Shown in pieces: positions 1 to 64,000 of a stretch of 64,000 bases of DNA. The stretch is from Atopobium fossor DSM 15642. GTDB taxonomy: Bacteria; Actinomycetota; Coriobacteriia; Coriobacteriales; Atopobiaceae. Numbering within the stretch: position 1 is the first letter of the stretch; every line of letters starts with the position of its first letter. The stretch is from assembly GCF_000483125.1 (NCBI RefSeq), contig NZ_KI519553.1, forward strand, positions 283,124 through 347,123. Direction: 5' to 3'. Position numbers and translations under genes: made by a program. Below the pieces are notes generated by a model. The model did not search any database. It saw only the letters and a program-made list of their open reading frames with translations, and was not told the DNA's origin.

Positions 1-113
1 ATGAACTGCTGTATGAGCAGGTATATGATGCTGTTTTAGAGTTTGACGGACAAGTTGTGAGTTTGGTAGAGGACTACCGTAAAGATGTAGAGGAGTTTGT
101 ACGTGCCAACTGA
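1..113 (+). CDS. C-terminal end of an unidentified protein (partial)
   Basis: The third forward frame is open from the window edge to a TGA at 111-113 and encodes about 36 residues (begins ELLYEQVYD, ends EEFVRAN). The stretch is charged and probably helical. It overlaps the GTG start of the next gene by 11 bases, and that gene's GAGGAG ribosome binding site lies inside it, so the two are translationally coupled. In known cassettes a BrxC/BrxD-type ATPase and an Lhr-like helicase often follow a TerB-domain protein, so this could be such a protein. That is inference from context only, because the visible tail carries no recognisable motif. Confidence 0.6.
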   Translation, partial: ELLYEQVYDAVLEFDGQVVSLVEDYRKDVEEFVRAN

Positions 114-1467
114 TTCAGTTCGTGTGCCTAAGCGCATTGCAGGTGTTTTGATAAATTCGCTTAAGGGTGGTGTTGTACCACGTGTGGGCTTACCGTATAT
201 CACGGTTGGTCGTAAGGATGAGATTACAGCCTTATTACGCGATCTGTCTATGGTGGCAGATGGTGGCGCATCGTTTAGATTTGTGGTTGGTCGTTATGGT
301 AGCGGTAAGAGTTTTTTATTACAGACCATGCGCAATCATGCCATGGGTAATAATTTTGTTGTGGCGGATGCAGACTTATCACCAGAGCGTCGTTTACAGG
401 GTACGCGTGGCCAGGGTTTAGCTACGTATCGTGAACTCATTTCTAACTTGTCTACCAAGACGCGTCCTGAAGGCGGGGCTCTTACGCTTATTTTGGACCG
501 TTGGGTTACGGGTGCGCAGTCAAAGGTAATTGCTGCAGGTACGCTTCCAGAGGATTTAGCTTTTGTAGAGGAAGTTCAAAAAACTATCTATGCTTCATTG
601 TCTGATCTGCAAGAAATGGTACATGGTTTTGATTTTGCTAAGCTTTTATCGGCATATTTTCGTGCTTTTATGGACGGGGATGATGAGGTTAAAGCAAATG
701 TTATTCGTTGGTTTCGTGGTGAGTATCGTACCAAGTCTGAGGCTCGTGCAGAATTAGGTGTGACGGCCATTATTACGGATGATGACTGGTATGACTACAT
801 TAAGCTGTTTGCTTGTTTTTTGCGTGGCGCTGGCTATGAAGGTTTATTGGTGCTGGTAGATGAACTAGTTAATCTGTATAAGATTCCCAATGCTATTTCA
901 CGACAATATAATTACGAGAAGATCTTAACCATGTATAACGATGCCCTACAAGGCCGTGCTCAGTATTTAGGCATCATCATGGGCGGTACGCCACAATCTG
1001 TAGAAGATAGGCGTCGTGGCTTATATTCATACGAAGCTTTGCGTTCTCGTCTTACACAAGGGCGTTTTGGCAGAGAAGGTATGTCCGATTTGTTAGCTCC
1101 TGTTATTCGTTTGATGCCACTTACCCCGGAGGAGCTTCTGGTTCTTATCGAGAAACTCGCAGATATTCATGCTGATCTTTTTGGTTATGAACGTCGCTTA
1201 GATGAGGCTCAGCTCACAACATTTTTAGAGATGGAATTATCTCGTGTGGGTGCGCAAACGCATATTACGCCTCGTGAAGTTATTCGTGATTTTATCGAGA
1301 TGCTCGATATTATGTTCCAAGATCCATGTGTGACGGTAAAAAATTTGTTAGGCGATGAGTCCTTTGGACAGCACAAAAATCTGGAAGTAGAAGCTACTGG
1401 TACAGTTGCGAGTGCACCGAAGGATAATGATGAAGGTTCATCTCAATTTGCCGAGTTTACTTTGTAG
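103..1467 (+). CDS. BrxC/BrxD-family P-loop ATPase (DUF2791-like)
   Basis: This is a predicted cytoplasmic ATPase of 454 residues, of the family found as BrxD in type 2 BREX and as the ATPase of TerB-ATPase-helicase cassettes. A Walker A motif GRYGSGKS lies near residue 65 and a Walker B-like strand LLVLVDELVN near residue 250. The GTG at 103 is the best start: a GAGGAG lies 7 bases upstream, whereas the in-frame TTG at 97 lies only 1 base from it. It overlaps the upstream gene. The usual partner, an Lhr/BrxHI-like helicase, lies at 5988, but three unrelated genes stand between them. The family is confident. A role in phage defence or DNA stress is inferred, because no other BREX genes are visible in the window. 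Confidence 0.85.
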   Translation: MPTDSVRVPKRIAGVLINSLKGGVVPRVGLPYITVGRKDEITALLRDLSMVADGGASFRFVVGRYGSGKSFLLQTMRNHAMGNNFVVADADLSPERRLQGTRGQGLATYRELISNLSTKTRPEGGALTLILDRWVTGAQSKVIAAGTLPEDLAFVEEVQKTIYASLSDLQEMVHGFDFAKLLSAYFRAFMDGDDEVKANVIRWFRGEYRTKSEARAELGVTAIITDDDWYDYIKLFACFLRGAGYEGLLVLVDELVNLYKIPNAISRQYNYEKILTMYNDALQGRAQYLGIIMGGTPQSVEDRRRGLYSYEALRSRLTQGRFGREGMSDLLAPVIRLMPLTPEELLVLIEKLADIHADLFGYERRLDEAQLTTFLEMELSRVGAQTHITPREVIRDFIEMLDIMFQDPCVTVKNLLGDESFGQHKNLEVEATGTVASAPKDNDEGSSQFAEFTL

Positions 1468-1513
1468 GTAATTCTGAGTAACTCATCTGTATGTATGCCA
1501 AAAAGGAATAATT

Positions 1514-2539
1514 ATGGGGTTTTTAATCATATCTTTGAGTTTTGGCGTTGTTGCATTGCTACTTTTTTTATTGACAATCTATATCTATTTGAGAATTGCA
1601 ATAGCCGTAAGAACAGAAAGAGATTTGCCCAGATGGATTTATGTGATTGGATCAATCCTGAAAGGAAGATTCAGTCACATTCAATTTGATGATGTTACTG
1701 ATTCGATAGCATTGAAAGAGGCTACCTTATCCATTTTGAATTTTATTTTGGCAAATATTGTTGTTTTCGGCGTAGTATTTTATGAAACACATCACTTTTC
1801 AAAAGCACTTTATACCTGTTTAAAGGCTGAGTTTGGTATTGCTATTGTGGTAATAATACTGAGCCGTGTTATTAAATTGATCACTGGATTATTTAATCGT
1901 TCGAATAAACCGATATATTATTATTCTTCATCAAATGCTGTACTTGGTACCCAGTCTTTTGCATGTTTTTTCTTAGTGCTCTTCATATCTTTGACCGGAT
2001 TTCCTTCAGAACCAATCGAAGTTCAAGTAGATAAAACTAATGTCATCATTGGGGAAACAAAGGCATCTGAGCTCTTGTCAGAAGGGTTTACTTTTTATGA
2101 AAAGACAGCTGATAGCGAGATTGTAAATCAACGCAATGATCATTTTTATTACGGCAAGCTTTTAGAAATCTTTCGTGACGGTAAGTCCTATGGTTTTATG
2201 AGTGTTACACCTACAGAGAAAGACTCGGATAGCTTAAAGAACTGTGTCATAACATACTATGAGATTGATGCTAATAGTAAGCAATTATCTGAAGTTACAT
2301 TCAACCATACAGATTTGTCTCATCTTACCATCCAAGATTTTAGAACTAAGGATATAAAGGATATTTTTTCGTTAAATCCTGTAGATTCTGAAGAAATAAA
2401 AAATGACACTCTTTTCAGTCTTACGATGCAAACCGCAGATTATGAGCTATGGAAAAGATATAGAATCGAGGCTAATTTTAATCCAGATGGAACTGCATAT
2501 CGTTACGGTGCAAGAGCACAACATGCACAATGGGAGTAA
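1514..2539 (+). CDS. Membrane protein of unknown function with soluble C-terminal domain
   Basis: The 341-residue product is not recognised as a known family. Hydrophobic segments lie near residues 3-28, 70-90, 98-120 and 138-158. They are followed by a polar domain of about 180 residues that is probably outside the membrane. The start has an AAAGGAA site 6 bases upstream. The gene looks more AT-rich than its neighbours (judged by eye), which suggests recent acquisition. It lies 46 bases after the ATPase gene with no obvious terminator between, so co-transcription is possible. An imperfect hairpin follows the stop at 2608-2639. It could be an accessory membrane component of the cassette or a passenger. 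Confidence 0.75.
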   Translation: MGFLIISLSFGVVALLLFLLTIYIYLRIAIAVRTERDLPRWIYVIGSILKGRFSHIQFDDVTDSIALKEATLSILNFILANIVVFGVVFYETHHFSKALYTCLKAEFGIAIVVIILSRVIKLITGLFNRSNKPIYYYSSSNAVLGTQSFACFFLVLFISLTGFPSEPIEVQVDKTNVIIGETKASELLSEGFTFYEKTADSEIVNQRNDHFYYGKLLEIFRDGKSYGFMSVTPTEKDSDSLKNCVITYYEIDANSKQLSEVTFNHTDLSHLTIQDFRTKDIKDIFSLNPVDSEEIKNDTLFSLTMQTADYELWKRYRIEANFNPDGTAYRYGARAQHAQWE

Positions 2540-2607
2540 ACTTTATAACAATCGGGCAGAAGATAAATAATTATTTTTTTAATCTACCTTATCTACCGAC
2601 CTCTCAC

Positions 2608-2639
2608 AGCACTGTATGTACGGTTCCATATACGGTGCT
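2608..2639 (+). terminator. Possible terminator hairpin after the orphan membrane protein gene
   Basis: Arms AGCACTGTAT and ATACGGTGCT form a 10-bp stem with one wobble pair and a 12-base loop. The downstream T tract is weak (TTCCTTAGTTTTC), so termination may be inefficient. The hairpin separates the cassette-like genes from the ABC transporter. The AT-rich stretch 2640-2740 that follows probably carries the ABC operon promoter, but no convincing -35/-10 pair can be assigned. Confidence 0.4.
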
Positions 2640-2751
2640 TCCTTAGTTTTCACATATTTTGTTTAAAAAAGATACATATATCTAACTTTTAACAATATAC
2701 TGGTTGTATAGTTTACTTATGGTAACTTTTGCAACGGTATAGGAGCTCGAT

Positions 2752-3486
2752 ATGAACGCACGAGCAACAGTGCAAGCAAGTGAAGCAAGCTTTATTTGTG
2801 CGAGCGATGTGTGCAAGAGCTATGGTCAGGCGGATGCAAAGGTATGCGTATTGTCTGGCATTAATACCACCATCAATCATGGTGAGATTTGTGTACTGTT
2901 TGGCCCTTCTGGCTCGGGAAAGTCTACGTTTTTGAACCTTTTAGGAGGTTTGGAAGCAGCAGATTCTGGCTCCATTCAAGTTGGCGATCAAGACATTACG
3001 CAGCTTTCTTCTAAGCAGCTTGTGGAGTATCGTCGTAAAGAACTTGGGTTTATCTTCCAGTTTTACAACCTTATTCCAGACCTTACCATCCGAGAGAACA
3101 TCGAGGTGGGAGCTCATGTTTCCCAAGCACCACTGCCCATAGATGACTTGCTGCATAACTTGGGCCTATGGGAACACCGAAACAAGTTTCCTAACCAGGT
3201 TTCTGGTGGTCAGCAGCAGCGTTGTTCCATTGGTCGTGCCTTGGTAAAAAATCCCCGACTGTTGTTGTGTGATGAACCTACGGGTGCTTTGGACTATAAG
3301 ACCTCTAAGGAAATTTTGCAGCTTATGGAGCAAGTCAATCGTCAATATGGCTGCACCATGATTATAGTTACGCATAACGATGCTATTAAACGCATGTCTC
3401 ATCACATTCTCCGTTTGCATGATGGCTGCATTGTGGAGGATCAGATGAACACTCATCTTGTACCTGCCATGGATTTGGAATGGTAG
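2752..3486 (+). CDS. ABC transporter ATP-binding protein, LolD/MacB type
   Basis: This is the ATPase subunit (244 residues) of an ABC system that pairs with an FtsX-like permease. Walker A is GPSGSGKS near residue 53. The Q-loop region is FIFQFYNLIP, the signature is VSGGQQQR, and Walker B is LLLCDEPTGALD. This set matches the MacB/LolD/BceA class, whose members drive mechanotransmission or peptide and lipoprotein extrusion rather than classic import. The start ATG follows AGGAG. The permease gene begins 6 bases after the stop, so the two form an operon. No adjacent two-component system or substrate-binding protein is present, and the substrate cannot be told from sequence. Confidence 0.93.
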   Translation: MNARATVQASEASFICASDVCKSYGQADAKVCVLSGINTTINHGEICVLFGPSGSGKSTFLNLLGGLEAADSGSIQVGDQDITQLSSKQLVEYRRKELGFIFQFYNLIPDLTIRENIEVGAHVSQAPLPIDDLLHNLGLWEHRNKFPNQVSGGQQQRCSIGRALVKNPRLLLCDEPTGALDYKTSKEILQLMEQVNRQYGCTMIIVTHNDAIKRMSHHILRLHDGCIVEDQMNTHLVPAMDLEW

Positions 3487-3492
3487 GGTCTT

Positions 3493-5943
3493 ATGTCACC
3501 ACTTATTAAACGTCTCCCGCGAGATTTTATACACAATTTAGGTAAATATTTGGGATTATTCTTTTTAATCACCGTTACCATTGCTATGGTATCCAGCTTT
3601 TTAACGGGTGCGAGCTCTATTCAAAAACGTATTGCTCAAAATCGTGCCACCGCCAATCTTGAGGATTTTTATGTAACAACGCAGTTCAAGATTCCAAACG
3701 ATGTTATTACTAAGGTGCAAAAGCATCGTTCTGGTTGTACCTTGTATGAGAACTTCTATTCCGATGTGCAGTTCACAGCTCCAGGTGCACAAAAGCAAAC
3801 CACTGCACGTTTATTTAAAAATCGTACAGACTTTAATATGGTTACCTATGTGGAAGGTAGAGCCCCGTCACAAGATAACGAGATTGCTCTTTCTCGAACC
3901 TATTGCAACAACAATAATCTCTCTGTGGGAGATACCATTCAACTGAGTGGTCGTACGCTTACTATTACGGGATTTATGAGCATGCCGGATTATCAGGTGC
4001 TGGTAAAGAAGAACACAGACCTTATTTATGATGGTGTAACTTTTACGCTTGCTCAGCTTACTGACGAAGCATACGATCAACTATCAAAAGCTCAGGTTTA
4101 TCGCTATTCTGTGGTGTTGGATAATACGTCCATGGTTTTGAGTGAGCGTGTAACGTATGAGCAGGATGTGGCAAAACTTCTTAACGACAACCATGTCTTT
4201 TTGACTGAATTGATAGATAAAGAAGATAACAACGCTTATAGCTATGCAGATAAGGACTTTGAAAGCGACCAAAAAAGCTGGGCTGTTGCAGGTACAATTT
4301 TGCTGGTTGTGGCATCATTTGTCTTTGTAGTGCTTACTAAGGCAACCATTGTGTCCGAAAGTGCCGTTATTGGAACATTACTGGCTTCAGGCTATCGTAA
4401 GCGTGAACTTATTGCGCACTATATGGTGTTGCCTACACTAACGGGGTTGTTGGCAGCAGGGATAGGTAACATCATTTGTTACAGCGGCTTTGCTAAGAAT
4501 ATGACTCAAAGCTATTATCGCGCATATGACATTATTAATTTTATGCCGCTTTTTTCGGTAGAGATATTTGTTTTTATGACGGTCTTGCCAGTGCTTTTGC
4601 TCATGATCGTGAGCTTTATTGGTATTGCCATCAGTCTTAAGGCAACGCCTCTACAGTTTTTGCGTCAAGAAATCCGTCATCGTTCTCGCGGTAGTAAGCT
4701 TGTGTTTCCAGACTATTGGAAGTTTCTGCGCCGTTTTCGCATGCGTATTTTAGTGCGCAATACATCACAGTTTCTCATTCTGTTTTTGGGGATTGTATTT
4801 TCAAACGTCTTACTGCTCATGTGTTTGTGCACGATACCACTGATGGAAGAGTATTCTGCTCAAATGTCTAAGATGGTGCCCGCGCAGCATGTGTATACGC
4901 TTAAAGAGCCTCTGGAAATTGATGTGACATCTGCACAGGTGGATGCTGCTTCCGCTCTTAATGTGCTGCATAAATATGAACATCCAGAAGATGAGCTCAG
5001 CAAATCTCGGTACCTCACTCTGCTCATGCGCGCATCCTTGCTGGAGTCTGACCCCTATGTTGCTGCGGGTCATCCAGTAAATATGTATCACAACTCAGTA
5101 CAGGCTATCGAGAAATCCGAGAAGTTTGCTGTTACAACGCTTGATGTGCCGCGTGCAATTTCTGGCAAGAGTGAAGAAGTTACTGTATACGGCATTGACC
5201 TTAATTCTGATTATTGGAAATTTGACGTATCTGGTGGCAAGATCGTGGTTGGTCTTGGTTTGGCACAAAAGTGTAACCTCACTCGAGGAGAGCAGTACTG
5301 CTTTACCAATCGCTATACAGGGGATACGTATATGCTTTCTCCTGATGTTATTGCTGGCAGTCAGACGGACATGAATGTATACATGAGCCGTACTATGTGG
5401 TGTGAGATATTTGATAAACCAGTTGATTACTTTAATGGCTACGCTTCTAATAAACCCCTGCTATTAGATGATTTGTATCTAGTGGCGGAGACTACACCTG
5501 GACAAATGGCATCTGCGGGTGATCAAATTAACCGTTCCATGGGTAGTGTGTTGTCTATGCTTATGTGGGCTGCCATTCCAGTATCCGTGTTGCTTATCTT
5601 TCTTCTCACTAAAACAATTATTGAGCAATCCGCACGGTATATCTCTTATATGAAGGTATTTGGGTATACCGAAAAAGAAATTCGTATGCTTTATATGCAT
5701 CCCATCACGTTTACTGTATTGGCATCTGAGCTGCTATCTATCCCTGTAATCATTGTGATTGTGAATGAAATTATGCATCAACTATTGGCCGATTATGCAG
5801 GTAATTTTCCTCTTAATTATCGACCAGAGCTATTGATGCAGGTCTTCATAATTGGTATTGCAACCTATGTGGTAGCCGCTGCCATTCATGTGTGGAATAT
5901 CCACAAGGTCAGTTTGGCTGAGGCACTCAAGGTACAGGAGTAG
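3493..5943 (+). CDS. FtsX-like ABC transporter permease
   Basis: The 816-residue membrane subunit has the duplicated MacB/FtsX permease layout. A transmembrane helix near residues 15-35 is followed by a large extracytoplasmic domain. Three helices lie around 260-390, with a second extracytoplasmic domain and helices near 420-440. A final group of three lies around 690-810. The cytoplasmic segments after the first block contain LLASGYRKRELI and the second block contains MKVFGYTEKEIRMLY, both typical coupling motifs of the family. It is the obvious partner of the ATPase encoded just upstream. Its stop codon abuts a TATAAT box that probably serves the helicase gene. The pair is inserted between two genes that are normally neighbours. 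Confidence 0.92.
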   Translation: MSPLIKRLPRDFIHNLGKYLGLFFLITVTIAMVSSFLTGASSIQKRIAQNRATANLEDFYVTTQFKIPNDVITKVQKHRSGCTLYENFYSDVQFTAPGAQKQTTARLFKNRTDFNMVTYVEGRAPSQDNEIALSRTYCNNNNLSVGDTIQLSGRTLTITGFMSMPDYQVLVKKNTDLIYDGVTFTLAQLTDEAYDQLSKAQVYRYSVVLDNTSMVLSERVTYEQDVAKLLNDNHVFLTELIDKEDNNAYSYADKDFESDQKSWAVAGTILLVVASFVFVVLTKATIVSESAVIGTLLASGYRKRELIAHYMVLPTLTGLLAAGIGNIICYSGFAKNMTQSYYRAYDIINFMPLFSVEIFVFMTVLPVLLLMIVSFIGIAISLKATPLQFLRQEIRHRSRGSKLVFPDYWKFLRRFRMRILVRNTSQFLILFLGIVFSNVLLLMCLCTIPLMEEYSAQMSKMVPAQHVYTLKEPLEIDVTSAQVDAASALNVLHKYEHPEDELSKSRYLTLLMRASLLESDPYVAAGHPVNMYHNSVQAIEKSEKFAVTTLDVPRAISGKSEEVTVYGIDLNSDYWKFDVSGGKIVVGLGLAQKCNLTRGEQYCFTNRYTGDTYMLSPDVIAGSQTDMNVYMSRTMWCEIFDKPVDYFNGYASNKPLLLDDLYLVAETTPGQMASAGDQINRSMGSVLSMLMWAAIPVSVLLIFLLTKTIIEQSARYISYMKVFGYTEKEIRMLYMHPITFTVLASELLSIPVIIVIVNEIMHQLLADYAGNFPLNYRPELLMQVFIIGIATYVVAAAIHVWNIHKVSLAEALKVQE

Positions 5944-5949
5944 TATAAT
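5944..5949 (+). promoter_or_regulatory. Candidate -10 box for the helicase gene
   Basis: A perfect TATAAT begins directly after the permease stop codon and lies 38 bases before the helicase ATG at 5988. No good -35 is visible 16-18 bases upstream. If real, it gives the helicase its own promoter and uncouples it from the ABC genes. Confidence 0.35.
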
Positions 5950-5987
5950 ACGAACAGATGTACTGTTTTGTTCGTGAGGAGTTACAC

Positions 5988-8309
5988 ATGTCAGATGTGT
6001 TTGAGCGCTACGCTCCTTTTGTGCGTGACTTTATCTATGAGCATGACTGGGAGTCATTGCGGGCAATTCAGCTGGCTGCAGCAGACGCCATTTTTAATAC
6101 AGATAGTAATGTACTACTTACTTCTTCTACGGCTTCTGGTAAAACAGAAGCAGCATTTTTTCCCATCTTAACGCAGTTGTGGGAAAATCCTCCCACCTCG
6201 GTAGGGGCAATCTACATTGGTCCACTCAAGGCATTAATTAATGATCAATTTTATAGGCTAGAAGAGCTTTGTGCACAGGCAGATATTCCCGTTTGGCATT
6301 GGCATGGAGATGTTTCTGCTTCTCATAAAGCCAAAATGTTTAAGCACCCATCTGGTGTACTGCAAATCACGCCAGAATCGCTTGAGGCAATGCTTTTACA
6401 TAGGCATGCTGCAATTCCAGCGCTGTTTCATGATTTACGGTATGTGGTCATAGACGAAATTCATTCGCTTTTGCGCGGGGATCGTGGTATGCAAACATTG
6501 TGTTTGATTGAGCGTCTTTCTCGTTTGGCTGGTGTTAATCCACGACGTATTGGTTTATCGGCTACTATTGGCAATCCTCAATCTACAGCTTCGATTCTTT
6601 CTGCTGGTACAGGGCGTCAAACAATTATTCCACGCGTAGTTGAGCCAGGACAAACCTGGCTCATTTCTATGGAACATTTTTATACGTCCGGTTTACAAGC
6701 TACGCAGCAAGGAGGGGGAGTGCGGCAAGCACTGGACGGAAGCTTGCATATAGAAGCATTGATAGAAGAGCCTGGAAAATCTGAAAAAATTATTCCAATT
6801 TCTAATACTGATATTGCAATGGATGCGACTGACGATGCGCCTACCAATGCAGACCCGGGCATTGGCTATATTTTTGAGCACACTCGAGGTAAAAAATGCC
6901 TTGTTTTTTCAAACTCTCGGGAAGAGTGTGAAGCAATAACAAGTACCCTACGCTCATATTGCGAATACAACCATGAGCCAGACAGGTTTCTTATTCATCA
7001 TGGTAATTTGTCTTCCAGTTTTCGTGAGAGTGCAGAAGACTTGATGCGCGATGATGAAGTAGCGCTTACTACCTGTACTACTGCTACACTTGAGTTGGGT
7101 ATTGATATTGGCCGCTTGGAACGCGCATTTCAGATAGACGCACCCTTTACGGTCTCTAGTTTTTTGCAGCGTATGGGTCGTACAGGTAGACGTGACGTGC
7201 CACCAGAGATGTGGTTTGTTATGAGAGAAGATCAACCAGAACCCCGTAGCCTAATGCCTTCAACAGTGCCCTGGAAGTTATTGCAAGGCATTGCTTTGGT
7301 GCAGCTGTATCTGGAGGATCGTTGGGTAGAGCCAGCGCGAGAAGGGCGATTACCTTATAGCTTGCTTTATCATCAAACCATGGCAACCCTTGCTTCAGCT
7401 GGAGATATATCGCCAGCTCAACTTGCTAGTCGTGTGTTAACACTTTCCCCTTTTGCAAACGTGAGTACAGACGATTATAGGCTGTTATTGCATCATTTAT
7501 TAGAAACAGAACAAATCCAGCAAACGGAAGAAGATACTCTCATTATTGGGCTGGCTGGAGAGCGTGTTACTAACAATTTCCGTTTTTATGGCGTGTTTGT
7601 AGAAAACGAAGAGTATACCGTTCGTAGTGAAAGCCAAGAACTGGGTACTGTGGTGCTACCACCACCTACAGGAGAAAAACTTGCTATTGCGGGACATGTT
7701 TGGTTGGTAGAAGAGATAGATCACAAGCGTAAACTTATCTACGTAACTCTCGTAAAAGGCAAGGTGCCTGCTTACTTTGGTGATGTTGCAGGAGATATAA
7801 ACACGCGTGTTTTGGAGCGGATGAAGCAAGTCCTTGTGGAGCAAAAGTCATATACCTATTTGCGTCCACAAGCACAAGCTCGCTTGTTACAGGCCCGTTC
7901 TGTGGCTCGTGCAGCGCATATCACTCAGGAGCCTTTGATTCATTTAGGTGGAGATACTTGGGCGCTATTTCCTTGGCTGGGCAGCTATGCCTTTTTAGCG
8001 CTCGAGCGGATTATCAAACGTAAACTCCCTGCATATCTAGGCATTAAAGGGATAGATACCTATCGTCCGTATTACATTCAGTTCAGAATGAAAGCAACTC
8101 CGGAGGATTTTTTTGATGCACTCTCCGAAGTTGCTTCTACAGATTTTGATCCTATGGAATTACTCTTTGATTCAGAGCTTCCTATTTTTGATAAGTACGA
8201 TGAATATTTGCCAAAAGAACTCGTGCGCAAGGGTTTTGCTTGTGGCGTACTGGATATTGAGGGAGCATGTACGCGTATTATGCAGTGGGTAAACACCGAG
8301 CTCGTCTAG
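5988..8309 (+). CDS. Lhr/BrxHI-like superfamily 2 DEAD/DEAH helicase
   Basis: The 773-residue predicted ATP-dependent nucleic-acid helicase has STASGKTEA (motif I) near residue 46, DEIHSL (motif II) near 156, LSATIGN (motif III) near 190 and GRTGRR (motif VI) near 396. The RecA-like domains are followed by about 370 residues of C-terminal region resembling the Lhr/BrxHI group. I chose the ATG at 5988, which has GAGGAG 6 bases upstream, over the ATG at 5958, which has none. Helicases of this group pair with BrxD-type ATPases in BREX and related cassettes; here the ATPase lies 4.5 kb upstream. It converges with the DUF438 gene, only 3 bases apart, and no terminator is visible between them. Confidence 0.9.
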   Translation: MSDVFERYAPFVRDFIYEHDWESLRAIQLAAADAIFNTDSNVLLTSSTASGKTEAAFFPILTQLWENPPTSVGAIYIGPLKALINDQFYRLEELCAQADIPVWHWHGDVSASHKAKMFKHPSGVLQITPESLEAMLLHRHAAIPALFHDLRYVVIDEIHSLLRGDRGMQTLCLIERLSRLAGVNPRRIGLSATIGNPQSTASILSAGTGRQTIIPRVVEPGQTWLISMEHFYTSGLQATQQGGGVRQALDGSLHIEALIEEPGKSEKIIPISNTDIAMDATDDAPTNADPGIGYIFEHTRGKKCLVFSNSREECEAITSTLRSYCEYNHEPDRFLIHHGNLSSSFRESAEDLMRDDEVALTTCTTATLELGIDIGRLERAFQIDAPFTVSSFLQRMGRTGRRDVPPEMWFVMREDQPEPRSLMPSTVPWKLLQGIALVQLYLEDRWVEPAREGRLPYSLLYHQTMATLASAGDISPAQLASRVLTLSPFANVSTDDYRLLLHHLLETEQIQQTEEDTLIIGLAGERVTNNFRFYGVFVENEEYTVRSESQELGTVVLPPPTGEKLAIAGHVWLVEEIDHKRKLIYVTLVKGKVPAYFGDVAGDINTRVLERMKQVLVEQKSYTYLRPQAQARLLQARSVARAAHITQEPLIHLGGDTWALFPWLGSYAFLALERIIKRKLPAYLGIKGIDTYRPYYIQFRMKATPEDFFDALSEVASTDFDPMELLFDSELPIFDKYDEYLPKELVRKGFACGVLDIEGACTRIMQWVNTELV

Positions 8310-8312
8310 CTC

Positions 8313-9947
8313 TTATTCCTGTTCTTGTTGGGAAGCCTCACGACGCTCATCTGCACCTCGGCGATTGTCTCCTTCTATAGCTTGAATAGGAGCAATATCC
8401 TGTGTGGTTTCAAGGGCACCGAGGTAATTGCCATCCTGGTCACGTACTGCAAAATAACGGATATAAAGAAACTTGCCATGCAAGTGAATCCAAAACTCAT
8501 AGGAGTCACGTGCTCCGCTCTTAAAGTCGTCAAAGACCTGGTGTACCATCGCTTGACTACGGGGAGGATGGCAGTCATATACATCACGACCAAGACAACT
8601 CATAGGACGAGGAAAGGCGCGGGTATCGCCATGGCTAAAATAGCGGGTTTTGTCGTCTGCATCTACAAAAGTAATGTCTAGAGGAATTGTGTTAAGAACA
8701 GCGTCAAGTTGTGCGGCAGTAAACTCACCAGTAGACAGTTTGATTTTCTCGACAGTTGTAGCTGTTTGAGCTTCTGCTGTAGAAGTATCACGATTCTTTT
8801 CCATCTCACGTACAGCCGCATCGGCTAAATCCATCGCACTTGCTCGCCATTTTGGAGGTTGGGCAATAAACGCCCAGCCGTATTCTTCCTCCTCGTTTGC
8901 AATTTGAGTCCAATCGCGTGCTGTGAGCGTTTCTAAAGATAGGGGAATGAGTACATTTTCTTCTTTACTTACCATGGATTCCATACCATCAACGGCTTTA
9001 GTTAACGGTGTGGACACGAGTTGAATAAAGCATTTAGCGGGAACCAATAGCGCACGTTCAGAGCTGTGACGTGCGGCAACAAGCGCTTCTCGGACTTCAT
9101 CATCCTTAGCCCACATGACTTTGGAAGGGCCAGAAATGTCATTTTTTTCCAGGTAGGGGAAGAGAAGTTCTTCCTTGCGTTTGTAATGAATGGATACAGG
9201 AGCAAGAAGTTCAATATCATCTACTATTTTTTGTGCAAGCTGAGGATCACGTACATCTTCACTCATGGCGTTTGTTTGCTCAATATCTGCACGTACTTGG
9301 GTGATAAGTTCAATAATCTTCTTGTTTTCTTCGCGCATGGTGTGTACGGGATGACCAGGTTTTTCTTCGGGCGATCCAGATAGCGGAGCACAGCTTATAG
9401 CACCCTCAAATAAGCTTGCATGCACATCGCATAACTGTTGCACGCGTTCAACAGGGGTGCCCCCAGCAATAAGAGCTTGCTCTGCTTCAGCAATTTCTGA
9501 GCCAGTTACATTGGCAAAAGCAGCAGCAAAATCTTTTTGTACCTGGTCGAGGGATTCTCCCTTATCCAGTCGTTCAAGATAAGAACTGAGAAGTACTTTG
9601 CGCTCTGCAGCAGAAGCGGGTTTTGAAAAAATGAAGTCTTTAGTGGTAGCCTCTTCCGCGGTCTTATCTGTGAGTATGTCTATCCGAGCATTTACAGAGG
9701 AGGCAAGCTGCACGCCATCTTCGTCTAAGACGGTAAAGCCAGCAGTAATAAAAACATCAACAACATCAGACAGTTTGAGTTGCTTGTACTCGCAACCGCG
9801 AGGGATAGTCATAAAACGACCCATAGATTGAAGACGTCCAGGCTTGGTAATTTCGTCAAAACCAATATGAGCCATAAGTTCTTTAACTTCGGGATACTTC
9901 TTGCATATATCGTACACGGATGATGCAAGAGAAATAGTTTTATCCAT
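8313..9947 (-). CDS. DUF1858-DUF438-hemerythrin-PAS protein
   Basis: This 544-residue cytoplasmic multidomain protein belongs to a family thought to sense oxygen, nitric oxide or redox state. A DUF1858 domain occupies about residues 3-70 (KYPEVKELMAHIGF). A DUF438 segment lies at about 95-175. A hemerythrin-like HHE domain lies at about 195-335, with the iron-ligand type motifs HTMREEN and HYKRKEELLFPYLE. A PAS domain lies at about 410-525 (DITFVDADDKTRYF). No output domain follows the PAS, as is usual in this family. The start has AAGGAG upstream. It is read divergently from the eno region and shares with it an intergenic region that contains a CsoR-like dyad. Confidence 0.9.
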   Translation of the reverse strand: MDKTISLASSVYDICKKYPEVKELMAHIGFDEITKPGRLQSMGRFMTIPRGCEYKQLKLSDVVDVFITAGFTVLDEDGVQLASSVNARIDILTDKTAEEATTKDFIFSKPASAAERKVLLSSYLERLDKGESLDQVQKDFAAAFANVTGSEIAEAEQALIAGGTPVERVQQLCDVHASLFEGAISCAPLSGSPEEKPGHPVHTMREENKKIIELITQVRADIEQTNAMSEDVRDPQLAQKIVDDIELLAPVSIHYKRKEELLFPYLEKNDISGPSKVMWAKDDEVREALVAARHSSERALLVPAKCFIQLVSTPLTKAVDGMESMVSKEENVLIPLSLETLTARDWTQIANEEEEYGWAFIAQPPKWRASAMDLADAAVREMEKNRDTSTAEAQTATTVEKIKLSTGEFTAAQLDAVLNTIPLDITFVDADDKTRYFSHGDTRAFPRPMSCLGRDVYDCHPPRSQAMVHQVFDDFKSGARDSYEFWIHLHGKFLYIRYFAVRDQDGNYLGALETTQDIAPIQAIEGDNRRGADERREASQQEQE

Positions 9948-10079
9948 AGATGCTCCTTAGGGTCAATGACTTGCAAGGCTGCGCTTGCCATGAAACTAGT
10001 CTCAGTTTACGAGCAGTATTTTTATCAAATACTATGGGCGCCCAACGTTTACATTTTCTCACAAAGATTCTGTATATCC

Positions 10080-10095
10080 TACCTCTATAGGGGTA
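10080..10095. promoter_or_regulatory. CsoR/CstR-like operator dyad
   Basis: The sequence TACCTCTATAGGGGTA is a 16-bp near-perfect palindrome with one mismatched position per arm. It resembles the TACCC-TA-GGGTA operators of CsoR/CstR-family copper and persulfide repressors. It lies 133 bases upstream of the DUF438-hemerythrin gene and 221 bases before eno. No CsoR-family gene is in the window, so the regulator is unknown. Confidence 0.35.
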
Positions 10096-10125
10096 TTAAA
10101 GAAACGGCATACATAGGGGAGGAAG

Positions 10126-10281
10126 GTGCAGATAAAAGCCATTGTGCTCACACCAGCACAAGAAGTTTTTCACATTTTTAAAAAAGATACTGTACAAAAG
10201 TTAGTCATGGTGTACTATACGGATTATAAAAAATTAAACAACGGTGACACTTTAATGCGATGGATGGCAAACTGCAGGTAA
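10126..10281 (+). CDS. Possible 51-residue small protein upstream of enolase
   Basis: A reading frame from GTG 10126 to TAA 10279-10281 would encode a basic, lysine-rich peptide containing KAIVLTPAQEVF and LVMVYYTDYKK. A strong purine run, AGGGGAGG, lies just upstream, but its spacing to the GTG is only 3 bases. The peptide matches no family I know. It overlaps the dyad at 10142-10161 and part of the putative eno promoter, which argues against it. Chance opening in AT-rich DNA is a real alternative. Confidence 0.22.
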   Translation: MQIKAIVLTPAQEVFHIFKKDTVQKLVMVYYTDYKKLNNGDTLMRWMANCR

Positions 10282-10300
10282 AACGCAAGTCACCGGGTAA

Positions 10301-11605
<1,305 letters not shown>

Positions 11606-11679
11606 TTTGAGTTAATTCGTTTACCCCTGTCGAATCAAGATTAACTCCTCTCCTAAACGTCTTGAGTTCGACCACTTTG

Positions 11680-11722
11680 GCGCCGGCGGTGTTCCTCCTT
11701 CCTTCACCTCCGGCGCTCTTTT
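11680..11722 (+). terminator. Intrinsic terminator after eno
   Basis: Arms GCGCCGG and CCGGCGC (7 bp), extended inward by GGTG/CACC after one mismatch, close a 13-base pyrimidine loop. TCTTTTT follows. It lies 75 bases past the eno stop and upstream of the DUF3793 gene. Confidence 0.85.
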
Positions 11723-11781
11723 TGTACCTATCCGTGGCAATGCTGTGTTGTAGTTGCAGCATTTTGGGTTTGGAGGTTTGC

Positions 11782-12480
11782 GTGAGCGGTGCCAGTATTT
11801 TGAACGTCCGTGGTGACTCAGAGTATGTGTCTTCACTTGCACCCTATGAACCCATGTTATGCCACGCTTTCATTTCTACACTTGTTCGCTGCGCTTCCGG
11901 TGTTATTGCAAAAGTAAAGCCTGCGGCATTGTTTAACTTTAGGCCTGAGGCGGCATGTTGCATGTGGCAGGGTTCATACCTGCGAGCAAAAACTTGTGAA
12001 CTTTTCCGCGTCTCTACGCGAGAAATTTCTGCCTATGGTGTGTCTCTTATGACGGTTGGTAGTTGTCGTGGTCGCGTAGCCATTGTGGCATGGCGTCCTG
12101 AGTTGGTGGACAGTCTCCTACAAGATGTAGACATTTGTACATTTTTAGACAAAGCGGGCTATCCAACCACCTCATCTACAGCACTTATGCGTGCTTTTAG
12201 GTCACGTCTTGCTCGTTATTATTACGCAAAGTCTGCAAAGCAATCTTCAAAAGATATATCTGTTGAGTTTCCACATGAGATGGGTGTGGTGTTTGGATAT
12301 CCGCTTGAGGATGTGCTGGGTTTTATACATAAACAACCCCATACCTGTAGGGGTGCTTGGTGTGCGTATGGAGATGCTGAGCTTGCACGACAACGGTTTA
12401 TGCAGTTAGCGCGCTTTGAAGGAGCTTGTTTAAAGCGTTTTAGATCAGGTAGCAGCCTTGTGGAACTTCTTGCTAGATAG
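11782..12480 (+). CDS. DUF3793 family protein
   Basis: The 232-residue cytoplasmic protein of unknown biochemical function carries the family hallmark FPHEMGVVFGYPLEDVLGF near residues 160-180, followed by a Cys-containing segment TCRGAWCAYGD. The GTG at 11782 is chosen as start because GGAGG lies 5 bases upstream. Longer in-frame extensions run back through the eno terminator and are not credible. A flavodoxin gene follows 94 bases downstream. DUF3793 genes next to flavodoxin genes are a recurrent arrangement in Firmicutes and Coriobacteriia, which suggests a redox or metal-linked role. The function is not established. Confidence 0.85.
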   Translation: MSGASILNVRGDSEYVSSLAPYEPMLCHAFISTLVRCASGVIAKVKPAALFNFRPEAACCMWQGSYLRAKTCELFRVSTREISAYGVSLMTVGSCRGRVAIVAWRPELVDSLLQDVDICTFLDKAGYPTTSSTALMRAFRSRLARYYYAKSAKQSSKDISVEFPHEMGVVFGYPLEDVLGFIHKQPHTCRGAWCAYGDAELARQRFMQLARFEGACLKRFRSGSSLVELLAR

Positions 12481-12574
12481 ATTGCATAGGTATATTCCAC
12501 AAGTTCATGCAGGCACATTGCAAAGTTGTTAGACGGCAAAAAGGAAAGCCGACTACATAAAAAAGGAGGAAGTT

Positions 12575-12979
12575 ATGAGTAAGGTAGCAGTTGTATTTTG
12601 GAGCCAAACCGGCAACACTGAGGCCATGGCACAGGCTTTGGCACAGGGTGCCGATACCGATGCGATTGATTACAGCGATTTCTCTAGTGCTAAGGTTGCT
12701 GATTACGACGCATTTGCATTTGGTTGCCCCGCTATGGGTGATGAGGAACTCGATCCCGATTTTGAGGAGTTGTGGGACGAGTGCATTGGTGAGTTTGGCG
12801 ACAAGCCTGTTGTGCTGTTTGGTTCTTATGACTGGGGTAGCGGTGAGTGGATGGACAGCTGGAAGGAAAATGCTGAGTCTGCTGACGTAAACGTGATTGA
12901 CACCATCATTGCTAACCTTGAGCCTGAGGGTGACGTTTTGGATGCTCTTCGCACTGCTGGCGAGAAACTCGCTGAGTAG
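12575..12979 (+). CDS. Flavodoxin
   Basis: This short-chain FMN-binding electron carrier has 134 residues. The phosphate-binding loop WSQTGNTEAMA lies at residues 10-20. The Asp/Glu-rich stretch GDEELDPDFEELWDE and the isoalloxazine loop FGSYDWGSGEWMDSW follow. It transfers low-potential electrons, probably replacing ferredoxin under iron limitation; the partner enzyme is not in the window. Translation should be strong, since AAAGGAGGAAG precedes the ATG. It follows the DUF3793 gene and may be co-transcribed or driven by a promoter in the 94-base gap. A terminator follows at 13046-13072. Confidence 0.95.
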   Translation: MSKVAVVFWSQTGNTEAMAQALAQGADTDAIDYSDFSSAKVADYDAFAFGCPAMGDEELDPDFEELWDECIGEFGDKPVVLFGSYDWGSGEWMDSWKENAESADVNVIDTIIANLEPEGDVLDALRTAGEKLAE

Positions 12980-13045
12980 CGAGTTCTTGTACACTGCCTT
13001 TTGATGTACTACTTGTACATACTTTTGGAGTAAAAATTATGAGAT

Positions 13046-13078
13046 AAGCCGTCATTCTTGGAATGGCGGCTTATTTTA
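13046..13078 (+). terminator. Terminator after the flavodoxin gene
   Basis: An 11-bp stem (AAGCCGTCATT with AATGGCGGCTT, one wobble) with a 5-base loop is followed by ATTTTATA. It lies between the convergent flavodoxin and elp3 genes and may act for both. Confidence 0.75.
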
Positions 13079-13109
13079 TAAGCGTTGCATATCCCGTAGT
13101 GGTTGGCTG

Positions 13110-14948
13110 CTACAGCATCTTTGTCTGATATAACCCTGCATCTTTAAAGCCTTGTGCACGATAATAAGCACGAGTGCCAATGGAACTAATTACATTCAGG
13201 CTGGTATATCCTGCTTGTTTGGCAAGCTTGCTTGCGTGGACGAGCAACCTTTGACCCAATCCCTGATGTTGTGCCGAGGCACCTTCTGTGCCTAATGACA
13301 ATGCTTGACCATATACATGTAATTCTCTAATCATGGCCTGTCCAGGTTGTGCCAGAAGCTCGTTAATGGCAACATCGCAGTTTCCAGCTTTGAGTTTTTC
13401 CCAATGAGGAAGTGAGAGTCTACAAAAACCAGCAATCTTATTGTCTGGTGTGACCCACTGCAAAAAATGCTCATCACTTACTGCAGTGATATATGCATAA
13501 TCTTGCAGCTTGAGTTCATGTGCGCTTACGTGTTGCTGATTAATTTCTCTAAAGCGAATTTCCTGCACCTGTGATGCTAGGTGTTTAGTGGATAGTTGTT
13601 GTTCAACCATTTGGCGTAGGTTTGTGTGTTTGTTTCCTACCAGGATATCTGTAGAGCTAATATCGCGAATCATACGAGAAATACGTATATAGGTAGGAGC
13701 AGTTAGTACGTCATAAACCAATACTTCTACCAACTCGTCTTTTGAGTAGGGTTTCCATGCGCCTGCATCGTATTTTTGAACAAGCTGTGTTCCGTCTACC
13801 AGTGCACAAGGGTACAGCTTAATCTCGTCTGGTAAATAACCTGGGTCAGATACAAAGGTATTGAAGTCTTGCTTGTCTGTCTGTGGCGTTGCGCCTAACA
13901 GATTAACCATAAGATGCGAGTGAATCTTGAATCCATAGAGACGGATGAGTGAGAATGCGCGTTTAATTTGAGCAGTACTCATCTGTCGTAGATTGGCGTT
14001 AAGAATATCTTGATGTGTACTTTGAATACCAATTTGGATTTTGGTACATCCGAGCTGTCTAAACATCCGCAGATTATCAGGAGAGATAGTGTCCGGACGG
14101 GTTTCTATAACCAGTCCAACCACACGGCAAGCTGCCGTTTCATTATTGTGTTGCTGACGCAGAAGATCTGCGAGCGTGGCATCCATATATGACCATGCCT
14201 CTTGGTGTGGTGCGCTTGTATCGTATAGCTTGTGGAATGCTTGATTGTAACTAGCGCTACCTGCATTAACAGCTGCTTGCTGTGTAGCAACAAAGTTAGA
14301 GAGCGCTTCTTCTGTATTTTGTAACCCACAAGAGTGATACCAATCCATGCGTTTTTCTATACGTGCTGGAGAGTTGGGCCATTCATTAAGCGCACGGAAC
14401 AGTTCGCTTACAAACCAGTATTGGTAGCGTGCAGGATAGTCACTCCAGGTTCCCCCCAGCACAATGAGTTCGACTTTATCGGTAGAGTGTCCCATCTGAT
14501 GCAATGCGCGTAGGCGTGCAGCAACTTGTATATAAGGATCAAAAAACGCTTGTTCCGCACGTTGGCAGGCAGGCTCATTGGCAATATAGCTTTTGGGCAT
14601 ACGTAGGTCACAAGGGCAATAGATACAGTTGCTGGAGCAGGTGTGTGGCCGTGTAATAACGGTAATGGTGGCTACGCCAGAGGCTGTGCGACGGGGCTTC
14701 ATACGTACCGATTGCACAAAGCGTGATTCCAGTTCTGGTGTAATACCCCAGGAGTTCCATAACTCTTTATTTTGATCTTTGACCTGCAAAAAATAAGGCA
14801 GCACCGCTCGTTTAGGAATCTGTTTTCTTTGGGTCTGATTGGCTTTGCTGCTATGAATGCGCAGCAAAGCTTCAAGTTGATGAGTATCAAGAGCACCGTT
14901 AGGTTTATTACGGAGCTGTTGGAGTATGTCTAAAATGAGTTCATTCAT
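13110..14948 (-). CDS. elp3: Elp3-family radical SAM/GNAT tRNA wobble-uridine modification enzyme
   Basis: The 612-residue protein has a radical SAM domain followed by a GNAT acetyltransferase domain, the layout of Elp3. Elp3 makes 5-carboxymethyluridine at wobble position 34 from acetyl-CoA and SAM. The cluster motif CSSNCIYC (CX3CX2C) lies near residues 103-110, and SYIANEPACQRA follows. The GNAT domain (about 470-612) has the acetyl-CoA loop QHQGLGQRLL and the C-terminal VISSIGTRAYYRAQGF, both diagnostic. No other Elongator subunit is needed in bacteria. The gene is divergent from a Trm9-like methyltransferase 68 bases away. A TATAAT box lies exactly 6 bases before the ATG and there is no ribosome binding site, which indicates a leaderless mRNA. 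Confidence 0.93.
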   Translation of the reverse strand: MNELILDILQQLRNKPNGALDTHQLEALLRIHSSKANQTQRKQIPKRAVLPYFLQVKDQNKELWNSWGITPELESRFVQSVRMKPRRTASGVATITVITRPHTCSSNCIYCPCDLRMPKSYIANEPACQRAEQAFFDPYIQVAARLRALHQMGHSTDKVELIVLGGTWSDYPARYQYWFVSELFRALNEWPNSPARIEKRMDWYHSCGLQNTEEALSNFVATQQAAVNAGSASYNQAFHKLYDTSAPHQEAWSYMDATLADLLRQQHNNETAACRVVGLVIETRPDTISPDNLRMFRQLGCTKIQIGIQSTHQDILNANLRQMSTAQIKRAFSLIRLYGFKIHSHLMVNLLGATPQTDKQDFNTFVSDPGYLPDEIKLYPCALVDGTQLVQKYDAGAWKPYSKDELVEVLVYDVLTAPTYIRISRMIRDISSTDILVGNKHTNLRQMVEQQLSTKHLASQVQEIRFREINQQHVSAHELKLQDYAYITAVSDEHFLQWVTPDNKIAGFCRLSLPHWEKLKAGNCDVAINELLAQPGQAMIRELHVYGQALSLGTEGASAQHQGLGQRLLVHASKLAKQAGYTSLNVISSIGTRAYYRAQGFKDAGLYQTKML

Positions 14949-14954
14949 ACTCGC

Positions 14955-14960
14955 ATTATA
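14955..14960 (-). promoter_or_regulatory. -10 box placing elp3 on a leaderless transcript
   Basis: On the minus strand TATAAT ends 6 bases before the elp3 ATG, so transcription should start at or within one base of the A. No Shine-Dalgarno sequence fits between. The -35 region is not well conserved. Confidence 0.6.
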
Positions 14961-15004
14961 CGCAGGGGTTGTGTAACTTGCCTATCAGGACACGTAAGCT
15001 GGGG

Positions 15005-15010
15005 TAAAAT
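15005..15010 (+). promoter_or_regulatory. -10 box placing the Trm9-like gene on a leaderless transcript
   Basis: TAAAAT ends 6 bases before the ATG at 15017, the same geometry as the elp3 promoter on the other strand. There is no ribosome binding site and the -35 is weak. Confidence 0.5.
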
Positions 15011-15016
15011 TCACGT

Positions 15017-15805
15017 ATGAATAGTTCTTACAACACCTCTTGTAGCGTACAAACTGCTCGTCAGCTGAGTTGTATTACCTCTGAGTTCTACAGGCAGCAG
15101 GCTCAGAGTTTTTCTGCTACGCGTCAGGCACCTTGGCAAGGATGGCAGCGCTGTTTGGATGCTATGCCACTTTTTAGTGCAGCAGATAATCCCTCCATAC
15201 TTGATGTGGGATGTGGCAATTTGCGCTTTGCACGTTTTTTGATACAACAAGCAAAAGTTGCGCCTACAGCATATTTTGCGGTGGATAATTCTGAGCTATT
15301 GGTACAAAGTGGAACTACAAATATACAAGCTATTTTTTCCAAAGTGGATATAGTAGATAACTTATTGGATGGAACATTAGCTTCTCATTTGAATATGCCG
15401 AGCTGTGATCTTGTTGTCTCTTTTGGTTTTATGCATCATGTACCAGGAGCACAAAATCGAATACAACTTTTAAAAACACTGCTACATAAGGTTAAATCTG
15501 GTGGGTATCTCTGTGTTTCATTTTGGCAGTTTATGCATAGTCCAAAGTTGGCAGCAAAAGCTTTGCAAACAACAGCGATTGCCCTTACACAATTGCAACT
15601 TGATGCTCATGCATTAGAGGAAAACGACTATCTTATAGGCTGGCAAAATCAAACAAATTCTTGGCGTTATTGTCATCACTTTACACAAAACGAGCTTGAA
15701 AACCTTCTTGTTCATATGCGTCCTCAAGCCCGCGTGTGTGCACAGTTTAATGCAGACGGTAAAGAAGATAACTTGAATCATTATGTAGTGTTACAACGTT
15801 TGTAG
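15017..15805 (+). CDS. Class I SAM-dependent methyltransferase, Trm9/ALKBH8-like
   Basis: The 262-residue SAM methyltransferase has motif I ILDVGCGN near residue 61. Several features resemble Trm9 and the ALKBH8 methyltransferase domain, which convert cm5U34 to mcm5U34 in tRNA. The pre-motif segment QSFSATRQAPWQGW matches the HFS-TR-PW block of Trm9. DLVVSFGFMHHV matches its acidic strand plus paired histidines, and KSGGYLCVSFWQF follows. The gene is divergent from elp3, whose product would supply the cm5U substrate. Eukaryotic Trm9 needs Trm112; no homologue is seen here. The methyltransferase fold is certain. The tRNA role rests on these motifs plus the neighbour, so it is inference. Confidence 0.8.
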   Translation: MNSSYNTSCSVQTARQLSCITSEFYRQQAQSFSATRQAPWQGWQRCLDAMPLFSAADNPSILDVGCGNLRFARFLIQQAKVAPTAYFAVDNSELLVQSGTTNIQAIFSKVDIVDNLLDGTLASHLNMPSCDLVVSFGFMHHVPGAQNRIQLLKTLLHKVKSGGYLCVSFWQFMHSPKLAAKALQTTAIALTQLQLDAHALEENDYLIGWQNQTNSWRYCHHFTQNELENLLVHMRPQARVCAQFNADGKEDNLNHYVVLQRL

Positions 15806-15936
15806 TAAGCATCTGGACATACCCAATGAGATGTTTGTTTGGCTACAAAAAATATACATGTATGTGTATAAAGAATCGTATTTTTATGTAAATCTGAGAC
15901 CTGCAAAAGAAAATATATGTTCACTTATTCATATTT

Positions 15937-15975
15937 GAGTATACTAGTACTCGTAAGTTAACTATAACTAACTTA
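15937..15975 (+). promoter_or_regulatory. Candidate regulated promoter with two adjacent dyads
   Basis: GAGTA and TACTC arms (15937-15952) overlap a TATACT -10 box at 15940-15945. Immediately downstream, TAAGTTA and TAACTTA (7 bp, 8-base spacer) span 15954-15975, across the predicted start site. This is a typical position for repressor binding. No clear -35 is visible. Confidence 0.4.
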
Positions 15976-16032
15976 AATGCCTCAACATAAGTAAAAAAGT
16001 AGGAGTCTATCTGTATTTATTTGAAGTTTCGT

Positions 16033-16147
16033 AAGGCTGAGCTAAAGCTCAAGCTTCTTTAGTATTGGCAGACCACATGGTATGAGGGGCCCCGCATCGA
16101 ATGTTGTAACAAGATCAGCTCCATGTGCTGAAAGCAGTTATTCGATG
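16033..16147 (+). promoter_or_regulatory. Structured 5' leader of the amidohydrolase gene
   Basis: A TGAGC/GCTCA hairpin with a TAAA loop, extended by AAG/CTT, lies at 16033-16056. Outer arms CATCGAAT (16095-16102) and ATTCGATG (16140-16147) enclose an inner TCAGC/GCTGA hairpin (16115-16131) with a 7-base loop. The nested arrangement resembles an RNA regulatory element. It matches no riboswitch class I recognise, and no terminator or ribosome-binding-site sequestering stem is obvious. Confidence 0.35.
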
Positions 16148-16249
16148 TCTCTACCTGGTTCGCATAGCGTTACTAGCACCACCTGTTCTACCTGTTTTAC
16201 CGGCACGTATATTTTGTCAGTTATACAGAAAGGATTTGGAGGAAGCATT

Positions 16250-17497
16250 ATGGCTAAGTATGCAATTGCGGGAGGAAAACTTGTTGATGGCACCGGTACC
16301 GCCCCCGTTGAGGACTCTTTAGTTCTCATCGATGACGATAAGATTACCTATGCCGGCAAGTCAACCGAGATTCCCGCTGGCTATGAGGTTATCGACGCCA
16401 CAGGCAAAACTGTTATGCCTGGTTTGGTCGATACACACTTGCATTTTTCAGGTAATCTAACCGATAACGATAACGACTGGGTTATCGAGAGCGTTGCTCA
16501 AAAGCAGGCATGTGCTGTTAAGCAGGCATACGATGCATTGAGTCACGGTCTTACTTCGGTAGGCGAGATTGGTCGTAACGGCATTGCTATCCGTGACCTT
16601 GTCAACATGGGTGTTATGAAGGGTCCCCGTATCTTTGCAACTGGTCTTGGTTTATGCCGTGTTGCTGGTCATGGCGATTCGCACCATCTACCCCTACAGA
16701 TTTCAAAGGATTCCCATCCATGGGGCTTCCAAGCGGATGGTCCTTGGGAGTTGCGTAAGGCTATTCGTATGCGCTTGCGTGAGAATCCCGATGGAATTAA
16801 GATTTGGGCGACTGGCGGCGGCATTTGGCGCTGGGACTCCGATCGTCTGCAGTTGTTCTGCACGGAAGAGATTAAGGCAATTGCCGATGAGTGCCGCATG
16901 GTAGAAATTCCTTTGTGGGCGCACTCGTATAACAACTTTGATGCGGCATATGACTGCGTTCGTTTTGGCTGCACTCAGCTTATTCACGGTTTTGAGCTTG
17001 ACGACAGGACCATGAATCTCATGGCCGAAAAGGGCACCTTCTTTACTCCTACCATTGGTTTCTTGCCAACTTGGTATTCCACCTATCCACCTGAGTGGAC
17101 TCCTGAACTTGACAAGTTCCCAGGTGAAACAGTTGTCGAGAAGGGTCTTGAGCGTACCTATGCTAATCTGCGTCGTGCATATGAGCTTAATGTACCTCTT
17201 ACCATTGGTTCCGACTCCTTCTCCTTTGTTACTCCTTATGGCTACGTTACTATTGACGAAATGTATGCTTTCGTCGAGAAGGCCGGTATTTCTGTTCTGG
17301 ATACCATCAAGGCTGCTACGCTCAATGGCGCTAAAATGCTTGGTCATGAAGATGAATTTGGTTCTCTTGAAGCCGGTAAGTCAGCTGACGTCCTTGTCGT
17401 TAAGGGTGACGTTGTAACTAACCTTCATAACCTTACGCCCGATAACATGGATATCATCATGAAGGAAGGCGACATTGTTGTTAAGGACGCCCTATAA
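16250..17497 (+). CDS. Metal-dependent amidohydrolase family protein
   Basis: The 415-residue amidohydrolase has the N-terminal beta-sandwich segment AIAGGKLVDGTGTAPVED and the metal-binding motif DTHLHFSG near residue 63. Later barrel elements include WAHSYNN, LIHGFELDD and IGSDSFSFV (the metal-ligand Asp), and the C-terminal ending LEAGKSADVLVVKGD. It resembles imidazolonepropionase/prolidase-like deacylases, whose substrates vary; none can be assigned. The ATG at 16250 has GGAGGAAG upstream and begins at the conserved sandwich, so the longer frame from 16082 is rejected. A hairpin terminator follows at 17521. The gene has an unusually long structured leader. A CobW-type metallochaperone is encoded next. 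Confidence 0.9.
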   Translation: MAKYAIAGGKLVDGTGTAPVEDSLVLIDDDKITYAGKSTEIPAGYEVIDATGKTVMPGLVDTHLHFSGNLTDNDNDWVIESVAQKQACAVKQAYDALSHGLTSVGEIGRNGIAIRDLVNMGVMKGPRIFATGLGLCRVAGHGDSHHLPLQISKDSHPWGFQADGPWELRKAIRMRLRENPDGIKIWATGGGIWRWDSDRLQLFCTEEIKAIADECRMVEIPLWAHSYNNFDAAYDCVRFGCTQLIHGFELDDRTMNLMAEKGTFFTPTIGFLPTWYSTYPPEWTPELDKFPGETVVEKGLERTYANLRRAYELNVPLTIGSDSFSFVTPYGYVTIDEMYAFVEKAGISVLDTIKAATLNGAKMLGHEDEFGSLEAGKSADVLVVKGDVVTNLHNLTPDNMDIIMKEGDIVVKDAL

Positions 17498-17520
17498 GGT
17501 TGTTTTTTAGGGTTTTTACT

Positions 17521-17575
17521 GGACCTCGATGTCTTTAGCGTGTCGATGGGGCATCGAGGTCTGGTTGATTTTCCT
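17521..17575 (+). terminator. Terminator after the amidohydrolase gene
   Basis: Perfect 10-bp arms GACCTCGATG (17522-17531) and CATCGAGGTC (17552-17561) with a 20-base loop are followed by a T-rich stretch (GATTTTCCTTTT). Confidence 0.75.
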
Positions 17576-17656
17576 TTTGCGATAATTCGCATTGGCGATA
17601 TACAAAGTATTCATTTATTGGGCTCTTTGATTACATTCAAAGAATAAGGGGTTCAC

Positions 17657-18787
17657 ATGACCGATACAAAAAATGTCAAAATCGCTCTTATTACGGGCTA
17701 TCTCGGTGCTGGGAAAACTACGGTACTCAATCGCATTCTTGCTAATAGCGAGGGTGTTCGAGCAGCTGTTATTGTTAATGATATTGGTGAGATAAACGTG
17801 GACGCTAGTCTTATTAAAGAGGGAGGCCTTGCCGATGGTGACGAGGTTATTCCACTGACTAATGGCTGTTTGTGCTGTACCCTGTCCGATGATTTGAACC
17901 TTCAGCTTGGTGATATAGCTGATTCGGGTGATTTTGATTACATTTTTATTGAGGCGTCTGGCATCTGTGAACCTATTCCTATTACTTATACTCTTTCAAC
18001 TTTTTGCAATCAGAGCAAAAAGACGGATAAGCATGCTCATCTTGAACTCGATAACATTGTGGCAGTGGTCGATTGCGCTCGCATGTATGACGAGTTTAAT
18101 GGAGGTAAGGCACTTCTTTCTGATTCTATTGAGGAAGATGATCTTGAGAATTTGCTTATTCAACAAATTGAATTTTGCTCCACCCTCATCCTCAATAAGA
18201 GTGATTTGGTTACCCCAGAGCAGCTACGTGAGCTTAAAGCTATTATTCGCGGCCTGCAGCGTGATGCAGTTATCGTTGAGGCAGTAAGGGGAGAAGTCCC
18301 CATGAGCGAGCTTGTTAACACTAATCGCTTTGATTTTGATAAGGCCTATCGTTCTGCTGTCTGGATGGATGCAATGGAGCATCCAGAAGAGCACGATGAC
18401 CCCGAAGTTTTAGAATACGAGATCTCAACTTTTGTATATGACCGCCGCCGTCCCTTTGATGTTGACCGCTTCAATGATTTTGTGAGCAGTTGGCCAGAAA
18501 GCATCATCCGTGTAAAGGGAAAAGTCTGGCTAAACTGCGATTTTGATATGAGCTATGTGTTTGAGCAGGCAGGAAAGCAAGTTCAACTTTACGAGAATGG
18601 CATTTTCTATGATTCATTTTCGGAAGAAGAGAAGCAACAAATACTTCTTGAACATCCTGAATTGCTTGAAGACTGGAGTTCCGAATATGGTGACCGCATG
18701 ACTAAGCTCTGTTTTATTGGTCGTCATATGGACAAGGATGAGATTATAGCCAAGCTTGATGCCTGTCTTACTGAGTGGATACACTAG
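17657..18787 (+). CDS. CobW/G3E-family GTP-binding metallochaperone
   Basis: The 376-residue COG0523 GTPase has Walker A GYLGAGKTT at residues 14-22 and the metal-binding NGCLCC motif with Cys at 71, 73 and 74. The Walker B-like DYIFIEASGICEP and guanine-recognition NKSD (LILNKSDLV) follow, with a C-terminal CobW_C-like domain after about residue 250. Members deliver Zn, Co, Ni or other metals to client enzymes using GTP. The adjacent amidohydrolase is a metal-dependent enzyme and a CDF metal exporter lies just downstream in reverse. A client relation is therefore plausible but unproven. No Zur-type operator is evident upstream. The start has AAGGGG at normal distance. Confidence 0.92.
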   Translation: MTDTKNVKIALITGYLGAGKTTVLNRILANSEGVRAAVIVNDIGEINVDASLIKEGGLADGDEVIPLTNGCLCCTLSDDLNLQLGDIADSGDFDYIFIEASGICEPIPITYTLSTFCNQSKKTDKHAHLELDNIVAVVDCARMYDEFNGGKALLSDSIEEDDLENLLIQQIEFCSTLILNKSDLVTPEQLRELKAIIRGLQRDAVIVEAVRGEVPMSELVNTNRFDFDKAYRSAVWMDAMEHPEEHDDPEVLEYEISTFVYDRRRPFDVDRFNDFVSSWPESIIRVKGKVWLNCDFDMSYVFEQAGKQVQLYENGIFYDSFSEEEKQQILLEHPELLEDWSSEYGDRMTKLCFIGRHMDKDEIIAKLDACLTEWIH

Positions 18788-18801
18788 GTAAGAATGCAGC
18801 T

Positions 18802-19977
18802 TTAGTCACTGGTGTCTACATCAAGCACAGCACTAATGCGATATGTGGGAAATGCTTGTTGGACCTCGCTGATGATTTGGTCAAAAAGTTTTTGGCGGTC
18901 AGAAGCTCCAAAGTCAATAATGATGTCAAAACTCATGCGTTTCTCGACTTTATCTAGATGGAAGCCGTGCATTTGAATGACATTATCGTGAGCCATGACT
19001 AATCGGGTGACTTCAGAACGGATTTGTTTTGCCTCATCATCAGTAGTGTTTTGTGAATATATTCCTACAGCTGCAAGAATAACGCGACCATTAGTTTGTT
19101 CGTATACATCATGCTGGATTTTACGCGTCAGTTCATCGATTTGCGCCGCACTTTTTGTGTCAGCAAGCTCTATGTGAATGGAGCCGATGAGTGATGTGGG
19201 ACCATAATTGTGTAAATCAAGGTCATATACACCTAAAACACCCTCTGCAGACCGAGTTATTTCCTTGATCTGACGCGATACATCCGCATCAATGCGCTCG
19301 CCTAAAATTTGACTGAGCGTCTCGCTGAGCATGTCAAAACCTGCTTTAACAATGACGCCTGCAATGAGCAGGCCAACCCAGGCGGTTAGATCAATGCCAT
19401 AGCCTAGGTACATGAGGGCAGCAAACAGTGTGGATGCGGTAAGAACAGCATCAAAGAGTGCATCAGAACCCGAAGCTACTAATGAGTCGGAATCAACCCT
19501 TTTACCAGTGCTTTTAACGTATGTTCCAAGCACTAACTTAACAACAATGGTGCTTACAATCACAATCAGAGTAGGTATGCTATAGGAAACCTGTGTGGGT
19601 AATGATAGCGTTTTACCAGACTCAATAAGTGAGGTAATGCCTGCATAGAGCACAATGAGGGAAATGATTGTTGCCGTAAGGTATTCAATGCGTCCATATC
19701 CATAAGGGTGAGCTTTGTTTGCGGGACGTCCTGCAAGCTTAGTGCCCACAATAGTAATAACAGAACTTAGTGCATCAGATAGGTTGTTTACGGCGTCAAG
19801 TGTAATAGCAATAGAGCCGGACAAGGTGCCTACAAATGCTTTGACTACAGCAAGCAGTATATTTGCCGCAATGCCCACAATGCTCGTTCGTACAATAATA
19901 TGCTGACGTACTTGAGAAGAAAGACTCGAGCTAAATGCTGCTCTCGTCTGCTCTTCTGCTTTAGTTTGTGCTGCCAT
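18802..19977 (-). CDS. Cation diffusion facilitator (CDF) family metal transporter
   Basis: This is a proton-coupled divalent metal exporter of 391 residues. The six-helix CDF core starts near residue 35. It has the metal-site motif ITLDAVNNLSDALSS (a DxxxD-type site in helix 2, as NxxxD) followed by HPYGYGRIEYL. The second site, in helix 5, is SGSDALFDAV. The C-terminal cytoplasmic domain (about 215-391) is longer than the minimal one and contains HNYGPTSLIGSIHIEL. Metal specificity (Mn, Fe or Zn) cannot be read safely. The ATG at 19977 has GAGGA upstream and lies 4 bases after the MarR stop, so it is the last gene of the gpx-ohrR-CDF operon. Confidence 0.93.
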   Translation of the reverse strand: MAAQTKAEEQTRAAFSSSLSSQVRQHIIVRTSIVGIAANILLAVVKAFVGTLSGSIAITLDAVNNLSDALSSVITIVGTKLAGRPANKAHPYGYGRIEYLTATIISLIVLYAGITSLIESGKTLSLPTQVSYSIPTLIVIVSTIVVKLVLGTYVKSTGKRVDSDSLVASGSDALFDAVLTASTLFAALMYLGYGIDLTAWVGLLIAGVIVKAGFDMLSETLSQILGERIDADVSRQIKEITRSAEGVLGVYDLDLHNYGPTSLIGSIHIELADTKSAAQIDELTRKIQHDVYEQTNGRVILAAVGIYSQNTTDDEAKQIRSEVTRLVMAHDNVIQMHGFHLDKVEKRMSFDIIIDFGASDRQKLFDQIISEVQQAFPTYRISAVLDVDTSD

Positions 19978-19981
19978 ACGC

Positions 19982-20452
19982 TTATTCCTCAATAGAATGA
20001 GAAGCCCGCACGCTTGCAAGAACTTTATCGAGTAGGCGGCGGAGTTCTGTGGCTTCGCTTACTGTGATGTCAAAACAATTACCCATAGCAGCAGGAATCT
20101 CTTGAGCTTGTTTCTTGAGGTCACTACCAATTTTGGTGAGTTCAACGGTAAGCACTCGCTGATCTTGTACGTCATGATCACGCTTAAGTAAACCCTTTGT
20201 CTCCATCTTGCGCAATAAGGGAGTAAGGGTGCCAGAGTCTAAATAGAGGCGTTCCCCTAAAGATTTTGCTGTGGTCTTTTTGGTTTCCCAGAGCACCATC
20301 ATCACAAGATATTGCGTATAAGTAAGGCCAAGCGGCTCCAAAAATGGTGTATAGCGACGCACCACTTCTTTAGAGCTGGCATAAAGAGGGAAGCATAGTT
20401 GATTATCTAGTTTGAGCATCTGCTCTGTGGGGATATTTGTAATATCAGGCAT
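19982..20452 (-). CDS. OhrR-like MarR-family peroxide-sensing repressor
   Basis: The 156-residue winged-helix protein begins with the OhrR signature LDNQLCFPLYASSKEV, whose Cys20 matches the peroxidatic sensor Cys. The DNA-binding wing follows around residues 60-100 (YLDSGTLTPLLRKMETKGLLKR). OhrR proteins release DNA when Cys is oxidised by organic hydroperoxides. The gene overlaps the stop of the glutathione peroxidase gene (TAATG) and is followed 4 bases later by a CDF transporter gene, so all three are one operon. The tandem TTGTGTACAAC repeats upstream of gpx are the likely operator. Confidence 0.93.
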   Translation of the reverse strand: MPDITNIPTEQMLKLDNQLCFPLYASSKEVVRRYTPFLEPLGLTYTQYLVMMVLWETKKTTAKSLGERLYLDSGTLTPLLRKMETKGLLKRDHDVQDQRVLTVELTKIGSDLKKQAQEIPAAMGNCFDITVSEATELRRLLDKVLASVRASHSIEE

Positions 20453-20994
20453 TAGAGTTGAGCCTCCACCGCTGCTTTTACCTCAGTCATATGTACTGTA
20501 GGCTCAAAGCGAGCAATCAGATTACCTTCACGATCAATTAAGAACTTGGTAAAGTTCCACATGATGTATGCCTTATCACCAAATTTCTTGTTATTGACTG
20601 CTGCAAACTTTTCCAGGCCTTTAGCTTTAAGTCCCTTACCAAATCCTTGGAAGGGCATTTGAGTTGCAAGGGAAACAAAGAGAGGGTCGGCATTCTCACC
20701 GTTTACGTCAATCTTCTTGAATTGAGGGAATTCAGTACCAAACTTCATGGTGCAAAATGCATGAATCTCATCATCGGACTCAGGAGCTTGACCTGCAAAT
20801 TGGTTGCAGGGGAAGTCGAGAATTTCAAAGCCTCGGTCACGGAATTCTGAGTACATTGCCTCGAGGTCTTCATATTGAGGGGTAAAGCCACAACCTGTTG
20901 CAGTGTTTACTACCAGCAAAACCTTATCTTTATAGTCAGAAAGAGTAGTAGTGGTACCATCAGGATTGGAAACAGTAAAATCGTAAATAGCCAT
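20452..20994 (-). CDS. Glutathione peroxidase-family thiol peroxidase
   Basis: The 180-residue peroxidase reduces hydroperoxides, in bacteria usually with thioredoxin. The catalytic Cys35 lies in NTATGCGFTPQY and is encoded by an ordinary Cys codon, not Sec. The tetrad partners lie in FPCNQFAGQAP (Gln) and MWNFTKF (Trp, Asn). The ATG at 20994, with AAAGGAA upstream, is preferred over a start 9 codons earlier. It is first in an operon with the OhrR-like repressor and the CDF exporter, so it is probably peroxide-induced. The stop overlaps the repressor start by one base. Confidence 0.95.
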   Translation of the reverse strand: MAIYDFTVSNPDGTTTTLSDYKDKVLLVVNTATGCGFTPQYEDLEAMYSEFRDRGFEILDFPCNQFAGQAPESDDEIHAFCTMKFGTEFPQFKKIDVNGENADPLFVSLATQMPFQGFGKGLKAKGLEKFAAVNNKKFGDKAYIMWNFTKFLIDREGNLIARFEPTVHMTEVKAAVEAQL

Positions 20995-21060
20995 GGAATA
21001 TTCCTTTCTTTGTGATGACACAGTATTAGCGTGTGCCTCTGTTTGTTGGTTCTATTTTAG

Positions 21061-21086
21061 TTGTGTACAACCTAATTGTGTACAAC
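21061..21086 (-). promoter_or_regulatory. Tandem operator upstream of the gpx-ohrR-CDF operon
   Basis: TTGTGTACAAC occurs at 21061-21071 and again at 21076-21086, a period of 15 bases. Each is a near-palindrome (TTGT-GT-ACAA). On the minus strand the copies lie upstream of a TAAAAT -10-like box about 60 bases from the gpx start, so binding would cover the promoter. The likely ligand is the MarR/OhrR-family repressor of the same operon. Confidence 0.6.
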
Positions 21087-21162
21087 TTTTTTGTGAAAGA
21101 ATAATTCCATCATTTGTTCAAGGCTTTAGAGTGAGTGGACCAAGACTTCCGTTACTACCTTG

Positions 21163-21990
21163 TTAGTGGGAGGATCCGTCCGAAAGCACACCATAGTTTG
21201 CAACAATCTTAAAACCAATTTTGAGATATACGCTTGCTGCAAGGGGATTATCAAAATAAAGTACTAGGTTTTTAAATCCAGCCTCTTTGCAGATTCGACA
21301 AAGTTGTTTGACCGTGTAGGTTGCAAGACCACGATTCCGATATTCCTTGAGTGTTGCCACGCCAATAATCATGGCACCAAAGGAAGATACCGCAGAGATA
21401 GAGGCGGTAGATACAAAGACGTTGTCCATTTTTGTGGCAAGTGCAATACAACCATGGACAAGAGATGCACACTTTTTAGAGATAAAATATTCGCGTTCTT
21501 CTTGAGGAATGCTTGCAAAGTCAATTCCATCAGCTGCACAAAGTAGGCGATGAAGTTGAGCAAAGTCTTTTGCAGTGGAAAGTTGATACAGTTCTGTATG
21601 AGGGTAAGAATCCTGCTGGGTATGAAATTCATCACAATTGAGCGAGGCAAGCTCTAAGGTACGTAAGGAATAAGCATCGAGCTGTTGTTGCAAGTTTTGT
21701 AAAAGTGTAGGGTTGCCATTGATATATTTAATACCAACATGTTTCTTGCTTTTGATGACTTCTATGATTTCCGCAGTATGCTCGATTGGTGCATCGTAGG
21801 AGATGACCATATTTTTTCTTAAAAGCATAATGATGGAAGTTCCAAAAGCATTAGCAATCTTCCATGTTTCAAGCTCTTTTCCGATTTCATACATATGTAA
21901 GTTGGAGAGAAGATATAAGTTCAAATCTGGATGAGTTTTTAAGAAGCCAACAAGTTGAGCTTTGTCTTGTTTGCTACATTTTGAAATCAT
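21163..21990 (-). CDS. GNAT family N-acetyltransferase
   Basis: The 275-residue predicted acyltransferase has a C-terminal GNAT fold. The acetyl-CoA motif is ATLKEYRNRGLATYTVKQL near residues 215-232, followed by NLVLYFDNPLAASVYLKIGF, the typical beta5-alpha4 end. The N-terminal half is an additional domain like that of two-domain acetyltransferases (DUF4081/FR47-like group). The substrate is unknown. GGAGGT precedes the start. It stands alone: the gpx operon lies downstream on the same strand after 168 bases, and the tRNA-Phe terminator lies upstream. Confidence 0.85.
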   Translation of the reverse strand: MISKCSKQDKAQLVGFLKTHPDLNLYLLSNLHMYEIGKELETWKIANAFGTSIIMLLRKNMVISYDAPIEHTAEIIEVIKSKKHVGIKYINGNPTLLQNLQQQLDAYSLRTLELASLNCDEFHTQQDSYPHTELYQLSTAKDFAQLHRLLCAADGIDFASIPQEEREYFISKKCASLVHGCIALATKMDNVFVSTASISAVSSFGAMIIGVATLKEYRNRGLATYTVKQLCRICKEAGFKNLVLYFDNPLAASVYLKIGFKIVANYGVLSDGSSH

Positions 21991-22032
21991 GGCTTACCTC
22001 CAGACTCTATAAATGGCACTAGGATAACAAAA

Positions 22033-22058
22033 AACCTCCTACCAAAAGGTAGGAGGTT
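22033..22058 (-). terminator. Terminator of tRNA-Phe
   Basis: A perfect 11-bp stem (AACCTCCTACC with GGTAGGAGGTT) with a 4-base loop is followed on the minus strand by a run of T. It begins about 10 bases past the tRNA 3' end. Confidence 0.92.
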
Positions 22059-22067
22059 TGAAAGTTC

Positions 22068-22143
<76 letters not shown>

Positions 22144-22224
22144 ATGCGCTGCTTTAATGTCAGCTCAATAAATATAGCAAACTCAGGCAGAACGTCAAGT
22201 CTCATTTTTGTTTTGATGCAAAAC

Positions 22225-23514
22225 TTATGTCTTAGGTATCCAAACCTTTTCAACGAGTTTTGCTGGGACAGCAACGGTAGCAGCACGACGCTTACGTTCT
22301 TTATACTCGTTCATCTCCTCAATAGAAGGAGGTGTAGGGGAGTTAAGAATTTCTTCGTAGTTTGCTGATGGAACAGCAATTTGCTGTAAGGACTGCGCAA
22401 TTGTTTTGTTAAGTGGCGCTAATGAATCAGAAACTATCTGACCTATAAGGGCTTTAATAAATTCAAAAATGACGTCCTTATCGGGATCTTCAAGAGCATT
22501 AACCGCCTCCCAAATTCTGCGTATACCATCGGCGCCAGTATTGGCAAGCTCATTGGTGGTAGTAGCGCCACAGGCTTCAATGCAACCAAATAGCATGTCG
22601 GCAAAGTGTTTACGTTCATCTTTTGTGCGTTTTTCGACAACCTCGTTGAGAAGTACGCATACATGCTGTGCGGCAATAGATGGGGTATTGCTATATACGA
22701 AGTGTGGACCTAATACCTGCCAGGTAAAGGCATCGTGTTGCATGATATCTGCATCTGATGTTTGTGCGTGGATAACCTGAGGGGTGGCGGCATGGTGCAT
22801 AAGACCACTTACAATGCAGTACTCCGGTGTGAAAAGGCTAGTTTTATTAACGAGTGCTTCAAGTTTGGAGAAGGGGACAACATCTTCCAAAAACCCTGGT
22901 GCATCATTGCACCACAGCTTGGTTATGCGCTTTTGAGTTGATGTATTTGCCATAGCTGTGGCATAAGCAGCTAAGTTACCGCCCTTAGAATGGCCTCCCA
23001 CTTGCAACTTTCCAGAAACACTAACGGCAATGCGAGACAGGTACTCTACTGCATCAGTCTGAGCAGCCACCGTTTGGAAGCTAATATTGAGGTCTTCTCG
23101 CCAGCCATGAATGGTTCCGTCAGTACCACGGAAGGCAACGTAGTAACTGCCGTTGGGCAATGCAAAGCTCACGGCACCAAATTGTTCTTGCGTCTGAGGA
23201 TTGTCTTTTTCCTCATAAAAACCAACTCGTACATTTTTAAAGCGTTTAGATGCGGCTGCTTTTTGAAGTAAAAACGAGGTATAAGTGGATACAAATCCGC
23301 TCGCTTCATACAGTTGTTCTTTACTGTGGCTGGCAAAGTACTTGGCACTTACGTCTTGGAGGGTATCTGATGGTGTTGGGGCATCCATAGGTGCGCTACC
23401 TGCAAGATCCAGATAGGATAGCTGGGACAAAATAAGATTATCCACTTCATTAAAGGGAGAGCCAGCAAAGCTCACCTCGCCAAACCAGTCCAAATAATCA
23501 AGTATATTTGCCAT
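22225..23514 (-). CDS. Mbeg1-like alpha/beta hydrolase (DUF2974)
   Basis: The 429-residue lipase-like protein starts with NILDYLDWFGEVSF, typical of the DUF2974 family. The core has YVAFRGTDGTIHGWREDLNISF (oxyanion side) and the nucleophile elbow GGHSKGGNLA near residue 178, a GxSxG motif. No signal peptide is present, so it is probably cytoplasmic. Members are annotated as Mbeg1-like lipases; the substrate is unknown. The C-terminal 100 residues are charged (KERKRRA). It lies 8 bases after the small protein gene at 23523-23816 on the same strand, so the two are co-transcribed. Confidence 0.88.
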   Translation of the reverse strand: MANILDYLDWFGEVSFAGSPFNEVDNLILSQLSYLDLAGSAPMDAPTPSDTLQDVSAKYFASHSKEQLYEASGFVSTYTSFLLQKAAASKRFKNVRVGFYEEKDNPQTQEQFGAVSFALPNGSYYVAFRGTDGTIHGWREDLNISFQTVAAQTDAVEYLSRIAVSVSGKLQVGGHSKGGNLAAYATAMANTSTQKRITKLWCNDAPGFLEDVVPFSKLEALVNKTSLFTPEYCIVSGLMHHAATPQVIHAQTSDADIMQHDAFTWQVLGPHFVYSNTPSIAAQHVCVLLNEVVEKRTKDERKHFADMLFGCIEACGATTTNELANTGADGIRRIWEAVNALEDPDKDVIFEFIKALIGQIVSDSLAPLNKTIAQSLQQIAVPSANYEEILNSPTPPSIEEMNEYKERKRRAATVAVPAKLVEKVWIPKT

Positions 23515-23522
23515 GATAGTGA

Positions 23523-23816
23523 CTAATCCTTAAGCCAAAAAATCTTACCAGTAGTGGGGTCAAATTCAACCTGCTTGCCGCGTTGCTCAAAGTAGTCCCG
23601 CACACGTCGTTGAGCATAGGTTAAATCATACTCACCATCTTTATTGCGTGGACGGTCTGGGTCGAGGTCGTTTACCTTGATTTCAATACTACATGTTTGC
23701 TTGCCACAGGCATCGTGTAGGTGAATCTTGGGGGTACTGTCTGTGGTATGAGTAGACGCGTCATTTGCAAATTGGTGGTTAAGATCAACTACGTCACCTA
23801 TTTTAATTATGTTCAT
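23523..23816 (-). CDS. Conserved-looking small protein of unknown function
   Basis: The product of 97 residues is not recognised. It starts MNIIKIGDVVDLNHQF and ends with TYAQRRVRDYFEQRGKQVEF and a short strand-rich tail. It is soluble and charged, with no membrane segment. The ATG at 23816 is preferred over a TTG 11 codons earlier, although the AGAAAGCAG site is weak. It is first in a two-gene unit with the Mbeg1-like hydrolase, so a partner or regulator role is possible. It is divergent from the tannase-like gene. Confidence 0.7.
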   Translation of the reverse strand: MNIIKIGDVVDLNHQFANDASTHTTDSTPKIHLHDACGKQTCSIEIKVNDLDPDRPRNKDGEYDLTYAQRRVRDYFEQRGKQVEFDPTTGKIFWLKD

Positions 23817-23918
23817 AGAAGTCTGCTTTCTTGTGTGTTTTCTCGCCAAATTTATCTGTAAAAACTTACTAGTAGACTATTATATTTTGCAATACTTTCT
23901 TGCAACGAGGAGTACGTT

Positions 23919-25751
23919 ATGAGCGTATCCACAAACGTATCCAGGCGAAGTTTTATCTCACTTGCTTCTGCTGGTGCCTTAACAGTACTTTCTGCCTGCT
24001 CAAAAGGCAAAAATAAGCCTTCAAACCCAACGTCTGCAGAGACGCGTGATCTTAATAAATATGCCGCTTTGGCTATCAATATGGACGCATGGAACTATGA
24101 CGAGACAAATGATGTATGGTGGCAAAATAGTTTGCAATACTGTTTAACACCTGCCACCAAAACCTATGAGCGTTTGGCAATTTACGTTCCAGGTCCTTTC
24201 TTTAAGGGCGAGAAAAACGGCAAAACGTATACCTGTACCGTTAACGCAGAGGCTCAGGTAGGCAACTTCAAGGCTTCCGAAGCTCCCGTGGTAATGCCTC
24301 TTAATCCGGTTAGCTTTACAGGGCAAAGTGCGCCTACAGCCTATTCCTTTGATGGCTTAGCACCTTATATGTCGGCGGGCTTTATTTATGTATATGCAGG
24401 ATTTCGAGGCCGTAACAATGGCTACGATTCGGATACCAATGCTTCATTTGTTGGTGGCGCACCTTGGGGAGTAACTGACCTTAAGGCTGCCATCCGCTTC
24501 TTACGCTACAACGCAGAAAGTTTACCTGGTGATTTAGAGAAGATCGTTCCATTTGGTGCAGGTTCATCTGGCGCTATGGCTTGTATTTTGGGTGCTACGG
24601 GTAATGCAAGCTTGTACGATGATTACCTAGAAATATTAGGCGCAGCAACATATGACGCAAGGGGTAATAATCTTTCTGACTCGGTATATGCGGTACGTGC
24701 CTGGTCACCTACCTTGGCACCACTTGGATGCGATGGTGCATATGAGTGGTACTGTGGTCAGTATGCTAAGGACGGCACTCGCTTGGAAGGAACTTGGACA
24801 GCGGCGCTGTCTGAAGACTTGTCTCGTGCATTTGCCGATAATCTCAACTCGTTGGGACTTACTAATGATGGTAATGCGCTGACCTTGGAAAATACAGCAG
24901 GTGGTGTGTTTGCAGATGGTAGCTATTATCGCTATCTGTTGGGATTGGTGGAAGATGCGGCATCTGTATTTTTGAGTACTGTTAGTTTTCCGTATACACC
25001 AGCTAATACACCGTTAGGCTTGGGTGGTTTTCCAGGAGATGGCAATCTTAAAGCAGATGAGGCAGATGTTATTGCCCGTGCTGCTGCTGGTGATGATGGC
25101 TCAAAAACAACTCCCATCACCTATGCCTCGCGCAACAATTACATCAAGGAGCTTAATGCGGACTATACCTGGATAAGATTTAATGAGCGCACTAATAAGG
25201 TAACCATTACGGATTTAGGAGCGTTTATTTCTCATATGCGTGCGGCTTCTGCAGATGTGTGCGCGTATGATGGTATAGCGCGTGCAACTACGTTTAATCA
25301 GCTGTTTGGTAATGCACAGTCCGATGCCTTGCATTTTGATGGAATGGTTTTGTCTGAGCTTACAGAAAATCAAAATATGTATGCCCAGCTTGCAAACTGG
25401 AATGACTCAATCATAGAAACCTGGAAGGCAGATCTAGAACAAACGGATGATTTAAAAAACGATACTGTGCATCGTATGCAAATGAGTGATCCTCTGTACT
25501 ATCTGTCTGGTAACTACGGAGGGTTTGGTAAGGCAAAAATTGCTCCTTACTGGGAGATTCAAACAGGTCTATTCCAAAGCAATGTAAGCTTTACCTCCGA
25601 GGCAAATCTAGCTGCTGCACTTAAAGCTTATGATAGCGTAAAACAAATGACGCTTACACCAGTGTGGGGTGAAGGTCTTTCCATGAGCGAACTGGGCATA
25701 GACCCAATTGAAGGGTTCATAGCATGGGTCAATGCTGGCTTTACAAAGTAG
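23919..25751 (+). CDS. Tannase-like esterase, Tat lipoprotein
   Basis: The 610-residue exported alpha/beta hydrolase begins with a twin-arginine motif (SRRSFISLAS) and a lipobox LSAC at about residues 24-27, so it is probably a Tat-exported lipoprotein on the outer membrane face. The nucleophile elbow is FGAGSSGAMA (GxSxG) near residue 212. The AGFRGRNNGYDSD and WGVTDLKAAIRFLRYN segments match bacterial subtype tannases and related feruloyl-type esterases. Tannases cleave galloyl esters. Assignment to that substrate is by family resemblance only, and catalytic Asp/His are not pinned down. GAGGAG precedes the ATG. A cyclophilin lipoprotein gene follows after 13 bases. Confidence 0.78.
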   Translation: MSVSTNVSRRSFISLASAGALTVLSACSKGKNKPSNPTSAETRDLNKYAALAINMDAWNYDETNDVWWQNSLQYCLTPATKTYERLAIYVPGPFFKGEKNGKTYTCTVNAEAQVGNFKASEAPVVMPLNPVSFTGQSAPTAYSFDGLAPYMSAGFIYVYAGFRGRNNGYDSDTNASFVGGAPWGVTDLKAAIRFLRYNAESLPGDLEKIVPFGAGSSGAMACILGATGNASLYDDYLEILGAATYDARGNNLSDSVYAVRAWSPTLAPLGCDGAYEWYCGQYAKDGTRLEGTWTAALSEDLSRAFADNLNSLGLTNDGNALTLENTAGGVFADGSYYRYLLGLVEDAASVFLSTVSFPYTPANTPLGLGGFPGDGNLKADEADVIARAAAGDDGSKTTPITYASRNNYIKELNADYTWIRFNERTNKVTITDLGAFISHMRAASADVCAYDGIARATTFNQLFGNAQSDALHFDGMVLSELTENQNMYAQLANWNDSIIETWKADLEQTDDLKNDTVHRMQMSDPLYYLSGNYGGFGKAKIAPYWEIQTGLFQSNVSFTSEANLAAALKAYDSVKQMTLTPVWGEGLSMSELGIDPIEGFIAWVNAGFTK

Positions 25752-25764
25752 AAAGTAGCACACA

Positions 25765-26520
25765 ATGGTAAAACACGAAATCAAGTATTCTGAAGCTTTG
25801 GCAAACTTCCAAGCACAGCGGGATTCTCGCACTGGACTGGATTTTGTTATGTGGATGATGGCAATTATTGTGTCTTTGTCCCTTATTTTTTTGTGTGCCT
25901 GTTCTTCTGGCCCTAGCAATACAAATTCAGATGCCACCCCTCCGTCAAGTACAGAGCACGCGCAAACTTCTTCCAATGCGCAAAGTGGTCTGTATACTCC
26001 AGCTGCGGACGACATCTACGCTACAGGCATGCATCACGCCCGTATTGAAGTGGCTAATTACGGCACTATTGAACTGGAACTTAATGCAAATGCAGCACCC
26101 ATTACGGTGTCAAACTTCTGTCATTTAGCCAATGATGGGTTTTATGATGGTCTAACGTTTCATCGTATTATTAAAGGCTTTATGATTCAGGGTGGAGATC
26201 CTCAGGGTAATGGTACGGGTGGCTCTTCTCAAAATATTAAAGGTGAGTTTTCCGCCAATGGTGTAGTAAATCCTATTCAGCATAAGCGCGGCGTTATTTC
26301 CATGGCACGTTCCAATGCAGTGGACTCTGCAAGTTCTCAGTTCTTTATCATGCAACAGGATACCGCGTCTTTAGATGGTCAGTATGCAGCATTTGGCCAG
26401 GTAACAAATGGTATGGATGTAGTGGATGCTCTTTGCGATAAAGTCCAAGCACAAGATGGTAATGGTACTGTTGCTTCTGCTGACCAACCTGTTATCACAA
26501 AGATTACTATTACGGACTAG
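25765..26520 (+). CDS. Cyclophilin-type peptidyl-prolyl isomerase, membrane-anchored lipoprotein
   Basis: This is a 251-residue cis-trans prolyl isomerase for extracytoplasmic protein folding. A cytoplasmic stretch of about 25 residues precedes a hydrophobic segment ending in a lipobox-like LCAC near residue 48. A Ser/Thr-rich linker follows, then the cyclophilin domain from about residue 90 (IELELNANAAPITVSNF, FYDGLTFHRIIKGFMIQGGD, SQFFIM, YAAFGQV). The active-site Arg in FHRIIKGF is present. The gene sits 13 bases after the tannase-like gene and may assist folding of secreted proteins in general. It converges with rfbB with a 13-base gap. Confidence 0.93.
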   Translation: MVKHEIKYSEALANFQAQRDSRTGLDFVMWMMAIIVSLSLIFLCACSSGPSNTNSDATPPSSTEHAQTSSNAQSGLYTPAADDIYATGMHHARIEVANYGTIELELNANAAPITVSNFCHLANDGFYDGLTFHRIIKGFMIQGGDPQGNGTGGSSQNIKGEFSANGVVNPIQHKRGVISMARSNAVDSASSQFFIMQQDTASLDGQYAAFGQVTNGMDVVDALCDKVQAQDGNGTVASADQPVITKITITD

Positions 26521-26533
26521 TTGTAGGGTGCAA

Positions 26534-27640
26534 TTAATCAATCCACCTTATATCAAGAACATCCTTGAGCTGCTGTACACTTTGTGTGTGGTAGCTCTTT
26601 TTTGTAATATGTTCCAGCCAGCTTGCGTTTTGCACATACCAATTAACTGTGGCGAGAAGCTCATTATATATGTCACAGCGTGCATGCCAGCCAAGCTCTT
26701 GCATTGCCCGAGAACTATTGCTTGCATAACGCAAGTCATGATTCTTTCTGTCAGTCACATGCGTGATAAGACTCCTGGAGATGGCAGGATCGTGCGTAAG
26801 CATAGCAAGCGCATCTATAAGTATTTCTGCTAACGTGAGATTGGCAAGTTCTATGCCGGAGCTCAGGTTGTATGTTTGACCCGATTTGCCGTGCATGGCT
26901 GCGGCAATAATACCTGCTACATGATCTTTTACACACATCCATTCACGGGTTTGTAAACCGCTACCGTATAGAGGAACTGATTTGTGGCTCAGAGCGCAGC
27001 TTAGTACTACGGGGATGAGTTTTTCGGGGAACTGATGAGAGCCAAAAGCATTACAACAGCGAACAATAACTGCGTCTAGGCCACAGGACAATGTATCTTG
27101 AACGATTTTCTCGGCAGCGAGCTTGCTTTGTGAATAGGGACTGGTTGGTGTGCAGGGATACTCTTCCAAAACTGGTGTTTGACCAGATGAAATAGAACCA
27201 TACACTTCATCTGTGGATACATGGAGCATGCGACATGGATAGCCTGCCTGTATTTGTTCATATATGCACTCAGCAATGATTTGGGTGCCTTGTATGTTAG
27301 TGCGCATAAAGCGGGAAGCATCTACTAAGGAACGGTCCACATGACTTTCTGCTGCTAGATGAAAAACAAGCTGTGGAGTAAAGCGTGTAAAGAGCTTGTG
27401 CAAAGCAAGGGTGTCACAAATATCTACTTGTGCAAAATAGAGATGTTGACCAGCATTTTTGTCAGAAGCTATATCTAACAAGTTTTCTGGATTGCCTGCG
27501 TAGGTTAGAACATCAAGCACCACTACAGAGGCATCAGGCTGTTGAGTCAACAACGTTCGAACCAGATGGGAACCAATAAAACCGGCTCCTCCGGTTACAA
27601 AGTAGGTTGGTGTGGTGTGTTGCTCCATATGGCTTTGCAT
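26534..27640 (-). CDS. rfbB: dTDP-glucose 4,6-dehydratase
   Basis: The 368-residue short-chain dehydrogenase converts dTDP-glucose to dTDP-4-keto-6-deoxyglucose for rhamnose-type sugars. The NAD motif GGAGFIGSHLV lies near residue 16, the active-site block is VSTDEVYGS, and the catalytic YSQSKLAAEK follows. FHLAAESHVDRS is the conserved NAD/substrate segment. The start is either the first ATG (27640) or an internal one 4 codons later; neither has a good ribosome binding site. The other dTDP-rhamnose genes (rfbA, C, D) are not in the window, so the locus is scattered. The product feeds surface glycan synthesis. Confidence 0.93.
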   Translation of the reverse strand: MQSHMEQHTTPTYFVTGGAGFIGSHLVRTLLTQQPDASVVVLDVLTYAGNPENLLDIASDKNAGQHLYFAQVDICDTLALHKLFTRFTPQLVFHLAAESHVDRSLVDASRFMRTNIQGTQIIAECIYEQIQAGYPCRMLHVSTDEVYGSISSGQTPVLEEYPCTPTSPYSQSKLAAEKIVQDTLSCGLDAVIVRCCNAFGSHQFPEKLIPVVLSCALSHKSVPLYGSGLQTREWMCVKDHVAGIIAAAMHGKSGQTYNLSSGIELANLTLAEILIDALAMLTHDPAISRSLITHVTDRKNHDLRYASNSSRAMQELGWHARCDIYNELLATVNWYVQNASWLEHITKKSYHTQSVQQLKDVLDIRWID

Positions 27641-27763
27641 CCTGGTTCATAGCAAGATTTGTGTTATCCGCACAATACTGCAAAGTTAGTTACTTGTACA
27701 ATAAAATACAGGGCAACCGTTAACGTATGACCTACAAAATGCAACTAAATGAAGGGCAAACCC

Positions 27764-28060
27764 ATGTTGGATACTTCTTCGTCTCAAACCGAGCATGCCA
27801 TTATTAGTGTTCTTGGTGGCGATAGGCCAGGTATTGTAGCTGCAGTTTCGACTGTGTTAGCTGAGCATAAAGTTAATATTCTTGATATTTCTCAGACTAT
27901 TTTGCAAGGCACATTTACCATGACCATGTTGGTTGATTTAGAGAGTGCAGATAGCGATTTTGCCTGCATTCAAGATGCGTTGACCAAGCTCGAGAGTAGC
28001 CTGGGTGTTCAGATTTCTATGCAGCGTGAGGATGTATTTAAGTTCATGTATCGCCTGTAG
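27764..28060 (+). CDS. ACT domain protein, UPF0237 family
   Basis: The 98-residue protein has tandem ACT-like elements: AIISVLGGDRPGIVAAVSTVLAEHKVNILDIS and the closing strands FTMTMLVDLES. ACT domains bind amino acids or other small ligands. UPF0237 proteins often precede a DUF711/PFL-like gene, but here a HAD phosphatase gene follows 14 bases later. The ATG at 27764 is chosen because GAAGGG lies 7 bases upstream; an ATG 5 codons earlier has no such site. The ligand is unknown. Confidence 0.92.
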   Translation: MLDTSSSQTEHAIISVLGGDRPGIVAAVSTVLAEHKVNILDISQTILQGTFTMTMLVDLESADSDFACIQDALTKLESSLGVQISMQREDVFKFMYRL

Positions 28061-28074
28061 GGAAGTGCACATTC

Positions 28075-28944
28075 ATGAGTTTGCAAGCCAATCCGTACAG
28101 CCTTATGGTTTTCTCGGATATGGATGGAACCTTTGTATCTGACGACAAGAACGTACCAGTCCATAACCTAGATAGTCTGACGGAGTTATATCATGCAGGT
28201 GGATGTTTTGTTCCATGTACAGGCAGACCAATGTCTGGTCTGTTGCCCTTGTTGTTAGAGCATCCCAGCACACAGTACGCTATTTGCAATAATGGGGCCC
28301 AGGTGCTTGAGGTTACACATAATACTGCTGGAGTGCAGTTAAACTCTTTGCACGAAGTAAATTTGGGACATGAACGCGCACATGAGCTTATGGATGTATT
28401 TGAACAGCTGGATGTTATTGTGGACATTTTCACAAAATCTCATGCTCTAGAGGCTCAAACCGATAGTGCACATTTGCACGAGTTCATTCATGATCCTCAT
28501 GTGTTGGTATTGGCAAGGCAGTTGCGTAAGAGCGTAGATGTCGCCACCTATCATGAGCTCGTAGATGCCTGTGATACTGTAGCTCGTATAAGTGTAATAT
28601 TCCGAGATTCCAAAACTGCGCAGTTTGTGCGTGACTTTGTTGCGCAAGATGCTCGCCTGGCCTGCGTAAGTTCTGCAGATTGGAATATAGAAATTTCTGA
28701 TGCGAGTAGTACCAAGGGAGCAGCCCTGTCTTGGCTGTGTAAGCATGTGTCTCAAGATTTGTCTTACTGTGTTGCCTTTGGCGATTCCTTTAATGATGTT
28801 TCCATGCTTGAGGTTGCTGGCAACGGAGTTGCCATGGCAAACTCTATGGATGGTGTATTTCCATACGCAAACACTCGTCTTGCTTGGACCAACAATGAAG
28901 CTGGTGTAGGTAGGTATCTCAATCAGCTGTTGACAGATTTATAA
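28075..28944 (+). CDS. Cof-type HAD-IIB phosphatase
   Basis: The 289-residue HAD superfamily hydrolase has motif I FSDMDGTFVSDD near residue 13, motif II CTGRP, and motif IV FGDSFNDVSML near residue 240, preceded by a conserved Lys in STKGAALSWL. The large IIB cap lies between about 90 and 200. Family members dephosphorylate sugar phosphates or flavin precursors; the substrate here is not predictable. It follows the ACT protein gene by 14 bases, so both are likely transcribed together. A bidirectional terminator follows. Confidence 0.92.
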   Translation: MSLQANPYSLMVFSDMDGTFVSDDKNVPVHNLDSLTELYHAGGCFVPCTGRPMSGLLPLLLEHPSTQYAICNNGAQVLEVTHNTAGVQLNSLHEVNLGHERAHELMDVFEQLDVIVDIFTKSHALEAQTDSAHLHEFIHDPHVLVLARQLRKSVDVATYHELVDACDTVARISVIFRDSKTAQFVRDFVAQDARLACVSSADWNIEISDASSTKGAALSWLCKHVSQDLSYCVAFGDSFNDVSMLEVAGNGVAMANSMDGVFPYANTRLAWTNNEAGVGRYLNQLLTDL

Positions 28945-28947
28945 AAG

Positions 28948-28977
28948 ACGACCGCCTTCCAATGGGAAAGTGGTCGT
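28948..28977. terminator. Bidirectional terminator between the HAD gene and kup
   Basis: A 13-bp stem with one mismatch and one wobble (ACGACCGCCTTCC with GGAAAGTGGTCGT) closes a 4-base loop. On the minus strand TCTTTTAT follows, which suits kup. The plus-strand T tract is weak. Confidence 0.8.
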
Positions 28978-29008
28978 TTGTATGGTTCAATCTGCGTCCT
29001 CGTACGTT

Positions 29009-31333
29009 TTACTCTTCGTTATCTTCACTGGCTTCGTAGTCAGAAGAGCTGTCATCCTCATCGTCTTCATCCAATACCAGTGGAGCAAAGCTTGCGGTAT
29101 CTCCACCAACAAGCTCATTTGTTGCATGAGCAAAGTTTTCGGAGCGATCGTCTTCAACGGCTGCGGAGAAAATATCGTCATCGTCATTGACAGTTGTTGC
29201 AACGACTGCGTCCTTCTTTGTGGCTACAGTAGGAACGTTAGTAAGTTTGCGCTTAGTCTCTGTAGGATCAAAAGGCTTGCGAGTCAGCTTATTTCCCTGT
29301 TTAACCTTGGAGAAGAGAGGAACGTACTCAAACAAAACGTTCGAGCCTTCCAAGCCATACCAACGAGCGGGAGAACCGCATAAACGACGAATGAGATACT
29401 TAAACGTAATAACACGCTGGTCAAAACCTGAAATGTCAGTTTCGGGAGAGAGCATTTTGCGCAACAGGCAAAAACGGAAGTCACCCACCTTGGAGTGCTC
29501 ACGATAGATAGAGTATTTGTGCTCTTGAGGGGCCAGCTGACCAGAGTTCATGAGGTCCTCAACAATTTGATAGAGATAGGTATTAATACGCTGATTAACC
29601 CTAAAACCTAGACGAATTTGCACCTTAAAGAGGAAGTCTGTGCCAAAATTATTGACGACAAACTCACGTGTGTAAGGCTCGTCGGTCACCTGTACGTTGA
29701 GGAAGTAGTAGGCCTTTGCGCGTTTGGGACGCTTGTCTAAGATGGAGTACAAAATATCGCGATCCAACTTATCGAAGGACGAATCGTTGGTCAAAAATAC
29801 CAGGTTATCTGCGGTCATAGGATAATCATCATCATGAACTAGGTCATAAATCTGATCCAGATAGCTCTTGACAGGTAGGTAAACAGACTGCGTGCGTTCT
29901 ACTGCAGTGCCGCGACGCCAGACATACATAACTACAAAGAGCGAGAAACCCAGCAAGACAGTTACATAGCCGCCATGGAAAAACTTTGTCAGACTGGAGA
30001 AGAAGAACATAAGTTCAATAGCACCAAAGATGATGACAAAGATTATTGCAGAGGGCATCTGACGGAGATTTTTGCTGATGTAGGTAAACAACAAAATAGT
30101 GGTCATGAGCATAGTTACGGTAATTGCTAAGCCGTAGGCTGCTTCCATATGACTAGAGCTTTGGAACAGCAAAACTACACCAATGCAACCAGCCCACATA
30201 ATGTTGTTGACCAAAGGAATATAAATCTGGCCCTTGGTCTCGGAAGGATAGTTAATCTTGAGATGGGGCATGAGATTAAGACGAATTGCCTCAGACACAA
30301 TGGAATAAGAACCCGTAATAAGAGCCTGAGAAGCAATGATTGCTGCAAAGGTAGATAAGATAACGGCAAAAGCGCGTAACTCTTCCGGCAGCATTTGGAA
30401 GAAGGGGTTTAAGTCGTTGATGGAAGCCAACATGGCATCACTGCGATGAGCTAAAATCCAAGCACCTTGGCCCAAGTAATTAAGGATGAGACATACCTTT
30501 ACAAAAGGCCAACTCACATAAATGTTAGGCTTACCAACATGACCCATGTCAGAATATAAGGCTTCTGCACCAGTGGTACACAAAAATACGTTACCTAAAA
30601 CCATGAGACCAGCATGGTTAATGGAGCCATCAAACAAAAAGACAAGTCCGCGTATTGGGTTAAGGGCGCGCAAAATACCAAAGTCTACGGTTAGATTGAG
30701 GAAGCCCGTAATACCCAAATAGAGAAACCATATAGTCATGATGGGGCCAAAGGCCTTACCAATGGTTGAAGTTCCGGCTCGCTGCATAACAAACAAGGCA
30801 CACAAAATAGCAATGGTAATGGCTACAACGATGGATTGATTGTCACCAATCAAATCATAAATAGGGTCAATAGTTCTAAGACCCTCAATGGCTGTAGTTA
30901 CTGTAACAGCAGGAGTAAGAATACCGTCTGCAAGCAGTGCAGCTCCACCTAACATGGCGGGAATAATTAGCCATTTAGCGTTGCGCTTAACCAAGCTGTA
31001 TAGTGCAAAAATACCACCTTCGTTGTGATTATCGGCACGCATGGCTACAAGCACATATTTAACGGTCGTAATAAGCGTGAGCGTCCAGATAATAAGAGAG
31101 AGTGCACCCAGCACGGTATTCTCGCTCATGGTAGCTAAGCCACCGTTGCCAGCCATAATGGCTTTGAGGGTGTACATGGGGCTGGTACCAATATCGCCGT
31201 ATACGATGCCTAAGGTAACCAGAATCATTCCTGCCGATAAAGGAATGGAGTGTGATTTGCGCTTCTTTACAGAGGCGGTTTTACAAGCTTGCACTATTGC
31301 TCCTGTTGACAGTTCTTTTAGGTAATTTCTCAT
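29009..31333 (-). CDS. kup: Kup-type low-affinity potassium transporter
   Basis: The 774-residue potassium:proton symporter has the family N-terminal block LGIVYGDIGTSPMYTLKA near residue 40. About 12 transmembrane segments run to about residue 480, including NHNEGGIFALYSL and the conserved GADGILTPA-like segment LLADGILTPAVTV. The C-terminal cytoplasmic region of about 290 residues is long. It ends in an acidic low-complexity tail (VLDEDDEDDSSSDYEAS), which is not part of the usual family core. The start follows a moderate site and is divergent from the S10 peptidase gene. Confidence 0.95.
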   Translation of the reverse strand: MRNYLKELSTGAIVQACKTASVKKRKSHSIPLSAGMILVTLGIVYGDIGTSPMYTLKAIMAGNGGLATMSENTVLGALSLIIWTLTLITTVKYVLVAMRADNHNEGGIFALYSLVKRNAKWLIIPAMLGGAALLADGILTPAVTVTTAIEGLRTIDPIYDLIGDNQSIVVAITIAILCALFVMQRAGTSTIGKAFGPIMTIWFLYLGITGFLNLTVDFGILRALNPIRGLVFLFDGSINHAGLMVLGNVFLCTTGAEALYSDMGHVGKPNIYVSWPFVKVCLILNYLGQGAWILAHRSDAMLASINDLNPFFQMLPEELRAFAVILSTFAAIIASQALITGSYSIVSEAIRLNLMPHLKINYPSETKGQIYIPLVNNIMWAGCIGVVLLFQSSSHMEAAYGLAITVTMLMTTILLFTYISKNLRQMPSAIIFVIIFGAIELMFFFSSLTKFFHGGYVTVLLGFSLFVVMYVWRRGTAVERTQSVYLPVKSYLDQIYDLVHDDDYPMTADNLVFLTNDSSFDKLDRDILYSILDKRPKRAKAYYFLNVQVTDEPYTREFVVNNFGTDFLFKVQIRLGFRVNQRINTYLYQIVEDLMNSGQLAPQEHKYSIYREHSKVGDFRFCLLRKMLSPETDISGFDQRVITFKYLIRRLCGSPARWYGLEGSNVLFEYVPLFSKVKQGNKLTRKPFDPTETKRKLTNVPTVATKKDAVVATTVNDDDDIFSAAVEDDRSENFAHATNELVGGDTASFAPLVLDEDDEDDSSSDYEASEDNEE

Positions 31334-31422
31334 TGTAGTTCATGTCATAAGACTTTCAAACGCACTCAATGGGTAAAGTAGGGGACAAGAAAGTTTACTT
31401 GCAATCTCTTAAGGAGCACTGT

Positions 31423-32928
31423 ATGTCCGATACTCAGGAAACCTCAGCTACAAGCTCTAAAAAATCAGATGAGTTTCGCACGGTCCCGGCAGATTTGCGC
31501 CCTGCTGTTCCCGAGGCAAAATCTGCTCAGCTCACATGGTCTGCAAATGGCAAAACTATGGACTATGTCGTAACAGCTGGTCATCTAGATGTGCGTGAGG
31601 ATGCGGGTGCTCTGTTAGCCCAGATGTTCTCTATTAGTTATGTGGCACTTAAGGATGGCAAGATAGATGCTTCTCGTCCAGTAACCTTTGCTTTTAATGG
31701 TGGGCCTGGGTCTGCTTCTGTACCGGTAAATTTTGGTGGTATTGGTCCTGTTAGGGTAGAGACAAACGGCGTAAAGCATGTGGGTAATCCTGAGGTTAAA
31801 GATAATCCCTATACCTTACTTCAACAGTCCGATTTGGTATTTTTGGATGCTCCTGGTACTGGTTGGTCTACGCTTGCAGAAGGGGTAGATTCCAAGAAGA
31901 TTTTTGGTATTGACGGAGATGCATCTGCCTTTGCTTGTGCTATTCAGGAATGGCTAGAGAAGAATAATCGCTGGGGTAGTCCCCTTTATTTATTTGGTGA
32001 GTCCTATGGCACCATTCGTAATTCTCAGCTGATGCGCCTTTTGGGTGAGCAAGGTGTGCATATCACTGGCGTTGTTATGCTTTCTGCCATTTTTAACTGG
32101 GTACAAACACTTCCTGGTGAAGATTTGTACTATCTAGGTATGATGCCTACTTACGCTGCTACCGCTCAGTTTTTTGACAAAGCTGGCGCTAATGTGGATG
32201 AGGATACGTGGTTTGATCGTGCCATGGACTTTACTGAGGACGTTTTGGCTCCCGCTTTACTTAAGGGAGATCGCTTAAGCGCGGAAGAAGAGCTGAAGGT
32301 GGCAGAACAACTCGCCGACTTTATTGGTTTGCCTGCTAAATTTATTGCAGCTAAGCACTTGCGCATTGATTTGGAAACCTTCCGTGCTAGGTTGCTTGAG
32401 GATGAAGGAAAGGTGGCAGGTCGTTTGGACACACGCTTTGCTTCTGATTCCTATCATCCTGCACAGACATCTAGCGAATTTTTGGCTATTGAGGATGCTG
32501 CCTTGGATGCCATGGATGCGCCTTGGAATGTAGCGCTTCGTACTTTCCTTCGCGAGAAGGTTGGCTATGTTGCACCTACGCGCTATTTGGGCAGCAATTA
32601 CCTTACTATTGGTGTTAACTGGGATTGGAACCATGCTAGTGCTGGTACCGATGCTAAGGTTGGTGCACCTAACGTAAGCTTTGATATTGCAACGGCACTT
32701 CGCCGCAGTCCAACTACTAAACTTGCTATTTTGGGTGGGCGCTTTGATGCCGCTACAACATACTGGAATGTTGTACATGATATGAGCACACAGTTCCTCT
32801 CGGATGAAATCAAACAAAATATTGAATGGCATCGTTATGGTTGTGGTCATATGGCTTATGTAGATGTACCTACATTGGTTGCTATGTACGATGATCTTAA
32901 GAATTTCTACGAGACGAACGCTGAATAA
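31423..32928 (+). CDS. Serine carboxypeptidase, S10 family
   Basis: The 501-residue peptidase has FNGGPGSASVPVNFGGIGP (oxyanion hole), the nucleophile motif LFGESYGT near residue 190, and a C-terminal catalytic Asp in LGGRFDAATTYW and His in YGCGHMAY. These three regions form the S10 catalytic triad. No signal peptide is present, so this enzyme is probably cytoplasmic, as are many bacterial S10 members. The ATG at 31423 follows AAGGAG by 6 bases. It is divergent from kup and is followed by a glycosyltransferase gene with its own promoter. Confidence 0.94.
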   Translation: MSDTQETSATSSKKSDEFRTVPADLRPAVPEAKSAQLTWSANGKTMDYVVTAGHLDVREDAGALLAQMFSISYVALKDGKIDASRPVTFAFNGGPGSASVPVNFGGIGPVRVETNGVKHVGNPEVKDNPYTLLQQSDLVFLDAPGTGWSTLAEGVDSKKIFGIDGDASAFACAIQEWLEKNNRWGSPLYLFGESYGTIRNSQLMRLLGEQGVHITGVVMLSAIFNWVQTLPGEDLYYLGMMPTYAATAQFFDKAGANVDEDTWFDRAMDFTEDVLAPALLKGDRLSAEEELKVAEQLADFIGLPAKFIAAKHLRIDLETFRARLLEDEGKVAGRLDTRFASDSYHPAQTSSEFLAIEDAALDAMDAPWNVALRTFLREKVGYVAPTRYLGSNYLTIGVNWDWNHASAGTDAKVGAPNVSFDIATALRRSPTTKLAILGGRFDAATTYWNVVHDMSTQFLSDEIKQNIEWHRYGCGHMAYVDVPTLVAMYDDLKNFYETNAE

Positions 32929-32947
32929 GACAAGGATTCTAGCAAGA

Positions 32948-32953
32948 TATAAT
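32948..32953 (+). promoter_or_regulatory. -10 box of the GT2 gene
   Basis: TATAAT just after the S10 peptidase stop predicts a start site near 32960. This rules out the long frame that begins at 32864 inside the peptidase gene. Confidence 0.4.
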
Positions 32954-32998
32954 CAAACACATAGCCTATCCATGCCCAAGGTGAAGAAGAATGTGGTT

Positions 32999-33958
32999 AT
33001 GAACACACAGCCCAACCTGTGGATTGTCATTCCTTGCTATAACGAGCAAGAGGTCCTGCCACTTACAGCGCCACTTTTTTTGAAAGAGCTTACACAGCTT
33101 ATTGGCACAGGTAAGATCTCTTCTGCTAGTAAAATTTGCTTTGTCAATGATGGATCTACTGATAAAACCTGGGAGATTATTACTGCTCTTGCACAGGAAT
33201 ATGAGCAGTATGAAGGTATTTCACTCTCCCGTAATCAAGGGCAACAACATGCACTTCTTGCTGGCTTGATGGAAGCTCGTAAGCACTGTGATGCGTGTAT
33301 TTCTGCGGACTGCGATGGCCAGGATGACATTCATACTATTTCTAGGATGGTTACTGAGTATTTGGCAGGTTATGACGTAGTGTATGGTGTTCATTCCAAA
33401 CGTGAGGCAGATACTGTTTTTAAACGTATGACAGCAGAGGGTTACTATAAGGTGCTTGCTGCGTTGGGTGCGGACATTGTACTTAATCATGCGGATTATC
33501 GTTTGCTGAGCGTTCGCGCACTGGATGGTCTTGCCGAGTTTAATGAAGTCAATTTGTTTTTGCGTGGACTAGTGCCATTGATTGGCTATAAGTCAACTAC
33601 GGTTACTTACGAGCGATCCAAACGCATGGCAGGGGAGGGCCACTATCCGCTTGCTAAGATGCTCATGCTTGCTTTTGATGGTATTACCAGTCTATCCACC
33701 AAGCCAATTCACTTCATTGTAGTATTGGGCATGGTGTTTAGTCTGATGGGACTCATAGGTAGTATTTGGGCAATCGTAAGCATGTGTATAGACTATGCAA
33801 TACCAGGGTGGGTAAGCATTATTTGTTTTATCTGTCTATTTGGTGGTTTACAACTTATGGCCCTTGGTGTTATTGGTGAGTATATTGGCAAGATTTATCT
33901 TGAGGTAAAAAGTCGTCCTCGTTTTATTATTTCTGAACGTACCTGGGATAATTTATAA
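32999..33958 (+). CDS. GtrB/DPM1-like family 2 glycosyltransferase
   Basis: The 319-residue membrane-anchored enzyme probably transfers a sugar to undecaprenyl phosphate. The GT2 N-terminus is LWIVIPCYNEQEVL. The metal-binding ISADCDGQDD and the conserved HADYRLLS follow, with two C-terminal transmembrane segments near residues 235-255 and 270-290. The start is uncertain: ATG 32999 puts the GT2 strand at residue 5, and ATG 32972 is possible. Neither has a strong ribosome binding site. A GtrA-family flippase-like gene lies at 39625, and the two families work together, but here they are not adjacent. Confidence 0.88.
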   Translation: MNTQPNLWIVIPCYNEQEVLPLTAPLFLKELTQLIGTGKISSASKICFVNDGSTDKTWEIITALAQEYEQYEGISLSRNQGQQHALLAGLMEARKHCDACISADCDGQDDIHTISRMVTEYLAGYDVVYGVHSKREADTVFKRMTAEGYYKVLAALGADIVLNHADYRLLSVRALDGLAEFNEVNLFLRGLVPLIGYKSTTVTYERSKRMAGEGHYPLAKMLMLAFDGITSLSTKPIHFIVVLGMVFSLMGLIGSIWAIVSMCIDYAIPGWVSIICFICLFGGLQLMALGVIGEYIGKIYLEVKSRPRFIISERTWDNL

Positions 33959-33989
33959 ATCAATACGTACTAAATCTATTGGCAGAATA

Positions 33990-34010
33990 GGCGGGATTGG
34001 GTATCCCGCC
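33990..34010. terminator. Hairpin between convergent GT2 and rlmKL genes
   Basis: Perfect arms GGCGGGAT and ATCCCGCC with a 5-base loop lie between the two convergent stops. T tracts are short on both strands, so termination strength is uncertain. Confidence 0.6.
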
Positions 34011-34013
34011 AGC

Positions 34014-36320
34014 TTATGCCTTCTTGTGATTACTGCGCCTACCACCATGATTGCTATGAGAATGTGAGTCCTTGGAGCTGGGAGTAGACCTTCTTACCAA
34101 ATAGCAGTGATGGATTTTGCTGTTGCGCTCAAAATCTTCTGGAATGGTTTTCTCGGTAATATCCTCTAACTTGACGCCAAATTTGGTAAGTGCCTCGACG
34201 TCGGGTTTAAAGTTACGCAGATTACAAGAAAAGACGCAAACGCCTGTCTTACTGAGCATACGAGAAAGTGAAATAAGAAGCTCCACATGGTCACGTTGAA
34301 CATCCCAACCACGTTTGCGCATACGCGATGAGTTGGAAAAAGTGGGAGGATCACAAAAGATAAGATCATAACGGTTGGTGCTGTGACGCTCACTATCAAT
34401 CCATTGAAGCACGTCCGCCTGTACGAACTTGTGGGTGTCTTCGGTAAAACCATTACGACGCATATTGCGCTGTGCCCAATCTAAATAGGTGCGAGACATG
34501 TCTACGGTGGTGGTATTGCGTGCGCCCCCATCTGCGACATAGCAGGTTGCGCTGCCGGTGTAAGCAAATAGGTTACAAAAATAGCCATGCTCAGGAACTT
34601 TTTTGGCAAGCTCGCGTAGCATGTTGCGCGTATCACGATGGTCTAAGAACAAGCCTGTATCGAGGTAGTCCTCAAAATTAACCTCAAAAGTTAAGCCATT
34701 TTCATCAATAAGGCGACCATGACGACGTTGATCATCCTTTTGCTCATTTTGGGCATACTGCGAGCCACCTTTAGAGTGCTTGCGGGTTTTGACGTACACA
34801 TGAGTTGGGTCAATGTTACAAATCAATGGAGTAAGCGTAAGCATGTCCAGTAGACGTTCATGTGCACGTGTGGAATCAACGGTTTTGGGAGCTGCATACT
34901 CCGCAACAACTGCCCAACGCTCAGGGGCTTGCAGTACACCACCACGATGGCGAGGAAGACCCTCATATAAATCAATGGCAGCAGCATAGTCTGGTAAATC
35001 TGCATCATACACACGATAGCAGCTTACAAACTCGCGCTTCGCCCATTTTTTGCGAAGCTTGTACATTTTGGTAAGGCGGGCAGAAAATTGGCTCGAACCC
35101 TCCATAAGCACAGCTACCTGCTTATTATCACCATAGGTGACGAGGGGTAGGTTGTGTGTATGCTGGTGTAAATCATAGCTGCGAATGGATGCCTTGTCCT
35201 GACCCAGCAAAATATCAATATGCTCTGTAGCGTCCATAGCAAGTGCATCGTCCAGTGTTTGAGTGCTGTCCACAGCGCTCAATGACACATCTTGGGGAAG
35301 CGCTGCAGCAATACCACGAGCAACACTGAGCGCGCGAGCTTCTATGGGTAGCTCTTCTGCAGAGAAGAAACTTAAGTCACAAACGCAAACAGCAGAGTTA
35401 TTTAATTTGCTGGCGGTTTGTACTACGGCAGAAGTACTAACTAGCTGAGGTTCATAAAAAATGCCTGCAACACGTACAGTTTGGCGGGTAGCAGATTCCC
35501 AGCCGCGGCGATCATCTGTACCAATGAGTGTCAGTGAAGTATTTGCAGCTTTTTTTGCACGTTCATCTGCTTCTGTTAGTAGTTTTGTCCATGTGTTGGA
35601 ATCGTGGCCCAACCATCCCTCAAAGCCCCATTTACTACGTAATAATCCAGGAGCGCGATCAAGGGCTTGAGCTGCGGCTTCCGCAAGAATGGTGCCTGCT
35701 CCGGTGTATACGCTAAGCAAAGTTGGGTTATCGTGACGACAAGCGCGAAACCAGCCGGCTTGCGCCAGTAGCGCAGCAGCGTAGTCTGGGCGTAGAGGTG
35801 CAATGGGTTGACGTGCAGATTTACCCATTTCATAGCCACGGCGAAAGAGAGGGTTTCCAGAAAGGTCAATACCAACCATGGCGGTTGTATTACGCAAGCG
35901 CAGTGTAATACGTAAGTCTGGATTGGTGGGATCGGTGGTAAGGCGAATTGCTTTTTTTGCCAGCATACGGTCAGAAATAGCATCCTTGGTGCGCAGAGCA
36001 ATAAATTGTGTATTGCGCAACTCTTCATTCATGCCGTGAGCATTAACAGCAATAGTGGCGGTAGTAGGAATATGCTCTTCCCAAGGTAGCGTACTAATGC
36101 CTTCATAGAGTTGGTTTGTATCGGCAGCGTCTATACGTGCCAAAATAAGCGTAATGCGAGAAGCCAAACGTGACCATAAGCACACACGATATGCATTGGA
36201 TAATGTGCCTCCAAAGCTCACCTGTCCCATAAGAGGACGTACTTGCTCGCAGCCTAAAGATGTGAGTTCTTGTGCCAGAAGCTGTTCAAAGCCCTTGGGA
36301 CATGTTGCAATAAATTCCAT
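34014..36320 (-). CDS. rlmL: Bifunctional 23S rRNA methyltransferase RlmKL
   Basis: The 768-residue fusion corresponds to RlmL (m2G2445) plus RlmK (m7G2069) of 23S rRNA. The start FIATCPKGFEQLLAQEL is typical of the THUMP-containing RlmL half. SGNPLFRRGYEMGKSARQPIAPLRPDYAAALLAQAG marks the entry to its Rossmann domain. The RlmK half begins near residue 480 and contains YLDTGLFLDHRDTRNML, FCNLFAYTGSATCYVA and CDPPTFSNSSRM (DPPxF, the catalytic loop). A basic tail (SNHGGRRSNHKKA) follows. It is convergent with the GT2 gene and divergent from pgm. Full length compared with the E. coli protein supports an intact enzyme. Confidence 0.95.
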   Translation of the reverse strand: MEFIATCPKGFEQLLAQELTSLGCEQVRPLMGQVSFGGTLSNAYRVCLWSRLASRITLILARIDAADTNQLYEGISTLPWEEHIPTTATIAVNAHGMNEELRNTQFIALRTKDAISDRMLAKKAIRLTTDPTNPDLRITLRLRNTTAMVGIDLSGNPLFRRGYEMGKSARQPIAPLRPDYAAALLAQAGWFRACRHDNPTLLSVYTGAGTILAEAAAQALDRAPGLLRSKWGFEGWLGHDSNTWTKLLTEADERAKKAANTSLTLIGTDDRRGWESATRQTVRVAGIFYEPQLVSTSAVVQTASKLNNSAVCVCDLSFFSAEELPIEARALSVARGIAAALPQDVSLSAVDSTQTLDDALAMDATEHIDILLGQDKASIRSYDLHQHTHNLPLVTYGDNKQVAVLMEGSSQFSARLTKMYKLRKKWAKREFVSCYRVYDADLPDYAAAIDLYEGLPRHRGGVLQAPERWAVVAEYAAPKTVDSTRAHERLLDMLTLTPLICNIDPTHVYVKTRKHSKGGSQYAQNEQKDDQRRHGRLIDENGLTFEVNFEDYLDTGLFLDHRDTRNMLRELAKKVPEHGYFCNLFAYTGSATCYVADGGARNTTTVDMSRTYLDWAQRNMRRNGFTEDTHKFVQADVLQWIDSERHSTNRYDLIFCDPPTFSNSSRMRKRGWDVQRDHVELLISLSRMLSKTGVCVFSCNLRNFKPDVEALTKFGVKLEDITEKTIPEDFERNSKIHHCYLVRRSTPSSKDSHSHSNHGGRRSNHKKA

Positions 36321-36375
36321 CGGGACACCCTTCGCCCGTCGCCTAAATGATGGTTAAAGTGTATCCGAAGCGGAG

Positions 36376-36393
36376 GTAAATCTGAGTATTTAC
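36376..36393. repeat. Inverted repeat between rlmKL and the phosphoglucomutase gene
   Basis: Arms GTAAAT and ATTTAC are separated by 6 bases. They are extended outward by a GCGG/CCGC pairing with small bulges (36369-36403). It could be an operator for either divergent gene; no T tract is present. Confidence 0.4.
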
Positions 36394-36438
36394 ATCTGCC
36401 GCTGACAAGTACGATGCATACGGCTAACATTTATTAAA

Positions 36439-36444
36439 TATAAT
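36439..36444 (+). promoter_or_regulatory. -10 box for the phosphoglucomutase gene
   Basis: TATAAT lies 66 bases upstream of the ATG. A short GGCGC-GCT-GCGCC hairpin (36458-36470) lies between it and the start, within the leader. No clear -35 is seen. Confidence 0.4.
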
Positions 36445-36509
36445 ACAGGTACGTAACGGCGCGCTGCGCCCTTGTTTAGCGTCTATCCCCACAGTAAGGA
36501 GACGTTCTC

Positions 36510-38231
36510 ATGGATCAGAGCATCAAGAACACGGTGAATCAATGGTTAGATAACCTCACCGAAAAAGATTTAATCGACGAGCTCAAGACATTGATTGCTG
36601 CCGATACGGATGAGTTGTATGACGCATTTTATCGTGGTCTGGAATTTGGTACTGCTGGTCTTCGTGGCACCATTGGTGTAGGTACTAACCGCATGAATGT
36701 GCACGTAGTTGCTCAGGCAACTCAAGGTGTGGCGGATTATTTACATGCTCACTACACCAATCCTAGCGTTGCTTTGGCACGCGATTCTCGCAATAAGGGT
36801 GAAGAGTTTCAGCGCGTAGCAGCCGGCGTTTTGGCTGCTAATGGTATCCACGTATATGTGTATCCTCGCATTGAACCTGTTCCTACGCTGTCTTTTGCGG
36901 TGCGTCGTCTGGGCGCGAGTGCGGGCATTGTGCTTACTGCAAGCCACAATCCTGCAAAGTACAATGGCTACAAGGTGTATAACGAGAATGGCGGTCAAAT
37001 TGCCAATGAGGCTGCGGATGAGATTAGTGCAGCCATTGCTCACACACCCATGTTTGGTGCTGTAAAATGCATGAATTTTGATGAGGCATTGCAGCAGGGG
37101 TTAATTGAATGGACACCCGAGTATGTACTCGATGATTTTATCGCTGCTATTAAAAAAGTTTCTGTCCCCGGCTTTAAGGCATCCGATGGTTACAAGGTGG
37201 TATACACTCCGCTTAACGGTACGGGCATGGAGTGTGTAAGTCGCATTCTGTCCGAGATTGGCGTGAGTGATGTAACAGTTGTACCTGAGCAATCCGAGCC
37301 CAATGGTGATTTTCCCACTTGTCCCTATCCTAACCCCGAGTTTCGTGAGGCACTTGATTTAGGTCTCAAACTTGCAGATGAGGTCAAGCCTAATTTATTG
37401 GTAGCAACTGATCCAGATGCGGACCGCATGGGCACCGCTATTCCGCATGCCGGAGAGTACAAATTGCTGTCTGGTAACGAGATGGGCGTGCTCCTCATGG
37501 ACTGGCTTGCTACCATGGCTCAACAAAACGGCGAGGATGTTTGTTCCAAGGTTGCTGTGTCCACTATTGTATCCAGCTCCATGTGTGATGCTTTAGCTGC
37601 CGATAAGGGCTTTGAACTGCGTCGTGTTCTTACGGGCTTCAAGTACATTGGAGACCAGATTGATCAACTTACAGCGGCAGGGGAGTCTCATCGCTTTTTG
37701 ATGGGCTTTGAGGAATCCTACGGCTACTTAGTTGGCACTCATGCACGTGATAAGGATGCCATTGTTGCAACTATGTTGTGTGTAGAGATGGCCTCTTACT
37801 ATGCTGCTCAGGGTATGGATTTGTATGAGGCTATGGAAGCTTTGTATCAGAAGTATGGATACTATCTTAATGGTACCGTTAATGCTAACTTCCCTGGTGC
37901 CGCAGGTGCTGCTCATATGGCAGAAATTATGGATAGTTTGCGTGCTAATCCTCCTGCAGAGATTGGTGGTTTTAAAGTTACTGCTATAACAGATTTTGCC
38001 ACCGGTCCTCAAATGCCTCGGATTTCTGGTCTGCAAAAGGAAGAGGCTCAAACCCTTCCTTCCTCTAACGTTATTGAGTTTGCGCTTGAAGGCAATAATA
38101 AGGTCATTTTCCGTCCTTCTGGCACCGAACCCAAGGTAAAGGCCTATCTGTTTTCTAAGGGCTCAACTCGTGCAGAGTCCGAAGCTGTTCATGCAGCCTT
38201 GCAGGAGGCTTCCGAAAAGCTCTTGGCATAA
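36510..38231 (+). CDS. Phosphoglucomutase/phosphomannomutase (PgcA-type)
   Basis: The 573-residue alpha-D-phosphohexomutase interconverts hexose 1- and 6-phosphates. The N-terminal RGTIGVGTNRMN and catalytic phosphoserine loop TASHNPAKYNGYKVY (near residue 148) are present. The metal loop is ATDPDADRMG, the sugar loop is GFEESYGYL, and the phosphate-binding end is RPSGTEPKVKAY. Length and motifs match the long PgcA/PGM2-like forms. It feeds glucose-1-phosphate to the nucleotide-sugar and glycan pathways encoded elsewhere in this window. The start follows AAGGAGA. A strong terminator follows. Confidence 0.96.
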   Translation: MDQSIKNTVNQWLDNLTEKDLIDELKTLIAADTDELYDAFYRGLEFGTAGLRGTIGVGTNRMNVHVVAQATQGVADYLHAHYTNPSVALARDSRNKGEEFQRVAAGVLAANGIHVYVYPRIEPVPTLSFAVRRLGASAGIVLTASHNPAKYNGYKVYNENGGQIANEAADEISAAIAHTPMFGAVKCMNFDEALQQGLIEWTPEYVLDDFIAAIKKVSVPGFKASDGYKVVYTPLNGTGMECVSRILSEIGVSDVTVVPEQSEPNGDFPTCPYPNPEFREALDLGLKLADEVKPNLLVATDPDADRMGTAIPHAGEYKLLSGNEMGVLLMDWLATMAQQNGEDVCSKVAVSTIVSSSMCDALAADKGFELRRVLTGFKYIGDQIDQLTAAGESHRFLMGFEESYGYLVGTHARDKDAIVATMLCVEMASYYAAQGMDLYEAMEALYQKYGYYLNGTVNANFPGAAGAAHMAEIMDSLRANPPAEIGGFKVTAITDFATGPQMPRISGLQKEEAQTLPSSNVIEFALEGNNKVIFRPSGTEPKVKAYLFSKGSTRAESEAVHAALQEASEKLLA

Positions 38232-38250
38232 GGTACTTAACATAGAATAA

Positions 38251-38290
38251 AAAATATTCCGTTCTCAACTGAGAGCGGAATATTTTGTTT
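38251..38290. terminator. Terminator after the phosphoglucomutase gene
   Basis: A 16-bp stem (AAAATATTCCG/CGGAATATTTT, one wobble, TCTC/GAGA) closes a 4-base loop. It has A and T tracts on both sides, so it can act in both directions between the convergent genes. Confidence 0.9.
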
Positions 38291-38356
38291 TGAGCATAAA
38301 GGTTGGTAAACAACTACAAAGTTACTAGGTGACCTACTGAGTAGAAAGCATTGCTT

Positions 38357-39484
38357 TTACTGTTTCTTCTCGGCAGAAGAGTTGGAATTTGAGTCGTTCG
38401 ACTCCTTAGATTCATTGGAGTTATCCTGAGAACTTTCTTCTGTGGGGTGCATAACCATAATTTTGTTGGACGTGTATCCCAAAATGGTTTGTACAGCCCA
38501 AGGACGGCTGCTCACAATACTGCTTATGGGGTCATAGACATTGAGCGTACCATCTGCATTAAGACCTGCTAAAACTACATAGTGTTGATAGTTGGTAAAG
38601 GTTTTGTCGTTCACCAAGACAATAATGGGGTGGTTGTTCTTAAGCGAAGCAGTGATTTCTTCTATGGAAGCATCAACGGATTCTGCAGTAAGACCCAAAT
38701 CCTTAGCCTTATCGCTAAAGAACGTAAGATCAGTAAACGCGTCACCCGTGGCGTAGTTGTTATCTGTTGCCAGCTTAGCAATGGTGGCAGGTGTCTGATC
38801 ATTTTTGCCCGTCAAAGACATGTATGTCATGGCAAGAGCGGTGGGACCAGATCCTGTTACGCCTAGAGGGCCATTTGCATAGTCTACAAATCCCCAGCGT
38901 GTATCATATGCGTAGAGCAGAGGAACAGTATCTTTGGTAACGGCATCGGAATAGGTTTGAGCTTCTTTGGCTGCAGTGGGAACCTTTGCGACAAAATCTA
39001 CCGCTGCTGGATCTTCCAGCGCAAGCTCAATGATGCGTTCATTAGAGTATTTATCGGCGCTCTTGGCAATGGATTTCCAGCTTTCTCCTATAGAAAGCTT
39101 TCCTTCCAAGCCCTTGTTGAGTTCTTCAGAAATACCCGCAGCAATGCCATTTTCATTTTGTGTGGCTTCTACAGTTGGAGCATTTTTGGTGGTGCAGCTG
39201 CGCACACAACTCGAAATTCCCACAATAAGCATAATCAAAACAATGATGCCAGCACCTAAGATAGCAAGTACTCGTGGGTTGTAACTACCAAAAATACTGC
39301 GTCTATTTAAATCAATCTTCTGTCCGCGCAGTGAGTATTCTTGTGGATTACCATTGCGTGGAGTGCGTCCCGTGCCAGAAGAAACACCAGATGATTGCCT
39401 ACGTTGACGCTCTGACGTGTGTGCCTGACGAGCTCTGCGCTGAGACGCCGGCCTTGATGAGCGAGGTTGTTGTGAGTACGGCAT
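38357..39484 (-). CDS. Membrane-anchored C39-like papain-fold protein with Cys-to-Ser change
   Basis: The 375-residue protein has a basic Arg/Ser-rich N-terminus of about 75 residues. One transmembrane helix lies near 80-100, followed by an extracellular C39_2-type domain at about 195-345. It carries YDTRWGFVDYANGPLG, then TGSGPTALAM where active relatives have a GCGPT motif, so the nucleophile Cys is replaced by Ser at about residue 211 (codon TCT). The His region QHYVVLAG and VYDPISS remain. It may therefore be a binding protein, pseudoenzyme or serine-nucleophile variant. A Ser/Asn/Glu-rich tail follows. The ATG at 39484 has AAGGAG 5 bases upstream; a TTG 7 codons earlier is rejected. Confidence 0.85.
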   Translation of the reverse strand: MPYSQQPRSSRPASQRRARQAHTSERQRRQSSGVSSGTGRTPRNGNPQEYSLRGQKIDLNRRSIFGSYNPRVLAILGAGIIVLIMLIVGISSCVRSCTTKNAPTVEATQNENGIAAGISEELNKGLEGKLSIGESWKSIAKSADKYSNERIIELALEDPAAVDFVAKVPTAAKEAQTYSDAVTKDTVPLLYAYDTRWGFVDYANGPLGVTGSGPTALAMTYMSLTGKNDQTPATIAKLATDNNYATGDAFTDLTFFSDKAKDLGLTAESVDASIEEITASLKNNHPIIVLVNDKTFTNYQHYVVLAGLNADGTLNVYDPISSIVSSRPWAVQTILGYTSNKIMVMHPTEESSQDNSNESKESNDSNSNSSAEKKQ

Positions 39485-39624
39485 ATAGCTCCTTCGTTTA
39501 ACCAACCAGGCTGCATGCAGGTTTACATGCTTTATTGATACTGCTTAATATAGCGCGGATTACCAATAAGCGCACGTGTATTATGCTATTGATGCGCTAT
39601 AAAACGATGGAAGGTATTTCCGCA

Positions 39625-40071
39625 ATGAATAAGTTGTTGGCACAAATTGTAAAGTTTGGCATTGTGGGTGTTGTGGCCACCTTTGTAGATTTTGGCATTA
39701 TGATTGCCTTGCATGAGTGGTTGGGTATAAATCCCATTTTTGCGTCGGCCATTTCTTTTACGTTTGCTGCTATTTTTAACTATCTTGCTTCCATGCGTTA
39801 CGTGTTTATTCATCGAGAAGACCTGTCAAAAACGCGCGAGTTTATCATTTTCTTTGTGTTATCTGTTGTTGGCCTGATTCTTAACTCACTTATTATGTGG
39901 GCTGGTGAGTTTGTCTTTACTGCTGTGGGTGTCAACTATGCCAATGGTCCCTACTATGTAGGTGTAAAGGTGGTTGCAACTGGTCTTGTTATGGTATGGA
40001 ATTTTGTATCTCGTAAAATTTGGCTTGATGCTAGTTCCTCAAACGAGGCTGGCGCCCCTGTAGTTCAATAA
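39625..40071 (+). CDS. GtrA-family membrane protein
   Basis: The 148-residue protein has four predicted transmembrane helices. The GtrA signature FGIVGVVATFVDFGIMIALH is followed by the SAISFTFAAIFNYLASMRYVF motif. The C-terminal FVSRKIWLD is typical. GtrA proteins are thought to flip undecaprenyl-phosphate-sugar across the membrane. The GtrB-like transferase gene at 32999 is a possible partner. ATG 39625 with GGAAGG upstream is the best start; earlier in-frame ATGs extend outside the family. It is followed 19 bases later by a membrane protein with Wzz-like topology. Confidence 0.92.
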   Translation: MNKLLAQIVKFGIVGVVATFVDFGIMIALHEWLGINPIFASAISFTFAAIFNYLASMRYVFIHREDLSKTREFIIFFVLSVVGLILNSLIMWAGEFVFTAVGVNYANGPYYVGVKVVATGLVMVWNFVSRKIWLDASSSNEAGAPVVQ

Positions 40072-40090
40072 ACAGTAAAAGTTTTGTATT

Positions 40091-40663
40091 ATGCAACTAC
40101 TTTCGTACATACAGCAAAAGATTCGCGCATGCATAGCGGGTGCACTAATAGGTGCACTCATAGGTAGTATCGCCTGTGTGTCTATTGGTGCTGTTCCTTT
40201 GCCATCCGGCAGTTCTTTTGAATTGTGTGTATATGAGGTACAAGCTGCTGTTCCATTTACCGTAAGTCCTCGTGAGGTAGCGAGGGATTTTACAACCTTG
40301 CGTGCACAAAAGCATTTTAAGCAAGCATGGATGGTACAAACTCCTGCATGGATGTACATGTATTCCAAGCACGATGGCTTGGTCTATACCCTTATTGGTG
40401 CAGACTCTATTCAGCAGCAAGAGCTTGCTCAAGAACAGCTCGCAGAGTATGCAACCCAGTTTTTTAGTAAAACCTATAGTCCAAGTGATGGCAGCTATAG
40501 GTTGGTGCAACAACACTCAGAACGTATAACTGCTGTAGATGCTGCAAGTATTTTGGCACCTATCTTTTGTGCGTGGGTAGTGACTTTTGCTCTTGCAGGT
40601 GCTGCTTTATGTGTTGCGGTTGCTCTGTATTTCTCACATCAAAAGGAGCAAAGCGTATGTTGA
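40091..40663 (+). CDS. Membrane protein with Wzz-like topology, function unknown
   Basis: The 190-residue protein has a transmembrane helix near residues 15-36 and another near 160-185. About 120 residues lie between them, probably extracytoplasmic. That is the layout of Wzz/capsule chain-length regulators, although the sequence is too divergent to assign. The stop overlaps the EpsG start (ATGTTGA), so it is coupled to the polymerase-like gene, which supports a polysaccharide role. It begins with an ATG 19 bases after gtrA with a poor ribosome binding site (AAAAG). Confidence 0.75.
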   Translation: MQLLSYIQQKIRACIAGALIGALIGSIACVSIGAVPLPSGSSFELCVYEVQAAVPFTVSPREVARDFTTLRAQKHFKQAWMVQTPAWMYMYSKHDGLVYTLIGADSIQQQELAQEQLAEYATQFFSKTYSPSDGSYRLVQQHSERITAVDAASILAPIFCAWVVTFALAGAALCVAVALYFSHQKEQSVC

Positions 40664-41817
40664 TATATGTTTATACTGCGCTTCTGAGCTGTGTCTTTGT
40701 TGTGAGTGCAAGCATGGGACAACGTACTAAGCAACAGCAGTGGGCTTTGTGGGTTCTAGCCTTTTTGATTATGTGGCTTCCTGCGGCTGTACGTCTCAAT
40801 ATTGGCGTGGACTACTCTCGTTTTCAGGGTTATTCCGAACTCTATACTATTTACGGATCTGGTAGCTCAATTGTGCAGGGAATGGATATTGGCTTTATTG
40901 TACTTATTCGTGTGCTGTGGATGGTAAGTAAGTCCTCGCAAGTATTGTTTGCGGTAACCTCTGCCTTTATTTATCTGCTAATTTTGCGTGCAGTTAAACG
41001 TCTTTCTATCCATCCTGCATTGAGCATTACCCTCTTTTTTGTAGCAGGGTTTTACTTTGAAACCTACAACATCATAAGACAATGGATGGCACTGGCTTGT
41101 GTATTTAATGCACTGGAATGGATTGTTCCACAGACAGGCATTCAAGTTATTCCCACTCATAAGCACCATGATGATAAGAAAACCAGTGAAGTAGAGAATA
41201 TCTACAGTGGCTTTACCTGTTTTATGCGCTATGCAGCATGGGTACTCTTGGGGGCATCATTTCATGTAAGTGCCCTTATATTCTTATTGCTTTGGCCTTT
41301 TTATTTTTTGAAGCTTAATTCCAAACGTTCGCTTGTTCTTTTGGCGGGACTGTTTGTTTTGGGATTTGTGGCCAAAAGTACAGGCAAGATTGTGCTTTCT
41401 GGTACGCGTTTTGGCCGCTATTTGTACGACGGTGCTTCGGTCTACGCTGCTGTATCTCCTCATTGGGACAGCATTATTGTTATGAGCATATGCCTCGCCT
41501 TTATGGTGTGGCAATTACGAGACAAGCGTGAGCTTGATCGTTGGGGTAATACAATGCTGCTTTTAGCTGTGCTGGGTTGTGCCTCGGCTCTAGCTGGATT
41601 GTATATGCCATTTATTTTTGATCGCATTGCTCGTTATTTTGCACCCTTTATCCTGCTCGAATTGCCTTTTGCTGTCATGCAAGAAGAGACAGAGTATAAA
41701 CGTTATGCATATATTCTTGCAATTATGGCATGTTGGCTTCTGGCAACATTCATTCGAGTATACTTTGGCGGGCAATTTGGTGTTTTGCCATTTCAAAGTA
41801 TATTTTTCAACGCTTAA
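40657..41817 (+). CDS. EpsG-family polysaccharide polymerase-like membrane protein
   Basis: The 386-residue protein has about ten transmembrane helices. The N-terminal block RLNIGVDYSRFQGYSELY matches the EpsG signature (G-x-D-Y). QMA-type segments YFETYNIIRQWMALACVF and ASFHVSALIFLLL follow, both typical of the family. EpsG proteins act in exopolysaccharide polymerisation or export. The ATG at 40657 has AAAGGAG upstream and overlaps the preceding gene's stop. The longer upstream frame from 40567 reads as noise. No terminator is seen before argR, but an intergenic gap of 180 bases follows. Confidence 0.9.
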   Translation: MLIYVYTALLSCVFVVSASMGQRTKQQQWALWVLAFLIMWLPAAVRLNIGVDYSRFQGYSELYTIYGSGSSIVQGMDIGFIVLIRVLWMVSKSSQVLFAVTSAFIYLLILRAVKRLSIHPALSITLFFVAGFYFETYNIIRQWMALACVFNALEWIVPQTGIQVIPTHKHHDDKKTSEVENIYSGFTCFMRYAAWVLLGASFHVSALIFLLLWPFYFLKLNSKRSLVLLAGLFVLGFVAKSTGKIVLSGTRFGRYLYDGASVYAAVSPHWDSIIVMSICLAFMVWQLRDKRELDRWGNTMLLLAVLGCASALAGLYMPFIFDRIARYFAPFILLELPFAVMQEETEYKRYAYILAIMACWLLATFIRVYFGGQFGVLPFQSIFFNA

Positions 41818-41937
41818 TGCAATAAAAATAGAATTTATGTCAATTCAGGGTATAAATTAGACACTTTCATAGAATTTTTTATTGCATCTGCATACATTTT
41901 TGATAGTGTTTTATGCGTTAAAAAGATAAATGACTAC

Positions 41938-41979
41938 GAAACAGTAATCAATTTGGAATATCCAATATTTAACTGTTTC
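41938..41979 (+). promoter_or_regulatory. Extended dyad in the argR leader
   Basis: Outer arms GAAACAGT (41938-41945) and ACTGTTTC (41972-41979) are perfect. They enclose an inner TTGGA/TCCAA dyad (41953-41965). The element ends 3 bases before the GAGGAG ribosome binding site of argR. It could be an autoregulatory operator (the core is AT-rich like an ARG box) or an RNA hairpin affecting translation. Confidence 0.5.
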
Positions 41980-41997
41980 AATGAGGAGTTGTTATAC

Positions 41998-42432
41998 ATG
42001 GTAAAAAAGCGAAATAGCAGGCAAGATGCCATTCGTGATATTGTACGAAGTAAGTCTATTCGTACTCAGCGTGCCCTTGTACAGGAGCTCATGAATGATG
42101 GCTATAACTGTACGCAGGCAACTGTTTCCCGTGACATTGCAGATATGGGCCTTCGTAAGCTTCCTGAGGGTATTTATGTTTTGGCAGAGGACTTGCATCT
42201 GCAACGTATGGTTTCTGAGTTGGTACAGAGCGTTCGTCGTGTAGATAATCAAGTTTTGATTAAAGCTCAGCCTGGCACTGCTCCTGGTATTGCAGCTGCT
42301 ATTGATGCAGCAGATCTTCCAACTGTTGTTGGTTCTCTTGCTGGCAATGATACTATTTTGGTCGTTACAGATGCTGCTAAAACAGGCGCAGACTTTGAAG
42401 TATTGGTAAATAAGCTGCGTAGCGCTCAGTAA
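41998..42432 (+). CDS. argR: Arginine repressor ArgR
   Basis: The 144-residue winged-helix regulator of arginine metabolism has an N-terminal DNA-binding domain (RQDAIRDIVRSKSIRTQRALVQELMNDGYNCTQATVSRDIADMGL), where the TQATVSRDI recognition helix is diagnostic. The C-terminal hexamerisation and arginine-binding domain has VLIKAQPGTAPGIAAAIDAADLPTVVGSLAGNDTILV. The ATG at 41998 has GAGGAG 9 bases upstream and a striking dyad just before it. No arginine biosynthesis or deiminase genes are in the window, so its regulon lies elsewhere. A strong terminator follows. Confidence 0.96.
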   Translation: MVKKRNSRQDAIRDIVRSKSIRTQRALVQELMNDGYNCTQATVSRDIADMGLRKLPEGIYVLAEDLHLQRMVSELVQSVRRVDNQVLIKAQPGTAPGIAAAIDAADLPTVVGSLAGNDTILVVTDAAKTGADFEVLVNKLRSAQ

Positions 42433-42458
42433 AATTTACGCTGTCATAGCCAAGAATA

Positions 42459-42497
42459 AATCCCCCGTTTTGTTTTTGCTACAAGACGGGGGATTTT
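42459..42497. terminator. Terminator between argR and the PBP gene
   Basis: Arms AATCCCCCGT (42459-42468) and ACGGGGGATT (42486-42495) form a perfect 10-bp stem, with extra TTGT/ACAA pairing inside. TTTTGTTG follows on the plus strand. It probably serves both convergent genes. Confidence 0.9.
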
Positions 42498-42536
42498 GTT
42501 GTACATTGGCAAAGAAACATGAGCTTTTAGATGGGT

Positions 42537-44645
42537 TTATCGACCATCTCCTGTGTCTGCATCATCAGGAGGATTAGCCCCAGAGTCATCGGGTGCAATG
42601 GGGGAGTCAGCCTCGTTGTTTGGCGGCTCTTGTGGTTGAGGCTCTTCTGGTTGCTGCTCCTCAACTTCTGTTTCCATAGTGGTCTCTGCAGTAGTTTCCG
42701 GCGTGTTAGGTTTTTTATTCTGTGCAAAGGACCATGAACTAGCTGGTTTATAGCTAGGAGCTGGACTTGAAGTAAATTCCTGGCGCGCAACGCCACCTAA
42801 GGTCATATCTATATAACGACCAAAAATGGGGCAGGATGTGTTTGATGGATGGCCAGGAGAGCCATGTACGTAAATAGTCTTTTCTTCACGGAAGCCCGTC
42901 CAGACAGCAACAGTGGTTTGGGGTGTATAGCCTACAAACCAAAGGTCGCGGGCATTTTCTGTAGTGCCTGTCTTGCCAGCAATAGGCTGATTCACATTGC
43001 GAGAATAACTACGTACCGCTGTAGCGGTACCGCTATTTACAACACCTTGAAGTACTTGCGTAGTTGCATATGCTACTTCACCAGAAATGGCTTGCGTTGC
43101 CTGCTCTTTGTGTTCATACACGGTGTTGTTGTTACGATCTTCAATCTTGGTAATAGCTACAGCATCGCGATGAATGCCATTATTTGCCAAGGTTGAATAA
43201 GCTTCTGCCATTTGCAGGGGAGGAACACCAATGGTACCCAAGGTAATAGAAGCATATGAAGGAATATCAACCTTAATGCCCATACTTTTTGCTGTACTAG
43301 AAATACTTGCGCCACCAATTGCTTGTGCAACTTGTACATAGCCTGTGTTGGAAGAAAGCTCTGTTGCACGTGCAAAAGAGATGGTGCCGTAATTAGTATT
43401 GCCATAGTTCTGGACTCGCCAGGTGGGGGTTACCTGGATGGGTGAATTACAGTTAAGGTAGGTTTGTGGATTAAAGCCTTGAGAAATAGCTGCAGTGAGC
43501 GTAAACGCCTTAAAACTCGAACCAGGTTGGCGGCGTGCCTGAGTTGCCAAGTTAAATTGGTTGGTGTCATAGTCACGGCCACCAACCATAGCGTCAATGT
43601 AGCCGTTTTGATTATTGATTGCCACTAAAGCACTTTCCAACTCACCGTTACCAATGGCATCAAGCTGTGCTTGGACGGCCTTCTCGGCAGCATCCTGTTT
43701 GTCAGGGTCTAACGTGGTGTAAACCTTTAAACCACCCTGGTAGATGGTTTTGACATCAAAGTCTTCCGATAAAAGTGAAGCAATGTAGCTGGTAAAGTAG
43801 GGATACTTACCCTTTTCGCTGGTAACGGATTGGCCACGACTAAGAACAATATCTTCTTGGGATGCTGCATCGTACTCTTCTTGTGTAATATCGCCAGCTT
43901 TAAGCATACGCCTTAAAACAACATTACGACGGGACTTAGAGTCATTGGGGTTAACCGTAGGATCATACGCAGTAGGAGAGTTGGGGATACCAACAAGCGT
44001 TGCTGCCTCTGCAAGCGTGAGTTCATTGGCATGTTTATTGAAGTAGGTAATTGCAGCTGCTTCAATGCCGTATGCACCTTGACCATAGTAAATGGTATTG
44101 AGGTACATCATGAGAATCTGCTCTTTGGTATAGGTCTTTTCCATCTCTACGGCAATGTAAGCTTCACGCACTTTACGTTTGACCGTCCTATCAAATTGTT
44201 CGTCAGATAAAACGGTGTTACGTACGAGCTGTTGAGTAATGGTGGATGCACCCTCGGAGCCACCGGAAGCATTGGAAAATATTGCACGCATGATGCCATA
44301 GGGGTCTACACCATTGTGCTTGTAAAAACGGATGTCTTCGGTATCTACCGTGCCCTTAATAACGTAAGGGGAAACATCTTCCATGGTGACACTTTTACGG
44401 TTTTGCAGGTAGAAGTTTGCAATGACATTACCTTTAACGTCATATACGGTAGTTGGTTCTGCAACTAGGTATGCGTCTGCAGATTTATAGTCTGGCAAGT
44501 CTGTAAGCCAAAAGGCCATGAGCGAACCCAAAGAGACTGCTAGCGCTAGACCAAGCAGACCAATAAAACCAAAGACGCCAAGTACACCAAAGCCAAAAGC
44601 ATGTGTTTGAGCATGCCTATGAGCTCTACGTGTGCGAACACCCAT
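42537..44645 (-). CDS. Class A penicillin-binding protein (PBP1A-like)
   Basis: This bifunctional peptidoglycan glycosyltransferase and transpeptidase has 702 residues. A transmembrane anchor lies near residues 20-45. The GT51 domain has EDIRFYKHNGVDPYGI (catalytic Glu) and STITQQLVRN, and its tail ends near 240. The transpeptidase has SxxK in PGSSFKAF near residue 376, SxN in SSNTGYV near 430, and KTG in KTGTTENARD near 557. A Pro/Glu-rich disordered tail of about 75 residues ends the protein. The start has GAGGAGG upstream. A -35/-10 pair is visible at 44731-44759. Confidence 0.97.
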   Translation of the reverse strand: MGVRTRRAHRHAQTHAFGFGVLGVFGFIGLLGLALAVSLGSLMAFWLTDLPDYKSADAYLVAEPTTVYDVKGNVIANFYLQNRKSVTMEDVSPYVIKGTVDTEDIRFYKHNGVDPYGIMRAIFSNASGGSEGASTITQQLVRNTVLSDEQFDRTVKRKVREAYIAVEMEKTYTKEQILMMYLNTIYYGQGAYGIEAAAITYFNKHANELTLAEAATLVGIPNSPTAYDPTVNPNDSKSRRNVVLRRMLKAGDITQEEYDAASQEDIVLSRGQSVTSEKGKYPYFTSYIASLLSEDFDVKTIYQGGLKVYTTLDPDKQDAAEKAVQAQLDAIGNGELESALVAINNQNGYIDAMVGGRDYDTNQFNLATQARRQPGSSFKAFTLTAAISQGFNPQTYLNCNSPIQVTPTWRVQNYGNTNYGTISFARATELSSNTGYVQVAQAIGGASISSTAKSMGIKVDIPSYASITLGTIGVPPLQMAEAYSTLANNGIHRDAVAITKIEDRNNNTVYEHKEQATQAISGEVAYATTQVLQGVVNSGTATAVRSYSRNVNQPIAGKTGTTENARDLWFVGYTPQTTVAVWTGFREEKTIYVHGSPGHPSNTSCPIFGRYIDMTLGGVARQEFTSSPAPSYKPASSWSFAQNKKPNTPETTAETTMETEVEEQQPEEPQPQEPPNNEADSPIAPDDSGANPPDDADTGDGR

Positions 44646-44730
44646 TAAAATCCTCCTCTAGTTCGCCCATTGGAAGATAGCCTGTGCACACTTGTGACAG
44701 GATGCGAACGTAAGTAACACTTAATTGTGA

Positions 44731-44759
44731 ACTATCTTGCCCCATAAAGTACTTATCAA
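44731..44759 (-). promoter_or_regulatory. Promoter of the class A PBP gene
   Basis: On the minus strand TTGATA and GATAGT are separated by 17 bases, giving a start about 80 bases upstream of the gene. The rest of the 271-bp gap to the DUF6056 gene shows only a weak forward TATAGC box near 44878. Confidence 0.45.
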
Positions 44760-44916
44760 CAAAAAATGTATTTGCATTACCTGGTATTTTACAGCTAACT
44801 TCACAGGCGTATCACACTCGAGACGCTTAGGTTACACTACTGTAAGTTTGTTCTTTCTTGTAAAAAGCAATTGTGCTGTATAGCTAAGCAAAAAAGCGTA
44901 TCTAAAAGGAGCGCGT

Positions 44917-46476
44917 ATGGACATGCAAGGCAAGCAGCTAACTTGGCAAAAATACTTTCGTACGCTGGGCGTAGGAAGTGTTATTGCGTTATGTCTTGTG
45001 GTATTCCCCTTACTTGTCATCTCTATTTTTAATCATTCCTATGCAGATGACTGGCATTATGGCGTATGGGCGCATCTTGCCTGGCAACAATCAAATGGAA
45101 GTGTGTTGGCTGCAGTAACAGAAGCTTTTCGGCAAGTTGGAGTTGCGTGGTTTGAATGGCAGGGTACCTATTCAGCTATTTTTTTGATGGCACTCCAACC
45201 TGGTGTTTTCTCGGAAAGTGCTTATGTGGTAAGTGCATGGATTGTTCTTGCCCTGCTGATAAGTTGCACGTTTTATTTTGTGCGTACAAGTATGCGAGTT
45301 TGTTTGCATGATGATAGTTATGCGTGGCTTAGTGTGGGATCCGTGCTGCTCATGGTGCAATTGCTGTTGCAGCCAAGTCCGGTAGAAGGCATTTTTTGGT
45401 ATAACAGCGCCATTTATTACACGGGATACCATGCTCTTTTGTTGCTACTCATTGGCGTTATTGTTAAGACGATGACTGTCGAGAAAACTCGGGTGTTTGT
45501 TGCTCGAACGTTTATGGCAACGCTATTGGCACTCTTCATTGCAGGAGGTAATTTTGTAACGCTCCTAGTGGCACTCGAGTTGGGAATTGCTGCAACTATT
45601 GCTGCGATTGTAAGGCGAAGCTCCAAGCTCATTGGTTTGGCGGTACCTACTATTGCGCTCGTATTGGGAGCTATCGTAAGCTTTTCTGCTCCAGGCAATG
45701 AGGTGCGACAGGTAACACAATTTCCAGACACCAAACTAGGAGTAGTGGATACTATTGTGCAATCTACCGCTGCATCTATACGTTGGCTTATGGAATGGTC
45801 AAGCGGCTTTGTGCTTATCATGCTGCTATTTTTACTTCCTCTTTTTGTATATATACTGCACAAGAGTGGTGCTATACAAAAAACTAGTTTTGCCTGTCCG
45901 GGTTGGGTAAGCGTGGGCAGCATGGCGCTATTTGCTTCTAGTTTTACGCCAACGTTTTATTCCATGAGTACAGCAGGTCCTGGGCGTGTACAAAATTGTC
46001 GTTTTGATTTGCTCATCATCTTGCTGGCAGTAAACCTTGTGTGGTGGACGGGTTGGGTACTGCATAAGCGCTGTTCAGAGGCTACTGAGGAGTCAAGTGT
46101 AAACGTACATACTCAGCCGATTTTATCGGCAAAAAAGACGATAGGTATTTGTGCAGGTATAGGACTTATTTTTATAGTTTGCTTGGGAACCGTATACATA
46201 GAGGATTCCTATCGAGAAAAACTATCGAGTTTGTCTGCTTTGCATTCCCTAGTAACTGGTCAAGCTCAAGCATATGAAAGCCAAGTTTCCAACCGTATGT
46301 ATTTGATAGAAACCTCACATGAACAAGAAGTTGAGGTGCCGTTTTATCGTAATGTGCCTCATGTGTTGCTTATGGGCGACATCAAAGACAACATGGATAA
46401 TTACATCAATTATCGCTTGGCTCAATGGTATGGAAAAAAATCAATCATTGGATATTCACTGCAAACAAAAAAGTAG
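44917..46476 (+). CDS. DUF6056-family polytopic membrane protein
   Basis: The 519-residue membrane protein has about 11 hydrophobic segments. An early extracytoplasmic motif YADDWHYGVWAHLAWQQ and a WFEWQGTYSAIF segment match DUF6056 proteins, which resemble GT-C glycosyltransferases with an acidic ADDW catalytic-like loop near residues 38-43. It may transfer a lipid-linked sugar to surface polymers; the function is not proven. AAAGGAG precedes the ATG. Its neighbours include several glycan genes. A terminator lies about 90 bases after the stop, in the tyrS leader. Confidence 0.8.
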   Translation: MDMQGKQLTWQKYFRTLGVGSVIALCLVVFPLLVISIFNHSYADDWHYGVWAHLAWQQSNGSVLAAVTEAFRQVGVAWFEWQGTYSAIFLMALQPGVFSESAYVVSAWIVLALLISCTFYFVRTSMRVCLHDDSYAWLSVGSVLLMVQLLLQPSPVEGIFWYNSAIYYTGYHALLLLLIGVIVKTMTVEKTRVFVARTFMATLLALFIAGGNFVTLLVALELGIAATIAAIVRRSSKLIGLAVPTIALVLGAIVSFSAPGNEVRQVTQFPDTKLGVVDTIVQSTAASIRWLMEWSSGFVLIMLLFLLPLFVYILHKSGAIQKTSFACPGWVSVGSMALFASSFTPTFYSMSTAGPGRVQNCRFDLLIILLAVNLVWWTGWVLHKRCSEATEESSVNVHTQPILSAKKTIGICAGIGLIFIVCLGTVYIEDSYREKLSSLSALHSLVTGQAQAYESQVSNRMYLIETSHEQEVEVPFYRNVPHVLLMGDIKDNMDNYINYRLAQWYGKKSIIGYSLQTKK

Positions 46477-46567
46477 GTAGTAGTGTTTAGTTGCGGTTTT
46501 ATTTAATCACGTAAGTTGTAGATACATGTTGTGTGTTCGTGCGCTATTCTTTAAAAATGAAACTATG

Positions 46568-46596
46568 GACGTGTAGTTTTTCTGCACGTCTTTTTT
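46568..46596 (+). terminator. Terminator-like hairpin directly upstream of tyrS
   Basis: GACGTG and CACGTC arms, plus AG/CT after a mismatch, enclose a T-rich loop and are followed by six T. It lies 37 bases before the tyrS start, so it may end the DUF6056 transcript or act as an attenuator for tyrS. No T-box specifier or T-box sequence is seen. Confidence 0.75.
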
Positions 46597-46632
46597 GTAA
46601 GGTAAATCATATAACCCATGGAGGGTAGAGCA

Positions 46633-47850
46633 TTGCTTTCCGTTGATGAGCAACTTAAGGTAATTACTTCTGGAACTATGCAGATTGTTCCTTTGGATGA
46701 GCTAAAAAAGAAGCTCGAGAAGGGCACTCCTCTCAACATTAAGCTGGGCGTAGATCCAACCAGTCCAGATTTGCATTTAGGTCATGCGGTACCTTTGCGT
46801 AAAATGCGTCAATTTCAAGATTTGGGACACAAAGTAACGCTCATTATTGGTAATGGCACCGCTCTGATTGGTGATCCATCGGGTCGTGACTCCACTCGTC
46901 CTCCTCTTACAGAAGAGCAGGTAGAAGAAAATGCCAAGACATATGTAGCTCAAGCAATGAAGGTACTTGACCCTAACAAGACCACTATTGTGCACAACGG
47001 TGAGTGGCTCAAGCCCATGCAGCTTTCTGACATGCTGGGTCTTATGAGTAAATTTAATGTTGCGCGAATCCTAGAGCGCGAGGATTTCCATAACCGCTAT
47101 ACCAACGGCATGTCTATCTCTTTGCATGAGTTCATTTATCCCGTCCTGCAGGCATATGATTCTGTGGTGATTAATGCGGACGTAGAAATGGGCGGTAACG
47201 ATCAAATCTTTAACTTGCTTGCTGGTCGTGACCTCATGCGCGCTCAAGGCATGGAGCCTCAAGTTGCTCTGACTATGCCCTTGCTTGTTGGTCTTGACGG
47301 TACCAAAAAGATGTCCAAGAGCTATAAAAATTATGTGGGCTTAACTGATCCTGCAGATGATATGTATGGCAAGCTTATGTCTATTGCAGATGAACTTATT
47401 CCCATGTACTTCCGTCTGTGTTCTACACTTCACGTAGATGAGGTCGAGAAGATTGATGCTCAATTTGCAGATGGTACCGCTAACCCTTATGTCCTTAAGC
47501 GCATGTTAGCACGCAATATTTGTGATTTGTATCACGGTGAAGGTGCTGGTCAGGCGGCAGAAGACACTTTTGATGCAACCTTCAAGCGCAATGAGGTGCC
47601 CCAGGATATAGCTGAGTTTGCTTTAAGCGTTGTAGAGACAAACGATGAGGGTATGGTATATCTTGCTAAACTGATGATGGACGTTCAAATTGCAACGTCT
47701 GCTGGTGAGGCTCGCCGTCTCATTGACGGTGGCAGCGTCAAGATTAATGGTGAGGCTGTGGCCCCTAAGTGCTACAACGTAGTTCCAGAACTCTTCTCTG
47801 AAGGTACCACCATTCAGTCTGGCAAGCGTCGTTGGGCTCGATTGGTGTAG
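46633..47850 (+). CDS. tyrS: Tyrosyl-tRNA synthetase
   Basis: The 405-residue class I aminoacyl-tRNA synthetase charges tRNA-Tyr. The HIGH motif reads HLGHAVPL near residue 47, and the tyrosine-binding YPVLQAYDS and GGNDQIFNL follow. KMSKS is exact (KKMSKSYKN). A C-terminal S4 RNA-binding domain (GEARRLIDGGSVKINGEAV) is present. The TTG at 46633 is preferred because GGAGGG lies 7 bases upstream. The ATG 15 bases earlier has no ribosome binding site and would itself contain that purine stretch. The upstream hairpin at 46568 suggests possible attenuation. Confidence 0.97.
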   Translation: MLSVDEQLKVITSGTMQIVPLDELKKKLEKGTPLNIKLGVDPTSPDLHLGHAVPLRKMRQFQDLGHKVTLIIGNGTALIGDPSGRDSTRPPLTEEQVEENAKTYVAQAMKVLDPNKTTIVHNGEWLKPMQLSDMLGLMSKFNVARILEREDFHNRYTNGMSISLHEFIYPVLQAYDSVVINADVEMGGNDQIFNLLAGRDLMRAQGMEPQVALTMPLLVGLDGTKKMSKSYKNYVGLTDPADDMYGKLMSIADELIPMYFRLCSTLHVDEVEKIDAQFADGTANPYVLKRMLARNICDLYHGEGAGQAAEDTFDATFKRNEVPQDIAEFALSVVETNDEGMVYLAKLMMDVQIATSAGEARRLIDGGSVKINGEAVAPKCYNVVPELFSEGTTIQSGKRRWARLV

Positions 47851-47883
47851 TGTTTGACGTGCAGGTATTACTCGAAGGATAGC

Positions 47884-49248
47884 ATGGTTATTGCATTTCA
47901 ATACTGGCGATATGGCATAGGCGGTGGAGAGAGGGTAACAGCTGCTCTTATACAACGTTTTGTTGATGCTGGACATACGGTACTTCTTTTTACCGATATT
48001 GCACCTAGTGATACCGATCAGCCGCTTCCTCAAGGCGTGACTCATTATGTGTTTCCACAAACGCCAGAAGAGCGTGCCTCTTTTTTAAAAAAGCATTTTA
48101 AAGATGCACAGGTTGATATTTGTATCTATGGGTCTTGGATTTCTCCATTTGCAACACAGGATTGCAAGACAATTGTGCAGTCAGGTGTCAAGCTGGTGTA
48201 CATGGTGCATGGTTCAAGTGCCTATTTTATTGATAAGGCAAATGGTAATGAGCTTTTGCAGACCATGCAAAGCTGTGCTGAGCTTGCACATGCAGTTGTT
48301 TGTCTGAGTGAAGTTGATAAGCTCTTTTGGCAGGCATTTAATTCCAATGTATTTTGCATTCCCAATCCGGTTAATGACTATATACATCCTTCTACTACCC
48401 CGCGCGCACAGCATGGAAGTACCGTTGTATGGGTTGGACGCTTAGATCCTGTAGAAAAGTGTCCCGAATACGTTATTCAGGCGTTTACTCATACCCTACG
48501 CCAAGTACCACATGCCCAACTGTATTTAGTTGGAGGAGGAAGTCAAACATATGAGGCTAACTTACAACAACTTTGTAAACAATTAGGCATTGCAAAAAGC
48601 GTGCATTTTATTGGAGAGACACCCAATGCTGCTCCTTATTTGGAAAAAGCGGATGTCTATTGTCTTACCTCTCCAACTGAAGGATTTCCACTCGCACTTA
48701 CTGAGGCAATGTACGCAGCACTGCCAGTGGTAATGTTCCGTCTGCATAACCTTCTTATAACAGCTCACTGTGAAGAAGGTGTAGTGCAAGTAGATTTTGG
48801 GGACACACGTAGTCTTGGCGAGGGTTTAGCACGAGTGTTATGCATGGATGACGCAACATACAGCTGTATGAGTGCCTCTGTGCTTGCGCAAGCTGTACGC
48901 GTATGTTCTGTTGATTTACATCGGGCTTGGCAGCAAGTTTTTGAGTCTGTTCAACAGTCCGAACTTGCTAATAAGTTGGATAAAGCCATTAAAAGCAGCG
49001 ATAATACATCCTTGCAGATACAACAAATGTTAGAGGGCTATCGACGTTTATCGGATAGTATCAAACAAAAAGATTGTTATATTTCTGCATTAGAGCAAAA
49101 TCAAACTGAGCAAGGAAAGAAACTGGAAGAATTACAGCAAGATTATACTGCTGTAATAAATTCAGTATCATTCAAAGTTGGAAGAAAGGTAACTGCTTTT
49201 CCACGTTTTATTCGTTCTAAGCTATATAAATCTGATACGAAGCATTAA
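47884..49248 (+). CDS. Family 4 glycosyltransferase with C-terminal coiled coil
   Basis: This 454-residue GT-B glycosyltransferase has the nucleotide-sugar side in VVWVGRLDPVEKCPEYVIQAF and the ADVYCLTSPTEGFPLALTEAM loop (EGFPLALTE, the family acidic motif) near residue 265. The N-terminal part starts VIAFQYWRYGIGGGERV. The last 90 residues are Gln/Lys/Glu-rich and probably coiled coil, ending in a basic segment that may touch the membrane. The ATG at 47884 with GAAGGA upstream is the likely start. It precedes a multidomain glycosyltransferase gene, so both probably build a surface polysaccharide. Confidence 0.92.
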   Translation: MVIAFQYWRYGIGGGERVTAALIQRFVDAGHTVLLFTDIAPSDTDQPLPQGVTHYVFPQTPEERASFLKKHFKDAQVDICIYGSWISPFATQDCKTIVQSGVKLVYMVHGSSAYFIDKANGNELLQTMQSCAELAHAVVCLSEVDKLFWQAFNSNVFCIPNPVNDYIHPSTTPRAQHGSTVVWVGRLDPVEKCPEYVIQAFTHTLRQVPHAQLYLVGGGSQTYEANLQQLCKQLGIAKSVHFIGETPNAAPYLEKADVYCLTSPTEGFPLALTEAMYAALPVVMFRLHNLLITAHCEEGVVQVDFGDTRSLGEGLARVLCMDDATYSCMSASVLAQAVRVCSVDLHRAWQQVFESVQQSELANKLDKAIKSSDNTSLQIQQMLEGYRRLSDSIKQKDCYISALEQNQTEQGKKLEELQQDYTAVINSVSFKVGRKVTAFPRFIRSKLYKSDTKH

Positions 49249-49280
49249 GTATCAAGACACACAAACTCGGAGACATGCTC

Positions 49281-52200
49281 ATGGCACTTATATCTCTTGT
49301 AGTACCTGCCTACAACATTGAGAAGTTCATTGGTCGTTGTTTGACGAGCCTTAAGAATCAGACGTTTAACGACTTTGAGGTCATAATCGTTGATGATGCG
49401 AGTACTGATGCTACTGCATTGGAAATTGAAAAAGTCATTTATGGCGATAGTCGTTTTGTAGTGGTTCGTCATGAGGAAAACCGCGGCTTGCATCTTGCCC
49501 GTAAATCTGGCGTAGCAGCTGCTAAAGGCACATACATTATCTTTATTGATGGCGATGATGAGCTGGCAAGTGAAACGCTTGAACGCACAATAGAACGCAT
49601 GCGTAAAACACCATGTGATATTTTGCATTTTGGTATTAAGGTAATATCTGAAGAAGAAACCCTTCCAGAGGAATATTTACTGCACGATGATAACAAAGCT
49701 GGTTTTCCTCGTATTGAAGGTAAAGACATCATTCATAAAACATATGATGAGACCTATGGTTTTAGTCTTGACTGGCGCGTAACACATCGCTTGTTTAATG
49801 CACAAATTGTAAAAGAAGCATTCTCAGAGATGCCCGACCTGTGTTTGTATAGGGCCGAGGATAGTTTTGAATCTTTGATCATTACTTCCAAAGCTTCTTC
49901 AATAGAGTTTATGGATGAGTATTTAGGTTATCTGTATTATTTTGGACGTGGCATAACGGGAGTCTCCGAAATTGATCTTTTAGATTTCGAGAAGCACTGC
50001 GAGCAGATGGCCTCATGTATTGCTGCAGGTAAGCGTTATGCTCAGCAACATCCTCATGCTATTCCGCAAGCATGTCTTGATGGCTTCATGTATCAAAATA
50101 CCGTGATTATTGCTAATGAATGGCGTGATCGCGTTGCTCGAGAAGATAAAGAAATTGCAACAACAACTATGGTGCAGAACTTTGGCAAAGCACAAATAAA
50201 TACAGAGCTATGGCGTTTTGTGCGTGATCGAGCCTATGATTTTATTGCAAAAGGCATTCTTCCAGAAAATGCTGACATTTTATATCTTTTTTATAAATTG
50301 GCACAAGATACCAGCGGCACTACGGATGACGTAAAGATACTGCGTCGTATGAATTCTATGCAGCGTGTTGCACAAGGCCATATGGAGCAGTTGCGTGGTG
50401 AGCTTAAGAAGCAGGAGTATGCAGCTCAAGACCTACGCATTTTTGTTACTACTCACAAGCGAGTAGACCTTCCAGAATCACCTGTATTTCAGCCAGTGCA
50501 AGTAGGAGGTCTTCTCAAAAATTCTGGCTCTCGTTTTGTGGATGCCTTCCATGATGATGAGGGCGAGAATATCAGTGAAAGGAACCCTCTGTACTGTGAA
50601 ATGACAGTTCAGTATTGGGCATGGAAAAATGCCATGGCAGACTACATGGGATTTTGCCATTATCGCCGTTACTTTAATTTCTCGGAAATTGAGTATGAAG
50701 AAAACCCATATGGCGAGGTGATGGATAGCTTTATTGATGCTAAGACCATTGCCAAATATGGTTTGGATTCAATAAGCGCTCGTAAGTGTATTGAGGGCTA
50801 CGATGTAATTACAACTGGTTTCCACGACCTGCGTAAAATGCCCGGCGACTTTGCAACGCCTTATGAGCAGTACAAGGCAGCGCCTTTGTTGCACATTGAG
50901 GATATAGATCTTCTGGTAACTATTATTGGTGAACTTCAACCCGATTACTTGGAAGATGCAAAGGCATTCTTTACGGGATATGAGAGCTGCTTCTGCAATA
51001 TGTACATCATGCGTGGGCAGATTTTCTCTGACTACTGTGAGTGGATATTTCCCATTTTGGAGAAATATTGTAACGAAGCCAATATGCAGCATTACAGCAA
51101 GGAAGCTCTGCGCACGCCTGGTCACTTAGCAGAGCGTTTGTTTAATGTTTATTACAAACATGCAATGCGTACAAATGCCGGCTGGAAGACTAAACAACTT
51201 CAGTGCGTTCACTTTGAGCAACCCGATAAGACCTATGGCCTGCAGCCTATTGTGGATATGTGTTCTGATGCGTTGGGTAAAAAAATCGTTCCTGTGGTAT
51301 TTGCTTCGGACAATACCTATGTTCCCATGTTGTCTACCACGATGTATTCCATGTTGTGTAATGCTACTCCGTCTAATTTTTACGATATTGTGGTGCTTGA
51401 GCGCAATATTGACGGTGCTCGGCGCGAGGCTATCCAAAACATGGTTGCCAATTTTGGTAATGCGTCGGTGCGTTTTTACAATGTCTCTCGCATGATTCGC
51501 GGCTATGATTTATCTACCAATAACGAGCATATTTCACTGGAAACGTACTACCGCTTCTTGGTACAAGAGATTTTGTCGTTCTACGATAAGGTTTTGTATC
51601 TGGATTCTGACCTTATTGTGCGTGGCGATGTTTCTGAGCTCTTTGATACAGAGCTGGGTACTAACTTGCTTGCTGCTGCACATGATGTGGACTATCTGGG
51701 CAACCTTAATATGAACGATGGCAGTCGTATGAAGTACACAGTAGAGGAGTTGGGTCTTGTAGACCCGTATGCATATTTCCAAGCTGGTGTATTGGTGCTT
51801 AATACGGCACAGATGCGTAAGTTACATACGGTGCGTGAATGGATGGAAATTGTTTCTGAAGCGGATTTCATCTACGATGATCAAGATATTCTCAATGTGG
51901 AATGTCAAGGTCGTGTAACCTATTTGCCGTATGACTGGAATGTTATGCATGACTGTGGTGGTCGCGTTGCGTCTATCTTCCGTTTTGCACCCAACGATAC
52001 CTTTGATGCCTATAATGCATCGCGTGCTAATCCCAAGATTATTCACTATGCAGGCTGGGAAAAGCCGTGGGTTAATACACAGTGTGACTATTCCACTGAA
52101 TACTGGCGCTATGCTCGTGCGATGCCGTTTTTTGAAGAACTGATTTCTCGCATGATTGCTTCAATTGCTCCAGCAACGGATACCTCTATGGGCATGGCAA

Positions 52201-52325
52201 ATCACGAGAAGGTTGTATCTCCAGATAGTGGTTTGCGCAAATTGGTAGATCCTATTGCTCCCGTGGGCAGCGCTCGTCGAGAAGTACTTAAGTCGTTGGG
52301 TCGTGCTGCGCTAGGCAAGAAGTAG
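49281..52325 (+). CDS. Three-domain glycosyltransferase: GT2-DUF4422-GT8
   Basis: The 1014-residue protein has three predicted sugar-transfer modules. GT2 occupies residues 1-220 (VVPAYNIEKFIGRCL, IIVDDASTDAT, FIDGDDE). A linker and DUF4422 module lie at about 385-640 (RIFVTTHKRVD, YWAWKNAMADYMGFCHYRRYF). GT8 lies at about 670-940 (VVFASDNTYVPML, LYLDSDLIVRGDVSELFD with the DSD metal site, HYAGWEKPW). The ATG at 49281, with GGAG 8 bases upstream, is preferred over 49275. It may transfer successive sugars in one glycan unit. It follows the GT4 gene by 32 bases. DUF4422 is itself glycosyltransferase-like, but its activity is not established. Confidence 0.9.
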   Translation: MALISLVVPAYNIEKFIGRCLTSLKNQTFNDFEVIIVDDASTDATALEIEKVIYGDSRFVVVRHEENRGLHLARKSGVAAAKGTYIIFIDGDDELASETLERTIERMRKTPCDILHFGIKVISEEETLPEEYLLHDDNKAGFPRIEGKDIIHKTYDETYGFSLDWRVTHRLFNAQIVKEAFSEMPDLCLYRAEDSFESLIITSKASSIEFMDEYLGYLYYFGRGITGVSEIDLLDFEKHCEQMASCIAAGKRYAQQHPHAIPQACLDGFMYQNTVIIANEWRDRVAREDKEIATTTMVQNFGKAQINTELWRFVRDRAYDFIAKGILPENADILYLFYKLAQDTSGTTDDVKILRRMNSMQRVAQGHMEQLRGELKKQEYAAQDLRIFVTTHKRVDLPESPVFQPVQVGGLLKNSGSRFVDAFHDDEGENISERNPLYCEMTVQYWAWKNAMADYMGFCHYRRYFNFSEIEYEENPYGEVMDSFIDAKTIAKYGLDSISARKCIEGYDVITTGFHDLRKMPGDFATPYEQYKAAPLLHIEDIDLLVTIIGELQPDYLEDAKAFFTGYESCFCNMYIMRGQIFSDYCEWIFPILEKYCNEANMQHYSKEALRTPGHLAERLFNVYYKHAMRTNAGWKTKQLQCVHFEQPDKTYGLQPIVDMCSDALGKKIVPVVFASDNTYVPMLSTTMYSMLCNATPSNFYDIVVLERNIDGARREAIQNMVANFGNASVRFYNVSRMIRGYDLSTNNEHISLETYYRFLVQEILSFYDKVLYLDSDLIVRGDVSELFDTELGTNLLAAAHDVDYLGNLNMNDGSRMKYTVEELGLVDPYAYFQAGVLVLNTAQMRKLHTVREWMEIVSEADFIYDDQDILNVECQGRVTYLPYDWNVMHDCGGRVASIFRFAPNDTFDAYNASRANPKIIHYAGWEKPWVNTQCDYSTEYWRYARAMPFFEELISRMIASIAPATDTSMGMANHEKVVSPDSGLRKLVDPIAPVGSARREVLKSLGRAALGKK

Positions 52326-52328
52326 GAT

Positions 52329-54857
52329 ATGACACAAACAAGTAACCGTATGATGCCCGAGCTGCTGGCACCTGCTGGCAGTCTCGAGGCGTTTCGTGCT
52401 GCATTGGCAGCAGGTGCTGATGCTATTTATTGTGGCTTGGGTAATGACTTTAATGCACGGCGCGGTGCTGCAAATTTTGATGATGCATCGTTTGCTGCAG
52501 CGTGTGACGAGGCACATATAGCTGGAGCCCGTGTATATGTAACCATCAATATTGTTATCCAATCGTCCGAAATGAAATCAGCACTGGAGCTTGTTTATCA
52601 TGCTTATATACTCGGAGCCGATGCGTTTATCATTCAGGACTGGGGTTTGCTGGCAGAGGTGCGCAAGCACTGGCCACAGATTGAATGTCATATTTCTACG
52701 CAGGCTAACGTGCATGACGCTCGCGCAACGTTGTGGTGCAAACAGTTGGGCGCTCATAGGGTAACGCTCTCTCGAGAACTGTCTTTGCCAGAGATCAAAA
52801 CCATTTCTGATACCGGAGTGGAGACAGAAGTTTTTGGCCATGGTGCACTGTGTTATTGCTATTCGGGTGTATGCATGATGTCCTCTATGTCTGGTGGCCG
52901 CTCTGCTAATCGCGGTATGTGCGCGCAGCCCTGCCGCTTACTTTACGATCTTATTGACGAGAAGGGCACCGTACTTGAGGCTCAAGGACGTACACGACCA
53001 TTGTGTCCCAAAGATGCCTGTTCGTTTAATGACCTAGAGGCTCTTGCAGATGCTGGAGCTGGTTCTCTTAAGGTTGAAGGTCGTATGAAAGCGCCAGACT
53101 ACGTCTATTCCGTCATTTCTGCTTATCGGGCACAGATGGACGATATTGCTGCAGGTCGTCCAATTTCAAAGTCAGATATACAGATACGTAATCGCTTATT
53201 ACTTCGTTGTTTTAATCGTAATTTTACCAATGCGTACTTACACGGTACTGCTGGTGATGAAATGATGAGCTATGAGCGCTCAAACAATCGCGGTCAGCTG
53301 GTGGGTAGCGTTATCTCGTCTCATAAATTGTCTGATGTGGTAAAAATCTCACATGGCTCCAATGGCGGTCGAGAACGAAAGCGCGTTACTACGCGTGCAA
53401 GCATATTGGTTCAGCTAGATGAACCTGTGGGAAAAGGTGATTTGCTGGAATTTCGTCCTCAGGATGATCCTTCACAGTTTCTTACTGCACATGTTGTGGC
53501 AGATGCTTCAGCTGGTGAGAAAATCGAGTGTGTTGCTGCTCGTCCCATGCCAAAGGGATGTCCTGTGCGCATAATTCGTAGCCAAGCTGCTTTGGACGAT
53601 GCAGCCCGTATTGCTTCTTTAGATATAGCACGCAAGCGCTTGGTTACGGTAGAGGTTGCATGTCATATTGGTCGGCCCTTTAGCGTTACCATGGCTACGC
53701 TGGATGGTACGGCATGTGCCACTGCAGAAGGCTTTATAGTAGAGCCAGCACGTACTCGAGCTGTTAGTATGGACGATCTTATAGAACATGTAGGTCGCAT
53801 GGGTACCACACCCTTTTCTGCACAAGATATTACAGTTTTGATGGATGAAGGTTGTGGTATGGGCTTTTCGGCTGTGCATAAAGTACGTGCTCAAGCGGCA
53901 AAATTGTTGGCTCAAAAGTTTCTTGAACCCTGGCATTCTCGCAAGAAAGACCTTGCGTCTACTCCCGCTGTAGATCAGCTAGAACTTTTACGCACCTCAC
54001 CACAAACAATGCAAGCAACGCCTGCAACAGCAGTGTCCGCAACAACACAACCTCATTTGTCTGAGCCACAGCTTTGTGTGCTGGCAACTACACCCGAGGT
54101 TGCTCAAATAGCACTAGACTACGGACACGTGCGTGTGTATGTTCCTGGGGATGAGCTTATATCAACTCAATTTCCCGCGCAGTGCATTCCTGTTTTGGAT
54201 GAGGTGTGTCGCGAGATTGATCACAGTCGTATTGATTCTTTTATTTATGCAGGTACAACGATTGCTGTAGGCAATGTTAGTGAACTTGTGCTTGCAACTC
54301 AGCAAGGTGCCACCGCAGAAATTCGCTCGTGCATTCCTGTTCACAACCGCGCTTGTGTTCAGATGTTGGAAGCAACAGGAGCACAGGGCTTTTGGCTATC
54401 ACCTGAGCTTACATTAGACCAGATTGCACAGATAGCTCCTGCAGCTACAACACCCGTTGGTTTTGTGGTATATGGTCGTCCTCGTGTTATGACTGCAGAA
54501 CATTGTGTGCTTATGGCTGCAGATGCATGCATTCATGATTGCGCACGCTGCGGCATGCGCCGCCGTAAGTTGGCGATTCGTAATGATCAAGGCGCCATTA
54601 TGCCAGTACATACGGATCTTCATGCTCGCTCTCGTATTTATGCTGCCCAACCTATCGATGCTATCCCTCAGGTAGCTGAGTTATTGCGTGCTGGGGTTTC
54701 TCGTCTTGCCATTGACGCTACGCTTTTATCGCCAGAAGAATGCTTGCATGAGCTCAAGCGTCTTACGCAAGCTGTCATTGCAGCTCAGAATGGTGGCAGA
54801 GCTTTAGTACGTGAGCGGGGTGCGAGTTCGGGGCACTTATTTATTGGTATTGAATAG
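52329..54857 (+). CDS. U32 family protein, RlhA-like
   Basis: The 842-residue protein belongs to peptidase family U32, whose RlhA branch hydroxylates C2501 of 23S rRNA. The N-terminal barrel has ELLAPAGSLEAFRAALAAGADAIYCGL. The family signature is ECHISTQANVHDARATLWCKQLGAHRVTLSREL. The cysteine cluster is GALCYCYSGVCMMSS ... NRGMCAQPCRLLY near residues 170-200, a probable iron-sulfur site. A long C-terminal half (DUF3656-like plus a second CARC-type Cys cluster, CIHDCARCGMRRR) completes it. RlhA is one possibility; hydroxylation of other RNA or TrhP-like tRNA activity is another. It starts 3 bases after the preceding glycosyltransferase stop. Confidence 0.88.
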   Translation: MTQTSNRMMPELLAPAGSLEAFRAALAAGADAIYCGLGNDFNARRGAANFDDASFAAACDEAHIAGARVYVTINIVIQSSEMKSALELVYHAYILGADAFIIQDWGLLAEVRKHWPQIECHISTQANVHDARATLWCKQLGAHRVTLSRELSLPEIKTISDTGVETEVFGHGALCYCYSGVCMMSSMSGGRSANRGMCAQPCRLLYDLIDEKGTVLEAQGRTRPLCPKDACSFNDLEALADAGAGSLKVEGRMKAPDYVYSVISAYRAQMDDIAAGRPISKSDIQIRNRLLLRCFNRNFTNAYLHGTAGDEMMSYERSNNRGQLVGSVISSHKLSDVVKISHGSNGGRERKRVTTRASILVQLDEPVGKGDLLEFRPQDDPSQFLTAHVVADASAGEKIECVAARPMPKGCPVRIIRSQAALDDAARIASLDIARKRLVTVEVACHIGRPFSVTMATLDGTACATAEGFIVEPARTRAVSMDDLIEHVGRMGTTPFSAQDITVLMDEGCGMGFSAVHKVRAQAAKLLAQKFLEPWHSRKKDLASTPAVDQLELLRTSPQTMQATPATAVSATTQPHLSEPQLCVLATTPEVAQIALDYGHVRVYVPGDELISTQFPAQCIPVLDEVCREIDHSRIDSFIYAGTTIAVGNVSELVLATQQGATAEIRSCIPVHNRACVQMLEATGAQGFWLSPELTLDQIAQIAPAATTPVGFVVYGRPRVMTAEHCVLMAADACIHDCARCGMRRRKLAIRNDQGAIMPVHTDLHARSRIYAAQPIDAIPQVAELLRAGVSRLAIDATLLSPEECLHELKRLTQAVIAAQNGGRALVRERGASSGHLFIGIE

Positions 54858-54859
54858 TT

Positions 54860-54889
54860 TTGAAAAAGCAATGCCTGGTTGGGTAAAAT
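54860..54889 (+). promoter_or_regulatory. Promoter of the NifU-like gene
   Basis: TTGAAA (54860-54865) and TAAAAT (54884-54889) are separated by 18 bases, upstream of the NifU-like ORF at 54944. A second TATAAA box at 54897 could be an alternative -10. Confidence 0.45.
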
Positions 54890-54943
54890 GCTACTGTATA
54901 AATAGGAATTAACTGTGCTTTTAGCACATGGAGAGGAAGCAAT

Positions 54944-55225
54944 ATGGATCAGGAAACTCAAAACACTCAGACCGCTGCGCCTGAGGAGAAAACTAAGGTA
55001 GATGAGGTCCTTCTTAAGGAAACCCTTGAGATTATTCGCCCAAGCTTGGTGGCGGATGGTGGGGATATGGATTACATTGGTGTAGATGAAGAAGGTGTAG
55101 TTACCCTACGTCTTACGGGTGCTTGCGCAGGCTGCCCCATGAGCTCACTGACGCTTTCTATGGGTATTGAGCGTATTTTGCGTGAACACGTACCTGGTGT
55201 AACGCGCGTTCAAGCTCAAATGTAG
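54944..55225 (+). CDS. NifU-like iron-sulfur scaffold
   Basis: The 93-residue protein corresponds to the C-terminal domain of NifU. It contains PSLVADGGDMDYIGVDEEGVVTLRLTGACAGCPMSSLTLSMGIERIL, with the cluster-ligand CxxC in CAGC at residues 64-67. Free-standing NifU-C proteins donate Fe-S clusters. The start has GAGAGGAAG upstream and a promoter is visible. A 23-base gap separates it from lgt, so the two may be transcribed together. No isc/suf genes are nearby. Confidence 0.95.
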   Translation: MDQETQNTQTAAPEEKTKVDEVLLKETLEIIRPSLVADGGDMDYIGVDEEGVVTLRLTGACAGCPMSSLTLSMGIERILREHVPGVTRVQAQM

Positions 55226-55248
55226 CGTTAGCTATTCGGGCAACTCCT

Positions 55249-56151
55249 ATGTGGCTTAACGAACTCTATCAACATCTGGACCCCGTGGCGTTTTCCATGG
55301 GGCCAGTTTCTATTCGCTGGTATGGTATTGCTTATCTGCTGGGCTTTGTATGTGCTGGTATTGTTTTATGGAAAACGGCAAAACGCTGGCAACTTGATCT
55401 TATTTTGGATGACGTGGTTTCACTGGTTGTGGGTATTGCTTTTGGCGTTATTTTGGGCGGACGAGTTGGTTATGTGCTGTTTTATGGTGCTGGTTATTAT
55501 TTGGCACATCCGCTCTCTATTTTTATACTCAGCGAAGGCGGCATGAGCTTTCACGGTGGGTTAGTGGGTGCACTTATTGGTGGATCAATTGCTTGTAAAC
55601 TGATGCATTTATCTATCCGCACCGTAGCAGATCTTGCTGTTATTGGTGCGCCGTGGGGTTTATTTTTTGGGCGTTGTGCAAACTTTATTAACGGTGAGCT
55701 GTGGGGCAAACCTACTGATTTACCATGGGGTGTTATTTTTTCTCCAGGTGATGTAGCGCGTCACCCTTCTCAGCTTTACGAGGCTTTTCTTGAGGGTCTT
55801 GTTCTGTTTGTTGTACTCTTTATGTTGTCTCACCATCATGTCGTATCTGCTGGTGCTGTTGCGCCTTCTGTCGAGAAAACCTACAAGCAGCAAGTCCAGG
55901 ACACTGAAAAAGTCAATCCGTATCCACAGGGCACTTTTTTAGGAGTTTTCCTGCTCTTATATGGTATTTTTAGATTCCTTGTTGAGTTTGTACGGCTTCC
56001 TGATGAGCAGCTAGGTTATTTGTTAGGGACCGATTGGCTTACTATGGGCATGGTACTGAGCATTCCACTTATAGCCGTGGGAATAGTTGAACTTATACTG
56101 TCTCGCAGACGCAAAATATCCCAAATTGGGTATTTGGGAACATTTAAGTAA
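55249..56151 (+). CDS. lgt: Prolipoprotein diacylglyceryl transferase
   Basis: The 300-residue polytopic membrane enzyme transfers diacylglycerol to the lipobox Cys of prelipoproteins. Seven helices are visible. Diagnostic motifs are RWYGIAYLLGF, GGRVGYVLFYG, MSFHGGLVGALIGG (the H-GG motif) and the Lgt signature GRCANFINGELWGK (with Arg, Asn, Glu). A hydrophilic insertion at about residues 205-228 lies between helices. It processes the lipoproteins encoded here, such as the tannase-like and cyclophilin proteins. The start lacks a good ribosome binding site. A small TCCCAAA/TTTGGGA inverted repeat overlaps the 3' end (56119-56139). Confidence 0.95.
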   Translation: MWLNELYQHLDPVAFSMGPVSIRWYGIAYLLGFVCAGIVLWKTAKRWQLDLILDDVVSLVVGIAFGVILGGRVGYVLFYGAGYYLAHPLSIFILSEGGMSFHGGLVGALIGGSIACKLMHLSIRTVADLAVIGAPWGLFFGRCANFINGELWGKPTDLPWGVIFSPGDVARHPSQLYEAFLEGLVLFVVLFMLSHHHVVSAGAVAPSVEKTYKQQVQDTEKVNPYPQGTFLGVFLLLYGIFRFLVEFVRLPDEQLGYLLGTDWLTMGMVLSIPLIAVGIVELILSRRRKISQIGYLGTFK

Positions 56152-56203
56152 AATTATTAAAACGTGTTAAAAACATTAAGAAGAGTAAGAGAATTGCTAA
56201 ACA

Positions 56204-56219
56204 ACGATTTTTAAATCGT
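56204..56219. repeat. Perfect dyad and CGTGTTAAAA direct repeats before the propeller gene
   Basis: ACGATTT-TT-AAATCGT is a perfect 16-bp palindrome. CGTGTTAAAA occurs twice, at 56163-56172 and 56217-56226. The AT-rich gap probably contains the promoter of the downstream gene and may bind a regulator. Confidence 0.45.
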
Positions 56220-56255
56220 GTTAAAATTCTAGTACTTTCAAAGGAACGAGAATGC

Positions 56256-58040
56256 ATGAGCCATGGCTTGCGAGACATATGTGTATGCCGTCACAGGCTG
56301 CTTTGCGCATTTGCAATCATTGCGCTTTCATGTGCTTGTGTGCATGCTCAGGCAATTGTAGCTAGTGGAATCCCTTCTCATTCAAGTTCTTCTACACAGC
56401 AGCCATCTTCTCTGGTAAGCCAATTAGATACAACAGATGTCGTGCAATACAACGGCATAGGGCGTGAGGTGCTTGCTCAGACGCCAACATCAGCAGTAAA
56501 GGTAAGCTGGACATCACAGCTTGCTGCTCCTGGGGTTGCACTAAGCGAGCCACTGTTTATTAATGGGTATGTGGTTGTTACTACGGGTTCTACGCTTAAG
56601 GTGGTAGATGCAAGTTCTAAAGAGGGAAGTGTTATTGCTTCTTTAGAGCTTGATAGCACTATTGATTATCATGCACGTCCGTTGTTTGTAAATAATACGT
56701 ACTACATTGCTGTTCAGAGTGGTCGTATACAAGCAGTGGATTTGTCTGATATGCACCAACCACAGAAGCTATGGTTCTCGTCTGATGACTTTGCTCCCGA
56801 TGCTCAGGCTGTTACGAGCTTGCGTCTTATTAACCTTAATGGTAATAAGCTCATTTCTTTTGGTACTGTTCGCTATGACAATGGTCAAGTAACTGGCGGA
56901 GAGATGGCTGCACTAAATATAGAGACTGGTTCTACAGTCTGGAAGGCTTTTAGTGGCAGTCCTGTTGGCTATTACCTGAGCGATGCACCTCAGTTTGGTA
57001 AGTATTTCTTGCGTGGCGATACCTCGGGTACTATCTCTGCCTGTGAGCCTCATACAGGTCAGGCAACAGGAGATATTATCACTGTTGGTTCTCCCATTAA
57101 TAGTGACTTCACAGCTTTGAGTGCAACAGAAGCCGTTTATACCACCTTTGATGGTAAGCTGCATAAACTAACAATTGGTCAGGATGGAGTTCTGACCGAT
57201 GTATCAATCCCGTTGTTTTCTCAGTCTGTCTCTTCACCAGTGATTAGCGGTAATCTTGCAGTTGTAACAGGTATGGGACCCTCTCATACAACGCAGTTGT
57301 CTGTGGTAGATCTTGATACCATGCAGGTTCAAAAAACAATTACTCACACCTCTGAAGGCCCGCTTTCTAAAGGTGGTTCTAAAGCTCCGGCGCTTCTTGT
57401 AAAACAGGGCAATGATGTGTACGCGTACTTTAGCGCTAGTGAGGGTGGCACTATATATGTATATAAACTTGGTGATGACGTTGCAAGCTTGCTCTACACA
57501 CCAAGCAGTATCAATGCAAATCAAAGTCATTCACCACTTATAGCTGATCAAAATGGCAGTCTGTACTATCTCAATGATTCAGGATATTTGGTAAAACTTA
57601 GCATTCCTGATCCAACTCCGAGTACTCCAAATTCAAATAATGATGTAGTGCCAACACCTGCACCTCTGCCCGATAAACATCCTTCGCCTTTACCACAAAG
57701 GCCAGGTTTTGTTCCAAATATGAGTATTGATAATTCCACTAAACAGCATAATATCCGTGTTACCCCCAATGCTCTTGGGATTTTTGCTTCTTTGAGCGAG
57801 CCTCAAGTAAGCGTGAAGGATCCAAAGACCTCACAAACGGACGAAGATAAGCAAAATGTTGCCGATGGTTCTATGCAAGATAAATCTGCAGAGTCAGATT
57901 TTTCGGAGACTGAAAATGAGGGTAATCAAATTCTTTTTGTTCCAGTAGAGGATATCCCTATGGTTTCCATTATTGGCTTGGGTGCTGCTGGAGCTGTGGC
58001 GCTCGCGCTTACTGCATGGTTTATGCTGGTTAAACCATAA
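56256..58040 (+). CDS. Secreted, C-terminally anchored beta-propeller (PQQ-like) protein
   Basis: The 594-residue protein has a signal peptide (LLCAFAIIALSCACVHAQA). Residues 70-440 form repeated strands with quinoprotein-like blades (for example VKVSWTSQLAAPGVALSEPLFINGYVVV, GEMAALNIETGSTVWKAF, GTISACEPHTGQATGD). A Pro/Asn-rich linker (TPAPLPDKHPSPLPQRPG) follows, and a C-terminal helix near 568-590 anchors it. The blades lack recognisable catalytic residues, so it is probably a binding or adhesion protein like others in Coriobacteriia. AAAGGAACGAG precedes the ATG. It stands alone between lgt and a convergent terminator. Confidence 0.85.
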   Translation: MSHGLRDICVCRHRLLCAFAIIALSCACVHAQAIVASGIPSHSSSSTQQPSSLVSQLDTTDVVQYNGIGREVLAQTPTSAVKVSWTSQLAAPGVALSEPLFINGYVVVTTGSTLKVVDASSKEGSVIASLELDSTIDYHARPLFVNNTYYIAVQSGRIQAVDLSDMHQPQKLWFSSDDFAPDAQAVTSLRLINLNGNKLISFGTVRYDNGQVTGGEMAALNIETGSTVWKAFSGSPVGYYLSDAPQFGKYFLRGDTSGTISACEPHTGQATGDIITVGSPINSDFTALSATEAVYTTFDGKLHKLTIGQDGVLTDVSIPLFSQSVSSPVISGNLAVVTGMGPSHTTQLSVVDLDTMQVQKTITHTSEGPLSKGGSKAPALLVKQGNDVYAYFSASEGGTIYVYKLGDDVASLLYTPSSINANQSHSPLIADQNGSLYYLNDSGYLVKLSIPDPTPSTPNSNNDVVPTPAPLPDKHPSPLPQRPGFVPNMSIDNSTKQHNIRVTPNALGIFASLSEPQVSVKDPKTSQTDEDKQNVADGSMQDKSAESDFSETENEGNQILFVPVEDIPMVSIIGLGAAGAVALALTAWFMLVKP

Positions 58041-58089
58041 TTTTGTTGTATACAGGGCAACTGCCGATAATTGCTAAGAAGAATTGATA

Positions 58090-58125
58090 AAACCGGTCCG
58101 CCTACATGAAAAGACGGACCGGTTT
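58090..58125. terminator. Bidirectional terminator after the propeller gene
   Basis: Perfect 11-bp arms AAACCGGTCCG (58090-58100) and CGGACCGGTTT (58115-58125) with a 14-base loop lie between convergent genes. The minus strand reads into TTTTATC, the better tract. Confidence 0.9.
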
Positions 58126-58157
58126 ACCGTTTGATATATATGAGATGCTTGAAGTAA

Positions 58158-58598
58158 TTATTCTTTAGCAGCGGTAAAGTCTAAGAAGGGCTCTTCATCT
58201 GCCTCTTCAAGATCTGCAAAGTCAATATTGGGGTTATCAAACTCGGTTTGGAAATCTTCATCGTTGTCATCAACAAAGGCATAAGCAACGCCTGCAGCCT
58301 CGTCTGCACCAGGTAGGGCAGAGGAAATAGAAGACAGACCCTCATCAGTAATGGTAATCTTCTGCCAGTTAAGCATAACTGGTTTGTTGCACTCATCAGC
58401 AAGTTCAACTAACGAGTCAAGGTAAATGTAGTCTGCACCAGATAAAATATCATTCTCTTCATGCAGGGTCACAAGCTGGGCTGCAAACTTATCCAATGCC
58501 TCATCTACATCATTTGCAACAACCATGCAAGGAATAAGGCAATAATTCTCATCGTCCTCGGTATTGTCGTTATAACTAAAGTTGCCTACATAAATCAT
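58158..58598 (-). CDS. Acidic protein of unknown function
   Basis: The 146-residue soluble protein starts MIYVGNFSYNDNTEDDENY and has a compact first 100 residues (CMVVANDVDEALDKFAAQLVTLHEEN, YIYLDSLVELADE). A strongly acidic tail follows (DDNDEDFQTEFDNPNIDFADLEEADEEP). No known family is recognised. The ATG at 58598, with AAGGAG 6 bases upstream, is preferred over a start 12 codons earlier. It follows the antiporter gene divergently placed upstream, and its own promoter is not clear. The acidic tail recalls DNA-mimic or chaperone-like proteins, but that is only a resemblance in composition. Confidence 0.75.
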   Translation of the reverse strand: MIYVGNFSYNDNTEDDENYCLIPCMVVANDVDEALDKFAAQLVTLHEENDILSGADYIYLDSLVELADECNKPVMLNWQKITITDEGLSSISSALPGADEAAGVAYAFVDDNDEDFQTEFDNPNIDFADLEEADEEPFLDFTAAKE

Positions 58599-58672
58599 GG
58601 TGTCTCCTTGGTCAGTAGGTACATGATGGTACATAGTATCAAATACATTATCCGTGCAAACATGTATAACGG

Positions 58673-60121
58673 CTAGCCTTGTTTCTTATTGTCCGAGTTT
58701 GTTTCGCTCGACGTTCTAGGCTTTGGGGTAAACGGTTGTGCTTTGCCGTTTTTATCGGTGGGAAGAGCCATATGATGCGGCAAAGCTAAGTATTCGGCAG
58801 ATGAGAAACGCCTGCCTCTACGCTTTTCACGCAAGCGTTCTTCTATAAAACGCCGACGCTCTACGCGTACGGCCGCCTGGTGCTCTTGCAAAACGGCTGC
58901 TGCTTTGCTGGGGTGTTCAATAACCTCATGAATTGCTTCGATTGGTTTGGCGGCCAATAGGGTTGTAGTAATGGAGGTTATAAGTGGGATAACAAGTACT
59001 GTGAGAGCGCCTGCAGCAACGAGTACCGAAGCCATGCTTTCTGTCATGGCATTAGAAGTAACAGCAGATTCGGTCAGAGCAACAATAAGGGGCAACGCCA
59101 TAGTGCAATACAAAGATGCCGAGAATTTCTCGCCAATAGAAAGTTTGCGGGTCTCTGGAAAGATGGAAAGGGAAATGCCCATAATCAAGCCACGTACTAC
59201 GAGCAGTAAGAACATATATAAAAACAGCAGGTGAGGGTTGTGTATGATTGCAGCAGGATCAATGGTAATGCCAGAGATTACAAAGAAAACTGGCACAAAA
59301 AAGCCATTGCCTATGGTTTGGATGCGCGTAGTAATAGAGTGGTCATCGGGAATAATGCCACGCAAAATAAAACCAGCAGCAAAGGCACCTAATACTGCAT
59401 CTAGAGCAAAAAATTGGGAAAGTAGTAAGAGGCCAACCATGAGTAAAACAATGGCACGCACTGTGGGTTGGGATGCTGCTTCAGAATTTTCATGTAAGAA
59501 GCGGGATAGGGCACTACCTACGCGGCGTGCACGGTCTGCTCTGGCTGTGATGAGTATGCAGACCAACATAAAAATCATGAGTACTGCGATGTTAATAAAC
59601 AAACTACGGCCAGGGGTAAGGGCAAGAGTCATCATGGCAACGGGCAAAAGCTCACCCATGGCACCATACGACTCAATGACCTTTCCTACATTAGTGCCAG
59701 TAATACCTCGCTCATTGAGTATGGGAACTAAGGTTCCGTATGCGGTAGTAGTAAGAGCAATGGCAAAAGCAATAGCTCCGGTAGTTGCAAGACCTAAATT
59801 AAGTAGCGGCATAATTGCTAGTGCAATAACAATGGACACCATCCAAGAAATGGCAGCATGACGCCCACGTCTGCCTATGAGCTCTCGTGGATTGAGTTCA
59901 TAACCTGCCATAAGGAATAAAAAGCCTAATCCTAAACGAGAAAGTAAAGAAATGGCACTCGTGTTTTGAATGAGATGCAATCCATAGGGACCAAAGAGAG
60001 TGCCAAAGAAAACAAAAAAGACAACTTCAGGAATTGGCCTGCCAGGAATAAGACTTGCCACAAATGAAGAAGCGAGCACTCCCGCCAAAATAAAAAAGAG
60101 TGTTAGTAGGTTAATTGTCAT
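58673..60121 (-). CDS. CPA2-type cation:proton antiporter
   Basis: The 482-residue membrane protein has 12-13 predicted helices of the NhaP/KefB type. The N-terminus reads FVASLIPGRPIPEVVFFVFFGTLFGPYGLHLIQ. The ion-binding helix region is GAFAAGFILRGIIPDDH and a conserved FFVPVFFVISGITIDP follows. The C-terminal 90 residues are a charged cytoplasmic tail (VERRRFIEERLREKRRGRR) without a TrkA/RCK domain. It exchanges Na+ or K+ for protons; specificity is unknown. A TATACA -10 at 60143-60148 with a weak TTTATG -35 lies upstream. Downstream on the same strand is the acidic orphan gene. Confidence 0.9.
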   Translation of the reverse strand: MTINLLTLFFILAGVLASSFVASLIPGRPIPEVVFFVFFGTLFGPYGLHLIQNTSAISLLSRLGLGFLFLMAGYELNPRELIGRRGRHAAISWMVSIVIALAIMPLLNLGLATTGAIAFAIALTTTAYGTLVPILNERGITGTNVGKVIESYGAMGELLPVAMMTLALTPGRSLFINIAVLMIFMLVCILITARADRARRVGSALSRFLHENSEAASQPTVRAIVLLMVGLLLLSQFFALDAVLGAFAAGFILRGIIPDDHSITTRIQTIGNGFFVPVFFVISGITIDPAAIIHNPHLLFLYMFLLLVVRGLIMGISLSIFPETRKLSIGEKFSASLYCTMALPLIVALTESAVTSNAMTESMASVLVAAGALTVLVIPLITSITTTLLAAKPIEAIHEVIEHPSKAAAVLQEHQAAVRVERRRFIEERLREKRRGRRFSSAEYLALPHHMALPTDKNGKAQPFTPKPRTSSETNSDNKKQG

Positions 60122-60348
60122 GGGACAACCTTTTCAACCTATTGTATAGTGCACCTAGTTTAGTGCATAAAGCTACTAAATGTGGAATGCGCACATGGGA
60201 TGTAGGTTATTCGCACATAATTAACTGCACTTCTCGGCAGCCCTCAACAAGAGTAATATGTACAAGGTTAGTGAGTTTCTTATCCCAACACGCAGATTGA
60301 TTTACCATGCGTGTGTGGGCACAGTAGTTTGATTGTAAGGAGACATGC

Positions 60349-61149
60349 ATGTCCGGACACTCTAAGTGGGCTACCACGAAGCACAAGAAGGCTGCGATTG
60401 ACGCTAAGCGTTCTTCGCTCTTCTCTAAGCTTTCCCGTAACATTACCGTTGCAGCTAAGCTCGGTGGCGATCCCAACCCGGATAATAACGCTACGCTTGC
60501 TGCTGCAGTAGCACGTGCACGCATGGTTTCTATGCCTAATGCAAAGATTAAGGCTGCTATTGATAAAGCCTTTGGTTCTGGTGCAGATGCTGCAGTATAC
60601 GAGAATATTTCGTATGAAGGCTACGGTCCTGCAGGCGTCGCTGTATACGTTGAGTGCCTTACGGATAATCGCAATCGTACCGCTGCAGATGTTCGCTCTT
60701 CCTTTAGCCATTCTGGTGGAAATTTGGGTACTACTGGTTCTGTTGCCTTCCAGTTTGAGCGCAAGGGTTCCATCGCTGTTGATAAGATTATTGTCAGCGA
60801 GGATAAGAAGATCCCCAACAAGGAAAACGCTGTTGATGAGGATGAATTTATGATGGCTGTTGCCGAGGCAGAGGGCGACGACTATGAGGATGCAGGTGAG
60901 CAGTGGATTGTTTACACTGCTTATGACAAGATGCAGGATGTCCAGAAGTCTCTTGAGGCTCAGGGCATTGAGGTAAAGGGTTCAGAGCTTACGATGGTTC
61001 CAACTACCCCAACCGATGTTTCTGTATCGGATGCAAAGAAGATTCAGCGTTTGATTGATCGTCTTGAGGAGCTTGACGACGTACAAAACGTGTACAGCAC
61101 CATGAATGTAACGGATGAGATTGCTGAGGCTTTGGCTGAGGACGAATAA
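60349..61149 (+). CDS. YebC/PmpR-family regulator
   Basis: The 266-residue YebC-like protein begins MSGHSKWATTKHKKAAIDAKR, the family hallmark. SLFSKLSRNITVAAKLGG and the RMVSMPNAKIKAAIDKA region follow. GYGPAGVAVYVECLTDNRNRTAADVR and the HSGGNLG turn are conserved. The middle has an insert of about 15 residues (SEDKKIPNKENAVDEDE) relative to the usual 240-250-residue family. YebC proteins act as ribosome-associated factors for polyproline stretches and as transcription regulators. GGAGACATGC precedes the ATG. A terminator follows. Confidence 0.95.
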   Translation: MSGHSKWATTKHKKAAIDAKRSSLFSKLSRNITVAAKLGGDPNPDNNATLAAAVARARMVSMPNAKIKAAIDKAFGSGADAAVYENISYEGYGPAGVAVYVECLTDNRNRTAADVRSSFSHSGGNLGTTGSVAFQFERKGSIAVDKIIVSEDKKIPNKENAVDEDEFMMAVAEAEGDDYEDAGEQWIVYTAYDKMQDVQKSLEAQGIEVKGSELTMVPTTPTDVSVSDAKKIQRLIDRLEELDDVQNVYSTMNVTDEIAEALAEDE

Positions 61150-61169
61150 GTCTCATAGGAATGCATGGT

Positions 61170-61216
61170 ACGCCTCGGCCATGGACTGGTAGCAGTTCCT
61201 TGACCGAGGCGTTTTT
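61170..61216 (+). terminator. Terminator after yebC
   Basis: A 9-bp stem ACGCCTCGG/CCGAGGCGT, extended by CA/TG and GG/CC after mismatches, is followed by TTTTT. Confidence 0.9.
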
Positions 61217-61262
61217 GTATATCACTCGTATATCGTCTACGGTGGTTCGTAATGTCCGAGCC

Positions 61263-61285
61263 AAAGGGTATCCTTTAGGTATAAA
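61263..61285 (+). promoter_or_regulatory. Dyad and TATAAA box before the AmaP operon
   Basis: AAAGG and CCTTT arms flank GTAT at 61263-61276, just before TATAAA (61280-61285). A stress regulator could bind here. No -35 is evident. Confidence 0.3.
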
Positions 61286-61303
61286 AATGCGAAAGGAGCA
61301 TTA

Positions 61304-61987
61304 ATGAGCGGCTTTAAAAGATTTTGTCTCTTTATATATTCGCTATCTGGTCTTTTGCTGTTTGCAGTTGATGCACTTACCTTTGCAAGCCCTTGGGCAG
61401 ATCAGCTGAGTACGCTGCTGCTTATTCCTGAGTATACCTATGTATTAGGTACCCTGGCAGCCTTTACGGTGTTGGGTTTGCTAGCAACTTTTATTACCTC
61501 GCTTGTTGGTCACGCAAAAACCGCGGTTGTTGTTGCTCAAACGGATACGGGTGATATTACTGTTTCTCGTGATGCCATTGCTTCGCAAGCAGCTTATATT
61601 GTTGCCGCTGCGGGGGATGCACGTGCACGTGATGTGTATGTGACTATTAATCGCAACAATAAGGTTGATGTATTTATAAAAGTTATCCCTTTTGCATCTA
61701 TGAATGTGGTAACCCGTGGTCCCGAGCTTATGGAGCAGTTGACAAGCAATCTTGCTTTGCTTTGCGGCGAGCATTTGGGTAGTGTACACATTAGCTATAT
61801 GGATGCTAAAGAGCCTGCGGTCCTTGTTAAGAATGATGAGGATAGTGCAGAAGATTTTGATGAGCAAGCTGATGGTACACAAGAAGAATCATGTGGCTCG
61901 CAATACGATGAGATAACGTATATTCCTTCATCATCTAACAATAGTACGCCAAGTAATTCCACTACAAAGGCTGAGGAGGATAACTAA
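61304..61987 (+). CDS. AmaP-like Asp23 membrane anchor
   Basis: The 227-residue protein matches alkaline shock response membrane anchor proteins. Two transmembrane helices lie near residues 8-28 and 50-72, followed by a cytoplasmic domain (GDITVSRDAIASQAAYIVAAAGD, ARDVYVTINRNNKVDVFIKVIPF) related to the Asp23 fold. A Ser/Asp/Thr-rich tail completes it. It anchors Asp23-family proteins to the membrane. The operon order AmaP-DUF2273-Asp23 is standard. AAAGGAG precedes the ATG. An AAAGG-GTAT-CCTTT dyad at 61263-61276 is upstream. The stop overlaps the next ATG by one base. Confidence 0.92.
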   Translation: MSGFKRFCLFIYSLSGLLLFAVDALTFASPWADQLSTLLLIPEYTYVLGTLAAFTVLGLLATFITSLVGHAKTAVVVAQTDTGDITVSRDAIASQAAYIVAAAGDARARDVYVTINRNNKVDVFIKVIPFASMNVVTRGPELMEQLTSNLALLCGEHLGSVHISYMDAKEPAVLVKNDEDSAEDFDEQADGTQEESCGSQYDEITYIPSSSNNSTPSNSTTKAEEDN

Positions 61988-62364
61988 TGGCTACACAACA
62001 TAATGACTCTCAGTCACATAAGACGCCTCACCCACAGATAGATATGGATACTTCCCATGGAGCTGCTACTTCGGATGGTTTCAACATGGAAGATGCTAAG
62101 CAGTCAGTAAAAAATGCAGCTCATAAGGCAACTACCTGGCTGGAAGATACTTTTCCTGGGAAGAGTAACGCAGTGTTCTTTGCCATTTGTGGTTTGTTGG
62201 CTGCCATTGCCTTTATTGCTATTGGTTTTTGGCGCTCAATGCTGCTCATTGTTTTTGTTATATCAGGGTATGCGTTTGGACAAAGCATAGATGGCAATCC
62301 CACCATTATTAATTCTATAAAAAGAGCTCTTAAAGATCTTTTTTCTTCTCGTAATCATCGCTAG
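61987..62364 (+). CDS. DUF2273 small membrane protein
   Basis: The 125-residue protein has a hydrophilic N-terminal 55 residues, then two closely spaced transmembrane helices (SNAVFFAICGLLAAIAFIAIGF and MLLIVFVISGYAFGQSIDG) and a basic C-terminus. DUF2273 genes lie between amaP and asp23 in many Gram-positive genomes. The ATG overlaps the amaP stop (TAATG). It is probably part of the Asp23 membrane complex. Confidence 0.9.
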   Translation: MATQHNDSQSHKTPHPQIDMDTSHGAATSDGFNMEDAKQSVKNAAHKATTWLEDTFPGKSNAVFFAICGLLAAIAFIAIGFWRSMLLIVFVISGYAFGQSIDGNPTIINSIKRALKDLFSSRNHR

Positions 62365-62379
62365 AAAGGAAGCAGTAAT

Positions 62380-62949
62380 ATGACTACCACTCAGAACAAC
62401 GACGAGCTCACCTCTACCGCATCTTCTTCTGCTTCGATTACAGACGAGCAGATTACATCTAAAGAATATGCAGATGCTACTACCTTTACTTCAGAAAACA
62501 CAACTGATGCAGAGCCTTTTGATGAGGACGTGGATAGCGAAGATTCACTTACTTTTTCTAATGGCGTTATCGAGAAAATCGTAGCACTTGCTGTGCGTGA
62601 CGTAGATGGTGTGTTGGGTATGCGTGGTGGCTGGGTTAATCGCGTGTATGAGACCTTTGGAGCAGTAAGTCCTACGCGTGGTGTTACGGTAGAGGTTACG
62701 CCAGATAATGCTGTGCGCGTAAACATTGCCGTTCTTATTGAATATGGTGCCTATGCTCCTCAAATCTTTGAAGACGTCAAAAAGGTTGTAGTTAAACAAA
62801 TTACAGGTATGACGGGTCTTGAAGTTGCAGGTGTTAATTTGCGCATTGAGGATGTGCTTACGGCAGATGAGTTTGAGGCTGGCAAACGTGAGGATGCGGC
62901 TAAGGCTGCATCAGATTTTGATGAGTCTGCCGAGAATCCTGAGGACTAG
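62380..62949 (+). CDS. Asp23/Gls24-family envelope stress protein
   Basis: The 189-residue protein has an acidic Ser/Thr-rich N-terminus of about 60 residues and a conserved Asp23 domain at about 65-165 (NGVIEKIVALAVRDVDGVLGM, VRVNIAVLIEYGAYAPQIFEDVKKVV, LEVAGVNLRIEDVL). Asp23 proteins form a membrane-associated network with AmaP and respond to alkaline and envelope stress. A GAAAGGAAG site precedes the ATG. The murT gene follows after 33 bases, which links this operon to peptidoglycan modification. Confidence 0.95.
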   Translation: MTTTQNNDELTSTASSSASITDEQITSKEYADATTFTSENTTDAEPFDEDVDSEDSLTFSNGVIEKIVALAVRDVDGVLGMRGGWVNRVYETFGAVSPTRGVTVEVTPDNAVRVNIAVLIEYGAYAPQIFEDVKKVVVKQITGMTGLEVAGVNLRIEDVLTADEFEAGKREDAAKAASDFDESAENPED

Positions 62950-62982
62950 CCACATATAAAGCTATAACGAAAGTTGTACTGC

Positions 62983-64000
62983 ATGAATATTCGTACTAGA
63001 GCTGCTGTTGCGGCAGGTAGATTTGTGTCTTGGGGCTTGCGCAATGTGGCTCATCGTAATGCCTCACAACTACCTGGTAGGGTAGCATTGAGCTTAGATA
63101 GCCAGGCTATTGCAGGATTGTCTACCAAGTTGATTGAAGGCTCAATTGTGGTGTGTGGAACCAATGGCAAAACCACCACTAATAATGTGCTGGCCGCCTC
63201 TGTGGAAGCTACGGGCAAGCGTGTGCTGTGTAATCGTGCTGGTGCCAACATGGCTGCTGGTGTTACTGCAGCACTTTTGCCAGGCACAACAGCTCATTGG
63301 GCTGTGCTTGAAGCAGACGAGCTTTCAACTGTGCATATTTTGCCGCAACTTAAGCCTACGTATCTAGTGCTCCTTAACCTATTTCGTGATCAATTGGACC
63401 GTGCGGGAGAGATTGATCACATTCAAGATGTGCTCGTGCAAGCATTGGTATCTTCTCCTCAAACTATACTTATTGCCTGTGGTGATGATCCTCTTAGCAT
63501 GGGTGTTGCTTTAAGAGCGCAACAGTCTGGCGTGCGAGTATGTACCTTTGGCATTGGGGAAGATCTCCATTTGCCACAAGATCGTGTACCTGAAGCTAAG
63601 TTTTGTCAGGTATGTGGTGAGGAATTGCACTATATCTATCGCAGCTATGCTCAGCTTGGTAAGTTTGCTTGTCCTCATGGAGATTTTGCTCGCCCTGAAC
63701 TAGATTTTGTCGCAACAAACGTCCATACAGATCGTAATGGTATTAGCTTTACTGTTACAGTACCCACAGGCACCTCGTATGACTTACATGCTAATTTTGG
63801 TGGCATTTACATGGTGTATAACTTGATTGCTGCCTATGCGGCTGCAAGTTTTGCTGGTGTTAATGCTGCTACCTTCCAAAAAACATTGGATGAGTACCAT
63901 CCACAAAATGGTCGTTTGCAGCGTTTTATGGTACAGAGCAGGGAAGTTACGCTTAATCTAGCTAAGAATCCCACGGGATTTAATCAGAATCTTTCGTTAC
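62983..64000 (+). CDS. murT: Lipid II isoglutaminyl synthase subunit MurT (partial, runs off the edge)
   Basis: 339 codons are visible, from ATG 62983 to the edge. The protein is Mur-ligase-like: VVCGTNGKTTTNNVLAA (Walker A), CNRAGANMAAG, and LVLLNLFRDQLDRAGEIDHI. A Cys-rich zinc ribbon (CQVCGEELHY ... FACPHGD) at about residues 207-230 separates MurT from MurE/MurF. The NLAKNPTGFNQ segment near the end is also typical. With GatD it amidates D-Glu of lipid II. The gatD gene should follow beyond the window. The ribosome binding site is weak. It follows the Asp23 operon. Confidence 0.95.
   Translation, partial: MNIRTRAAVAAGRFVSWGLRNVAHRNASQLPGRVALSLDSQAIAGLSTKLIEGSIVVCGTNGKTTTNNVLAASVEATGKRVLCNRAGANMAAGVTAALLPGTTAHWAVLEADELSTVHILPQLKPTYLVLLNLFRDQLDRAGEIDHIQDVLVQALVSSPQTILIACGDDPLSMGVALRAQQSGVRVCTFGIGEDLHLPQDRVPEAKFCQVCGEELHYIYRSYAQLGKFACPHGDFARPELDFVATNVHTDRNGISFTVTVPTGTSYDLHANFGGIYMVYNLIAAYAAASFAGVNAATFQKTLDEYHPQNGRLQRFMVQSREVTLNLAKNPTGFNQNLSL

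Follow-up and report, generated by a model that had tools for sequence, protein, structure and literature searches.

A divergent Elp3 and Trm9-like methyltransferase gene pair in the Coriobacteriia as a predicted minimal bacterial pathway for wobble uridine modification

The pathway formed by Elp3 and Trm9 is itself already known from eukaryotes and some archaea. Bacteria are not known to have the other subunits of Elongator. Trm9-type enzymes convert cm5U to mcm5U (PMC5372719, PMC7694415), and archaeal Trm9 works with Trm112 (PMC7694415). Haloferax volcanii and Sulfolobus solfataricus have homologues of both enzymes with Elp3 standing alone; the two genes are clustered in S. solfataricus (PMC2584109, PMC5372719), mcm5U34 has been described from H. 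volcanii according to one review (PMC7663514, which cites van Tran 2018), and archaeal Elp3, when reconstituted, makes cm5U34 alone (PMC13315578). A 2020 review assigned cm5U, mcm5U and mcm5s2U to archaea and/or eukaryotes and not to bacteria (PMC7694415), and a 2017 review stated that bacterial relatives of the Trm112-dependent methyltransferases were not found (PMC5372719). Another review of 2020 placed bacterial Elp3 in one specific clade, Dehalococcoides, and noted that direct evidence of what it makes was lacking (PMC7663514); Dehalococcoides mccartyi is hard to culture and has yielded no evidence of xcm5U (PMC7663514), and the open-access literature examined describes no partner methyltransferase for its Elp3. 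We likewise found no report of a Trm9-type partner of Elp3, or of mcm5U, in bacteria in the open-access literature, although subscription papers or preprints may hold one. The MnmE/MnmG pathway (with MnmC or MnmM) also targets U34 at C5, in the same set of tRNAs, and has thiolation by MnmA in common with the pathway discussed here, but it uses different enzymes and chemistry (cmnm5U, nm5U, mnm5U) and is missing from the Coriobacteriia.

The window, the whole stretch of 64,000 nucleotides that was analyzed and to which all unprefixed gene coordinates refer, belongs to a Coriobacteriia genome of 1.65 Mb that is close to Atopobium. It encodes Elp3, a radical SAM and GNAT enzyme of 612 aa, on the minus strand (13110..14948) and, divergently transcribed on the plus strand, a Trm9-like class-I SAM methyltransferase of 262 aa (15017..15805) whose gene is single copy in the genome. 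The two open reading frames face each other across 68 bases (14949..15016), as a preliminary description of this DNA had claimed, and the interval may hold a putative shared promoter region. Upstream of the pair, a DUF3793 protein (11662-12480) is encoded beside a flavodoxin gene (12575-12979).

That the Elp3 is full length, as also claimed in the preliminary description, is borne out by a TIGR01211 score of 396.8 bits (curated cut-off 350 bits) spanning positions 18-522 of the 522 in the profile, and by the Pfam domains radical-SAM, Radical_SAM_C and GNAT, the last matching residues 486-601. The motif CSSNCIYC in the translation provides the radical-SAM cysteines (Cx3Cx2C), which are present in 99 of the 103 Elp3 sequences from the loci that we fetched, and the predicted product of the enzyme in tRNA is cm5U34. 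Its closest PDB relatives are the Elp3 proteins of D. mccartyi (5l7j, the top match), Methanocaldococcus infernus and eukaryotes, and the alignments to them skip residues about 189-264 of the query, where the Elp3 has an insertion of some 75 residues (about 190-264) without counterpart in solved Elp3s. The D. mccartyi enzyme, likewise bacterial and stand-alone, is without this insertion, which is also present in other Coriobacteriia Elp3s: the median distance between two motifs flanking it is 121.5 residues for 80 locus sequences, versus 50 in two other Actinomycetota Elp3s. The long insertion also distinguishes the Coriobacteriia system from that of archaea, as does the methyltransferase, which forms a distinct and more divergent branch.

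Pfam and NCBIfam match the window methyltransferase to generic SAM-methyltransferase families only, and class-I methyltransferases are very diverse. Both points would suit an enzyme that acts on an unrelated substrate, be it a different site in RNA, a small molecule or a protein, and adjoins Elp3 through shared regulation or inheritance only. We regard such an enzyme as very unlikely given how closely the two genes keep together and given the Trm9-specific similarity described below. Among 298 Coriobacteriia genomes, 173 have both genes and 123 neither, while Elp3 occurs alone in two and the methyltransferase alone in none (Elp3 matches, counted by hand, were strong in 175 genomes and weak or absent in 123), and presence agrees in 296 of 298. 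Both exceptions can be explained by gaps in the assemblies: Elp3 begins about 0.4 kb from the end of a contig in G199 and about 1.2 kb from one in G096, relatives of which carry the methyltransferase a few kb away. A Fisher test of the co-occurrence gives 3e-83, a figure that ignores shared ancestry; more telling is joint presence or absence inside single families and genera. One genome (G056) is without both genes while four relatives of the same genus have both, two members of one genus (G134 and G112) differ in presence of the whole pair, and the same is seen within families for G200/G295 and G001/G017. G061 carries the adjacent pair in a family whose three other sampled genera have neither gene.

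The physical linkage is conserved as well, and it is kept while flanking genes and orientation change, which also speaks against an unrelated substrate. Of 110 fetched loci, 103 have Elp3 adjacent to the methyltransferase or close by; the set includes near-duplicates (some genomes belong to two collections, and many Collinsella are similar to one another). The genes are on opposite strands in 100 of these 103 loci, separated by a median of 80 bases, and in tandem in the remaining three (L011, L013 and L026). In 57 trimmed loci they are the only gene pair found throughout, the next gene cluster occurring in at most 21. Because of the 103 adjacent or nearby loci and the 296 matched genomes, chance pairing is excluded, and the pairing first suggested from a single locus proves to be real and class-wide, with named carriers including strains of Atopobium, Collinsella, Slackia and Senegalimassilia. 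Long open frames had suggested an Elp3-methyltransferase fusion, which we rejected since these are overlapping frames in high-GC DNA. In two Eggerthellaceae a cysteine-desulfurase-like gene (class V aminotransferase) lies between Elp3 and the methyltransferase (L035:4665-5858 and L070:4763-5935); its position fits a link to U34 2-thiolation, and is only a hint of one.

The family of the methyltransferase was assigned with profiles. A profile built from 50 homologous sequences has as its best PDB match the Trm9 of Yarrowia (5cm2, 2.7e-7), with the runner-up at 5e-4, a gap of about three orders of magnitude. In the opposite direction, a yeast/Yarrowia Trm9 profile searched against the whole genome returned a single match, the window methyltransferase (E 7e-5), and profile-profile comparison of the methyltransferase family with Trm9 by hhalign gave a probability of 98. 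Direct identity between the window protein and yeast Trm9 is 18-24%; the yeast sequence used matches 5cm2 at 245 bits and, with its numbering offset by one throughout, carries the published letter at each of the five residues. The motifs FSATRQAPW, DVGCGN and FMHHV, on which the first identification relied, are present and are signatures of the family across the 50 homologues.

The same identification would have been undermined had the protein grouped with UbiE/COQ5 or some clade other than that of Trm9. Profile searches run both ways place it with Trm9. CmoM catalyzes carboxyl methylation of a U34 derivative in bacteria, so that this type of reaction on bacterial tRNA is already known, and the E. 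coli enzyme resembles the one predicted here in being a class-I methyltransferase. UbiG and CmoA, moreover, score about 20 bits with the family profile, as might be expected if the protein were of UbiE/COQ5, UbiG/BioC or CmoM type and its resemblance to Trm9 superficial. With the same profile, however, Trm9 scores 33-41 bits, against 1.5 for UbiE, 9.8 for BioC and 6.6 for CmoM, which in addition needs cmo5U made by CmoA/CmoB. Six E. coli methyltransferases (UbiE, UbiG, BioC, CmoA, CmoB and CmoM) reach at most 2 bits with the Trm9 profile and at most 21 bits with the Coriobacteriia profile, and NCBIfam models score the window protein far below their cut-offs (UbiG 15.0 bits versus 102.95, BioC 15.4 versus 184.95). 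Counterparts of the Trm9 residues R29 and H115, conserved in the window protein, occur in two and none, respectively, of the six E. coli enzymes. Already disfavored by these comparisons, a UbiE-, UbiG- or CmoM-type assignment appears extremely improbable.

The Trm9 relationship is further supported by homologues of 234-242 aa in six genomes of other Actinomycetota (families f51, f60 and f89). Their scores are 71-85 bits against the Trm9 profile and 72-89 bits against that of the Coriobacteriia family, and the bridging family gives 75-81 bits for Trm9 versus 35 for UbiE. In four of the six genomes the methyltransferase and an archaeal-type Elp3 are close together and divergently oriented (in one case with a gene between), and the contig of each remaining genome ends near the methyltransferase; a methyltransferase beside an archaeal-type Elp3 was found in two of these other Actinomycetota families. 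The link from Trm9 to the Coriobacteriia family thus runs through intermediates that keep the Elp3 neighbor. One Actinomycetota genome also contains an NAD-synthetase-like frame (L148:9178-11049) that appears to carry an intein-like extra segment relative to the copy in L150. A maximum-likelihood tree of a small set of divergent sequences has long branches and does not resolve the clade, and the case for Trm9 membership is made by the profile scores, the bridging sequences and the conservation of functional residues, not by the tree.

In yeast Trm9, both tRNA binding and kcat suffer when R29, H115, R241, Y243 or N271 is mutated (PMC5372719). Four of these five residues are conserved in the window protein, where R36, H140, R217 and N254 align with R29, H115, R241 and N271, and the position of Y243 is occupied by C219; this position is variable in the bridging homologues too (C, Y, F or V). 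Residues invariant in the 50 homologues include S31, F32, R36, W40, D63, G67, H140, H141, R217 and H220, and N254 is at least 90% conserved. An AlphaFold2 model of the protein (pLDDT 95.8) contains two short strands, 204-208 and 216-220, which in the model would stand where the Trm9 lid would be. Structure searches recover the class-I methyltransferase fold, with many unrelated methyltransferases ranking as high as Trm9, a result that also suits an unrelated substrate; 5cm2 is fifth by Foldseek E-value and absent among the 50 matches listed by VIA-align. In the structure and profile check proposed for this product, profiles favor Trm9, and fold searches with the model confirm the fold but do not discriminate Trm9.

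The distribution of other U34 enzymes is consistent with a role of the pair in wobble modification. MnmG was found above cut-off in one of the 298 Coriobacteriia genomes, which is not the genome of the window, and in none of the six other Actinomycetota genomes with the methyltransferase; MnmE was above cut-off in none of 21 genomes. The sole MnmG among these 298 genomes (G071, C8:4785-6713) may represent horizontal gain or contamination. MnmA is present in the window genome (304 bits). An anti-correlation of the pair with MnmG inside the class was considered and rejected, because genomes without Elp3 do not have MnmG either; since Coriobacteriia without the pair are without MnmG as well, members of the class can do without both pathways, or a third pathway exists in it.

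The preliminary description had also suggested that the bacterial pathway dispenses with Trm112, and this stands in so far as a stand-alone Trm112 was not seen; the missing MnmE and MnmG fit the proposed pathway too. In the organism's own genome one candidate, a PF03966 match over cut-off, was rejected as it lay inside PriA, and there was no PF03966 match outside PriA. In 40 relatives no stand-alone Trm112 (about 60 aa) was seen, all PF03966 matches being in open frames of at least 437 aa. A highly divergent Trm112-like partner may exist. Because no stand-alone partner was found we call the window protein Trm9-like and do not file it as Trm9. In E. coli K-12 (L165) a Trm112-like gene, ycaR (b0917), is four genes from cmoM (b0921), which may be coincidence.

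Given the activities of archaeal Elp3 and of Trm9-type enzymes (PMC13315578, PMC5372719, PMC7694415), formation of cm5U34 by Elp3 and of mcm5U34 by its neighbor is the simplest reading. From the gene identities, family relationships, conserved residues, co-occurrence and absence of MnmE/MnmG and stand-alone Trm112, we infer that Elp3 alone would use SAM radical chemistry and acetyl-CoA to place a carboxymethyl group on C5 of U34, giving cm5U34, and that the methyltransferase, a predicted cm5U34 carboxyl methyltransferase, would use SAM to methylate the carboxylate to mcm5U34 without a stand-alone Trm112. Thiolation by MnmA at position 2 in the tRNAs for Lys, Glu and Gln would give mcm5s2U34, and the pair would replace the missing MnmE/MnmG. 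The same two catalytic families operate in eukaryotic Elongator and Trm9-Trm112, and R29, H115, R241 and N271 of Trm9 are shared; the system differs in being bacterial, in having no stand-alone Trm112 and a cysteine at Y243, and in thiolation, which is by Ctu1/2 in eukaryotes and here would be by MnmA. We are fairly confident that the two genes constitute a minimal bacterial wobble-uridine pathway from cm5U34 to mcm5U34, with MnmA thiolating where appropriate. Counted against it are the modest identity to Trm9, the unresolved tree, the cysteine at Y243, the dependence of characterized eukaryotic and archaeal Trm9 on Trm112 (PMC5372719, PMC7694415), the lack of MnmG also in Coriobacteriia that do not carry the pair, and the weak in vitro activity of D. 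mccartyi Elp3 (PMC7663514).

The substitution at Y243 would also fit a pair that acts on U34 with a different end product, formed through methylation of an amine by the methyltransferase or conversion of the Elp3 product to an amide such as ncm5U, mcm5U not being the main product. Amino-type U34 side chains are a known feature of bacteria, and Bacillus pairs a radical-SAM enzyme with a methyltransferase (MnmL/MnmM). MnmM is reported to methylate nm5s2U (PMC9976899), and yeast trm9 mutants are reported to accumulate ncm5U (PMC3110198). We nevertheless think a different product unlikely: amino-type side chains are made by MnmE and MnmG, which are missing, the Trm9 substrate-binding residues are conserved, and the Elp3 carries the radical-SAM and GNAT domains of cm5U-forming enzymes.

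Returning to the mcm5U34 pathway, a broader and rather doubtful possibility is that of a class without MnmE/MnmG, much of which makes mcm5(s2)U34 by a two-enzyme Trm112-independent route, with the class-specific Elp3 insertion perhaps letting the enzymes act as a complex that hands over cm5U34-tRNA to the methyltransferase. Many of the named carriers are known from the human body. Judging from their genes, carriers of the pair within this class of bacteria from the human gut and mouth probably complete their wobble base by the route so far described in yeast, humans and some archaea, and not in the usual bacterial way. The presence of the pair in cultured anaerobes makes the long-open question of bacterial Elp3 function testable. 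If the proposed pathway is true, Trm112 would not be a universal requirement for Trm9-type enzymes, and the Coriobacteriia would offer a minimal model, consisting of two proteins, in which to study a pathway that is linked to disease in humans.
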